From Panorpa germanica (Eukaryota > Arthropoda > Insecta > Mecoptera > Panorpidae): a stretch of 64,000 bases of DNA. Shown here piece by piece: positions 1 through 64,000 of the stretch (positions are counted from its first letter, which is position 1; each line of letters opens with the position of its first letter). The DNA is taken from the NCBI GenBank assembly GCA_963678705.1, contig OY783216.1, forward strand, positions 620,001 through 684,000, given 5' to 3'. Below the pieces are notes generated by a model. It ran no database searches. It was not told where the DNA came from and was given only the letters and a program-made list of their open reading frames with translations. Made by a program: the position numbers and the translations under genes.

Positions 1-1264
1 GTGATGTCAAAATTTATTTATTAATCTACTATTTGAGTATATTTATCGACCTCAAATATATATTTCAAAGAATGGCGATGAGGTTGTGTCAATATTCAAC
101 CGTTTCGTACCCATCGCTAATACGCTGCGGTTTCCTTGCATGCATTACCATCAATGCAAGTCTCTAGATAATATTTGGGGCCTTTATTGTAGCCTTTTTT
201 ACAATTAATGTCATGAAAACAGCATTAACTTTCGTTTAGTTAACAATCAACTTTCTTCACAGACGCCATGTCACATTCAATGTTCAAGATAGGTCTTGTT
301 TATAGAATACTAATAGAAGAGGGCAGCCTTGTATCCACAGATATCTGGCATATGTAATGCTACCAACGCTACCAAATGAAAATGTTTAACATGCAACCAT
401 CACAAATAATAGGCACCGACTAGAAATTAAACTCGTATTTGCGTATTTTTCTGAATAAATTTGGCAGAGTGAGGTTAGGTTAGTGGTATGTTTTTTAAAT
501 GAATTTTACAAATAATCTCTTAGTTTTTCAGGTTCATTTTTGTAATTTAATAAAAGAAGAAATGACCTATAGAGGTACTTTATAAATACATTTAAATATA
601 ACTTGCAACAAAAGAGTGTTTAATACAGTAAATACTAAAAATTATAATAGAACTCACACAATTTACGAGTGGTCCAAGAAGTGGTATATTTGCCCTAACT
701 TCTAATGCCATCAGTTTCCTGATCGGCATCCTTAACATAACGCTTTGATAAAAATAATATCCTTATTTATACGACCTTATTCATGGCTTCTATTCCTTGT
801 AGTCTCCACTTCTGAAATCATTCTTCGAAACACACTAACTTTCGATGAGTTAACTAACAATCGAAAATTGAACTATCTATTAAAGAATAACTCTTAAGTT
901 AATTTAATTTTATGTTTTTATTTATTTAAAATACAAAAACCGGTAACTTCTAAGAAAGAAACGTGGTTTATGAAATGAATTATAATTTGTATTTTAAAAT
1001 AAAAATGGAATTATTTTGCTTTTTGCTTATACTTAATATTTAAACTATTCTAAGGTATATAATAAACTTAAACTACACATTAGGAATGAAACAGTTGTAC
1101 AATTGTTTAGAAATATAAATGATAAAATATTTATAGTTTCTGCCTAAATGTTTTGTTCTCCATGATCCATCTATTTATTATGTTTTCCAAATTAGAACTG
1201 AAACAAAATAAATAATACATGTTACAACTTCTACCAAAATGAATAATTAAAATTAATTTAGTAA
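1..1264. other. Intergenic, no gene seen
   Basis: This AT-rich stretch lies downstream of the SYCP2-like gene. I see no exon with splice borders or a recognisable protein on either strand. Two loosely similar blocks in the same orientation (about 224-262 and 833-867, both containing TTAAC and AACAATC) may be repeat remnants. The only functional signal I can support is the likely poly(A) signal of the neighbouring gene near 1174. Confidence 0.5.
1174..1179 (-). promoter_or_regulatory. Poly(A) signal of SYCP2-like gene
   Basis: AATAAA on the minus strand, about 86 bases after the proposed stop codon at 1265-1267. Position and sequence fit a cleavage signal, but other A-rich hexamers are nearby. 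Confidence 0.4.
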
Positions 1265-4200
1265 TTACAACCTGCTATCAAGTAACATTTGGTTCACTTG
1301 CAATATTAGTGAAACATTTAATTGGATAAGGTTCAAAATAATATCATCAGATCCTTCATTCGGAGTACTCCTATAAAAAAACAAATATATATATAATGCA
1401 TATTGTTTGTTTGAAATCAGATTTCTTGTAAAAAAAATATCTAATCTTTATGCTATAAAAAATACCTGTTTTTAGACATTGATGTAATTTGATCTTTTAT
1501 TTTATCAAACACAGCAGATCTTTCTTGCATTTCCGAATTTATAGTTTCTTTCAACTGTGATGCGCCTAAAAATAAATTGTATTGAAATTATTATTACTTT
1601 GTCTATTCAATTATTTCAAACGAAAGTAAAGTTTGCAGGTCTGAAACTAGAACTACCGAACAATTCAATGAAACTTACCATTTAAATATTCTTCAAATAT
1701 TTTCTCTGCAGTTGTTGGGGTGGAGGATGTATCTTCCGAGGATGTATTTTTTTCTCTTGACTTTTCAAATTTAGGCTTTGAAATATTAAGATTAACACGA
1801 CTTGGTGAACATTTTGCATTTTCATGTTCGTCGGAATCATTTGAAGATTCAGAAGTACAAGATAAGGAGCCTAGTAAAGAAGACGGAATAGGAGACAAAT
1901 AAGAATCGTTACAGTCATACCATAATGTAGTTTTATTTCCAGGGTCTGGCGCTATCTGTTCACTGCTGTTTTCATTGGCATCCGAATCCGAATCTGATGA
2001 TATGGACATATCGGCATTGTATCGAGGTCTCGTTATCAACTTTCTCTTTTTGGGTGTTACTAAGCGTTCAGTCTTCTGCTTAAATAATTTCCGTTTTGTG
2101 GGTGTTTTCACTTGGAACTCGGATAGATCATCAGAACTATCTGAATCTTCTGAGACATCCACTGCATCATCTCTTGAGTTTTCTGTTAGGTAACTGTCTA
2201 CATCTATGCAATGATCTTTTAAATCACTTGTAAATGATGATTTCAAACTCTCTAATATAGGTGTTGGGATGTTTAATTTCGTTCCAGATTCCGTTTTATT
2301 TAATTTTCGTTTCTTTTGTGCGTTTATTTCACGTTCCAATAATCTGTCAGAAATATTTGAATATTGCGAAAACGCTTTACGGTTCTTACCAGTGATCAAC
2401 TGCTCTAAAACATTTACACCCGATAAATTATTTGTTATAGTTTCCCTAATATTTTGTTTATCTGTTTTCTGTGTAAACGATTGAAAACTGTTATTTAATG
2501 TTTCAGAGTTTTCATCAAATAGTTTGCGCTTTTTGTTAGTTTTTATTTCATAATCCGAATCTGATGTATCATAAGGAGATAAATTTAATAGCTCCCACAG
2601 CTTGTACTCTTCGTTTATATCAATACAGTCGTCTTCTGAATTCGTTATTGGTGTTGTTTTTTTTAATGACTTAGTGGAAGATTTATTAGTTCTTATTTTA
2701 GATTTTTTGGTACTAACTTTGCATTTTGCTGGTGTTTCTTCTTCTGACGTAACAGAATTGTTTAATAACACATTATTTTCCTCTACAGTACATTTCTCTA
2801 GACTTAGTGACAAAATACTATTTATCTCTTTATCTATGTTGCTACAATTATGTTTCAAATTGGATAAATCATTCGTCATAGAAGCTCTATTACTTTTCAG
2901 TGCTTTATTTTTTAATATCTTCTCTTTGATACATGTTTCTTTTATTGGTGTTTTTTCTTCGGACTTAGAGGAATGGTTAACATTATCTGAATTTTGTAAT
3001 GTGTTAATATTTTCTACATCGGTAACTTGCTCTGTCTCCTCATGTAGATCATTATTGTTATTTTTTTCTGAATTTGTACTGTGAATCTTTGAAACTTGGC
3101 TCACCCATTGCATTACGTAATTATCTTCGGGCAAATCAATAGTTTTAACATGTTTTATTTTAAAAGATTCCCAATCAGGATTAACTCTCATTTCACTACT
3201 GTCAATAGATTCAGAACAACTTGTTGACGAAATTGAAATATTTGTTAGTTCAATATGTTCCGCATCTTTCTGAGTTAGACTTTCAGAACTCTTAGATGCA
3301 GCTTTTTGGCTTTCTCCGGGTTCTTCTTCATTAGTTTTTAGGGAGGTCTCTTTATCTTGATTAGAGCATTTCTTTCTTTCTTGCAATACATAATCTACTT
3401 TGGTCTCTCTCGTAGTATTTTGTTTATCCAACTCTGTTACATTTATATCTGATCTCAACTTATTTACTTGTTCCAAGCTTTCATTATGTTTTGATCCTTT
3501 ATAAATGTTACCTTCTTCCGATTTATTTATTGAAATATCTGTTGTACTAAATGTGATATCACCAATAACTTCTCGCACATATTGTTTTACATCTGATAAG
3601 CTGGATCTTGAACTACTTGATTCAACATCATTTGACACAAGTTCTATTTGTAATTCGCCCTGATGATCAACTTTTTCAACTGCTTTTTTAACAATTGGTT
3701 TATATCGTATTTTTTGTTTTTTCTTTTCTGCTTCTTTCTTTTTATCTATGTTTTTCTTAGGAGGTATATATTCCTGATCGGACGCCGGCTCCACTTCACT
3801 ATTGCATTCATGTTCTTCAGCTATATTATTATCTATTATATCAACTTTTAATTTTTGATCAACATCCTTGACTGCTTTTTCACAAGCTGGTTTATGTCGC
3901 AATTTTTCTCTTTTCTTCTCTGCTATTTGCATCTTATCTACGTTTTTCTTAGGAGATACATATTCTTGTTCAGACGCCGATTCTACATCAGAATTATAAA
4001 TGCTTTCTTTATTTTTATTATCATTTTTCATGTCAAGATTTAATTCTTCAATTACTTCAGGTACTTCATTATCAATTAATTCGGTGTGTACATTTACTTC
4101 CACTTCATCTTCTAAAACTCGAATATTGCTATTTTCCATAAGAATGTCAGTTTGTTTTATTTCTTCACGCAAAAGATCAGGCTCTTCAACCTCGTTGTTA

Positions 4201-7200
4201 TTATTAAGATTTTTCACAAACGTTTTAGTTTCTTTAGTCGTATATTTATTTTCACTTAACTCTGAATCTAATTCACAATAATTAATTCTTTTAGTTTTAC
4301 GTTTTGTACGAACTTGAGTTTTATTATTATCGCTTTTTGGTTTCACTTGGGTTTCTGGCTTCTCTATTTTTCTTGTTATTCTCTTGGATTGTCTGGTTAT
4401 TTTTTGTTTCTGGTTTCTTTGTCTTGTCTGCTGAAAATCCGATTCTGAATCGGCATCAGAGTAAACCGATTTGTTAGTTGCTTTGAGACTGTCATTAGCA
4501 ATTTTAGAATTTTTATAAGAAAACGATACATTATCATTGGTTCCATTATATTTGGGTACGATATAATCTTTGTTAGATGATTTAACACTTGTACTGTCTT
4601 CAGAAAATGAGTTCTTTTTAGCGCGTCCTTTCCTTTTTCTTTTGATAACAGGAGATGGTATGTATTGAACTAATCCAGGATGGGTAGTTTTAAATGAAAG
4701 ATTTGTAAAATCAGAAAAATTACTTCTTGTAGATTCATCTTTTTCGAAGGAGTCATCCATTCCCGGTGTGTATAATTTACGCTGTGGACGTATTCTAGAA
4801 CTCACTGAAGTAGTATTGCTAATGTTATTCAATAGAGGTGTATTTAGTTTATTTTCTACTACTTTTTCGACAACGGCATTTATATTCTCAGTTATTTTCT
4901 TATGAAAGCTTACATTTTCAGTAGAAACATCATTTTCAATTGGTTTGATTAAAGTGGACAATTTTTCAACTAATTCTTTTGAAGCTTTTTTTATTCCGCT
5001 TGCATCATTTGTTTTAGTTGTACTTAAATTATCACCAGATTTTTTATTCGATGTTATTTCACTGGAAATAATTTTATCAACGACCGTCGACTTACTTGTA
5101 GCAAGCTCTGAAACATTTGCATTCTCTTCTCCCGTAGTAGTGTCTTTCTTGTGTTTTATGGAAATTCCATTCAAAACATTTTTTTTTACTTTTTCTAATT
5201 TTTTGTTAACTTTCTCAGTTTTATTTTTTTTGTTACCAAAGAGATTTCCTTTTTTCGTTTTATTTAACTTACAAGTAGGATTTTCCTTTCTTTTTAATTT
5301 ATCATTCATATTTTTATTTGTATCTGCTTTCACGATGTCATATAGATCTTTTGTTCCCCTTAAATTATTTGTAGCTTTTTCTTGTAGACTAAAATTATTT
5401 TCTTCTTTCGCAGTATCATTTTTACGACTTTTACTTTTGAAAAACTTGTGTGTAATCTCTTTTGTTGAAGTATTCAGCGATTTGTCTTGGAGAGATAAAT
5501 CCTGATTTATGGTTGGATCTTTAGATTTGAAGACATTAGCAAAACTCATATCATTTTCTTTAGAATTACCGGACAGATTATCATAGTCTGAATGAATTTG
5601 GGAAACATCATATATATCCACTGTTTTCATATTTTCAAATATATTGGATTTCTCTGAATTCTTCTCAGTGAATTTAACATTTGGAGATGGTGTGGGAAAC
5701 AAGTTTTCTTTTCTAATTGTATGTGGTCCTACCTTTTTTATAAAAATACGTTTAAGACCCATTTCTTCACTGTCAGATTCTTCAGACATCAAGTTAATGA
5801 CTAAATCTTTATTTACATTTCCTTCTTGATTTTCGTTGTTTTTATCTATCGGAAAACAGGGTAAAGCTTTTATTGGAGATTTCATACACTTATGACTACA
5901 ATTTTGTATAACTATATCTTCTGAAGACTCGTCTAAAGTATCACTCAATGTTAATTTCTTCTCCGAAACTTCAGTAACATCCGTCTTGTCTTGTAGTTTT
6001 AAATCAACAATTACACTAGACGGCTCTGACGTTTCGTTGTTAGATACCAAAAGTTGTTTCTCAATTTCCGCTTGCTTTTGGTTATTTATAATTGCATCAT
6101 TGTTAAATGAGGTTATGTTATTAACAGTGTTATTTTTAAAATATTTGGACACACATAATTCTTTACTGTCTTGTATTATTTCCTTATTTTGTTGAACAAT
6201 TATTTTCTTTTTAACAAGTAAGACTGTAGATGCCGTACTATCGACTGATTTATTTAAACTACTATCTTTTGTACTATTATCGTGATCTGTCTTACTATTT
6301 TCCATATCAGTACTAATATTAAAGGAAACTGACAAGTCTTCTTTTGAAGATTCGTTAGCATGAGACATTTTTTCCTCAATTTTTTCCTTATTAATATGTT
6401 CAATCTCTTTTGACAATAATGCTTCTTGGGTGTGATCTACAGTTCTGTGCGACGTACTCATATTTTGGTCTTCAATAATATTTTCTATAATTTCCGTATT
6501 TATGTCAATGTGCTTATCGTATATAGCGGTTGGTTTATTATTATCAATGTTTAGTTTGCTTACATTATTTGCAATATGTGAAGCAGGTGATGTAATTGTG
6601 TTTTCGTCACAATTGACAATATTAGCGTCTTTCACTATCACCTCTGTCTGATTCTCGTCCTCACTACTATCTTGCCTTTCTAACTGTTTAGTTATGTCGG
6701 CCACTATCTGCGTTAATTCCATATCAGTCTCAGACTCTGGAGTTTCAGATACATATACTTCTCTTTGTAAGATACTTGATTTCTGCATAAAACGACGAAA
6801 CGTCGAAGTATTTATATTTTCAGGTGTTTTACTTATCTTTTGCTTGGAATTTGTAGTAATTGCAGATGTCGCTGAGTTCTTAATTAATACACTATTTTTA
6901 TTTCTGGAAACTTTTACAAACTTAAGTGGTTCTTTAACAATATTTTCCTCGCTAGATTCAGAAACATTTATTGTTGAAGCATCTGTAACTGTTGATGTAG
7001 TTGATCGTCTATTTTTTGGTTTCTTATTATCTTCTACCAAATTTTTATTATTAACTTTAGGAAGATTAGGAGAATTTGCCTCAACACAAGCAGTATTGCT
7101 TGCATTCTCCCCATTTAGAACTTTAAGCTGCTTGTTTATAACATTCGTGTTAGTTTCTTTATTATTTCTTTGGCTAACATAATTCAAGTGTTGTTGATCA

Positions 7201-10200
7201 GAACTTAAGACGGTCTCTTCACTTAAAATGTCTGAACCCTCAGAAGAAGACATTATCGGTGATTGTGATAGTTTTTTTTGAAGTTGTTTTACAAGGTCTT
7301 GAAAATGTATTTTTTCAAGAGCATGTTTTTGTATCACATCGTTGTCGCCATTATGAAAATTCAACTGCTTGGATAAACTTACTTTTCGTGAATTTCTTAT
7401 CATATGAGCTGCTTTAGAGAATTTTAGCTTTGCAGGCCTTTTCCTAATTCTATAATTTGCGAATGATTTCGAAATCTTTCTGTTTGTAGTGTCTTCCGAT
7501 GATGAATCATCAATTTTATTATCTAGATGTACGGCGGTAATTATATTTTCATTGTTGTCGTCAGAGCTATATATAACTTCATTAGAGTCACTTATTTTAT
7601 TATATTGTACGTTATTCTGTTTTTCTACCATTGGACTAGGTAAAATTTCTTTGTTACATTGTTTATTCATTTTCACTCTCTGTGTACCACTGGAATCGGA
7701 CTCTAATACTTGTGTATCGCCTATAATAGAGTTGCTTGACGAAGTTACGTATTCATCTTGAAGCAGACATTCATCACCATCAGAGTCTGAATTAACAAGA
7801 CTGATATTTCCAATATTTGTTGCTATGTCAAGGAGATCAAATCCAGGTACGCTATCATCACTAGCTTCATCAATGTCGTTACCATAATTTGATATGATGT
7901 GGTTTAATTCACCCATCTCAAAAACTGGATCTGTTATTATATGTGTTTCCTCTGTTTTGTGTTCTTGTTTCTGAGAGTCTGTTTCTTCAGCAATACAACT
8001 CAACGGAGGACTTCTTATATAACGGGCTACCTTATCAACTTTGTATTCATAGAGCTTATAAGCTTGCAGTTTCTTTTTTAGATTCTGAAAACAAAATTAA
8101 TTATTTTTTATTTATTTTTTTAACTGTTTTATCTAAATATTCTGGAAAATTAAATCTTACCTTAGTTGGATCCGATGAATCAGCTGAACTGCATGATGAA
8201 GCATGTACTGGAGATACAAGATTTTTACCGTCCCATTTACTGATGCTACCTAAATACACATCGTTATATTTATTAATATGTATGTATTCAATAATAATTG
8301 TACAGTATTTGATAATATGAAATAAAATATCAATACATAGTTCAAGATACCACAATCAAAATATAAAAACAAAATAATGCAATGTCATAGCTCTCTTTTT
8401 TTTTGCAAAATAAATACATATTATATTATTAGATGAAATTTCAGGAGTGAATCCCTTACACCAGCGGTTCTCAAAGTGTGGGGCGCGACCCCCAAGTGGG
8501 ACGCAATGAAGGCTCAGGGGGACCCAAAGTTTAGTAGAAAAATTAATTAAATTTACTTACAAAATAATAAAGCAAACTTTTTATTTTTAAAATTACAACA
8601 AGTGTATAATTTTTAGTCAACGCCGTAAGAGTGCCGAACATTTTATTTTTTTTAGTTTATCTGCAGTAAAATAATCTGCGTATACACCGACATGTTTTCA
8701 GTAAAGCGCGGGAGATGACTCTCGTGGTAGCAAGCACCTAGCATGCCTGTTTGTTGTACAAACACATCCTTCACACTGAAGCTCTTTTTATTATCCCTTT
8801 GAGTTACAAATAACAATTATGTATTATAGTTGCTAAAATAATTAAATAAATTGTAATTGTTTGTATAGAATTTGTTCTTTGATTACGATTAAACCTATTG
8901 CCCCATTGGAGTATGCATAGAATATGCAAAACTTAACTAAATAAAAATTGACTGCAAAATGTCTAATGCGACTGTCATATAATATATAGTACGCTTACAT
9001 GTAGGGGCCCCGGCTTACAGCTGGATTATACATGGGGCTCGAAATAAAAAGTTTAAGAACCGCTGCCTTACACTATTCTATTCCGCATTGTTAATGAGAT
9101 AGCCTACTATGTGAAGTAAACAGTGTGACAAAAATTACGAAAAAACCAACTAAACACAAAACATGAATATTACCTTTCACTACTAATAATATTTCATCTA
9201 AAAAGATCTTAATAAAGATTATTCGTTATTCGTTAATTTGGGCTCCTTAAGATTCTATAGTCATTAAAATTTACTTAAAAACTTTTATGATTATTCTAAC
9301 ATGAAAAATGTAGATTTATTTTTCAAATAGTAAGTAAAAAAATGTTGTATTTAAGATAACATTGTTTACGTAGCAGGCCATATTTATAACATATTTGTGG
9401 AAGGAATTAATAACTAATTAAATCTAAAGAAGTTTACCTTTAAATGGCTTAAAGGAATGCCACTGTGCAGCATTAGAGTCAAGCAAAACTACTGCTTGCT
9501 GTGGCTTTACTTTCAAATACTGTAAATCGAATTATTCTATTTAAATACATATTCTTATAAATGCAAATAATCCAATTAGAAGTAATGAATTTTACCTGAA
9601 ATGAGTTTCCAAATATTTTATGTAAAACATCTTCTTCAATTATCTTTTGAGCCACACAAGTATTTGAAGAAGTTACAGCTAATTTGCAGTTCCAGTTATC
9701 AAATTTATTAAATGGAGGCAAATCTTTACACGATGGTTTAAACAAGAAATCAATTGTCGTTAAATTCACTTCACTGTAATTATATTAAATATTCAATTAA
9801 ATTTTAATAATTTCAGAGTTATTTAAGGCGTTCTACTTACTGCCAGAGAATGACCTGCAACACCATCTCTTCTGTTATGATGATTAATTCCCGTTCATTT
9901 TTCTCCAAAATGTTAAAGTAGCTGAGGCTAATGCTGAGGGTACCAATGTTACAATCAAACCAAAAAAATTGATGCGATGATTGCTGTAATAATTAAATAT
10001 TTAGTAAATAAATGTCACCAAACTACAAACGTATCTTATTTGTTTTTACTCTTACCTTAGGCAAGGTTAATTTTGTGTTACCCATGTAAACTGATTCGCA
10101 CTCTAAGCTTACGATATTATTTCGTAAAGTTGTATTTAACAAATTTAGGAAACTTCTGCAACTCTGGAATTGTAAAATTCGCTATTAGTGTATAAATATT

Positions 10201-11121
10201 AATAATGCTGTATAAATATAATATAATATAAAAACTTACAAGATCGAAGTTTTGGAACGGCACATTAACAAAAAAAATTCTAATTTCCTCCATAGACGGA
10301 AACCATTTAATTGCTAAGCGATTTATTGCTTCGTTGTTTAAAATTCCAACATAATGAAAAACGGTGTCTAAAATTGCAACTTGGGCGTTGTAATCACCAC
10401 AAGAGCATATAACTTCGCCAAGCTTATAGCTGCAACAAATAATTGTAAAATACAAATATGTTAAAATATAATTTAATTTTTTTTCTAAAATACCTACAAT
10501 TTATGTTCAAATTTATAAAAAGTTTCCTGCCGTAAATTATGTACTGATGGAAAATTTAAGCAACCGTTCCAATGGCTCAGATTATTTTTAACATTTGTCA
10601 TTGGCAAATGCACAGTAGTTAGTAAATCTAATACTGCAGGTGTAAGTTCAGATACAACAAGCGGTTGCATGGATTTCACATTTTCGCAAGTTTCCTGTAA
10701 CATTTTTACGCAAATTAAAAGCAGAACTTTGATTAAACTTGTAAACTATTATACATACCTTTATAATATTAAACCATTCCGAAAAGAAATAATCAAACTC
10801 TCCTTTTGCTTTACTATGTACTAATTTTGCCAGCCATTTTAGAATGAATTTAAATAAATCTATTACACGACTCTCGTCAAAAACTATAAAACTCAAATTA
10901 TTGGTGACATGAAGGTCAAGAATGCATTTGTAGGAAGCATATGCAATTTTTAGGCCTACATTCATAGAATCATTGTTTGTGTTGTTGACAATATTCTTCA
11001 AGTAGTTATATATACCAAGTATATTTGAAGTTGACTTCCACTGCGTTAAATATTCTTCTGAAGGAATTTGATAGAATTCCAAAATATTGGAAATATGTTT
11101 GAAGTATGTTTCAATTAACAT
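1265..11121 (-). CDS. SYCP2: SYCP2-like synaptonemal complex protein, 11 exons, ~2,653 aa
   Basis: Exons (minus): 11121-10759, 10694-10498, 10429-10240, 10163-10056, 9983-9841, 9773-9596, 9519-9438, 8249-8161, 8084-1679, 1565-1466, 1370-1265. All junctions are GT..AG, the phases agree, and an in-frame stop precedes the ATG. In SYCP2, an armadillo-like domain and an SLD (Spt16-like, PH-type) domain head a long disordered tail with a C-terminal coiled coil that binds SYCP3; the protein builds the meiotic chromosome axis. Here residues ~1-285 look armadillo-like (KLGEVICSCGDYNAQVAILD, CRSFLNLLN). Residues ~287-430 match the SLD (FFWFDCNIGTLSISL, DVLHKIFGNSF, VVLLDSNAAQWHSF). Residues 451-2585 come from one 6,406-bp exon rich in S, E, K and N, with KRKL-type nuclear signals near the end. 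The last two exons are helix-prone, fitting a short coiled coil. Vertebrate SYCP2 is about 1,500 aa, so the tail is unusually long. Identity rests on N-terminal motifs recognised by eye; SYCP2L is the alternative. Confidence 0.82.
3670..4005 (-). repeat. In-frame tandem repeat, 192 bp (64 aa), in the SYCP2-like tail
   Basis: Two head-to-tail units with a period of 192 bp: the same DNA motif begins at 3973 and at 3781. In protein, each unit starts with an acidic serine stretch (DVESASEQEYVSPKKN, then EVEPASDQEYIPPKKN). A lysine-rich stretch follows (EKLRHKPACEKAV, then QKIRYKPIVKKAV). The copies have diverged but stayed in frame, so the tail grew partly by internal duplication. Confidence 0.8.
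8462..9065. mobile_element. Non-autonomous hAT element (604 bp) in SYCP2-like intron
   Basis: The ends are inverted: CAGCGGTTCTCAAAG on the left, and a right end whose complement reads CAGCGGTTCTTAAAC. It is flanked by a perfect 8-bp direct duplication CCTTACAC (8454-8461 and 9066-9073), the hAT signature. There is no transposase. A GC-rich patch near the left end (gggcgcgaccccc) is typical of this kind of hAT end. It lies in the intron between exons 9438-9519 and 8161-8249. Confidence 0.88.
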
Positions 11122-11974
11122 TTTTAATATATTTAGTTAAATGAAGCTTTCTTATTTTGAATCAACCTTACTTACAAACAAAGTTTGTGTTAGGTTAATA
11201 ACACCTGTACTTGCAAATGTAATGGTAAAATAAACTGAATTATTTAAAAGTTATAAATAACAAAAAGAAATTATAACATAAATAACAAATTATAAAAAGA
11301 TTAATTACGGAAATATTTAAAAAGAATTATACACTTGTTGTTCACAAACACTTGCTACTTGAATACTGTAAAATTTTAAACTTTAAATGTATTCCTTTGG
11401 TGAGTGAAGCATGTTTTTTTTATTGGTAGCATATTAGGTAAACCAGGAGTTGAATTTGAATTTCAAATATAAATAATGAAGGCTTGAATTAAAATAATGC
11501 ATTTTCAGTATTATTTTTCTAAACTCAAATTTGAGATGTATATTGTGATGTATATTATTTATCGCATAACAAATCATCAATAAGTTTAAATTCAGTCCGA
11601 AGGAAGTAACCTACATTTTACTACTATTATCCTTTGTTTACTGCTATTACCGATTTGTCTAATGTTTATCTATTACTTTGTAATCTGAATTAGATTGATA
11701 ATATCTAGTAATATTATTTGTATTAATTTTTTTAATTTAAAATTTAGGTAATTTCCACCACTTAAGAGCACTTTCTTAGTTTTTCATTTTACTATAGAAA
11801 CATATTGTTACTGAGATGCTATAACGTAAAACGGCAATGAAAGTAAAATACATATTATACTTTTATATCTGTATTTTATTGTTGAGTTCATTTAAATACA
11901 ATACGTTGATTCCTAAACTTTAATAATTTGAATATTTTATTACACAGTTACACAATAATTGATACTTGAATAAA
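11122..11974. other. Spacer between SYCP2-like and METTL3
   Basis: AT-rich spacer of about 850 bp. It should hold the promoter of the SYCP2-like gene and the end of METTL3, both on the minus strand. Two AATAAA hexamers on the minus strand (11936-11941 and 11875-11880) lie 34 and 95 bases past the METTL3 stop. I see no TATA box that I would defend and no further coding exon. Confidence 0.5.
11936..11941 (-). promoter_or_regulatory. Poly(A) signal candidate of METTL3
   Basis: AATAAA on the minus strand shortly after the METTL3 stop codon (11975-11977). A second AATAAA at 11875-11880 is an alternative. Confidence 0.4.
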
Positions 11975-14900
11975 TTAAGATGTTGTTGTCTTCGGTGCCA
12001 TACAATTTCCATCTGGATATCTTTGTTGAAATGAAGATATGAGCTCAGGATCTACAAGTCTAACGCCGTCTACTTGATTACCCAAAGTTATCCTAAAAAT
12101 AAAAAATAGATAAAAGAAACAGCATACATGTATATTTCAATAATGATCAATAACCATTTGAACTTATTTAGAATATTTTTTAGCAATACTAACCAATTAG
12201 GTTGGACATTATGAGGTCTTCCAAACAATTCAATTTTTCTTGTTCCAGGAGATAATCGCTCTATCATTCCATAAATTTCATCCGGTTTGTGACTTGTTGC
12301 TCGCACTTCTGCCACAATGACATCACAGTCAAGACCTCGATTTAAATTTGGAGGATTCCCTTTCATTCCTACCTAAAATAAAATATATTATAGCATCGAA
12401 TAATTAAAGATCTTAAACTACTTTAATATTATTACCAAGCAATGCTCTTTCCCATGATTAAGCCAGTGTCCTGTTCTTCCAGTTCTAATAATTCTTTGTA
12501 ATTGATTTGTTTTTACCCAAATAATTTCATCAACTCTTTCATATCCCCATAAGTTTAAACACTCTCGACCAAGCTCCATTGCCCTAAAATAAATAAATAT
12601 TTAACAAAATCATTCGTTTAAGAATGAAGCATAAGATAGGATTCATTGTTACCGTCCAGTAACCCAAAGAAAAATTAATCCATCGTCTTGTAGCGCAGGA
12701 ACACCAAGCTGTCTCATTTCATCGTCGGACATAGTTCCATATGGAAGCTCCATGTGAATATCCCATGGTGGATCAGCCATAACAACAGCAAACTTGCCTG
12801 AGACAACAAACATGAGAGTTACTAAACATTTCTTTTAAGTAAAATTGAAAGGATGATCAAAAATCTTAAATTTAAGAAAACTTATATACCGAGAACGGTC
12901 ATGTCCAGATATCGCAAATCGCACTGTACCCATTGTGGTGGATATAATATTGTTGAGTCTTGCATTCTACTGAGACTTGGAAGTCGACTTCCTTCTGGAT
13001 CCTTAGTTCCCGAATTAACAAAACTATCAACTTCATAATGAACATATCTACAAAGAAAGAGATATTTTACATGAAATTTATGTAAATACTACATAAATGT
13101 GTTAGGTCTGTCTCAGTATGGCACCGTAATTCAACGAATTTCCGAACCCTGTAAATGTAATGAGACCTCTCACGAATGCGGGCGGTACTTACCTCTCACA
13201 TTAAAACCGAATATCAGCGAATTTTAACCAAACGTTACCACCACCACAACGCTAACATATCCGAACCTCAGACTGGAGGGGATACCTAAGAATGCGCGTT
13301 GTATCGCTTCAATCCGCTTCGAATGGGATCTATCGGCGCCATCGCTTTGTGAATGAATATGTTCAACTTGCTTCAGTTTTAACAAACTAAATTAAAATTC
13401 ACACCAACCAAAACTCAGATATATAATAAATGCTAAAGTCCCTTTAATGCCAATGGTGTATCGATAAAAATTAAAGTAAAAGTTTGTTCTCATGCAACTC
13501 AAAACAACTCTAATACACCCCCTATAGTACACAAGTTGCTTGAAGTATTGTCATATCGGTACAGGGTATGTATGTATTGTGACACGCACAGTCGATTTGC
13601 TTTGAGAATAGTAGCCACTCATCCAACCCGCCGATTTACGTGCGAATTCGCCGTCGCTTAAATACGGTGTCATACTGCGACAGCCCTTACGTGGAATGAT
13701 ACTTACTTGCAAGTATCCATATGAAAGCACGTGTTTAGGAATGAACAATCTCCTAAACTTTCATCCGTGTGCTGCTGAATTATTTTCCTAAAATGAACTT
13801 TATTGCATTCATGTATAGCATCCGTACCGTCCTTAGTTTTTGTTACATTTGCATTCGCACGGTTGCATTCAAGACGAGTTGCGTGCGGACAAAACTCCAT
13901 TACCTGTGCTCCTAAAATGTAAAAGAATTTAACAATTTGTCTAATCTTAGAAGTTACATACTGACATATTTTAATACCTCCTTGCGATTTAAATTTTTCT
14001 GCTAAACATTTTTCTTTCGCTGTTGGTTTAGATAACAATTCTAAAATTTCTTCGCCAACTATTTTACTTTGCTTTTCTCGTATTGTAGGCATGGCTAGTA
14101 AAGACTAAAGTAAACAATTTTATTTCAATTGTGTAAGGGATTATACTAAGGTACAAATATCAATAGGACAAACCATGATATCCTTTTTGCGTTCATCTTT
14201 TTCGGTTGTTAATTTTGATAGTTTTCCCAGAGTTTCTATTTCTTCTGTGTCACCTACAATTAAAAAAATAAAGTTGATTTACAGACTGTACAGTTCAACA
14301 TTGTGATCCTTGGATTCTTATTTGTTAATTCAATATTTCAATCCAGTACCTTTTCTTTTCCTGTTCAGATCTACATCAATTTCAGGTTCCAGAGTCGCTA
14401 CAGGGGTTGGTACTTGCATTTCAGCTGCCAGGGCTGTCAATTTAGAATGGTCAACAGTTGTAACTTCCAGCATAACACCACCATCAGTTGAAGTTTCTCT
14501 GACACTAGGAAATGGCATTACAATAGATAATTCAAATAAGTTATTTTCAAAAGATAACAAAGAAAGCGGGTCGCTTTTACCTTATCAATAACTGAGTAGC
14601 TAATTTATTTAATAAGCTATTTAATACTGGAGGAATTTCAGTCCTTTTTAACTCACGAGCTACAATTCCTTCCAGCTTGGAGCTTGTTATAGGTAATGGT
14701 AAAGTAATTTCAGCTAGACATTGTACTAAGGACCTTTCAAAACTCTGTTCAGATAAATCTAAAATAAATCACTCAAGAAATATGTTTTTTATATAAATTA
14801 TAGATTAACATATTAAATATTACCGCTATCATTTTTGGTATTTGTGGGACTTGGAACAGCTTTATCAATATCTTGTATATTTTGGGAAACTTCATTTTTT

Positions 14901-15040
14901 ACCTGAGTCGGGACTGAAGTAACCGGTGATAAAGAGTTTCCCAAAATATCTTGACGTTCTTTTTTTCTTTTTTCTAATCTTTCTCTTAAGCTATTTCGTT
15001 TAGACTTTATTGCCTGTATTTCTTCCCAAGCATCTGACAT
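11975..15040 (-). CDS. METTL3: METTL3, N6-adenosine RNA methyltransferase catalytic subunit
   Basis: Exons (minus): 15040-14824, 14758-14581, 14504-14350, 14253-14174, 14104-13978, 13911-13707, 13047-12890, 12797-12653, 12583-12436, 12372-12194, 12092-11975. All are GT..AG and in phase, giving 569 aa against about 580 in human. METTL3 transfers methyl from S-adenosylmethionine to adenosine N6 in mRNA as a nuclear heterodimer with METTL14. The start [20 protein letters not shown] matches the family N-terminus. The paired CCCH fingers fall at ~253-325 ([12 protein letters not shown], then [17 protein letters not shown]). The catalytic DPPW is at ~382-385 ([19 protein letters not shown]), followed by [20 protein letters not shown] and the [18 protein letters not shown]-binding region. 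No key residue is missing. The 659-bp intron before 13047 contains a PIF/Harbinger-like MITE, and a complete hAT transposon sits 48 bp upstream of the start codon. Confidence 0.97.
13105..13686. mobile_element. PIF/Harbinger-like MITE (family F) in METTL3 intron
   Basis: 582 bp flanked by TTA on both sides (13102-13104, 13687-13689), the 3-bp duplication typical of PIF/Harbinger. The ends are inverted: GGTCTGTCTCAGTATGGCAC on the left, with a right end whose complement begins GGGCTGTCGCAGTATGACAC. A second copy lies at 49409-50030. No transposase is encoded. Short open frames across it are incidental. Confidence 0.82.
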
Positions 15041-15088
15041 TATGTCTCTTTTTAAAATGAATAAATATTTATATTTATTAAATTATTT

Positions 15089-18000
15089 TAGGCATGTCGA
15101 TTTAAAATCGATTAATCGAAAAATCGATTATTTAGAGTAATATAATCGATTTTTCAGATCGATTTTGAACCCTACATCGATTCAATGAATCGATTCATAA
15201 ACCTCCCGAATCGGACCGATCCATTCAAAGAACTAGCGATATTATATTCTCAATTGGCTGCGGTATTTAGTTTTTTTAATTTTTTGCTGTTGTCGGACGC
15301 AAAAGCAATTGGTAGTACTTATTATCTCTGGTAGTACTTGGTCAATAATTTGAACGCATCATAGAGTAAATATTATAATAGAGTATATATTATCTTTGAA
15401 GTAAATATTTATGAACGCTTCCGAAGGTGGCGTTACTTGCGTTAAAAAAACATTTTATTTTTCTATCCGGCTGTAAAACCTAACCTATCTATTCTTGTGA
15501 GTGAGTTTATTTATCAAAAATATACTGTGTATAAATATTATTTTTACTGTAAATATTTATAGTAATGAAATAAATAATATCGTGTTCATATAGCATTTAT
15601 TTTAATTTGAAAAATAGTAAGTGATTAGATTGATTGTAATCGATTTATCGAGAAATGTGCGTTTGCGTTGCAGTTTGCATTTTTGTTAAAGTATTGTTAT
15701 TCTTTTTAGCCTAAAATGTCAACTAAAAGTGATACATGGTATCACTTTGTAAAAAAGGGATCAAGTGGCGTATGCAAGTATTGTAATACCGAAGTTAAAA
15801 CATGCGGGAATACAACAAACTTACGCAACCATTTACTACGAAGACATCCATCTATTAAGTCCGTAAGTCAACGAAAACGAAAACTGGTGGTGGCAAATGA
15901 TAATATTGGTGTTGGTGACGACAAAAAAAAAACTGAAGTGTGTACCCGTACCTTTTCCTTACAATACAACATATGCCTCTTTTATTAATGCATGCTTGTT
16001 TGAAAATTGTATATTCTTGCATTTTTTATCCTTTTATTGTATTTATTTTGTAATTTGAAATAATAATAGAATACAAAAACATAATCCTTTTCAGACAAAT
16101 GACGATATTGCTACTACGTCGACATCAAAGGAAAAATTTGACATAAATGATGCTTTGAGTTTGACCAGTTCAAAAGAGTACTATGATTCTGACTTAGAAA
16201 GTATAGCTTCATCATCAGTATCACTGAAAAAATCAAAACTTAATCAGCTAACTATGGATTCATGTGTTGATAATATTAAAGCATTTAGTGGTGAGAATTT
16301 TTGTTATCTACGTAATGAATTACTTACTTTGTTGATTATGGTCATGGTATATTTATGAGCGGTGATAATGTATAGCTTTGATTTTTTTTTTCAGTAAACG
16401 GAAAGAAGTATGGACAACTAAATAATGCTATCATGTTAATGATTTGCAAGGATACGTTGCCATTAAATACAGTTGAAAAAGAAGGTTTCACATACTTAAT
16501 GAAAACAGCAGTGCCTTTATATAAGCTTCCTTCACGGCAGACAATTACACAAATGATAGATGACAAATATGATGTTCTTTCTTTGCAATTTAGAGAAAAG
16601 CTCTTAGAAGTAGAGTCAATATGTTTAACTACGGATATATGGACAGATACACATAATACTAGAAGCTACATGGGTTTAACTGGACATTTTATACATGGCA
16701 GTGAACTGATTAGTATAAATTTTGGTGTGTCCCATTTAACTGAGCCCCATAATTCTGATTATTTATGTCAAATATTAATAAGAATGACTGAAAAATGGGG
16801 TATAACCCCAGAAAAAGTTGCAGCAGTTGTTACTGATAATGGTGCGAATATCGTCAAGGCCGTAACAATTGCATTTGGCAAACAAAAACACTTATGGTGT
16901 TTCGCCCACACTTTGAATTTAGTAGCTCAAAAACCTTTTGAAGAAAAAGCTGGTATTGAAAGTGCCAAACAGTTACTAAATACTGTAAAGGATATAACTA
17001 GATACTGTAAACAAAATGTAAATGTAGCTGATGCTCTTCGTAAAGCGCAAAATGATATAGCAGTACCACTCAAATTGATTCAGTCAGTTTGCACACGATG
17101 TAATTCAATTTACTATCAGCTAGTTCGGTTTGTAAAGTTATCTGAGCTACTTGCCCCAATATTACTCAATTACCCGAAAGCTCCACCTATGTTAACAGCC
17201 AGTCAACTAGATGGTATTAAAGATGTTATAAATATTTTAAAACCTATGGAAGCTGTGACGAAAGAAGTATCCGTAGAGAAATTTGTAACGTCAAGCAAAA
17301 TTATACCAATAGTTTCCTGTCTTTTGAAAACATACAGTACAATGAAGACGGAAACAGATGTCGGTGCTGCAACCAAAAATTTAATATTGGAAGAATTAAA
17401 AAGGAGATTTGGTACAGTGGAACATGTACATGTGTTAGCTATCACCACACTACTGGATCCAAGATTCAAGAAAATTCATTTTTCTGACAGAATAGCATGC
17501 TCCAGAGCTATTGATAAAATTAATAGTATGATTGTAGCTTCAAAAAAACAATTGGAGAATAAATTAAGTAATGAAGATTCAGAGAATAATTTGGAATGCC
17601 AGCTGAAGGAAGCAGAAGAATCTAACATTTGGGAATTCCATAACATATTAGTAAAAAATCAGCTACAATTATTTCAAGCAGAAACTGAAGGACAAGGTTT
17701 ACAAGACGAATTGAAACATTATTTAACACAGCCTGTCGTCGACTTTAAAACGACGGCTCCTATGACATATTGGTATCACCAAAGAAATTCGTTGTACAGC
17801 TCAATAACGCCGATTGCCAACAAATACTTTTGCATAGTTGGAACATCTGTTCCATGTGAAAGGCTTTTTTCTGTTGCGGGAAATATTGCTACTGACGAAA
17901 GGAGTCGTTTAGATCCTGAGCGATTAGATAAGTTAATTTTTTTAAAGTCACTCGACTTAAAATACTGGGAAATATAATTTCTTGTTAAATTTGTATTTAA

Positions 18001-18315
18001 CTTTAATAAAATTTTATAAACTCAAAATTTGATTAATTTATTAACCGACTTACGAGTACTTAGGCGAGACTAGAAATTTAAATAATTAAATAATAAAATT
18101 AATTTAATAATACTTCTATCCAATTACTTGTATTTGCAGTAAATGGTCATCAATAATGTCCTGTATCTTTATTAGGCAATTAGTCATGTTTGAAATTGGC
18201 TCGATTAATCGAAAATCGATCTTTTAATGTTCGATTTAAACAAGAATCGATTCTAGTATGTCCGATTTGAATCGAATCGGAGATCGATATTTTTTTAAAT
18301 GAATCGACATGCCTA
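15089..18315 (+). mobile_element. Complete autonomous-looking hAT transposon (3,227 bp)
   Basis: It begins TAGGCATGTCGATT and ends with the inverse (AATCGACATGCCTA). It is flanked by a perfect 8-bp duplication AATTATTT at 15081-15088 and 18316-18323. Both subterminal zones carry many copies of TCGATT/AATCGA (about 15100-15195 and 18200-18305), likely transposase-binding sites. A spliced BED-finger transposase gene occupies the middle. Perfect ends, a perfect duplication and an open reading frame suggest recent insertion. Confidence 0.95.
15716..17977 (+). CDS. hAT transposase, BED zinc finger (ZBED-like), 666 aa
   Basis: Exons 15716-15937, 16095-16290 and 16395-17977, all GT..AG and in phase, giving 666 aa. 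An N-terminal BED finger (GVCKYCNTEV ... LRNHLLRRHP, a CxxC...HxxxxH pattern, residues ~18-45) binds DNA. The RNase-H-like core follows: TTDIWTDTHN carries the first catalytic aspartate and AAVVTDNGANI the second, then LWCFAHTLNL with the conserved CxxH-like element of hAT enzymes. The C-terminal dimerisation domain is SVPCERLFSVAG ... RLDPERLDKLIFL. No stop or frameshift interrupts the spliced frame. It is transcribed divergently from METTL3. It looks like the element's own gene rather than a domesticated host gene, because the ends and the target duplication are intact. Confidence 0.93.
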
Positions 18316-18743
18316 AATTATTTACGAGGTTATGTTTTGTATATTTACACAGCCAACTTTATTTGAAGTCTGCTGTCACTGTCATGTCTGCTATATTTTG
18401 GATCGGTAGCAAATTATTTTTCTATTGCATCAAACATTTGGTAGGTAGTTTTAAAATAATTTGAAAGTTTTTAAATATATTTATTTGAAATACCAATTTT
18501 ACATTTCATAAAAAACGAAATAACTTTAGCAAATTAATTTAAAAATTATTCCTTATTAAATATATATATATACATATATATTAATTTAATGAATGCTATA
18601 TTACTTCCAGTTTAAAACACTGACTTTGTTAATATATGTTTTATAAATTTTATTTTTACTTTAATAATAACCCACCTATCTTTAAAAATTGCTATATATA
18701 AAAGCTAAATCAACGTAATTTTATAACCATCAGGACAATATAT

Positions 18744-18858
18744 TCATTCTCGGATTCGTCTGATAAGATTAACATTGTACGGGACTCCTTCATAGACACG
18801 GTCAGCACGGAATCGCTTCTTCGATCGGGATTTTCGCTCTTGCCCATCTTCTTTTATC
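18744..18858 (-). other. Exon-like GC-rich block, unassigned
   Basis: About 115 bp near 50% GC in a much more AT-rich setting, preceded on the minus strand by a good acceptor (ATTTTTAG just above 18858). All three minus-strand frames give plausible but unrecognised peptides. If joined to the last GID8 exon through the GTGAGA donor at 19742, it would add 18 residues ending IEEAIPC before a stop at 18802. Another frame runs to a TGA near the end of the GC-rich block, but no GID8 donor has the phase it needs. It could be an alternative GID8 terminal exon or a fragment of an unseen gene. Confidence 0.35.
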
Positions 18859-19697
18859 CTAAAAATTTTGTTTTAATAAATATTTATATTATTTCATAAT
18901 TAATTTAATTAATAAATAATAAATATATTTAAAAACAATGATTCAATAATAATATAGTATGACAATGTTTAATTGCTGCTCTTATATAAATATATTCTTT
19001 TACATATCATAGATAGATAAAAAATTATAAAAATTAATTGTTAATCCTAATTTTATTTATTTCGAAATGCAATATTCAGATTTAACAGTTTTCAGATACA
19101 TATTAAAATATAAATAATAAGTTATAAAAAAGTGACGAATGTTGAAAACGAGAGTTTAACTATGGAGCGGAATCTTAACGTAACAATATCTGATAACTCG
19201 GTATTATGGTTACATTATGGTTCCGGTGCTCAGACTAACTAACATTAACTTAAGGCTAGGATTAAATTTGTAAACAAGTAAAATTGTATAAGTCTATATT
19301 TAAAATTACTTAAAACATTTCTTAAATTGCAGCTTTGATTAAATTTGAGTAAGATGTCGTATACTTATTGAAAATATTTGAATTTAAGTCAAATTGCCAT
19401 GTAAAATATTATTGAGAAAAAATGAATTTGCATTTTAATATTTCAGATGATCAATTTCTTCAGTCGAGATCAAATTATGCTAAATTATGCAAATATTTCA
19501 TATAAAAAAAATTGGTCCTAATATTTAATAATACGTCATCTCTTAATCGTATTATAAGTATATAAAAGTTATTTTAAAATCTTTCGCGACAATATGATTA
19601 CCAGTTGAAAGGCGCCATGGATATCACGTGTTACTTAATTGACTAATTTTACTATAAATGTTTCAGTTACTTAAAATAGAAATATATATCTTTCAAT

Positions 19698-20965
19698 TAA
19701 GACACTAGCAGCATTAAGATTATTATAAATTTACTTCTCCACTGTAGCGCTACCGAGATCAGTCATTTTGGAATATTCGACTTTATTTTTATCAAGTACA
19801 TCTTGGGCCCATAAAATTAGTTTCAATATACTATTTAATTTGGGGCTTATAAAAGCGTCATGGTCTATTTTAATAATTGCAGTGTTTATTTCGTTAGCCA
19901 CCTAAAATATAAATAAATAGCGCATATTATTATCAATAATTTAACGAATATTTATAATAAATGAAATATATAGTTATAATTTTTCTTTTAAAAAGAATTC
20001 CTTACTTTTTCTCTTTGCACCAGATCTAAAAGACTTCCAAATGGGCTTAAATCAGGCTGTTCGAAAGCCAATAATGCTAGAGTACGTTCTAACTCTACAA
20101 GAGCATCTGGATTTGCTTCACCTGCTTCTGATAATTGTTCCTGAGCAAATGTTAGAGCCTCTTGATCTTTTCCAGCCCTGATTAACTCAATCAAGTGCAA
20201 TTGCTGTAACATGTTGTTATTATGTAGTATATTCTTATAATATTTAAACATATAAGTCCGGAAAAAACCTACTAAATCTTTTGAATTGCGAACAAAAGCT
20301 AAATGAGAATTCAGCACAATGAATAATGACATGTAAATAAATGAGGCACAAGGATGTAATGCCAAATAGCAAAAACATTAAAATAAAAAAAAGAGAATTG
20401 AACATAACCGATAAATAACACTGCTAAGAAGTTAAATATTGATATCCAGAATAATATGTTGTTACTGTCTACGGAACAAAATTCAAAATTCTCACCTGCA
20501 GTTGAAAATACAAGTATCTGTCATTGTCAAGAAGTTCGGGATGCAGCTGATTTATAAGCCTTATAGCTTCTTGAATATTTCCCTCGTGAATCGATTTCCT
20601 TTATAATAGTTTAATAATAACATTTTAAATGGATGTAATAATGTAAGTACAATAGAACACGTCATAATAATAACCTTATTAAAATTCTTGCATCCAGAGC
20701 GCTAAAGTCTACTGGAGTACTAAATCCAGCTTCAGCTTGAAACTTCTCTGCAGCTTCTTTGAAACCCTCTTAATAAAATAAATAACAAATTGAAAATGAA
20801 TATAAAATTTACTATTTTTATTTACCTCTAGTAGTCATTGTTCATACCTGTAACTAAATAATTCATAATTAGTTTATTTGTGTCACTCCGATGAATTTCT
20901 ATCGTATCTTTCGATTTATCGAGAAAACTTTTTAATTGAATTGTTTCACTTTCAGACCAACTCAT
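19698..20965 (-). CDS. GID8: GID8 (TWA1/Houki), CTLH E3 ubiquitin ligase subunit
   Basis: Exons (minus): 20965-20848, 20768-20675, 20598-20496, 20203-20006 and 19901-19743 or beyond. GID8 is a scaffold of the CTLH/GID ubiquitin ligase and contains LisH, CTLH and CRA segments. The LisH region is visible as [20 protein letters not shown]. Next come [19 protein letters not shown] and [14 protein letters not shown] (CTLH). The CRA part has [19 protein letters not shown], then [20 protein letters not shown]. The start [11 protein letters not shown] is preferred over an in-frame ATG 132 bases upstream because the added stretch is hydrophobic and unlike the family. The C-terminus is uncertain. Reading through gives a short novel tail with a stop at 19698. 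A GTGAGA donor at 19742 could splice to 18858, and GTAAAT at 19735 would give a stop one codon later. Length is 237-242 aa against 228 in human. Confidence 0.9.
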
Positions 20966-22136
20966 TTTCTCTATTAGGAATTCTAAAACTATATATAATA
21001 AATAACATATAGAAAACAGAAAGACTTGGTTTTTGCAGACACAAAGTATAAATAGGATTACAATTGGGTCCAACTTGTCAATGTCAAATATTTGCATTAA
21101 CTTTCTATCGTAGACCTTGTAGAGTCTACCAACATAAATCTTTCAGATCGTTAACCATAGATGATTAACAAACTATTATCTCTGGTTCAACCTTGTTCAC
21201 CATTAATCACATATATTGATTGTTATTAAATTATTTATTTAGATTGAATTTAAAATCTATTTATAGAAATCAAAATGGACGACACTGTGGTGAAGGTTAT
21301 GGTGCTTGATGGCAGATTGCTGTATATTCTGGTTCGATTTCAGGACTAGTGCAATTTTTTCTGGGTTTGGTTGTTCTTCTACATTCCACTCATTCTATTA
21401 TAGAATTCTTTCTGCTAACCCAACTCAATCAAACCCAATGGGCAGAGTACTAGTTGAGCTTGAGCTCTTAGGTTTCAGCTGGATGAATCCAGATTTAACA
21501 GTCTACATTTTCGTCTTTACTTTAGATAGGCGTTAGCAATACAACAATACATAAATTTACAATTCATTTAGATGTAGACTTGTCGCTGAGATAAATACTT
21601 TGAGCATTGAAGAATTATATGTTTTACTGTTTGTGGTCTGTTATATCGGTCATAAGCAGCTTAATTTTATAATTGTAACACAGGTTATTTACTTGATTAA
21701 AACAATTTTTTTATAATATATAATTCTTTACAATATAGGATGTACATGATAATAAATAACAGAATATATATAAATAATACATTTATATAAAATAAAATAT
21801 TATCCACATTATACTCAACTTTTATTGACAATCATTATTTATAAGTTTTTTAATTTATAATATTGTTTTTATTCTTATTTCTAAATTTCTTTTAAATATT
21901 TAATAAGAAATTATGTTACTTCTGGTTTGAAATCTTATTAACACAAAATTGGATTTTAATGTTTATTACACTTTTTAACAAAGAATAATAAATTTGTTAT
22001 TTTATTAGAAAGTATTAATACATAAGAATGATAAATATTAAAATGTTGATATTTATTTACATAAAAATAAAAACAAATATATAAATTTATAACATTGAGA
22101 TTTTTTTAACCCAGGCTATTGTGTGCTGCTTGTGCT
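20966..22136. other. Spacer between GID8 and capa
   Basis: AT-rich, about 1.2 kb. It holds the GID8 promoter and the capa 3' end, with AATAAA on the minus strand at 22052-22057, about 80 bases past the capa stop. A short plus-strand frame starting at 21274 (about 24 codons) has no family resemblance. Nothing else is recognisable. Confidence 0.45.
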
Positions 22137-25100
22137 TCACTGACTATTCTGGTCTTCGGCTACACTATTTTGATAACGGAGGTCCACTTCTTCACCGGAT
22201 TCTCTTCCTTGATGGGATGAATAATCAGCCCCATTGTCGAAATCTGCGATAAAATTTATTATAAGTTATATTTCTTTGTTTTAAAAACTTATAGAATTAG
22301 CAAAGATTTGAACATCGTAAAACAGAAAATGATATTAGCTCTTATTATCAGCAACAAATGTTGCCTAATTTCAGGCTGTATTAAATAAAAACTGTAATTA
22401 AAATATTTAGCTAAGTTTTAGATAGCTAATGTTCAATTTTCTTACCTCTGACAGCAAAAATAGTCCATGGAAAGTCTCCAATGACTTCTCGTTTGTGTAC
22501 ACGACCTAGTCGAGGTCCAAACCACATTCCACCATTTGCGACAGTAGAACCAGATCCCCTTTTGTGAAGGTCAGTATTTTGTGCGCTGCGAAGAATCCAA
22601 GATGGTACAAAATCTGCAGGTGATCCTTGATGGTTACCACTTCTGCCAACTCGAGGAAACGGAATGAGACCCTGACGTTTCATTTCCCTTGGAAAATCTA
22701 AATCAGAACAAAATAATGGGATTGTGTCCTACGTCTTAATTTCTATAAAAGTGTACTGTATATTGATAAAGTGGATTACTGGAACCTCAAATGTTCAATT
22801 ATTTTTTAATAACTCCTTATATGTTAGGAGATATTAACAATTAAAAAAGTCATTTGTCTCTTTAATTATTGAAGGGATTCAACGTTGTACACATTCCAAA
22901 TGCATGTGACATCACAATCATTGTGTAAGGTTACCAACCTTACAGCTCATAAATCTCTGCTATATGTATTTATATATCAAAATATCAAATATTATTTACA
23001 GCTATTTCAAGGAACAATCAAATTTCAATATTATGTCTGCCTTAGCAGGGTTAAATAAAATAAAAACTTATTATTCTTTGACTTGACTTTATTATTTGAC
23101 TACCAACAGCTACAGAACATTACCACAGCACTGACCTACTCAACAAATAACTGACGTTAAAATGCATTTCACGTCATACAAATATGGCCCACCATTTCTA
23201 GCGCTAAAACTACAATTCAAATTTTTAATTGCTATATCTCCGTCAACATTTAGACATTTAATAAAATAGACACGCCAATACACATTTATTAACATCAATT
23301 TCAATCAACAATTGAAAAATCGACCACTAAAAAATAGGGACACAAGTCCATTATAGTTGAAAATAAGTTTTTTCCGTTTTGCGAACGGTGCGGGCAGTGA
23401 GAACCTGTGGACGCTTACCTAAACACCACGTACGAGTACATTGATCAAATAAATCTAATTAATATAGTTATTGGGTATTGATATTAGGAAGTAAGAATAA
23501 ATACTTCTTGTGCGTTAGTTTCAACAAGTTCGCTGCTTTGATGGAAGCAAAACAACTTAACATAAGAGTCAATTCAATTTAGAGAGGTCGGGTCAGTTCT
23601 CCTGGTCTATCGGGTCCATTTAGGATGTTCACCTAAGTTCTAAACTTATCAATAAGTTAGCTGTAGCTTAAATAAGGACTAGAAATCTATAACAAGAAGT
23701 AACCAGGGCCGGCAGAAGTGCGGACTCAATAGGGCAAACTTCAAAGTGATAAATATCTTTTTTGTTCTCACTGAGCAATAAATAAAGTTTATAGAATTTT
23801 ATTTTAAAGTACGTAGTGGGCAGTGTGTGGCCCAAAAGCTGACGTCCGAGGCGGTTCTGTTTAAACTAGATAACTTATGCTATTCAAATGTTCAAGAACA
23901 TGTTGTCAAAAGTTTATGGGGCACCTTGTCGTTAGGGTGTAAGGGTTACAGCCAAAGGGCTCCTAGGAAACGAGATATTTAAACTAGTTGAATTAGATTA
24001 ACCCAAAATATATGTGCATACAACGATATTTCCATAATTCTACAGAAATATACCCCTAAAAGATATGCAACAATTGTTACTTATATTTTTATAAATAGTA
24101 TTCGATTATATTCAAGAATGTTTTAAGAGCTGGAACAGACTACAATTTAAATCGCGTGGTTTTAATTCTGTATACCTGGCACACATTGCGATTAAAATCG
24201 CGCGGTCGGTTTGTTTTTAATATGTTAATAGAGTGAGTTCCCAAAGCCGGCAGACATCACTTATTTTCTGATGAACAAAATGTGTAAGATTGAGTAGTGT
24301 TAGTATGTACAATAATCGTATGCCTACCTACTAACTTGACCAGGCGGCCATTTTCCAGGTATCAGGTAATCAAGTTATAAAATATACTATTTATAAAAAT
24401 ATAAGTGACAATTGTTGCATATCTATCAGGGGTATATTTCTGTAGAATGGGATTAAAAACATAATAAATCTTTTATCACATATATTATTTATTGTAATAA
24501 TAAGTTAAGCTAACAGTAGTATTCAATTTCTAATTCCTTCTAATGCTGATAATATCAGATTAATTCTATTGTTTTCTAACGTACCTGTATCAAACGTCCA
24601 CGCTGGATTTGAGCCAGTTTCCTCCTGTTCCAGTTCTAAAGTGTTACGCCCGCTTCGCCCCACGCGGGGGAATGGGTAAAGACCCATTGTTGCCCCTCGT
24701 TTTATCTTTCGGGTATTCTGAATCTCTATAATTATAAAATTCATTCTTTTTATAAGCATTTATTCTTTGTCAATAACACGACCATATCATACAAGAATAT
24801 TTCGTTAAAATTTATGGTTTGACAGATATCAGACTTAGGCCCTCCGCACACGACGCAACTGGTTGCAAACCTTAGCCCCGAATCTGCCCGAATTGAATGT
24901 GATTACAACTGTGATGTTAGTAAAAGAACTAATGTGTTTACGAGTGAGATAAAACACACGGCACGAACGTAACTAAACTAATTTGAAACTGGTTTTGAGC
25001 ATATATTCAGCGACTAGGATTTCTCGGTCGCAGAGCATCCTTGGTTTCATTCTTTTTTTGTAAGAATGCACCTATACAATTATTTACATTATTTATTATA

Positions 25101-27899
25101 AGCTTGGACAAGAAATATTGGGAAAAATAATTATTTTATTCTATAATAAATAACGTACATGAATTTATTGATTAATTAAAAATCACTCTTCATTTATTCT
25201 TTAATTATAAGATAGGCTTGTATTTTTTTACAAAATAAAGTAAAATCGAAAAATGATCGTTTTCTTTTTTTTTTTAGGTTAGTTTCATTTTTTTTATATA
25301 AAAACTCAAAAAGAATCGATCTTTTTTAAGAACCATCGCCATCGCTAGTTCACACCAGTGTTGAGTGGCCCAAATGATGGGTAAAGATTTTTCACACAAG
25401 AAACAAAAACGCTCGCATTGAATTAAAATAATTATATATTGATTATACGTTATTACTTACAATTAATACTCCTAAGAACTAAGCTAAATAATTTAAATCA
25501 AATATACACTTTTCTTGCTTTGGTTCGACGATCTTAATTAATAAATCATTCATGGCTGAAGATGATTTTAGTTTTTCTAAATTTTCTGCTTCTATAGACA
25601 ATAGTGACAAGTCTGAGAGCTTTTCCTGTCCCAAAGAAGTTCTTAGAATATTTGTTTTCAGTTTTAATTTCGAAAAAATTTTTTCAACTGTTGAAGTTGT
25701 AACCGGAAGGGTCAAGAATAGAAAGCATGTTGTTATTACCTCCGGAAAACTGATTGCAAGGCTATTGAATTTTATCAGCAATAATTCCATAAGTTTCTTA
25801 ATAGAATTAATTTTCTGAATTTCAGATTTAAAGCATGTTTTCAAAACAATTAATTATTAGGTTTAGAATTAGGATTAGGAAAGATCAACTGACATGTCTT
25901 CAATGTATTTAGCAGGCAGTTTTCCGGCAACTTTTGTATTATTTCGTTTGAAAAAGATAAGAGTTTCTCCAGTTGTAATACTTCGAACATATTACTTAGG
26001 TCACAGAGGCTCTGAAATATTTGTTTAGTTTGAGAAATTAATATATCTAAACAGCACATTGACTTGAAGTACGATTCCGGATCAGAAATTCTCTCATCTT
26101 CTGATAGCTCATCAAAAAACGCTTCGTTATCTTCTTTCTTTTATTTTTGAAAACAGTTGTTACTTCCCACTCTTTTGCTAGATCTCTGGACTCCTTTATG
26201 CAAACCATGGAATGAATTTTGATTTCTTATTTCGCTCAGTCAATTCAAAAGATTACTTAGAAAAATGATAGCATTCTGTAAGTCATTAATTTCATGCTGT
26301 AGAGCTTTGGAAACAGGATTAATGATTTCAAATAGTGAAGAAATAAAGGCGAATATTTGCTTACACACATTTGGGGCCCCTGTAGCCCGGGGCCCCGTAT
26401 CATTGGTACGCTGATTCGGCGGTAGCTACGCCACTGGTTTACACTATTATATGATACGAAAGAAAACGATTCTCTTAAGTTTTTAGTACGTGTTTCCCGC
26501 TTTAAAAAGTAATAATGAATAACAAGTATTTTAGATACAGATAAAATAATCTGCGTGCTTTTGCATATCTGTTAGATTTTGTATTCAATCTGAACTCGTA
26601 CAACAGAAGGAAGAAATAAATTTTACGTAAATCTAGAAAGACATTGATGTAACTGTTTGGCACGAGAGATGCGTCCTAAAATTTATGTAGGGAGTCGTAT
26701 TCTTATCCCTTTCCCTTTCGCTTTCATAGTTTGAAAGGGTGACAGCCGTTAATGCTTACACGACTTTCGTCACCCAGAAATCAAACGGGATCAAATTATT
26801 GGGTTGCGTCAATTGATATAATCAAAAGCACATTTTATTACTTCATGGTTTGAATACGTTATACTTATTTTATGGGTTCGAGTTATATATATACTCGTAT
26901 ATCCTATATTATATGGTTCGAGGTGTATAGTTATGATCGTATATTCTTATATGTTTGGTAGTGAATTTAGTATTGCAGCGCGAAAATGGCTTCGTTAATG
27001 TTTTTGAAAATTGCCTATTTCGTACAGAAAAAAAATTAAAAACTAAAACTTTTGGCGTCCCCGAATTTTTCCCTAAATTTCCTGGAAATCCGTAATTTTT
27101 GAAAAACTGGTAACAAAATTGGCCCTTTTTGCTGTAAAACTTCTTATTCGTAAGATATAAAAAGGTGAAATTTTGCAACTGCATTACGCAAACATATTTG
27201 AATGCAAACATATTTCAAAATTTAGAAATTCAATATTTTATAACAGCGGCCCCGAGAAAATTAGGGGGGCCGGTAGGAAACTTTGGAGAAAGCTCAAATT
27301 TTGGATTGTGTAATAATTGAAAATCATATTAAAAAAAAAAATTAAAATCTCAAACATTTTATTTGGGGGCACGGAAGCGGTCTTTATCGACAGTAATAAT
27401 TGTGCTAGAAACTTGAAATTTTGTACATATATATGGGCGTTACTTTGGTACATAATTTACAAATCGATTTTGAAAAAAAGTTGGTCAAATAATGAATAAA
27501 TTGAAAATATTTTTTGAGTCAGTTTACATGAAAAATTATTTGTTTTTATATGTAAAATTAATATAGATCGAGTTAAATATTTCAATTTAAAAACGGAACA
27601 AAAATTTAAAATGAAACTCAATTAACATACAAAAGACAGTCGTCGCTCGCGATGGAGTAAACTCTAGTGTTTGTATATTTATCAAATGAGTGTGCCATAA
27701 ATTATCTCTAGTTAGCTTTTGTAAATAAATGCCTAAGCATAATGTTGCTCAGACTTGTTATTTTTTAGTTTTGTTCGGAGTTAGATATAAATAAATTAGA
27801 TAATTTATAAATTAAAACAACTATAAACTTACCTGCTCCATAAACCAAGCCTGATAATAAAATGACAAGGAAGAAAGATTTATTAAATAATTGATTCAT
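22137..27899 (-). CDS. Capa: CAPA neuropeptide precursor (periviscerokinins and tryptopyrokinin), 188 aa
   Basis: Exons (minus): 27899-27833 (signal peptide), 24725-24585, 22697-22446, 22243-22137. All are GT..AG with phase 1 throughout, giving 188 aa. The N-terminus is a secretory signal (MNQLFNKS then FFLVILLSGLVYGAG). Cutting at basic sites with C-terminal amidation from Gly predicts three peptides: GATMGLYPFPRV-amide and QGLIPFPRV-amide (periviscerokinins, the second probably pyroglutamate-blocked) and GSGSTVANGGMWFGPRL-amide (a tryptopyrokinin). CAPA peptides are made by neurosecretory cells of the ventral nerve cord and act on Malpighian tubules, heart and visceral muscle through G-protein-coupled receptors. 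An acidic tail encoded by the last exon follows. The first peptide exon is separated from the signal exon by 3.1 kb filled with hAT, Helitron and family G sequence, and the next intron holds a full family A MITE. Recognition by the paired FPRVGR and WFGPRLGR cores is firm. Confidence 0.96.
22716..23351 (+). mobile_element. Family A MITE, full copy in capa intron
   Basis: About 636 bp with inverted ends ATGGGATTGTGTCC and GGACACAAGTCCAT. It shares its whole length with copies at 34120, 36581, 45311, 51847 and 58082. No coding capacity. It lies in the intron between capa exons 24585-24725 and 22446-22697. Confidence 0.85.
24837..25045 (+). repeat. Family G repeat end (TTA + GGCCCTCCGCACAC)
   Basis: Starts directly after TTA with GGCCCTCCGCACACGACG. 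Related sequence occurs inverted at 32115-32172, which ends GGAGGGCC followed by TTA, and inverted at 53400-53534. Internal sequence recurs near 31640-31750 and 56724-56765. TTA beside GG..CC ends suggests another PIF/Harbinger-like group. No right end was found here, so this copy is truncated. Confidence 0.55.
25356..26436 (-). mobile_element. Decayed hAT element (1,081 bp) in capa intron
   Basis: On the minus strand it begins CAGTGGCGTAGCTACCGCC, a common hAT end. The other end reads CAGTGTTGAGTGG on the plus strand. Flanking 8-mers GTTCACAC (25348-25355) and GTTTACAC (26437-26444) match at 7 of 8. A GC-rich patch (gcccggggccccg) lies just inside the end near 26390. Only the 3' part of a transposase remains. 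Confidence 0.82.
25479..26150 (-). pseudogene. hAT transposase C-terminal remnant
   Basis: Minus-strand frames at 26059-25850 and 25844-25479 together resemble the end of a ZMYM-type hAT transposase. The second carries the dimerisation motif (LPVTTSTVEKIFSKLK, then RTSLGQEKLSDLSLLSIE). A stop and a frame break separate the two pieces, and the N-terminal and catalytic parts are missing. It is a defective fossil inside the capa intron. Confidence 0.75.
26902..27667 (+). mobile_element. Non-autonomous Helitron (766 bp) in capa intron
   Basis: Starts TCCTATATTATA and ends CTAG, inserted between A (26901) and T (27668) without a target duplication. A hairpin CGTCGC-TC-GCGATG (27641-27654) lies 9 bases before CTAG. 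These are the Helitron end rules. A near-full relative in reverse orientation is at 61789-62507, and fragments are at 32732, 38440 and 54142. No Rep/helicase is encoded. Confidence 0.85.
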
Positions 27900-28082
27900 C
27901 TCAAACACTTTTTTTTTCTTTAAATATTTAACACAAATTATTTAAATAAAACTTCAACTTATAGTAATCTTTGTAAACTTTAATAAAGTAGACTTTAGAC
28001 TTTGATTTTACTAGTTCTTCTTCTTTGTTCTTAGCTGAACGATGGTGCTGGATGACTACACGATGATTTCTGTTGAAGCGCC

Positions 28083-28090
28083 TTTTTATA
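28083..28090 (-). promoter_or_regulatory. TATA box, probable capa promoter
   Basis: TATAAAAA on the minus strand, about 185 bases upstream of the capa ATG (27897-27899). Transcription would start about 30 bases downstream, leaving a leader of roughly 155 bases. It is the only strong TATA element just upstream of the gene. A similar block at 30914 lacks it. Confidence 0.55.
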
Positions 28091-28240
28091 TCCTGGACAA
28101 CGTCCTGCTAGATATACCTGCGCGATAACGCCTGCGAAGAACAACACGGCAACACCAATAACTACACACTTTGCAACTATTAAATTAAGAATTAACTTCT
28201 ATGATTAACTTTAATTAAATCCTGTTGTGTTTTATAATAT
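28088..28240 (+). repeat. Block upstream of capa, duplicated at 30914-31065
   Basis: About 150 bp starting at the capa TATA region, recurring in the same orientation 2.8 kb away. Shared landmarks are GCGCGATAACGCCT, AAGAACAACA, GGCAACA and TATTAAATTAAGAATTAA. The copies differ at many positions. It may be a duplicated promoter-proximal segment or an unrecognised repeat. Confidence 0.6.
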
Positions 28241-28496
28241 ATAAAGAAGAAGCTTGTCGCACCACTCAGAAGCAACGGGTGTAAATTATATGTTTGATAA
28301 AGAAAGCGAAATTAATATTTCGAATTTGTATAAGTTTTTAATGAGGTTATGCAGAGACTTATTGCGAAACATGGAGAGAGCGATTCGCTCTAAGTCCACC
28401 AGCAAATAGACCCTAGATAAACGGAAGTTAATCAGTTAAAGAAGGACTTAATATAGACTTGAATATATATGTTAAGGTGAATATTATGTCTATATG

Positions 28497-28788
28497 GGGG
28501 TGAGGTCTAATCGATAAAAAAAGCATATTTTCGATAATGTTTTTTGACGACACAGTTAATATATAATTATTTCTATAATTACTACATGATAAAATAACAT
28601 TTGAAGAATACTTTGTGAAATTTTCATAAATAAATATCAAGGAATGAAGCATTGACAGCGAATCTCTGCAGCCGTCACAAAGAAAAGTAACATTGCGGTG
28701 CCACTCATAACTCATCACTGGATTATTTGAAATCTAAAAACCAAAATGATTTCATTAGTTGATAAGTTTCTGCAGGTAACTCTGCCGA
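28497..28788 (+). repeat. Family E repeat copy
   Basis: About 290 bp also found at 52738-53030 (same orientation), 59505-59793 (inverted) and 56606-56722 (fragment). The best left end reads TTAA followed by GGGGGG. Common core: AATATATAATTATTTCTATA and CATTAGTTGATAAGTTTCTG. The TTAA start hints at a TTAA-targeting DNA transposon, but the right end is unclear. Confidence 0.6.
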
Positions 28789-29049
28789 GCCTTTTCTATT
28801 TATTGATTTTTCAATGTTTTAAGGCACTTAAACTTAAATGTTCAAATTTTTTTAATAAGATGTATAATTTCTAGCATAGTTGTTTGTAAATTTAATTAAT
28901 GAAGCAGTGGTTGAAAAGTTTCGCAGCATTTCCACCTCTGAAGAATTTTTAATAATATTTTCAACGAAGGTGTCAAGTTACATTTGAGTGCAATAAGACA
29001 CTGCAGCGAACTGCACTTCTGTTGTTAAGATTGGAATGATTTACTCGTA

Positions 29050-30105
29050 TGATACATTACTTAGGAACAGTTTTTCAATAGTCAGTTAAACTACGGTTAT
29101 GATATTAACCTAAGAAGTGAGTTTTCATTCCTAGTTTTGTCAAACATCAACCGTAGATCTAAATAATGAAATATGTAATCGTTAAACCCCATTCCCACTC
29201 ACTGTTTTTAGTTTTAATTTAAAGTTTTAATCCTAATTGTAATTTTGAACTTTGTGAAATCATGCGTCATACGTCAGTAACATACATTATTTTGTAATAA
29301 TTATTATCTTAATATAATTAATTTTATTTACTTATATTTCCAAGCTGAAACCTTAGAGCATATATATATAGAGAGTGAATACTGGACCTGAAAGTTTGTC
29401 CAAAATGTGTGCGAGAGAGAAAGGTATATGTTCCTATTTGTTTTCTATGCGCATGCGTCAAAAGTGACGGTTGTCAAGTCAGAACTGCCCAGATATAGTA
29501 CGTGACAGTTGTTAAATATGACATTATATTGATGTAGAATAATGTATAAATATAAATAAACTATATATAAATATAAATATAACTAAGACTGTGAGTTCTA
29601 TTCACTCCAAATATCAACTGTGTTGGCCGTTATCCCTACAGCGACATCAATGGCGTTCATGAATATATGTTTTCACTGAACAGTCAATGTTTTACCGACA
29701 GACGAGCTTTGTACTAACTAAAGAAATATAATTTCTTTACATATACTTTATTTATTATATCTTAATAGAATATTAATATTTATTATATCTAGACAGCTGT
29801 CACTTTCGACGCATGCGCATAGAGAACAAATATGAACGTATACCTTTCTCTCTCGCACACATTTTGGACACACTTTAACCTAAATGAAATATAGGCTATT
29901 CACACTCCATATATATGCTCTAAGGGTGTAACTTACATTTTAGGTTAAAACCTTAAATTAACACTAAAACTTAGTGAGTGGGAATGGGGCTTTAGTGGTA
30001 TTTTAGTTCGTTAAGTTTGTAAAGATACACAAAAGCATAAACCAATGTTTGTAATAAACCACAGTTAACTGACCATTCAATAATCGGCCGTACGTTGTTA
30101 CTTAG
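29050..30105. mobile_element. Family D long-inverted-repeat element with nested family C
   Basis: The outer arms form an imperfect inverted repeat of about 200 bp. Left: GTCAGTTAAACTACGGTT near 29080 and CCCATTCCCACTCACT near 29188. Right: AACCACAGTTAACTGAC near 30057 and AGTGAGTGGGAATGGGG near 29973. The centre is interrupted by a family C element. Confidence 0.6.
29351..29925. mobile_element. Family C MITE (575 bp), full copy
   Basis: Inverted arms of about 110 bp, beginning CCTTAGAGCATATATATA and ending ATATATGCTCTAAGG. Both arms carry the GTGTGCGAGAGAGAAAGGTA block and a GCGCATGCGTC palindrome. Other copies are single arms at 35806-35941, 55118-55247 and 58781-58897. Confidence 0.75.
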
Positions 30106-30329
30106 AACATGTTCACTAGTACAGACAGTCGACACCTTGTAATTAGCTCGGTACTCGAGATTTTATGTGTATTGACGTTTCTATATTTCAACTATGGCTA
30201 TGTACATCATGAACCGCTGTGGGTATCTTACATGCATCAGTGTTGGACCCACAAGAACGGCAGCCTAGGCACTTCTAGGAGTCGAGTGAGTCAAGTCAAT
30301 CTAGTTGTTGAAAGAGCAGGAAAATATTG

Positions 30330-32110
30330 AATTTGAAAATGTATTTGTCTCAATTTTTTAAAGAAACAACATTCTTGTTAAAATAACCGGGCCGAATTTA
30401 GCTCCAGCGAGATAAATGTTATATATTTAGGGTGTCCCAGAATTCGACGTCAAGCTTGAAGTGTGTCATAGGCCAAGTCATAACAGTTATCAGAAAAATA
30501 TTAAAAAAATTCTAAGTTGAATATTTTAAAAATTATTGGCATTTAAAAAAAATCGAGAAAATCTGCATCCTGTAATATTCTTTTTATTCCTGTAGCTACA
30601 AATCTTAACTGTTTTAAAAAAAAATTTTTGTTACGTGAACCTGAGTAATGTTTTTATAAGCTCTTGCCTAAAATGTAAAGCCAACTGCTCCAGCTTGGAA
30701 GATATTGACACATTTTTTCCAACCAAATATTCAAGATAAATTCCTCGCCCAACTTTGAGTGACTGTACGAAAAAAAAAAGTACTATGCAAGTTTGGCAAG
30801 TAACATTAAAAGTTGGCGCATTCAAAAGGGATTCCAAAATGGTATGACACTTGCTAGAATATTTCTTAATTTTTGGACAATTTCTTCTTTTCTAAAGTTC
30901 TTTTCTTCTTATTTCCTAGATAACGTCATGCTAGATTTACTTGCGCGATAACGCCTACCAAGAACAACATGGCAACAACAATAACAACACACTGTATTTC
31001 TATTAAATTAAGAATTAATTTCTGTCATCAACTTTAATTTAATTCTGTTCTCATATAATATATAATTTATTATTAAAATATAAATATATACCATACACTG
31101 ACAAAGAATCGGGAATTTGCAATTTAAAAAAGGCCCACGCTAATGTTTTTTTAAAAATCACATTACGTGTTTTTGATAAAGCTGATACGCCATTAGTCTT
31201 TTCTAATATTTTTAGCGAGTCAGGACACGAAATTTCATTCGCAATACAAAATTGAAGGCTCTATTTCAATAATTTTGTTTATTGTAAGAATCGTGATGCA
31301 CTAGTAAAATGACAGCTGTAGTTTAAGCAACCGTTGTACTACAAACTAGTTGACAGATTTTGCTCATGGTTACCATAGTAATTGAGTAACAGGGCTACCA
31401 AATTATGGAAAACAGATTTTTGTAATATCATTAGTGCGCGACTTTTAAATTACAAATTCCAGATATTTTATTGATAGTGCGCATATTATATTATTCTTTT
31501 ATTATTATTAATTTATCGTAAATAGATTAGAATCGCCTTCCAATTACTAGGTATATGTTTAATAAACCAACCCTTTTATCATAGAAAAATTAACTTTGTT
31601 ATAAAAAGATACCAGCAGCAACTGTGTTGTTAGTGAGAGAACGCACACGGCACTAACGAAACTAAACTGATTTCAAACTGGTTTTGAGGACGTTTTGTAC
31701 GACTATGTTTCTTGGTCGTAAGGCCAACGTTGCATGCTTTTGATGGTAAACATCATGAGCAGAGATGTGCACAAATACTTTTCAAAAATATTTAAATACA
31801 TACATACATACAAATACCTCACAATACGACACAATAAAATACCCTATTATTATTTTTTTTTTTTAATATAGTTTCTCGGGCTTCATAGGCACGTAGCCTT
31901 TTATCGCCCCTAATATATTCTGCTTCTTCTTATACTTTGTATCCCGATAACAAGAATGATCTATTCATGGCTACTGCTGTTATAAATTTCGGTTTCTCAA
32001 TCAAAAAGGCGATGTTAACAGGAAGCGTCTGCGAAGTCTGTAGCACCGCCCGTTGGAGTCCATTTCTTGCCATTGCTGTATTAAAATATACCCTATTATA
32101 CTATTGTTAA
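30330..32110. other. No gene; assorted repeat fragments
   Basis: Contains a block starting GGGTGTCCCAGAATTCGACG near 30430, a common type of insect transposon end, and the copy of the capa upstream block at 30914-31065. Family G internal sequence lies at about 31640-31750, and an AT-rich repeat with AGATGTGCACAAATAC at about 31760. No exon with family resemblance was seen. Confidence 0.45.
30914..31065 (+). repeat. Second copy of the capa upstream block
   Basis: Direct counterpart of 28088-28240 without the TATA sequence. Matching landmarks include TTGCGCGATAACGCCTA and AAGAACAACATGGCAACA. Confidence 0.6.
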
Positions 32111-32114
32111 AAAT

Positions 32115-32172
32115 TCTATAGAGTCACGATACACTAGTTTGCAATCAGTCCACTCGTGTGCGGAGGGCCTTA
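32115..32172 (-). repeat. Family G inverted end
   Basis: Contains TTTGCAATCAGTCCACTC and ends GTGTGCGGAGGGCC, followed by TTA. It is the mirror of the end at 24837. Confidence 0.55.
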
Positions 32173-32781
32173 CACTCCGTGTTGAAATGTCGTGAACATT
32201 TTTCTGTCTGTACTGACGATCGCTGACGATCTAGAGGAGAAACTAATTTTAATAAAATCAATAATTATTATCAAATGTCTTTTCTTTCATCGAACCAGTT
32301 GCAGCTTCTCTATAGGTTTTAAAAGATTGTTGCTCAGTTCTTCAAAAGCAAACAATCTATTGATTTTCCAAACAACTAATTCGACTTTCCAGGGATTTGT
32401 TAATTATACAAAATATTTGAAAGTTTTTAATTTACTTTTAACGAATTATTAGATTATAATACTTATCAAATCATCTATGTATTTTATTCAAACAACCTTT
32501 CCTTCAGAAAATTAACATTTTAATATATTTATTAGAATAATTTTTGCTATAGAAAATTAAACTTTATTCTTGGTTTATGAATGAAACAACGTAAACTGTT
32601 TGGGTGTTGTTATGGGGGCGGGAGGGGGCTTCGTAAAAAGTGATTTTAATTGTCTAGGTACTTTAAAATATATTTTTGTGTAGATTTTTTTATTTCCTTA
32701 AGGGGTGGGTAAGGTTTCAACTTTTTTTTTATCCTATATTATAATGTTACAAGTGAAAGTTTATATGTTTATTTGTTTATA

Positions 32782-33643
32782 CCCAGTAAACAATTTGGTG
32801 AAGTGCCCTATTTGGTGAAGTTCGAGTCACTCGTACAATTCTATTCTAACGCTTTACAAGTTCTCTACCTGTCACAGATTTTGTGTTAGTTATTAGAATT
32901 TTTTCATAATAATATTCTTTCTTTTTCCAACATCATTCATTAAGTATTTCTGTTTCTTTCCCACATGGATATATTTTTCTTAAGTTCACTTTCATCTCAT
33001 TTATTCCAAAGTGAGAGAGAAACGAGATGCGGTTAGACAAGTAAAATATATTTTTCACCGTTACACTTGTATACTTGTATAGTATTTCGTTCAGGACAGT
33101 ATGCTTAAAGTATATGCTATCCTTTTTCAACAAATATTTCTTCAATGGTAATAGACAGACGCTATCTCCCTCAATCCCCGAATATAATGTATATAAACGA
33201 AGATAGAATCTAGCGATGGTAAGACAGAGGTTTTAAACCTAACGCAGACCTGCCGATCGTGGATTTTTGAATCACCAAAACAATGTAAAAAACTAATATA
33301 ACGAGTATTGTTGAAGATGAATAATATTCATTAAAAAAATCACGATCCGTACTAAAGATTACATCTATTTATTTCTTCATTTAAATATTTATAATTTACA
33401 GACTCTAAAAAGTAGAATTCCATTAAGTTTTATACCCCTGCTAGTGTCAAGTTTATAACTCCGGTCATAAATCATAAACCGACTCCGCTTTTAATTCAGC
33501 AGTGAACCGTCGTTGCAATGTCTGTAGCTCATAAAAAGGGCCTTTCCTATGAACGACTGAATAGAAAACGAACGCGTTCCAGACAAAAAATTCATGATAT
33601 GTAATAGAAATTAAGTAGAATTTACTCCAAAATGTTTACTGGG
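32782..33643. mobile_element. Family B MITE (862 bp), flanked by TA
   Basis: Inverted ends CCCAGTAAACAATTTGG and CCAAAATGTTTACTGGG. TA lies on both sides (32780-32781, 33644-33645). Other copies are at 34728-34981, 41174-43007 and 43131-43505. It interrupts a Helitron 5' fragment that starts at 32732. Confidence 0.82.
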
Positions 33644-34119
33644 TATCCTTATTCACCTCCTTTACAATATCAAATCATTATGTTTTGCTCGAGTCAGCTG
33701 AAAGTGGTGTCTGTTGTTTGACTGGCAGTTTTATACATTTCCTTTACATTGTGCAGTTTGAGAATGTAGCCGCCTTCTGTAACAAGTGTGTTTGCTATAA
33801 ATAAAGATCAGTCGTCTGCTTTACTTAGAATTGCTGCGTTAAAGATATCTTAATTACGCTACCAAGAATGGTTTACCACTTTAAGTATCTTAGGTACAAC
33901 AGTACAAAATTAACTACTTTGCCGACGGCGATGATTCCGTGGACGAGCACCAGGAGTTGATTATATATAGTTACTGTTAAGGCGAAGGTGACACACAGAA
34001 TTCTTACCTTTAAGAAACTTATTTTAACGGGTTATTGCTATTCGCTGTACCCTTTCGCGTATGGGTGGAATTGGACTCAAATTCTCTATCCAACAAAAAT
34101 TGAATCATGAAATTTATCA

Positions 34120-35039
34120 ATGGGCTTGTGTCCTATGTCTTAATTTCTATAAAAGTGTACTATATATTGATAAAGTGGGTTACTAGAACCTCAAATGTTC
34201 AATTATTTTTTAATAACTCTTTATATTTCAAGAGATATTAACAATTAAAAAAGTCATTTTGTCTCTTTAATTATTAAAGGAATTCAACGTTATACACATT
34301 CCAAATGCATGTGACATCACAACCGCTAGTTGCTATCTCTTTTATACAACAGAGCATAAAAGAGATAGCATATTCAAGATAGAACTCAGACAAGTTTACA
34401 GATTACTAACCTTATATATCAAAATATTAAATATTATTTACAGCTTTTTCAACGAACAATAAAATTCCAATATTATGTCTGCCGTAACAGGGCTAAGTAA
34501 AATAAAAACTTATTATTCTTTGACTTGACTTGATTATTTCGACTACCAACAGCTACAAAATATTACCACAGCACTGACTTACTCAACGTTAAAATGCATG
34601 TCTCGTCATACAAGCATGGCCGACCATCTCTAGCGCTAAAACTACAACTCAAATTTTTAATTGCTATATCTCCGTCAACATTTAAATATTTAATAAAATA
34701 GACACGCCAATACACATTTATTAACATCCCAGTAAACAATTTGGTGAAGTGCCCTATTTAGTGACGTTTCTATCACTATTTCACTTCAATTATAGTTCGC
34801 ATCAACTTTATCTTCATTTGTACTCCGACAGGTGGAGTAATTTCGCCATTTGTAGGCGATAAAGTAGACATTTTATATGAAAAAATGTGAGAACCTGAAC
34901 TATAAATGAACTCTTTCTGGACAAAAAAATCATGACGCATCTTCAATATGATGTCAAAGTGACTCCAAAATGTTTACTGAGATCAATTTCAATCAACCAT
35001 TTAAAAATCGACCACTGAAAAATGAGGACACAAACCCAT
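34120..35039 (+). mobile_element. Family A MITE interrupted by a family B element
   Basis: Starts ATGGGCTTGTGTCC and ends GGACACAAACCCAT. Between 34728 and 34981 a family B element splits it. The intact family A copies show the empty site, so the nested insertion and its AT duplication are unambiguous. Confidence 0.88.
34728..34981. mobile_element. Short family B MITE (254 bp) nested in family A
   Basis: Begins CCCAGTAAACAATTTGG and ends TGTTTACTGAG, with AT duplicated at 34726-34727 and 34982-34983. The host reads TTAACAT then ATCAATTTC, whereas uninterrupted family A copies read TTAACATCAATTTC. Confidence 0.88.
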
Positions 35040-35508
35040 TACTGCTCGATAATTCTAGGAATCTTAACGTATTTTCTTCATAAAAAATTAAGCGATTTAT
35101 TGACGGTGTAACCTGAAAAATTGACAGTGTACAGTCAACATACAATTTGTATGATACTGAATAAGTTTAAACGGCACTCGGAATTTACAAATGTAATAAA
35201 AAATAAATGAGAAAGGTTTGTAATATTTTTTCTCGTTGACAGACGAACGCGTATATCTATAAGTTGATGTATTACGAGTATATTATAATAAACTTTTATC
35301 ATTTTACATCGACAATAAAATAAACATATATATTGTACTATCTTTAATAAAATAGCCAATAGCTCAATTCTGTACTTGTTTTAGCGATATACGTTTTGTA
35401 AATCATCGATATTATTACCAAATGTTGAGCTATTCTATAATTTGACAACTTATTGACAAACTATGGCAATACTTTTGATTTGTTAATAGTATAATTTAGT
35501 TATTAATA

Positions 35509-35941
35509 ATGGGCTTGTGTACTCATTTTTTAGTAGTCGATTTTTCAATTATTGATTGAATTTTATCTTAATAAATGTGTATTGGCGTGTCTATTTTAAT
35601 AAATATCTTTAATGTTGATGGAGATATAGCAATTAAAAGTTTGAATTGTAGTTTTAGCGGTGCAAATGTCGGCCATATTGATGACGTAACATGTCTGTAG
35701 TATTAAGGGTAAGTCAGTTATTTTGTCTATGGATAAGAGTTCTGTTGTATAAAACAGATAGTAACTTAACGAACGTGATGTCACAGATCTTGTAATGTTC
35801 TACTCGCATTCGACGCATGCTCATAGAGAACAAATAGGAATATATACCTTTCTCTCTCGCACACATTGTGGACACACTTTTAATCTATAGGAAACATAGG
35901 CTATTCACTCTCTATATATATATATATATGCTCTAAGGATT
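35509..35941. repeat. Partial family A (inverted) next to a family C arm
   Basis: 35509-35800 is an inverted, diverged family A copy starting ATGGGCTTGTGTAC. 35806-35941 is a single family C arm ending in an AT run and GCTCTAAGG. Both are truncated. Confidence 0.65.
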
Positions 35942-36278
35942 GAATTAAGACTGGATAACATAATAATAAAATGGAACTGAAAAGTTAAATTTTTAAACTG
36001 CGTACGCCTGGAATACCTGCAACATATTTAACATTAGTAAATGAATAAAATCATAATATAACTTCTGAAATTTGTTTATTTATTTTATTAAAATAAAGTG
36101 TACAGGTACAACGAATATGCGAGTATTTGGAATTTACAAAATAGAAACTTGACAGTAATTTTGACAAAGTGATATCGCACATGAGTCGATTTTTATCTGG
36201 AGTTGTGGTGGTAACGTAGTTTTATTTGGCGAGGTCAGAGGTGGTTGGAATATCCACTCCACGGGGTCGGGTCAGACC

Positions 36279-36330
36279 TGTTCAGCTGTTCAACTGCTCA
36301 ACTGCTCAACTGCTCAACTGTTGAACAGTT
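36279..36330. repeat. Short tandem repeat, CTGCTCAACT units
   Basis: Four to five 10-bp units of the CTGCTCAACT type, followed by the inverse (TTGAACAGTT). The end can fold into a hairpin. Confidence 0.8.
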
Positions 36331-36580
36331 CAATACTTCAGAACCTTGTTTATTTAAGGTTTGTTTTTCTTTTGTATTATTCTTGAATTAAGGATTACAT
36401 CCTTGTTATTTTTATATACTCGTATATATGGGATAATAATTATCTTCCTACATATATCTTCAGCTACGTTAACACCTGGTAATGGTAATAACTAGACCAT
36501 TTAATTATTTTTGTTAAAATGGTTGGTTTTTGTGGTTCTAAACATACAAACGGTTCGTATGACTGAAAATACGTAATTTA

Positions 36581-37286
36581 ATAGGCTTGTGTCCTATGTC
36601 TTAATTTCTATAAAACTGAACTATATATTGATAAAGTGGGTTACTAGAACCTCAAATGTTCAATTATTTTTTAATAACTCATTATATTTCAAGAGATATT
36701 AACAATTAAAAAAGTCATTTTGTCTCTTTAATTATTAAAGGGGTTCAGCGTTGTACAACGTTCCAAACGTATGTGACATCACAGCCGCTAGTTGCTATCT
36801 CTTTTATACATCAGAGCGTAAAAGAGATAGCATATTCAAGATACAACTCTGACAACTCTACAGGTTACCAACCTTACAGCTCATAAATCTCTGCTATATG
36901 TATTTATATATCAAAATATTAAATATTATTTACAGCTATTTCAAGGAACAATAAAATTTCAATATTATGTATGCTTTAGCAGGGTTAAATAAAATAACAA
37001 CTTATTATTCTTTGATTTGACTTGATTATTTCGACTACCAACAGCTATAAAACATTACAACAGCACTGATCTACTCAACAAATAACTAACGTTAAAATGT
37101 ATTTCATGTCATACAAATATGGCCGACCATTTCTAGCGCTAAAACTACAATTCAAATTTTTAATTGCTATATCTCCGTCAACATTTAGATATTTAATAAA
37201 ATAGGCATGCCAATACACATTTATTAACATCAATTTCAATCAACAATTGAAAAATCGACCATTAAAAAATGAGGATACAAGCTCAT
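36581..37286 (+). mobile_element. Family A MITE, full copy
   Basis: Starts ATAGGCTTGTGTCC and ends GGATACAAGCTCAT. Same internal order as the other family A copies, including the 16-bp motif AAAGAGATAGCATATT. Confidence 0.82.
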
Positions 37287-38439
37287 TTATCTACCGCGTC
37301 TGCTAATTGCTAATATCGAGATAACACTCTTTTAAAAAAGAAACTTACAACCTTTGTAAAGTTAAAATACAAAATATATATTTTGTAAGCCCGCAATGCT
37401 CAAATAGATTTTATGGGTCTTGTAACACTGTGAATTTCCTACAACAGAATGTTGTTTTATATTTTCAGTGTGAATTTATTTCATTTGAATTAAGTTCTAT
37501 AGAAGCTGCTGTGATTGACTTAATTTTGAAATGAACCGTATCTTAGCCATCAGTGGTTTAAGCTCTACTTCATTGACAGTGGAATACTCTCCCGGAACTT
37601 GCAGGATACATTATTCTGGTCGGGAACGGCACCGGGACTGGGACCGGGACATTGGCAACCGACGAAGCTCTTTGTCTTCATTATCTTCACTATCTTCAGT
37701 TGTTTTGTAAGCAAAAGAACAAATGTTCGTCGACAATGTGAATATATAATTAATATAGGGATTGAAACACACACACACACACACATATACTAGTAACATA
37801 TATATGTTGTTCAGTTTATAGAAAATTTTTAATTAATTTTTTTAATTATGTTTTACGAACTGTCCGAAGAATTACGTCATAGGCAGCATTAGCTGTAAAA
37901 CGATAGAGACAGCACTATACGAACACATGACTAAACATATACACCACTACTAACGTTTCCTTAAGGTGGCGTGGGTAAAGTTTCAATTTTTTTTTATATT
38001 TATATTAATGTAGATCATGATTTAAGTTTATTGTGTGAAAATTTGAAGTCGATTAAAGTAAAATTGCCGAATATATAAGTTTTAAGTCTTCACTTCTCTA
38101 GTTTGGTTTTGTCTTTCTTTGAAACTTTTAAACGCGTTTTTCTCCAACTAGGTTTTTCTTAGTTGGTGTCATCTCTAGCTCAAAATCATTTGATCTGCAC
38201 ACTCTCTCTTTACATAAATGCCGAGGTAGCACTGTCGATTTTTTTAAATGTAAACGTATTTTAAAATAACACAGTATTTCAACTTCTAAGTGGTATAAAA
38301 AATTAAATAGGCAGAGCAGACCAATGTACATTCCAGAGCTGTTTATGTTAAAATAAGACTGAAGCAGCGTCAGAGAAGCACCAGGGTTGAACTAGGAGTA
38401 TTAGAGTGCATTATCGCTAACAGTTGTAAGTGGTGGGCG

Positions 38440-38726
38440 AATAATACAGTATAGTAATACACATGCAAAATTTCAACTTTCTATCTTTTACGAATTAAAA
38501 GTTATACTGCAAAAAGTAAAAAAATTTTTTTTAGTTTTTCTAAAATTCCGAGTTTCCAGGAAATTTAGGACGCCAAAAGTCTTAGAATTTTTTTCTCTAT
38601 GAAATAGACATATTCATAACGATGCATGGATCCGTTTTCAAGCCACCATAAGAATCGCGTAAACATATAAACAAATAAACAAATAAATATATAAACTTTC
38701 ACTTGGAACATTATAATATAAGATAA
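38440..38726 (-). repeat. Helitron 5' fragment, inverted
   Basis: Shares AATTTCAACTTTCTATCTTT, GTTTCCAGGAAATTTA and the start-side AACATTATAATATA with 61789-62507, in the same minus orientation. It lacks the 3' hairpin. Confidence 0.55.
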
Positions 38727-38734
38727 ATAGCAAG

Positions 38735-39515
38735 GTTTAGATTGAGAAATGAGGAAAAAGGAAACAGATATTGGGAAAGTAGTGAGGAAAGAAAGTGTAG
38801 AGTGTCCCGAATGGAGGACGAAACACTGGAGCACATTAAGTTTGAGTGTAAGGAAAAAGTAGTGAGCGAAATGAATATTAGCCAGCTATTAAAGGGAGGC
38901 AGTGAAGGAAAGAGATGGATGGCGGAAAGAAAAAGCAGAACAATAAATAAGCTCGTAGCTGGGTTGCATAAGGAACATGAAGAGAGAGGAAGTACTAAAA
39001 AAGGCAGTGAAGGGAAGCATGAGAAAGAAAGAAGTAGCGAGGAAACAGTTAAACTTCGGTCCTCAAAAATAGAGGATTTGCGGAAAGGAGATATGGACAA
39101 AAGACGGATGACGAAGATAGAAACAATAATAAAATAGTAAAGGAAGAGAGTCAAGAAGAAATGGTAAAGTAAGAGAGTCAAGAGAAATTAGTAAAGACAG
39201 AGCGTTTATGCCTGTAATAGACATAAGTGGAGAAGTGAAAACGAAGAGAGAAGACAGGAAGGATAGTGAAAAGATAATAGAGGGTTTGTCGAGAGGAGAC
39301 AAGGAAGGCAAGAGGTGATAGATGAAGATACAGACAATAACGAAGGAGAAGCTGGAAACGTTGTGAATAAAGGAAAGTAGGGAACATGAAGAGAGAGGAT
39401 CAAGAAAAGAATAGTTTAAGTTTAGTTTTAACTTTGAATTTATAAAAAATGCATTAAGAAATATAATAATGTAGATTGTAAAACCGAAAGGCACACAATT
39501 AATTTAATAAATATA
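38735..39515 (+). mobile_element. Non-LTR retrotransposon 3' end (R1/Jockey-like)
   Basis: A plus-strand open frame to 39137 begins with RLRNEEKGNRYWESSEERKC and goes on RVSRMEDETLEHIKFEC. This is the zinc-knuckle-like tail at the C-terminus of many insect LINE polyproteins. The usual second cysteine is Ser. The element is 5'-truncated directly after the Helitron fragment, as LINE copies usually are. The rest of the frame is rich in K, E and R. This explains a striking run of purines on the plus strand from about 38740 to 39460. It ends near AATAAA in an AT-rich tail. Confidence 0.7.
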
Positions 39516-41173
39516 TAGGATAAACAACTCTCTATTTTTATTAAAAAATTTATAACAAAATTTATAATATTCCACCGATGAAGGCTACCTTTAGACTGCC
39601 TACCAACTTAAGCATTTAACAAAAAGTAAAGACGTAGATGATTAAGAAAACAATTCCGTTCAATAAAATAAATAGAAAGTTACGAATATTACCGAATGGA
39701 ACTTTGCAAATAAAATATAAACTCTATATATTTTGTTTGTTTTCAAATTAAAAATCATTACAAAAATCGTGGAATTAATTTCTTTCACAACAACAAGCAG
39801 AAAAAGTTGATTGATTAGTTGGTTGAATAAGATGAAAATGAAGAAGAAGAAGAAGATGTAACGAACGCGAAATTCACTTGAATTAGAAAATCAGAATCAA
39901 GGATTAGAGCTGCGTAGAGGCTTACGGTTCAGTGAAACCGGAGCTGGAAATGGCAAATCTTAGGTGTTAGGCTGTGCGCACACTAGATAAAAGACTGTCA
40001 TCATATAGTATGTGAACCACGAATGTATTTTGACAGTCGATTGTTCAGTACAGCGTTTGTTTGCCAAGAGATGTACACAAATGCTTTTCAAAAGAATTAA
40101 TACTAAATTTCATGTTAGTATTTAAATACAAAATACGTATTTTAAAAATACTTTGGAGAAAATAGAATACTCTTTATGTTACTAATATAAATGTTATTTT
40201 TTTTAATAATTATGAAAATTTTCTTTGATAAAGACCCACTTCGTTTTGAAACATTTTTGTTTCATAAAAATACTACCTAGAATTTTAAAAAATAGCAAAA
40301 TTAAGGGTTTTATTAGTGTCAACGTTAAGAATACAACACAATTAGTACTCTCATGTCTAAATAATGTCAACTTATGAATGAAAATATATAAATGTTGGAT
40401 GTCGTAGGTAGGCCATGTGGAGGTAGTAGGTAAAATAATATATATTTATATATTATACATATTAATAATATATATTATACAAGAAATGTAGTGGAGTGAT
40501 TGTCTTGTAGTAAAACAAATAATGAACGAGAAAATATGGTAAACAAATTTAGATAAACGAAAATCAGATGTCTTATGGTGGGGGTAACAGGATGCATAAT
40601 AAAATAAGAGGCACATCTATCATTTTAAAAAAGAATTATTAAGACAATTATGTAGATACTGTTAGATCATAGATGGTGCTAATGTTGGTGTGGTTTTAAG
40701 TTTATATTTAAAAAATAATATTTACTGATTAACACTATGAAGTAACAAAAATGAAAAAAGTATTTTGTATTGTCCAAATAGGAAATAGGTTTGTAAAAGT
40801 TTTCAAATAAAATATAAAATTCTATACTCTTAAAAGATATTTAAATACAAAATAGAAAATAGGTATTTACTATTTTGTATTTGCATTTTGAGTATATGTA
40901 TTTGAAAAAAGCCCATCTTTGGTTGTATGTATCTATCTACTACAATGTTAAAACTTGTTAAAGGTCAGTGTGCGCCTAGACTAATGACTTAGAACCCGGT
41001 CTTGCATTGTGTAATAATTTACTATGACAGTATCAAGTTTCCTACCAATTGTAGATCTTTTGATTTTGTACAATTCTCAAGATAATAACTAAACTATACG
41101 CAGAGATATAAACAAAACAAATAACTACAAAGAGGGAGAGGGAGGGGGAATTAAATACATTCAAATTCGACTT
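39516..41173. other. No gene; AT-rich repeat with hAT-like ends
   Basis: Includes a GAA run near 39840. The segment from about 40063 to 40920 has AGAGATGTACACAAATGC on the left and a mirror AAAGATGGGCTTTTTTC on the right, with internal TTTAAATACAAAATA blocks; it may be a non-autonomous hAT. I could not find a convincing target duplication. No coding exon is recognisable. Confidence 0.4.
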
Positions 41174-43007
41174 CCCAGTAAACATTTTGGAGTAAATTCT
41201 ACTTAATTTCGATTACATATCATGAATTTTTTGTCTGGAACGTGTTCGTTTTCTATTCACTCGTTCATAGGAAATGGCCTATTTATGAGCTACAGACATT
41301 GCAACGACGGTTCACTGGTGAATTAAAAGCGGAGTCGGTTTATGATTTATGACCGGAGTTATAAATTATAATTTATGCCCTGCTGTGATTGGACAGAGAA
41401 ATTACATTAAAATTAAGCGGGAAGTTTAAACAGAGTATTTATTTTGAAAAATAAAATCGATTTTTATTAGAAAACAAATTTATAATGAAAAAAAACAATA
41501 ACTTTATGTAAGAATTTTATTAATATTTTATTAAATTTAATTTATTTACAGCATTATTTTTGATCAATTGTCAATATAACATTAGTCTACATTGTTAAAC
41601 ATTAAATAATCATACACTAACTATTCTATATACTTGAATATACACTGGGCTTGAACTTTAGCTTTAGTTTTATCTAGGAGACAGTTTCTGAAAATGAAAT
41701 TAAATGTACTTTACATATTTATATAGTAATAACTCTTATAAATAATATCTTGTAAGGGTACCATTTTATTTACCAGTAATCAAATCAAATCAGTAGATCA
41801 AATCTTGATTTGTAATTAAGTTCTTCTTATTTCTCCTTACAACAATTTTTGGGTACCGTCTAATTTTGTGTCTGAAATATAAAAGAAAAATTAAAACAAA
41901 TTTCTGAATGAAAAATGTTGAAATATATGTAGATAAAGAAACGTATATAAGATGCTTCATAAAATGGCGACTGAATATATATGTATTATGTAAATATGTA
42001 AATATGTACTTACCAAACATTTAATTTAAGAAACTTATAATTTCTTTGAACACTATTTTATATTATTGTTTTTTTAATGCAGTATTAAAACTGATTAAGA
42101 ACATATATTATTTCACAAAACTATCAAAATATTACACAAAGAAACTTAGAAACTGACAGGACTCTAGGACCAGAGATAATAGCTAGGACGAGCATTTGTT
42201 ATCGCTAGTTGGCGCTAGTTGTTCCACTTCAGGGGTATAAAACTTAACGATTCTACTTTTAGATTTTGCAAAATATAAATATTTAAATTAAGAAATAAAT
42301 TGATGTAATCTTTAGTACGGATCGTTTATCGTTTTTTTAATGAATATTTTTCATCTTTAACAATTCTGGTTATATTAGTTTTTTACATTGTTCTGGTGAT
42401 TTAAAAATCTACGATCGGCAGCTCTGCGTTAGGTTTAAAAGCTCTGTCTTAACAACGCTGGATAGATATTTGGGGATGGAGGGAGACAGCGTCTGACTAT
42501 TACCATTAAAGAAATATTTGTTGAAAAAGGATAGCATATACTTTATACATACTGTCCTGAACAAAATACTTTATAAGTATACAAGTGTAACGGTGAAAAA
42601 TATATTTTGCTTGTCTAACACATCTCGTTTCTCTCTCACTTTAATTGTACTTTGTAATAAATGAACTGAATGTGAAGTTATAAAAAATATATCGATGTGT
42701 GAAAGGAACAGAAATACTTAATGAATGATGTTGGAAAAAGAAAGAATATTATTATGAAAAATGTGTGACAAGTAGAGAATGAATTTTAACTAAAAGCGAC
42801 TTTTGTGTACCACTTTTGAACTATTAACGAACTTGCTAAGACTACATACATCAGATTTTATTTCACAAAATCTTGACAGGTAGGGAATAAATTTTAACTA
42901 AAATTGGTTTCTGTGTTGTTGCTTCGAACTTGTAAAGCGTTAGAATAAAATTGTACGAGTGACTCGAACGTCACTAAATAGGACACTTCACCAAATTGTT
43001 TACTGGG
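41174..43007. mobile_element. Longest family B element (1,834 bp), inverted, flanked by TT
   Basis: Begins CCCAGTAAACATTTTGGAG and ends CAAATTGTTTACTGGG, with TT on both sides (41172-41173, 43008-43009). Relative to the 862-bp copy it carries about 850 extra bases (roughly 41385-42240). It may be the least deleted copy, or host to another insertion. A small minus-strand frame inside (42020-41790) has no family resemblance. Confidence 0.75.
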
Positions 43008-43130
43008 TTATTAGTAACATCAAATTTGTTATTTTAATTTATTACTTAAGAAACAATTATGTCTTTAGTATATATGGTTCCGGTCTTCTATTAATCCTTA
43101 TGAATCATTTTGTCTTTTGTTGACAGAGAT

Positions 43131-43505
43131 CCCAGTAAACAATTTGGTGAAGTGTCCTATTTGGTGAAGTTCGAGTCACTCGTACAATTCTATTCTAACG
43201 CTTTACAAGTTCTCTACCTGTCACAGATTTTGTGTTAGTTTTTCATAACAATATTCTTTCTTTTTCCAACATCATTCATTAAGTATTTCTGTTTCTTTCC
43301 CACATGGGTATATTTTTATTATCCGGTCATAAATCATAAACCTACTCCGCTTTTAATTCAGCAGTGAACCGTCGTTGCAATGTCTGTAGCTCATAAAAAG
43401 GACCTTTCCTTTGAACGACTGAATAGAAAACGAACACGTTCCAGACAAAAAATTCATGATACGTAATAGAAATTAAGTAGAATTTACTCCAAAATGTTTA
43501 CTGGG
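43131..43505. mobile_element. Family B MITE (375 bp), flanked by AT
   Basis: CCCAGTAAACAATTTGG to CCAAAATGTTTACTGGG, with AT at 43129-43130 and 43506-43507. It sits at the edge of an inverted family A copy, at the point where family A reads GGAGATATAGCAATT. Confidence 0.82.
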
Positions 43506-43507
43506 AT

Positions 43508-44060
43508 GTAGCAATTAAAAATTTGAATTGTAGTTCTAGCGCTAGAGATGTCGGCCATATTTAAGACGTGAAAATGTATTGGATAGGTCACTTATTTGTT
43601 GACTCGGTCAGTGCTGTGGTAATGTTTTGTAGCTGTTGGTAGTTAAAATAATCAAGTCAAGTCAAAGAATAATAAGTTTTTATTTTATTTAACCCTGTTA
43701 CGGCAGACATGATATTGAAATTTTATTGTTCCTTGAAATAGCTGTAAATAATATTTGATATATAAATGCATGAGGCAGAAATGTATGAGCTGTAAGGCTG
43801 GTAACCTGTAAACTTGTCAGAGTTCTGTCAAGAATATATCTCTTTTACACTCTGTTGTATAAAACCGGTTGTGATGTCACATGCAATTGGAATGTTGTAC
43901 AACGTTGAATCCCTTTAATAATTAAAGAGACAAATTACTTTTTTAATTGTTAATATCTCTTGAAATATAAGGAGTTATTAAAAAGTAATTGGACATTTAA
44001 GGTTCTTTATCAATATATAGGACAATTTTATAGAAATTAAGACATAGGACATAAGCCCAT
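43508..44060 (-). mobile_element. Family A MITE, inverted, truncated
   Basis: Runs from TAGCAATTAAAAATTTG to AGGACATAAGCCCAT. The part beyond the nested family B element is reduced to a short match (TGTTGACAGAGAT). Confidence 0.75.
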
Positions 44061-44190
44061 TTAAATCATACACAAAAACAGAGTTTCCTTTGCGACGGGC
44101 TAGTTACAATATAATATTTTTTTAAATTATTATTCAACAAGTAATATATATTTGAACGCTACCATTTCCTCTAACCACGTTACCATAATC

Positions 44191-44523
44191 CAAAATGGCG
44201 TGAGTTCGTTTTATTTACGTAGTGACAGGTGGTTGCTAATTCAATTTTCTCCTAAAATTAATTGTTTTTTCCGAGTATTAAGTTTATTTATGACTCATAT
44301 TAGTGACTTATATTATACTTAAATCTGAAGTATTGTGTTTGTGAGAGATATCATGTGTGGTGCAACTTTTAAAACTGTGTTTAAAGTGAATTTTAATTAG
44401 CTTAACCTAAGTGAGATTGTTGATTTCAACACTTGTCACAAATAAAATAATGTTACTAGATCATCGAAGATTGCAGTGAGATTCGGTCGTCATGTTTGTT
44501 GTTACATGAATCCTATTAACAAG
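44191..44523 (+). other. Candidate promoter and first exon of an unseen gene or ncRNA
   Basis: CAAAATGGCG at 44191-44200 resembles the YY1/Pho promoter motif also present just before SMARCE1 (60571-60580). An ATG at 44506 opens MNPINK and reaches a good donor, AAG then GTAAGA, at 44524. I found no matching downstream exon. It could be a leader exon with a long intron, a non-coding RNA or chance. Confidence 0.2.
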
Positions 44524-45310
44524 GTAAGAAATTTATTATTATCATTGTCGCCCTTTGCTTGCTTGAAACGAATAAGAGTCTGTGTTTGTTTTTTATACTA
44601 TTTATACTACTTCGTAATATTTCAACATCACATTAGCCTGTACTTTAAAATATGTCTAAGCAGGTGAATAACTTAGTTTTTATTAGATATATTATTGGTG
44701 CAAATAAAGAATTGATAAATATTTTTGTAAACGTCATTTAAAACATTTAAAAATGGCTGCTGTCATGACTTCCAATCAGATGCCACGTATAATTGCGCGA
44801 TATTTGAATGATGCTTAATATACGATGTCGATGCCTCATATGTGTTAACACATAATCAAATTTTGTCATTGTCCTCGTATTTTTTGTTCACAAATTTCAA
44901 ACACAGTATAAATAAAAATGTTTGTGTTTTTCTTAAAACATTTTTTAAAGATATTTTTAAACCGAATGAATAATTAAATTATATAGCTTCCTTCTGGATT
45001 TATGTTTAACATTTTACTTGTGGGTTTGTAATCTTTATAATGAGATACCAGGAAGATAGAGAATGTTAAAATTACAGATTTATTGTCATGGAAACCAGCA
45101 AGAGAATCATGATGTTAAACAACTGTCAACTAAGATCCGTGCCATTAGGAGGCTGTGCTTGGCGTGCTTGGCCTGACGAGATGCAGGATTTGTAAGATTG
45201 ACATATTTCAGAAATATTTATTTCACAAAATAAAACGTGCAGTGTTTCTAAAATTTTTATAATCCGATAGCGGAATACAAAAGCTTTGTATTGTATAAAG
45301 TCGTTCAGTA

Positions 45311-45926
45311 ATGGGCTTGTGGCCTATATATATATTAATTTCTGTAAAAGTGTACTATATATTGATAAAGTGGGTTACTAGAACCTCAAATGTCCATTTA
45401 TTTTTTAATAACTCCTTATATTTCAGGAGATATTAACAATTAAAAAAGTCATTTTTTCTCTTTAATTATTAAAGTGATTTAACGTTGTACATATAATTTA
45501 TAGGTTACTAACCTTACAGCTCATAAATCTCTGCTATATGTATTTATATATCAAAATATCAAATATTATTTACAGCTATTTCAAGAAACAATAAAATTGC
45601 AATATTATGTCTGCCTTAGCAGGGTTAAATAAAATAAAAACTTATCATTCTTTGACTTGACTTGAATATTTCGACTACCAACAGCTACAAAACATTACCA
45701 CAACACTGACCTAATCAACAAATAACTGACGTTAAAATGCATTTCACGTCATACGAATATGGGCGACTATTTCTAGCGCTAAAACTACAATTGAAATTTT
45801 TAATTGCTATATCTCCGTCAACATTTAGATATTTTATAAAATAGACACGCCGATACACTTTTATTAACATCAATTTCATTCAACAATTGAAAAATCAACC
45901 ACTAAAAAATGAAGACACAAGCCCAT
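45311..45926 (+). mobile_element. Family A MITE, internally deleted copy
   Basis: Starts ATGGGCTTGTGGCC and ends GACACAAGCCCAT. It lacks part of the block after CAACGTTGTAC. Confidence 0.82.
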
Positions 45927-48900
45927 TCAATTTGATTTTCAACTTGCACGTGGCCAGTACTAAAGAACTAAGTTTTCCTATTCGAGAAACTACGAAATTC
46001 TTAGACTTTTTTTGGTTTCTTTCAAATATCTCGGGATCGGATCGTTTTATGGCTTTGGTAGTTATTACCAGTCTTAAAGAGGATAAAGTTTTGCACAACT
46101 TTTACCTTTACAACTTTATGCTAAATCCTATAACAAGCGCGCTCTAGTGCCACAAAAATGAAACGTTTTACAAAAATTACTGGAAAATAATATATAAGTC
46201 GTTTTCTAAAGCCATTGCTGTTAGGACCTATCTATAAATTACGTCACACAAATTTTATACTATCCTGACCCACTCGCCGCACCCCTCTTTGGTGTGACGT
46301 CATAAATTTTGTGTTATTTTTTCTGAAAAAGTATGTACTGCCAAAAGTAAAGTTTTCAATAGTATTTTTGGAGAAAATGACCTTTTTTTTAGGTCTCACG
46401 GAAACGGACGTTTACAGTATATACGCATGTGACGTGGGGCCCTTCTCTCGTGGAGGCCACGGGGCAGTAGTCCCGCCTGCCCTCCCTCACATCCGGGCCT
46501 GCTGCTAAATATTAATATAATACTCATTCCACAATGCATAAATAGTTTATTTGAAAATTTTATTTATGCTAATCTATTTGTATGTTCTAAATATAAAAAT
46601 TTGTTCCTAAATTCTTTTAAGAAATGTTATAGATAGTATTTTTCTATTTACTTTTGTATTGAAACCTTAACTTATATCGAAATCGCTAAGCTAATCGAAA
46701 CCCCCGCATTGAAGACTTCATCCTACTCATATAAAACAATATCCCCCACCTTCACCACGCTGAAAGTGTCAGCCTAAAGCACCGTCCCCCCGTGTACGAT
46801 TTAGGCGACACCAATACACCAACAGGAATTAAATTCATTTTATTATTTCAACTTGCAATAATGGACGATCGTTAATATCGTATCTGATGTGTATTAATTA
46901 TGGAAAAGTCACAGGTTTGTTTGTACCAATTGTAATAATATAAATAAATTTAAAAAATTAAACTTAGCAAGTTTAGTTTGGTAGCAAGGTGCAAAGCCTT
47001 AAGGGGATGATAGTTGACACCATTTAGAACATTTTGAGTTATACATGCCTTAGCCGAAGTCAGCTTATTTATTTTTTACTACTATTTTTGGTTATTTTTA
47101 TAAAAACATAATTTCTGACATTTAAATGCCAACCGTAGTCCAATTTGAGTTGGTATGTTAAATGTTTTATTTTTGGTGTTTGTCAGATGTGTACCTAATC
47201 TAAGAAACCAAGTTTTAAACATCTGCGTTATTTAAGAAAAATACTAGACGCCTTTGAAGTTGTAAAAAGTTTTAAAATTAGAAAAGCTGCTACAGTTTAT
47301 GGTATTTAGAAAAATAAATAAAATAGCCTCGATCGTTCAAACCTTTTCAAGGTATTATTATTGATTTACGAAATATCACTTTCTAGGCACATTTAAAAGA
47401 TTTAAGGAATTGTCTTAACTTGCTGTCGTATTTGCTGCGTTTATCTTTTGTAATTAAAATTTCTCTAAATCAAATTAGGTGTCATTAGTAATTGTTTTAT
47501 TCTCTATAAATAAAAAGAAGTTTGATTAGTACAACTGCGATAAATGCTTAACATAGAATTGTCTTTTAGTGGTTGCAAGCAGGGCAACCGCCCGGGGTCT
47601 CGCACCCTCGCGGAACAACCCAAGTGGAATAATTCATTACTATATATGTATTTGAATCTCGCTCCTCGCGCTTTGGAAATCCCACAAGAATCACTGCGTA
47701 TATCTTTTAAGACACTCATTTACCTTAGTTTATCATCATTAATATTTGTCGTCTTTGTGCTTGTTAACTTTTATAAATCTTCCAATATAAAATTTAAAAA
47801 CTCTACATTTATTTATTTATAACTTTTGCATTTGTCGTCAATCATCATCAAATATGGTTACTTTCAATTCACATAAATCTGCCACCCGGGGCCTCGCAAT
47901 GCCTACGGGCGCCGCTGCATGACAATTTCATTAATTCTATTTTGCTGTTGGTGTTTGGTACTGGGGCTCTAGTGGGTACGGTACTTTAGGACGCCCACTA
48001 CCTGGGAGGACTCCTAGAAATGCGTCTCTCTGTACATCACAGCATGTCAACGCGCGGTGTGAATGTAAATTTACCTGTCGTGTATCCAATATGCTATGAC
48101 GTCACTCAGCAACTATTATTCAAGTTTAATCAACGATTAATTTGTAACTACCTTAATAATCCACGTCATTATTCTTTTAAGTTTCATTAAATTTATAAAT
48201 TGGAATTTGATTTAACGGATATTAGGTTTGGCGAATTCTTTATTACATCAAACTCGTTCCAAAATGCATGCAAATATACGTGGTATACGCTTTGTGATTA
48301 ATTATATTAGGTGTTTTCCAACTACAGAGCCTGCGTCACATTGTGCGGATGTTGAATTAGTTCTATTCTCAACTTTATGAATTTAATTTTACTTTTTTAT
48401 AATTTAAATAAAATAACGATTATTATTAACCCTCCGTGTGAGCACTATATTTTTCGAGTCATGGTATGTACACTAGGTCTTTCAGGGAACAGTTGAGTTT
48501 TTAGAGTTTTCTAAGCTTTCAAAAAATCTGGATTACTTCTTGAAGTATCTACTACATGGTCCAGAAGTTGTCAAAGTCCAAAGTTTAAAACCGTTGTTAA
48601 TAAAAATTGACAAATAGTAAAAAAACGGAATATTGTTAAAAAATTCATAACTTTATAACAAACAAATATTAAGAAAAACGGTTGTAGACTTTTTTACCTT
48701 AGACTATAAGCTTTCGAAGGAATGTAGTGTTTTTAGCGTGGGCTCCAAAAAGTTGAATTATTTGTGCACCTGAAAGTGGGGAATATTTTACGGATTCAGG
48801 CACGTCATAATAAACGGAACGATGATTATTCGACACAAAATATATTGGAAATAATAATCAATAGTCTTTGTCAAAGATATCAAGAATTTTTACATTTTAT

Positions 48901-49408
48901 GCTAATTAGTTAATATCAATTGCGCACATATTGCGAGTGCATAAATTTTTGAAGTGCCCAACTGTGCAAGGCACTGCTCTAGTTGGAAAGATTCAATGCG
49001 GAGCATAATGCCGCAAAACAGAAACATAGTTCTCAGATTGAAAAATGTCTTACAGTGCAAGATTAAAATTTTCATGTAGCGTTACTTTAGCTCACCATGG
49101 AAGGCTTGTATTCAATGCTCATTGCAAGGTTGCTGCTAGAAGAAAATACATTACAAGACTTAAGGCGAGAACCTAAGCGTTAAAATGATCTACTTAGCTG
49201 CTTAAAATGTTTTTTTTCAATTCTAGAATCAAAGACGAACCAAGTTAACTTCCGAAAAATGTAATCAAGGTTATTCCTTGCTTAAACTACAGTTATGTTA
49301 AGCAACAAAACAGAAATTCAAATTATAAATAGCTATATCTCCATCAGCTTTCAGATATTTAAAACATGACGTAACATCATGGCTTGTGAAGTTAATAAAT
49401 ACGTTTTA
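45927..49408. other. No gene; scattered GC-rich repeat remnants
   Basis: 46230-46315 has AAATTACGTCACACAAATTT and a mirror GTGTGACGTCATAAATTTTG, a common type of insect transposon end. Three GC-rich patches (46430-46505, 47570-47625, 47880-47925, containing gcccggggtctcgc-like words) stand out from the AT-rich background. They resemble the subterminal patch of the hAT at 26390. 49311-49360 is a weak family A trace. No exons were found. Confidence 0.45.
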
Positions 49409-50030
49409 GGCCTGTCTAGGTATGGGACCGTATTTAAGCGACGGCGTATTCGGACGTAAATCGGCGGATTGGATGAGCTACAAAGCAAACCGCCTATGTG
49501 TGTCACAGATGTCTGTAGTCGTGTATTAGGGGGTGTATTGGAGTTCTTTAGCACTAATATAATTTATTATGAGAGCAAACTTTAACTTTAATTTTTATCG
49601 ATACACTACTGGTATTAAAGGGACTTTAGCATTTATTATATATCTGAGTTCTGGTGGGCGTGAATTTAAATTTAGTTCCATCGTATTGGTATGGGCATCC
49701 GTGCCCATGATTCACTGAAATACAAACATAAACTGCATGCAGAACATACCCATGTCGCCGATAGATTTCATTTGACCCGTATTGCAGCGTAACAACAAGC
49801 GATCTTAGGTATCCCCTCCAGTCTGAGGCGGCTGTTTGCATTTACACGGTTCTTTATACGGTTCTAATGTGCGAGGTAGTGCCGCCCGTATTCGGACGGC
49901 TTTGTAGCGTGCAGTCTGAGAGCTCCAGAGCGATCTCATTATATTTACAGGGTTCGGATAGGTAAAGCGTAGTAGCCCATATACGTCCGGCAGAAATTCG
50001 CTTAAATACGGTGCCATACTGAGACAGGCC
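49409..50030. mobile_element. PIF/Harbinger-like MITE (family F), second copy
   Basis: 622 bp between TTA duplications (49406-49408, 50031-50033). Ends GGCCTGTCTAGGTATGGGAC and the complement of GTGCCATACTGAGACAGGCC. Same family as the METTL3 intron copy. Confidence 0.85.
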
Positions 50031-50291
50031 TTATTGTAGAAGTGGCTGGATAAAACAAATTTCAAGATTAAGGTAGCACTATCTACCGTAAGGCATAGAA
50101 TATTCCAAGGTTATGAAAATAATTACTTTTCTTTGTTGTTCAAGAGTTTATGTTTCATATTTCTTCCTTCCTTCTTTTTTTCTATAAAAATACGTTTTTT
50201 GTCAAAACAAGAAATGAGAAAAGAATCATATTTAAAGTTATAATGCAACAAATGGTGGAAAAGAAGACAGAAGACGTCAGCGTAACCATAC

Positions 50292-50327
50292 TACCACCGA
50301 CCACCGACCACCGACCACCGACTACCG
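50292..50327. repeat. Short tandem repeat, ACCACCG units
   Basis: About five tandem units of seven to eight bases (ccgacca type). Confidence 0.75.
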
Positions 50328-50329
50328 CG

Positions 50330-51840
50330 TATGAGTCTCTAAATAAAGCCATGTAGGTGCCACCATATCTCCGGGGCATTTGGAATAAATTTCAAAGATA
50401 TATCATACACTATATTTATGTAAAATATATATGTATTTTACATACACTCGTCCTCCTTTTAGAAAACATTTTTTTCGCAACTTTAAATCGAAAAGTAGAG
50501 CCTTAATTGCCTACATATTCTCTAAGAATTTAGGCTAACATGAAAACAAATTGTTATTTTTATTTTTATAGTACTGGAATCGGTGGTTGATGGTTAACAG
50601 ATTCTTGTTCACCCACCCAGGAAGAAAACTAATCTTGAAATTAGCTTGTAGGAGGGTATCTAGTTTGACACTACACTGTTTACAATTGAGTCAATGAGAG
50701 GTAGAAGACAGGGTGTGTAGTCATTTGTCACATTTGCTGCTGTTTCCGGCTATGCGTTAGTTTAATCAGGAGCAATATATGAAGTGGAAGTGAGGCGCGT
50801 TGCGATTTTATTATTAGATAATAACTTGAAGGGTAAGCTATTTGCAAAGTTGTGCACAAACTTTTTATTGAAAAACTTCAACATAGCATGTTAAGTAAAT
50901 GTGTTTATATTTCATAATTTATTTAAAAAAAGTTTATGGTAAATTATTTAGCATAAATGTGTGACCATATAGTGGAGTTGCGGCCAATAACGCCCATAGT
51001 AACGTGCAGTGGTTTAATAGTGAAAACGAAATGGCTTGCCGAAAATAGCTAAAATTATTTTTGAAAGGCATCCCGAACTATCCAGGCTCAAATGCGGAAT
51101 CCGGCAAGAGCCCAAAAATGATCATGAACTGTATGTGGGTATGGCTAAGGAAGATATGTATTTCAATTGTCCAAGAGGCTGCAACTGATTATATTTAATG
51201 AAAATGTTTATTGCTTCGATTTGTTTTGGAAAATGCTTTCATTTAATGTTATTTCTTTGATTATTTTAGTCCTGGCGTTATTTGGATCAATGGTGCCTAC
51301 TAACGCCCATTGACATAGTTTCTTTTTTTATTATAAATTGGTAAATTTAGCAATCTTGTTAATCCAAACTTGATTCTCTAATAGAAATATATATGCTTTA
51401 TTAAAATTATTCATAGTTTTCATTCCACTGGTATCCTTTGTTGAAAAATTAAATGAAAAACCCTGTATATAAACAAAAAGGAGAATTCTTGTTAAAACAC
51501 ACAAAAATATTAAATTTTCAATTATAAGAGAATTGTGTCGTTCCTACAATGCCACAACGTCGTAGAAAACCATTTCGAACGTGTTCCTCTACATTTTGTT
51601 TGCAAGGAGATTGGCAAGTCCGTGTCATAGCCCAGGGGCAAATACAAAGTAGCGTCGCACAACATCATAAGCTGGGATATTATCTTCTACTCACCGTAGG
51701 ACGTAGGATCTACGTAGAGCCCGTAGAGGACGTAGATTGAAGACAATTAGAATTTGCTATAAATAAAATAAAATATATGAAAATATTAAAAAATAATGAT
51801 CTATGCATAAGATGATCAGAGTTTGTAAACTTTAAAGAAT
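50330..51840. other. No gene recognised
   Basis: AT-rich. A pair of similar phrases, AATAACGCCCATAGTAACG (50986) and ACTAACGCCCATTGAC (51299), brackets about 300 bp with short open frames that I could not assign. It may be a degraded transposon. Confidence 0.35.
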
Positions 51841-51846
51841 GTACAA

Positions 51847-52540
51847 ATGGGCTTGTGTCCTATGTCTTAATTTCTATAAAAGTGTATTATATATTGATAA
51901 AGTGGGTTACTAGAATCTCAAATGTTCAATTATTTTTTAATAACTCCTTATATGTTAAGAGATATTAACAATTAAAAATGTCATTTTGTCTCTTTAATTA
52001 TTAAAGAGATTCAACGTTGAACACATTCCAAGTGCATGTGACATCACAAGCGCTAGTTGTTATCTCTTTAGACCGTAAAAGTGATAGCATATTCAAGATA
52101 GAACCCTGGCAAGTTTACAAGTTACCAACCTTACAACTCATAAATCTCTGCTATATGTATTTATATATCAAAATATCAAATATTATTTACAGCTATTTCA
52201 AGGAACAATAAAATTTCAATATTTTGTCTGCGGTAACAGGGTTAAATAAAATCAAATTTATTATTCTTTGACTTGACTTGATTATTTCGATTACCAACAG
52301 CTACAAAACATTACCACAGCACTGACCTACTCAACAAATAACTGACGTTAAAATGCATTTCACATCATACAAATATGGCCGACATTTCTAGCGCTAAAAG
52401 TACAATTCAAATTTTAATTGCTATATCTCCGTCAACATTTAAATATTTAATAAAATAGACACGCCAATACACATTTATTAACATCAATTTCAATCAACAA
52501 TTGAAAAATCGACCAGTACAAAATGAGGACACAAGCCCAT
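51847..52540 (+). mobile_element. Family A MITE, full copy
   Basis: ATGGGCTTGTGTCC to GGACACAAGCCCAT, co-linear with the other copies. Confidence 0.85.
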
Positions 52541-52737
52541 CCTAACGAAGAAATCATGGGGATGTAATCCTTCATTACATTTAATAATCATAAAAAATAA
52601 TAAACACCAAAATTTATTTTAAGTTAAAATACTTCATTAAAACAATAAAACAAATTTACGAAATATCAGGTATCAGGTGGATTGGATCAGTAACTATACC
52701 GTGTTACAATCAGAACAAAAATAAACTACTTATATTA

Positions 52738-53030
52738 AGGGGGGAGTAACGTCAAAACGATAAAAAAGAAGCATATTTTGGATAATGTTTTTTGACAACA
52801 CAGTAAATATATAATTATTTCTATAATTACTACATGATAAAATGACATTTGAAGAATACTTTGTGAAATTTTCATAAATAAATATCAAGAAATGAGGCAT
52901 TGACAGAGAATCTCCGCAGACGTCACAAAAAAAGTAACATTGCGGTGTCAATCATAACTCATCACTGGATTTTCTGAAATCGAAAAACCAAAATGATTTC
53001 ATTAGTTGATAAGTTTCTGCAGGTAACGCT
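52738..53030 (+). repeat. Family E repeat copy
   Basis: Begins right after TTAA with GGGGGG and contains the same core as 28497-28788. The next 400 bp (to about 53400) is a further repeat, related to 38010-38130 inverted. Confidence 0.6.
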
Positions 53031-53399
53031 GTCGAGTTTTTCTTTTTTTATTAACTTTTCTATTTTAGCACTTAAAAGTCAAAATACGGATTTTTCATGA
53101 AAAAAATCAGAAACTTTGTTATTTTAAAATACGTTAAAATTAAAAAAAAAACTCTATAACGTTAACTCGGCATATATGTAAAGAAAGAGTGTACAAAATT
53201 TCAAAAGAATTGAGCCAGATAGGGCACCGACTCTGAAAAAGCTAGTGTGAGAAACACGCGTTTTAAAGTTTCAAAGTAACACGAAAGCAGACCAGAGAGG
53301 TGAAGACTTAAAACTCTATATCTCCGACAGTTTTACTCCAATCGACTTCAAATTATTACACAATAAACTTAATATGTTGTACAATAATATAAATAAAAA

Positions 53400-53534
53400 A
53401 AATGGAAAAAAAAGTTCCCCGTGCCGTGTGTTTTCTCTCACTCGTATACACGTTCGTTGTCTCGCTAACAACACAATTCCATTCTCATTCGGAGCTAAGG
53501 TTTGCAATCAGTCACCTCACGTGCGGAAGTCCTA
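53400..53534 (-). repeat. Family G end, inverted
   Basis: Contains GTTTGCAATCAGTCACCTC and ends CACGTGCGGAAGTCC before TAA. Confidence 0.5.
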
Positions 53535-54141
53535 AATCTTTTATATCTCACAAACTATAAATCTTAGTCTGAAGATTTAAATTTTGTTGCATAGGGGATT
53601 TAGTTTCCCACCTAAAATTGTATGCATATATTGCATACATATCATTTGTTATACCTTTTTAAACACATATAAATATTTTATCTTTCAAAACATGTTTGAA
53701 CTCGTTTCTTTGTAATTCTCAAAGTGTCATATACTTATTTATACGCATTTTATTCTTAACTCAATCCAGACTTTTTGTGTTTAATTCCTGTTAAATCGCG
53801 TTAAACCAAACAAATCCCGTTTCGTGTATCCTGGATTTTGTCGAATTAAACTTTCTTCTGTTCTTGTTGCTTGTTAACTTATTGCTGACCATTCTTTATA
53901 AAAGTTAGGAGAGTAAAGCTCATTTTCTGATTTGTTTTAAACCACTACGACAGGTCCGAACTAGGGATTAAGACGCTGCCTTATTTCTAAATATGGTAAA
54001 TAACGAAATGTAATAGTTTGTGGTACATCATTCAGTTAAGGGGTAAGATTAAGGTAACACATCAAACTATTAAGTTTTCTTAGAGTATTTTTGTAATGTA
54101 TTAAAATAATTTTTAACAAATATTATATAGTATTAGCAGAG

Positions 54142-54722
54142 CTTACCCTCTTCGCAAGCGACGTCTTTTTAGTGTGTGTGAATTCAACAAAATAATGAAA
54201 TTTTAATTCCATTTTTAAATTGAAATATTTAACTCATTCTATATAAATTTTACATATAAAAACAAATACTTTTTCATATAAACTGACTAAAAAAATATAA
54301 TATTTTTATTCAAAATTTGGGAATTTTTTTCGATTCGTACATTAGGTATCAAAGTTAGCTCACATACAAAATTTCAACTTTCTAGCACAATTTTTACCAT
54401 CGTTAGAAACCGTCCCCATGCCCCCAAATAAAATTTTGAAATTATGAATTTTCTTTTATTAATAATATACTTAAATATTCTACTATGCATAATATGAACT
54501 TTTTCCAATGTCCCCCCTACCCGACCCACGAATTTTTTCAACCCCCCCTTTTTCAATTTTTGAATTTCTACTTTTTGAAAAATGTCAGCATTGAATATCG
54601 TAATACACATGCAAAATTTCTACTTTCTATCTTTTACGAATTAAAAGTTATACAGAAAAAAGTGAGTTTTTTTCTCTATAAAATAGGAAATTTTCAAAAA
54701 CATTAACATAGCCGTTTTCCAT
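54142..54722 (-). repeat. Helitron-like copy, inverted, degraded
   Basis: The 3' hairpin side (CTTCGCAAGCGACG) is near 54150, followed by the same order of blocks as 61789-62507. The TC start is not preserved. Confidence 0.5.
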
Positions 54723-55117
54723 ATAAATGTGATTCTTTTTGTTTTAAAAATAGAAAAAAACATTTTATATTTAAATCGGTGTCAAAAATATCTGGGAAAT
54801 ACTTGTTCAACCTGTTTCAACAGTATCATTCCGAACAGCTTAACTCGGATCACCACTAGAAGTAAAGGGTGTTGCGTTCCACTCAGGCGCACAAATCCAA
54901 CCATCTATACGCTTTGTTCCGTCCAAGCCAAGCGATTATCCTACAATAGGGTGACAGGGATGACAAGCGGAAGGAAAATGAAAATTGAAAATGTTGTTTC
55001 GACACCAACGAATTATTTAAAAGGATAACAACTAAAAATAATTTATGCATACTTACCTCTGTGTACCCCGTTTTATTAAACTTGTAAAAAATTCGTTCAA
55101 ACACATTAGAGTTCAAA

Positions 55118-55247
55118 CTCATATATATATATATATATATGGAGTGTGAATAGCCCATCTTTCCTAAAGATTAAAAGTGGGGCGAAAATGTGTGCGAGAG
55201 AGAAAGGTATATGTTCCTATTTGTTCTCTATGCATTTGTGCTCTACG
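55118..55247 (+). repeat. Family C single arm with AT run
   Basis: An (AT)n run followed by GTGTGCGAGAGAGAAAGGTA and TTCCTATTTGTTCTCTATGC. The other arm is missing. Confidence 0.65.
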
Positions 55248-56605
55248 CCTCCGCCTACGATTTCGGTACCGACATTATTAAATCGGAAGTGATCGAAGCG
55301 CAGCAGGTGTGTGTTCTCTAAAGCTCCCAGAACAACCCTGATGCTACTCTGACCCTGCTTCAATCTTATCTTAACATAAACAATTCTGGAATGCGTATAT
55401 GGCTTTGCATTCGAGACCACCCGCAGAGAGTGATGTAATCTGACTCGTGAGTAACCTTGGAAAGCTACGTGTATTAGGTATTAACTGATATTAAACAGAC
55501 TGAATGATGTTAGTATTAATTTGATTTATTAGACCTGCCCCTAACAGTCTTGACACTAACACTACTTCTCCTCCTACCTCCCCGTAACATCATAGAAAGT
55601 ATAACCTCTAAATATTTTATATATTTTCGTACTAGCGTACCTTTTTGCGCTGATTTCAAAACTGGAAACCATTTTTAAATATCTGTGTTATTTATTCCTT
55701 AACATACTGATATCTTGAAAACAAATGCACCTTTTTAAAAATAAATTGCAGGTTTAGAATTAGCATAAAAGACTATGTCAAGAACAATTAACAATTAAAC
55801 AAAACAAGTATGTCGTTTTTTATGGAATTAACAATATATTTTTAAAATTTAAAACGAAATTATAAATTATTTTATTAAACGGAAATCATCTATACGTCGC
55901 AATACATTCTAGTATTGTTATATTATTGCAATATTTCCTAAAATAAATACAATATGTTAAAAACACATGAAATTAATACAAAAACAACATTTCTTCAATA
56001 AATTTTGAAAGGAGTTCGATATTTGTGTTTTTCTGTTTTATTAACTTCGGTGTAAGTTTAATGAAAAACCAACTCCTATAAAAGTTCCGACTACTTTTAT
56101 TTACCTGCATGTCGGCGTGGCCATTGCCCACGTATTGATAAGCCCCAGGTCACACGTGGAGGTAACCAGAGGGCGTACAGTTCACGGGTGTGCGGGGGTG
56201 CGGGAACATTAGCCGCGATAAAACAAACATCGTGATTTAATTACAATAGCCGCAGCACCAGAAGTAGGAATAATGAAGTACAGTACTTCAAATCATGTAA
56301 ATTACTAATTTAATTGTAAAAATTGTTTGTTAGGCAAAAACTCGTCGACGCTATTTCTGTCAGTGGCGGTTAAAAAATAAAAGTAAGTTCAAGTAGAAGT
56401 ATAAGGCACAGGCGTTGTGATACGTTGTGTGCTTTTAATATAATACCATTATTTGGGAGGCGTTTTTCAATTTTTGACTGAAATAAATTTTAATATACAA
56501 ATAGATTTCAAAAGTATTTAAATACAAAATAGACCAGACTCCCAGATTAGTTTCTTTACAAAATATATAGATCGCAAACTGTTTGCAAACGAAACTACTT
56601 TGGGA
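55248..56605. other. No gene recognised
   Basis: A moderately GC-richer patch at 55250-55420 and an AT-rich remainder. No exon, RNA gene or paired repeat end that I can defend. Confidence 0.35.
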
Positions 56606-57307
56606 GCGATAAAAAAAAGAATATTTTAATGGTTTTTGACGACTCAGTTAATATATAATTATTTCTATAATTACTACATGATAAAATAACATTTGAAGAA
56701 TACTTTGTAAAATTTTCATAAAAACCTTAGCCCCGAATCTGTCCGAACCGAATGTGATTACAACTAAATAGCAATTAAAAATTTGAATTGCAGTTTTAGC
56801 GGTAGAAATGGTCGGTCATATTTGTATGACGTGAAATGCATTTTAACGTCAGTTATTTGTTGAGTAGATCAGTGCTGTGGTAACGTTTCGTAGCTGTTGG
56901 TAGTCTAAATAATAAAGTCAAGTCAAAGAATAATATGTTTTTATTTTATTTAACCCTGTTACGGCAGACATAATATTGAAATTTTATTGTTCCTTGAAAT
57001 AGCTGTAAATAATATTTGATATTTTGATATATAAATACACATAGCAGAGATTTATAGGCTGTAAGGTTGATAATCGGCAAACTTGTCAGAGTTCTGTCAA
57101 GTATATATCTCTTTTACTCTCTGTTGTATAAAAGAGATAGTTACTAACGGTTGTGAGGTCACATGCATTTGGAATGTTGTACAACGTTGAATCCCTTTAA
57201 TAATTAAAGAGACAAAATGACTTTTTTAATTGTTAACATCTTCTAACATTTAAGGATTTATTAAAAAATCAGTTTTATAGAAATTATGACATAGAACCCA
57301 AGCCCAT
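56606..57307. repeat. Family E fragment, family G fragment and inverted family A copy
   Basis: 56606-56722 is a family E core and 56724-56765 a short family G piece (CTTAGCCCCGAATCTGTCC). 56768-57307 is a family A copy in reverse, ending AACCCAAGCCCAT and missing its first quarter. The junctions are abrupt, showing serial insertion. Confidence 0.7.
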
Positions 57308-58081
57308 TGTAAATATCTCCTAAAATATAAAGAATTAATTAATCATCTAAGCGGTCTACAATTTTGAAACTTCTTCTTGAAAAATGGTCCTGCTGGAATT
57401 ATCTTAAATTTCAAAAGAACACAAATATCTTGAGCTTTTTTGTGAGATAGTTAAATACGAGTATATACAAAACCTTAGGCAGTTTTCACTATTCACAAAA
57501 AGTTGTTTTAACAAAGTTCTTTGCAAACGTGACTTACATAAGACAATACTGACCAACCACATCTACAAGAGAAGGTCTGCAGGGAGGAGTAAACAAATGT
57601 AAATACAATTAAAATTAACATACAGCTTTATGTGATAAGAATAGTTTAGTATTTAACCTGGTGAACGTGAAGCCCACATACAATATTCTCATATTCGTAT
57701 ATTTTTGTTAGTCTGAATGGATCTATTTCCTCCGTAGACTATTTCTAACTACGAGTACATGTGTAGTTAAAGTGAATGTGACAATTTCCGGATTATGTCG
57801 GATTATTCACTGTGACAAAGCAGTCACATGTCCCCCTCCTTCCCCTCCTTCACCTCCTTTCCCTCGTTTCTCGTTTCATACAAACCAATGTAAATGGATT
57901 CAATTTAAGAAGTAAATTTGCTAAGCTCCGATCTACGACATATTTTCATTACTAATGCGTAGGCATAGATATCAACTAATATAAAAAAATGTTTCGACAA
58001 ACTGTTCCAGTGGCGGGGAAGAAATTAAGTAGGGAAGAAATTATGTTCGTTTAGTTGGTAACACTGACCAGAGATATTACA
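57308..58081. other. No gene recognised
   Basis: AT-rich sequence with a short pyrimidine run (57830-57870). No coding or repeat call. Confidence 0.35.
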
Positions 58082-58718
58082 ATGGGCTTGTGTCCTATGT
58101 CTTAATTTCTATAAAACTGTACTATATATTGATAAAGTGGGTTACTAGAACCTCAAATGTTCAATTATTTTTTAATAACTCCATATATGTTAGGAGATAT
58201 TAACAATTAAAAAAGTCATTTTGTCTCTTTAATTATTAAAGGGATTCAACGTTGTACAAACTCCAAATGCATGTGACATCACAAACCTTGTGTAAGGTTA
58301 CCAACCTTACAGATCATAAATCTCTGCTCTATGTATTTATATATCAAAATATCAAATATTATTTACAGTTATTTCAAGGAACAATAAAATTTCAATATTA
58401 TGTCTGCCTTAACAGGGTTAAATAAAGTAAAAACTTATTATTCTTTGACTTGACTGGATTGTTTGAGTACCAACAGCTACAAAACATTACCACAACACTG
58501 ACCTACTCAACAAATAACTGACGTTAAAATGCATTTCACGTCATACAAATATGGCCAACCATTTCTAGCGCTAAAACTACAATTCAAACTTTTAATTGCT
58601 ATATCTCCGTCAATATTTAGATATTTAATAAAATAGACACGCCAATACACATTTATTAACATCAATTTCAATCAACAATTGAAAAATCGACCACTAAAAA
58701 ATGAGGACACAAGCCCAT
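58082..58718 (+). mobile_element. Family A MITE, full copy
   Basis: ATGGGCTTGTGTCC to GGACACAAGCCCAT, one of the best-preserved copies. Confidence 0.87.
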
Positions 58719-58780
58719 TGCATTCTGGTCAGATGAGTTAACGGCATATATTAGTTATAGTTACTTTCATTGCAGTGTGA

Positions 58781-58897
58781 GCTTAGAGCATATATATATA
58801 TGGTGAGAGAATGCTGGACCTGAAAGTGTGTCCAAAATGTGTGCAAGAGAGAAAAGTATATGTTCCTATTTATTCTCTATGCGCATGCCTCGAAAGA
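58781..58897 (+). repeat. Family C single arm
   Basis: CTTAGAGCATATATATATA followed by the GTGTGCAAGAGAGAAAAGTA block and GCGCATGCCTCG. Confidence 0.65.
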
Positions 58898-59504
58898 GTT
58901 GTCACTGGCGAACTTCTTTACTGATTCGTTCAAAAAATTTCTTTCTTCAAAATATTCTGTACTAGAAATGATATTTTTATTTTCCTATACTTGTCTTTTG
59001 AGGTCTAAAAATCTTGCTAATAAAATTGAAAACGGTTGTTTAATAAAATTAGTAGTAAAATCGCGTTTAGAGCGTAGAAGTTGGAAAAGTGATAAACATT
59101 ACTTCTAATTGACTCGGAACCGGGAAAGTATCCCAACAGGAAGCAGAGGAACATATAGGACGTGGTGGTATGGAAGGGGAAGGGGAATGCAGGTGTGTGT
59201 CGGTATCAGACATTATCAGTGTGGACAAAACACTAAATGCTTATAAAGGAATCGTATTAAGCTATACCTTTGAATTAACGTTAACTGGGACTGCCTTGAC
59301 CGGGTTCATTATTAAATAGAAACCAAGAACTCAGTAGCATCGAAGAAATATACAATTATTCCATATAAAAGTTTATATGTTTACACGATTCATATGGTGG
59401 CTCAAAAACGGCTCCACGCATTTTCCTTAAAAATTTACCATCATGAAATATCGGTATTTTGACTTCTAAGTGCTGTAAGAATTGAAAAATCAATAAAAAA
59501 AAAC

Positions 59505-59793
59505 TCGATAGGGTTACCTGCAAAAACTTATCAACTAATGAAATCATTTTGGTTTCAGTTGAGTTATGAGTTATGAGTGGCACCGCAATGTTACTTTTTT
59601 TTTGTGACGTCTGCGGAGATTCGTTGTCAATGCGTTATTTCTTGATATTTATTTATGAAAATTTCACAAAGTATTCTTCAAATGTCTTTTTATCATGTAG
59701 TAATTATAGAAATAATTATATATTTATTGTGTCGTCAAAAAACATTATCGAAAATATGCTTTTTTTATCGATTGGACCTTACCCCCCTTAATG
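59505..59793 (-). repeat. Family E repeat copy, inverted
   Basis: Reverse of 52738-53030, ending in CCCCCC then TTAA on the plus strand. Confidence 0.6.
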
Positions 59794-60570
59794 CGAAACT
59801 ACTCGAATATACACTACTGAGTTGGAGTCGCAAGTAGTCGGTTGCAATGTGAGATCGTATTTCAGTGTATATATACGTGTAGAATAACTAGAGAAGGTAA
59901 TAACAAATGATATAGCAACCAAATCGCGTCGATCATAGCAAATAATATAAACGTGACATTTAACGTAATTTAATGTTGAAGAACGTGACATTTAAAGTTC
60001 CCTGTAGCTTAAATGAATAAAACAATCATCACCGTAGCGTAGGACTAGAGGACATCGACGATTGTTAATATCAAATTAGCAGGATCCAGCAGGACCTGTA
60101 GGATGAGTCCACCTTTGTGTTGCACACATGGCAAACTTCAGTTTTTATTTTTATCATAAATCTAATTTATGAATTATATTCGTACTATATATTATTACTA
60201 ACACAATATATTAATAAATATATATTATAATATTAGTACTAATTATCGTTATTATAAATAAATTAAGAATTAAAAATGGCGCTTAAAAAATGTTTTGTTT
60301 TGGTTGAAGATTTCTACCTTACCGACACGAGAAGTTTCCGTGAGTCCTAGAAGTTAGTAATGTATACTTTGCTTCGTGTTGAACTTAAAAGACAAATAGA
60401 AATATATATCATTCAATAGTTGTATTTATTAATTAACTAATTTATTACTTAATATAATACTAGACATTATATCTTTTTTAATAACATTACTTAGAATTAA
60501 AGAAATAGTTTTCGAACCCACTCAGCAAGTTTGCAAAAAAAACTATACGTTTAAAATTCGTTGACTTTGC

Positions 60571-60580
60571 GAAAATGGCG
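60571..60580 (+). promoter_or_regulatory. YY1/Pho-like motif, probable SMARCE1 promoter
   Basis: AAAATGGCG within GCGAAAATGGCGACGCG, about 265 bases upstream of the SMARCE1 start codon in a locally GC-richer patch. This motif is common at start sites of housekeeping genes. The ATG inside it opens only a short frame. Confidence 0.4.
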
Positions 60581-60839
60581 ACGCGTTCTCTGAGTGCAGA
60601 CCGTGCAGGCTATTGATCGGTTTACAACTGATTACTTTTGTGTAATTATATTATTTGTTATAACAGATGTGTTAAGTTATTAATTGCTTTAAATATACAA
60701 ACACTTCATTCATTATATGCACTATATATAATACCATTTGCTTAATCATTTATCAGCCGAAACACTCGGCAACATATAGTACTCGTATATATATATACAT
60801 TATATTTACACCCAAATAAATGTTTGTTAAAATATTGCT

Positions 60840-63800
60840 ATGGCCCTACCGTCAAATTATAAACATGTTGCCATATCTAACACGCAAAATAACCGTAAGT
60901 TCTTAATTAAAATAATGCAATAATATCGATGAATGCATGGGCTTGATTTGTTGGTTATACTATTCATTTATTTCGTCATCGTCTACTGGAGGTGCATTTC
61001 TCTCATTTATATTCTTTTTGCTTTTTTACTTCGCTCACAAAACATTAAAAAAAACTGCTCGGCCATATAGGTTTGATTCTATAAATGTATTTATTATAAC
61101 ATTTACAATTCGGTGTCATTCTTACAGCAAAATTACGAAAGAAACAAACCTATGTTCTCTGTTCTTTTATTTATTTATAATCTTAATAATATTTAATTAA
61201 CACTAATTTAAGCATGTTGTATTATTTTGTATATAAATATTAGAAAAATAAAATCTTTATTTACTTTAACAAAAATTTTGTATGTTTCATTTTATTTGTT
61301 ACTATTATTTTTGTTGTTTACAGTTTCTTTTTCAGCTACAATTCAAATTCTTAAAAAATTATTATACAGGGTGTCTACTAAAAGAAAATCCTGACTCACT
61401 CACTAGTTCTGAGTTCACGGAAACCTCTCCTTCTCTCTCCAATTTATTATGAGTTTTTGAAAAATAAATTATTATAAAACATTAATTTGAAGTGCATGCA
61501 CTAGTCGCATCAGACATAGTTGGTCATATTCGACGATTTGCCATCTCTTTTATACAGCATACGATCGTGTGTGTGCTACGTCACTTATAACTAACAGCTG
61601 AGTTGTGTATCCCATTAAGTTTTTTATGACCATTGTAATGAAAAATGAAAAATAATCTCGGTTATTTATTTCTGTGACGACTTAAGCATAGCTAAAACAT
61701 GCGGCAAAACTGAAATTCAAATTTGATATAGCTATAACTCCGTCAACTTTCCGACGTTTATAAAAATAAAAACGTCAATATACATATACAAGAGTTTATC
61801 CCCGTCGCAAGCGACGACTGTCTTTTATATGTGAATTGAATTTCATCTCAAATTTTAATTCCATTTTTAAATTAAAATATTTAACTTCTATATTAATATA
61901 TTATATATTATTATTATATTATATATTAATTTTACATATAACAACAAATAATAAACTGACTAAATTTTTTTATTTTTTTCAACAAAATACAAAATATTTT
62001 CAATTTATTCATTCGTTAGTTGACCAACTTATACAAAATTTCGACTTTCAAGCACAAATCTACCCTCGGAAAAAACCTATAAAATTTTGATTTTTGAATT
62101 ATTTTTTTTAATACGATATTTAATTATTACACCATCCAAAATTTGAGCTTTCTCCAAATTTTCCTACCGGGCCCACCAAATTTCCCCGCGACCCTTTTAT
62201 AAATTTTTGAATTTCTAAATTTTAAGATATGTTCGCATTAAATAGCATATTACACATGCAAAATTTCAACTTTCTTTCTGTTACGAATCATACAGGAAAA
62301 AGTGATTATTATTTTTCCAGTTTTTCCAAAATTACGGGTTTCCAGGAAATTCAGAGGAAAATCCAAGGACGCCAAAATTCTTAGAATTTTTTTCTCTACG
62401 AAATAGGAAATTTTTAAAAACATCACCGGAGCCGTTTCTGTTTTACCACACGAATTTCGGACACATATAAGAATATAAACATACACCTGGAACATTATAA
62501 TATAGGATTAACCGTTACTTCAATCAAAAATTAAGAAAACGACCACAAGCCCATTCGTACTGCATTTTTAACTTGATTGGATTTATGACTAGACTTTTTT
62601 ATTTTTTAACAGAGAGATCTAGACCACCTGGGCAAAATGTACAACCTGAATCCAGAAAGGAATCCAACGCGTCTGGAACATTTTGTTCAGCGCCTGGTGG
62701 GAACGCTGCGTTTACACCCCAGAGAGTTGGAAAGGCTGTACTTGCTGTAATTTCTCTATTAATTACATAATATGATCACATCGCAGTAAACCTCAAATAT
62801 ACAGTAACTCATTGTTACTTCAATTAAATAAATATGAACATTTATCGAAGTCGAATTCGTACGGAGTTCACAATGAGTTCAAATAACGAACCTGAGTTAA
62901 CAATGAAGTCACTAATGATTTATTGGTTGTTACTGGATGTTTTTCAATATTATTTATAAATGTTAAAATTATCAGATCGCCTCAAACAACCCGAAGCCGC
63001 CCAAACCTCCCGAAAAGCCTTTAATGCCCTACATGAGGTATTCGAGAAGAGTTTGGGATTCGGTTAAGGCTGCTAATCCGGAACTGAAATTATGGGAAAT
63101 TGGAAAAATTATTGGCCAAATGTGGAGAGATTTACCAGAGCAAGACAAAACTGAATTTGTTGAAGAGTATGAAGCTGAAAAGGTATTTTAGAAAGTAATT
63201 AATTAACTAGGAATGCACCTTAAGTAATTTCGTAATGATTTGTAATTTCCATTTCAGATTGAATATGAAAAATTATTGAAAACTTATCATAATTCACCGG
63301 CGTATATTGCTTTTATAGCAGCAAAAACAAAAGTGAAACCAGGTAAGTTTAAAAATGACACTCCATCCCAAATTGACTATGCACTCCACAAGACATTGAA
63401 TCTAAAAAGAATTCATTATTTCCCAAAAACTATTTAATGAGCTCGTAAACGATTTCCTAATTTCTATAAAACTGCACTACATATTCATAGTTGGAGAAAA
63501 CTGTATTATTCGTTCAGTCAAGTAATAAAATACGTAATAATTTTTAGTGGCAATTGGAAATTCAGAAGATCGTGAAAATCATGAGCGAACAGTTAAGCAA
63601 ACCCCGGATCGTCGTATTGACATCCAACCAGCTGAAGACGAAGATGGTAAAGCTTAAAGATCGGTTACGTCTGTCATTTAGCACCTGTTTCAAATATAGG
63701 AACTCATTTAACTCACGAAATGACGAATTGATTTCAGACCAGCAAGATGACGGCTACACGTTCAAGCATGTGGCTTATGCTCGTTACTTGAGAAATCACC

Positions 63801-64000
63801 GACTGATCAACGAAATCTTCTCAGACGCTATTGTCCCGGATGTGCGATCCGTGGTGACCACAGGACGGATGCAAGTTCTGAAAAGACAGGTCCAATCACT
63901 GACGATGCACCAGAAAAAATTGGAAGGCGAATTACAACAAATTGAAGAAAAATTCGATTATAAGAAGAAGAAATTTTTGGAAAGCAGTGAACATTTTCAA
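60840..64000 (+). CDS. SMARCE1: SMARCE1/BAP111 (dalao), SWI/SNF subunit, 3' end outside window
   Basis: Exons 60840-60894, 62613-62737 (or -62746), 62976-63182, 63258-63342, 63548-63646 and 63738 to beyond 64000. All are GT..AG and in phase. The product is an HMG-box subunit of the BAF/BAP chromatin remodeller that binds nucleosomal DNA. The start [11 protein letters not shown] matches the insect family N-terminus. The HMG box begins in exon 3 ([20 protein letters not shown], then [19 protein letters not shown]) and ends in exon 4 ([16 protein letters not shown]). Exons 5-6 give the conserved [19 protein letters not shown] and then [21 protein letters not shown] coiled coil follows ([25 protein letters not shown]) and is cut by the window edge. 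The exon 2 donor is ambiguous: GTACTT at 62738 or GTAATT at 62747, both keeping phase and differing by three codons. Intron 1 (1.7 kb) contains a Helitron copy. Confidence 0.96.
61789..62507 (-). mobile_element. Helitron copy (719 bp), inverted, in SMARCE1 intron 1
   Basis: On the minus strand it starts TCCTATATTATAATG after A. It ends with a perfect hairpin CGTCGC-TT-GCGACG followed by GGGATAAACT and CTTG, where the full copy at 26902 has CTAG. The middle is co-linear with 26902-27667. The altered last bases may mark an older copy. Confidence 0.75.

Follow-up and report, generated by a model that had tools for sequence, protein, structure and literature searches.

Structure of the gene

The window, by which the whole analysed stretch of 64,000 nucleotides is meant (Panorpa germanica, assembly GCA_963678705.1, contig OY783216.1, positions 620,001 to 684,000), possesses a putative SYCP2 gene on its minus strand, running from 11121 to 1265. 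A base-by-base reconstruction of the model joined 11 exons into one frame of 2,653 residues. All ten introns show GT-AG ends and closing phases, and no internal stop is present. The introns measure 64-113 bp with the exception of intron 7, which has 1,188 bp. The stop codon is TAA (1267-1265), and upstream the start codon is preceded by an in-frame stop. The first-pass annotation had described 11 exons with closing phases, a product of about 2,653 aa and a 6.4-kb exon of 2,135 codons, and every detail checked in the rebuild was right.

All exons are on the minus strand. Exon 1 (10759..11121) codes for residues 1-121 from the ATG at 11121 and presumably contains the beginning of an armadillo-like region, followed by exon 2 (10498..10694, residues 122-187). 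Exon 3 (10240..10429, residues 187-250) presumably carries the last armadillo repeats, and the match to the SYCP2 structure 5iwz begins in it. The SLD (Spt16M-like, PH-like) domain begins in exon 4 (10056..10163, residues 251-286) and continues in exon 5 (9841..9983, residues 287-334). The rest of it is presumed to lie in exon 6 (9596..9773, residues 334-393), past the aligned part of 5iwz, with its end in exon 7 (9438..9519, residues 394-421). Exon 8 (8161..8249, residues 421-450) forms a linker. The tail exon, exon 9 (1679..8084, residues 451-2586), is charged with few hydrophobics and has 6,406 nt, which is 2,135 codons plus one base. Exon 10 (1466..1565, residues 2586-2619) holds, together with the end of exon 9, a candidate C-terminal coiled coil, and exon 11 (1265..1370) supplies residues 2619-2653 and the stop codon.

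The open stretch containing exon 9 extends over 2,143 codons. Among 100 simulated sequences of 12 kb each, with the first-order base statistics of the real DNA, no open run exceeded a maximum of 117 codons, and the median of the 100 maxima was 83. The exon 9 frame is therefore not due to chance, as had been claimed from the letters by calling the gene "not a patchwork of chance frames", and chance frames were rejected as a candidate. A multicopy element was rejected as well because only one genomic place was found. With residues 1-450 as query against the genome (E<=1), all eight matches were exons of the SYCP2 gene itself, and exon 9 matched itself only, in one place.

The locus could also be read as two neighbours, with exons 1-8 forming a short ARM-SLD gene and the 6.4-kb exon belonging to an unrelated one, since the tail has no recognisable domain. 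Against this, intron 8 is only 76 bp long, is in phase with sites AAG|GTAAGA and TTTTCAG, and leaves little space for a gene end and a promoter. Moreover, silkworm SYCP2 is described as a single chain of 1,800 aa that carries the domain, the tail and a C-terminal coiled coil (PMC10151401). Two separate genes were counted as rejected on the in-phase 76-bp intron between exons 8 and 9, and this arrangement is considered quite improbable.

Similarity of the N-terminal part to SYCP2

Residues 1-450 were searched against 177,635 distinct PDB sequences. The sole match at E<=10 was the SYCP2 chain 5iwz_A (E = 4.3e-13), which is mouse SYCP2 according to the description in PMC8131943, and residues 189-328 were aligned with residues 205-342 of the chain. 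In Pfam the spliced protein matched a single family, SYCP2_SLD, at residues 268-332 (E = 8.5e-05; 23.4 bits, below the 26.5-bit cut-off). This profile result for the N-terminal part thus stays under the curated score. Homology to SYCP2 covers residues 189-332, and the SLD domain was recognised from the 5iwz alignment up to residue 328 and the sub-cut-off SYCP2_SLD match. The four motifs quoted in the first-pass annotation, KLGEVICSCGDYNAQVAILD, CRSFLNLLN, FFWFDCNIG and VVLLDSNAAQWHSF, all occur in the spliced translation. Its proposal of armadillo-like and SLD hallmarks in the first 450 codons holds for the SLD domain, while an armadillo part before residue 189 was unrecognised by sequence. 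Residues 1-189 alone gave no PDB match. Pfam SYCP2_ARLD was not reported in the spliced protein at E<=10, a setting in which HMMER filters lose most weak matches. A genome scan with SYCP2_ARLD at E<=0.001 gave 0 matches, and 14 control genomes likewise gave none. NCBIfam (E<=1) returned 0 families for either protein piece searched, exon 9 included. Residues 1-188 would be expected to adopt the armadillo-like fold on the model of the known proteins.

SYCP2L has the ARM-SLD part in common with SYCP2, so that the two cannot be separated by domain similarity alone, and a paralogue of SYCP2L type instead of SYCP2 proper has to be weighed. The genome searches yielded one copy, and the long tail and the SYCP3 gene of the same genome seem to fit SYCP2, making the paralogue very improbable, slightly more so than the division into two genes. 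Least credible of all is a different ARM/PH protein with no more than a likeness to SYCP2. The generic nature of ARM and PH-like folds speaks for it, as does a match confined to the middle of the domain; against it, nothing else among the PDB sequences reached E<=10 and the lone Pfam match is SYCP2-specific. With a probability of about 93%, the gene encodes the SYCP2 orthologue of the host insect, an axis-core protein of meiotic chromosomes. The homology to SYCP2 proposed in the first-pass annotation is borne out by both searches, and the SYCP3 gene and HORMAD1-like exon of this genome count in its favour.

Composition of the tail and candidate motifs

Residues 451-2550 contain 26-34% hydrophobic and 25-43% charged residues per block of 150, compared with 43-49% and 16-21%, respectively, in residues 1-450. 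The tail is thus charged, as had been noted from the letters, and judged from composition only, a long disordered middle is present. Exon 9 gave no Pfam family at E<=0.01. It was found to contain a tandem internal duplication at 1783-1937 (E = 2e-17, offset about 65 residues), in which residues 1847-1937 align with 1783-1871 at 41% identity over 91 columns. A weaker repeat pair is situated near 2265-2313 and 2419-2458 (E = 2e-04). The protein also possesses four KKRK-type basic clusters, which we take to look like nuclear localisation signals.

The segment KVARYIRSPPL (8001..8033, minus strand; residues 468-478) resembles KVSRCIRKKKL, the presumed C-terminus of the HOP1/HORMAD protein of the same genome. 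The latter was taken from an open frame that follows the HORMA exons on contig C8 downstream and closes with a stop. When residues 421-520 were shuffled 2000 times, 113 of the shuffles reached the score of KVARYIRSPPL. In the protein this score ties for third place, and three other places score equal or higher. The best score anywhere in the protein was reached by 38 of 100 whole-protein shuffles. KVARYIRSPPL lies at the expected place after the SLD domain and is regarded as a no more than suggestive candidate for the HORMA closure motif. The SYCP2 closure motif is described as lying directly after the ordered domain and resembling HORMAD C-termini (PMC6349405). For mouse, the account in PMC13396342 states that deletion of the closure motif abolishes HORMAD2 binding to axes while axis assembly persists.

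At the C-terminus, a simple in-house heptad score, rather than a published predictor, gave 0.58 in the window 2587-2621, which ties with 2175 as the best of the protein. The maxima of 300 shuffled tails had a median of 0.54 and a 95% value of 0.68, so the score lies within the shuffled range and is not significant. The C-terminus compared with the PDB gave no SYCP2 or SYCP3 match, only weak matches to other proteins. The C-terminal coiled coil is a candidate, and its pairing would follow the known proteins.

Genes for possible partners

A six-frame scan of the genome with the Cor1 family gave three weak matches, none above the 32.1-bit cut-off. Two of them (25.8 and 19.5 bits) adjoin on contig C3 (C3:5453503-5453875), while the third (18.4 bits), on C6, shows no such neighbour pair. 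When the C3 exons were joined (three exons, splice sites seen), the product scored 63.1 bits with Cor1 and matched SYCP3 in the PDB (4cpc, E = 5.4e-12; 6dd8, E = 3.1e-08), with a query one residue short. By this similarity, the genome that carries SYCP2 clearly has SYCP3 as well. The HORMA scan of the genome gave seven matches, of which four were above the cut-off, on C8, C19 and C21. The C8 exon matched HORMAD1 in the PDB (E = 1.1e-10), with MAD2 as the runner-up (0.026), and by this similarity it is HORMAD1-like. Two HORMA exons were also observed on one strand of C21 (C21:28060096-28065066), 4.8 kb apart, possibly a tandem pair or a single two-HORMA gene. The scan with Pfam SCP-1 (SYCP1) gave 0 matches in the genome and none in the control genomes either, and is uninformative because no control genome matched.

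Comparison with known SYCP2 proteins and proposed function

Insect SYCP2 is already in print and the Panorpa gene is no first. SYCP2/SYCP3-type genes are reported in Lepidoptera and Diptera, and the relevant passage of the same source reports none in Drosophilidae (PMC8131943), in agreement with the remark of the first-pass annotation that no obvious SYCP2 is described in the fly model. As such genes were not found in that family, the fly is a misleading guide to the chromosome axis of insects. The listing in a 2014 search gives no SYCP2 likeness for Mandibulata (PMC4132317). The silkworm protein (XP_037874109.1, 1,800 aa) is described as uniting ARM, PH, closure motif and C-terminal coiled coil, and an antibody to it stains the synaptonemal complex (PMC10151401). 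In two-hybrid assays of that study it contacts HOP1, and SYCP3 contacts its residues 190-1800 but not the full-length protein (PMC10151401). It is reported in spermatocytes of both sperm types (PMC12360503).

The Panorpa protein shares with Bombyx mori SYCP2 the N-terminal SYCP2 domain, here recognised from residue 189, and a long tail, and in both species SYCP3 and HOP1 genes occur in the same genome. For the closure motif and the C-terminal coiled coil of the silkworm protein, Panorpa offers candidates. Set side by side by published description, the Panorpa protein is 853 aa longer. The 5iwz domain of mouse SYCP2 is homologous to Panorpa residues 189-328 in nearly the same register. The Panorpa protein exceeds mouse SYCP2 (1,500 aa; PMC10151401) by about 1,150 aa and has nearly the whole tail in one exon. 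The first-pass annotation was right, measured against mouse, that it far exceeds vertebrate SYCP2 in length, though the silkworm protein already has 1,800 aa, and length, relative to these two proteins, is the new aspect. With budding-yeast Red1 and plant ASY3 axis cores it shares, by description only, the general plan (PMC6349405), in which a disordered middle goes together with a closure motif and a C-terminal coiled coil, the last two being candidates in Panorpa. Red1 is described as self-assembling (PMC6349405), whereas the Panorpa genome has a SYCP3 partner gene.

If the protein works as SYCP2 does in mammals and the silkworm, its N-terminal armadillo-like and SLD (PH-like) module would tether the protein to chromatin or cohesin, and the short motif just past the module would capture the HORMA domain of HOP1/HORMAD. 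The long flexible tail would separate this module from the short C-terminal coiled coil, which may build the filament of the axial/lateral element jointly with SYCP3. Such working would be that of known SYCP2, several of its steps being carried over from these proteins, and expression in the germline would be expected.

Within the literature searched, the Panorpa gene may add an insect order to the known holders of SYCP2. That another insect has SYCP2 and SYCP3 together with a HORMAD agrees with the published view of a loss confined to drosophilids. It is tentatively proposed, and regarded as unlikely in full, that an order without SYCP2 in this literature keeps a vertebrate-type axis (SYCP2, SYCP3, HORMAD) in which the SYCP2 tail has expanded, in part via internal duplication, to about 2,200 residues. 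If this is true, the length of the tail may determine how far chromatin is spaced from the axis filament. The sequences could be used for antibodies and for testing tail length against axis structure.

Neighbouring elements and mitochondrial sequences

Intron 7 contains a 604-bp element (8462-9065) with the ends CAGCGGTTCTCAA...AACCGCTG, flanked on both sides by CCTTACAC (8454-8461 and 9066-9073). With 8461-9066 as query, 547 candidate places were returned from the genome, of which 40 were scored. From its end sequences we take the element to be like a hAT-type MITE. On the plus strand of the window, a 531-codon open frame at 16382-17977 contains a hAT dimerisation domain (Pfam PF05699, 53.4 bits), by which it is classified as a hAT-type transposase. 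Upstream of SYCP2 on the same strand, an exon of a neighbouring gene (12649-12834, minus strand) possesses a MT-A70 domain (52.6 bits), and further pieces of this gene seem to span about 12088 to 13088. The neighbour is presumably METTL3.

Among 20 COX1 matches in the genome, 19 were outside the mitochondrial contig C249, and 18 of these 19 possess in-frame TGA codons. They are probably nuclear copies of mitochondrial DNA. The mitochondrial contig (16,386 bases) showed the tRNA orders I-Q-M and W-C-Y in ARAGORN (28 calls, some spurious), by which the host is probably neither a ditrysian moth nor a lacewing. The trnS1 anticodon was read by eye as GCT, where the ARAGORN reading differs; GCT would argue against a polyphagan beetle. 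The mitochondrial tRNA order is M-I-Q in ditrysian Lepidoptera and C-W in Neuroptera.
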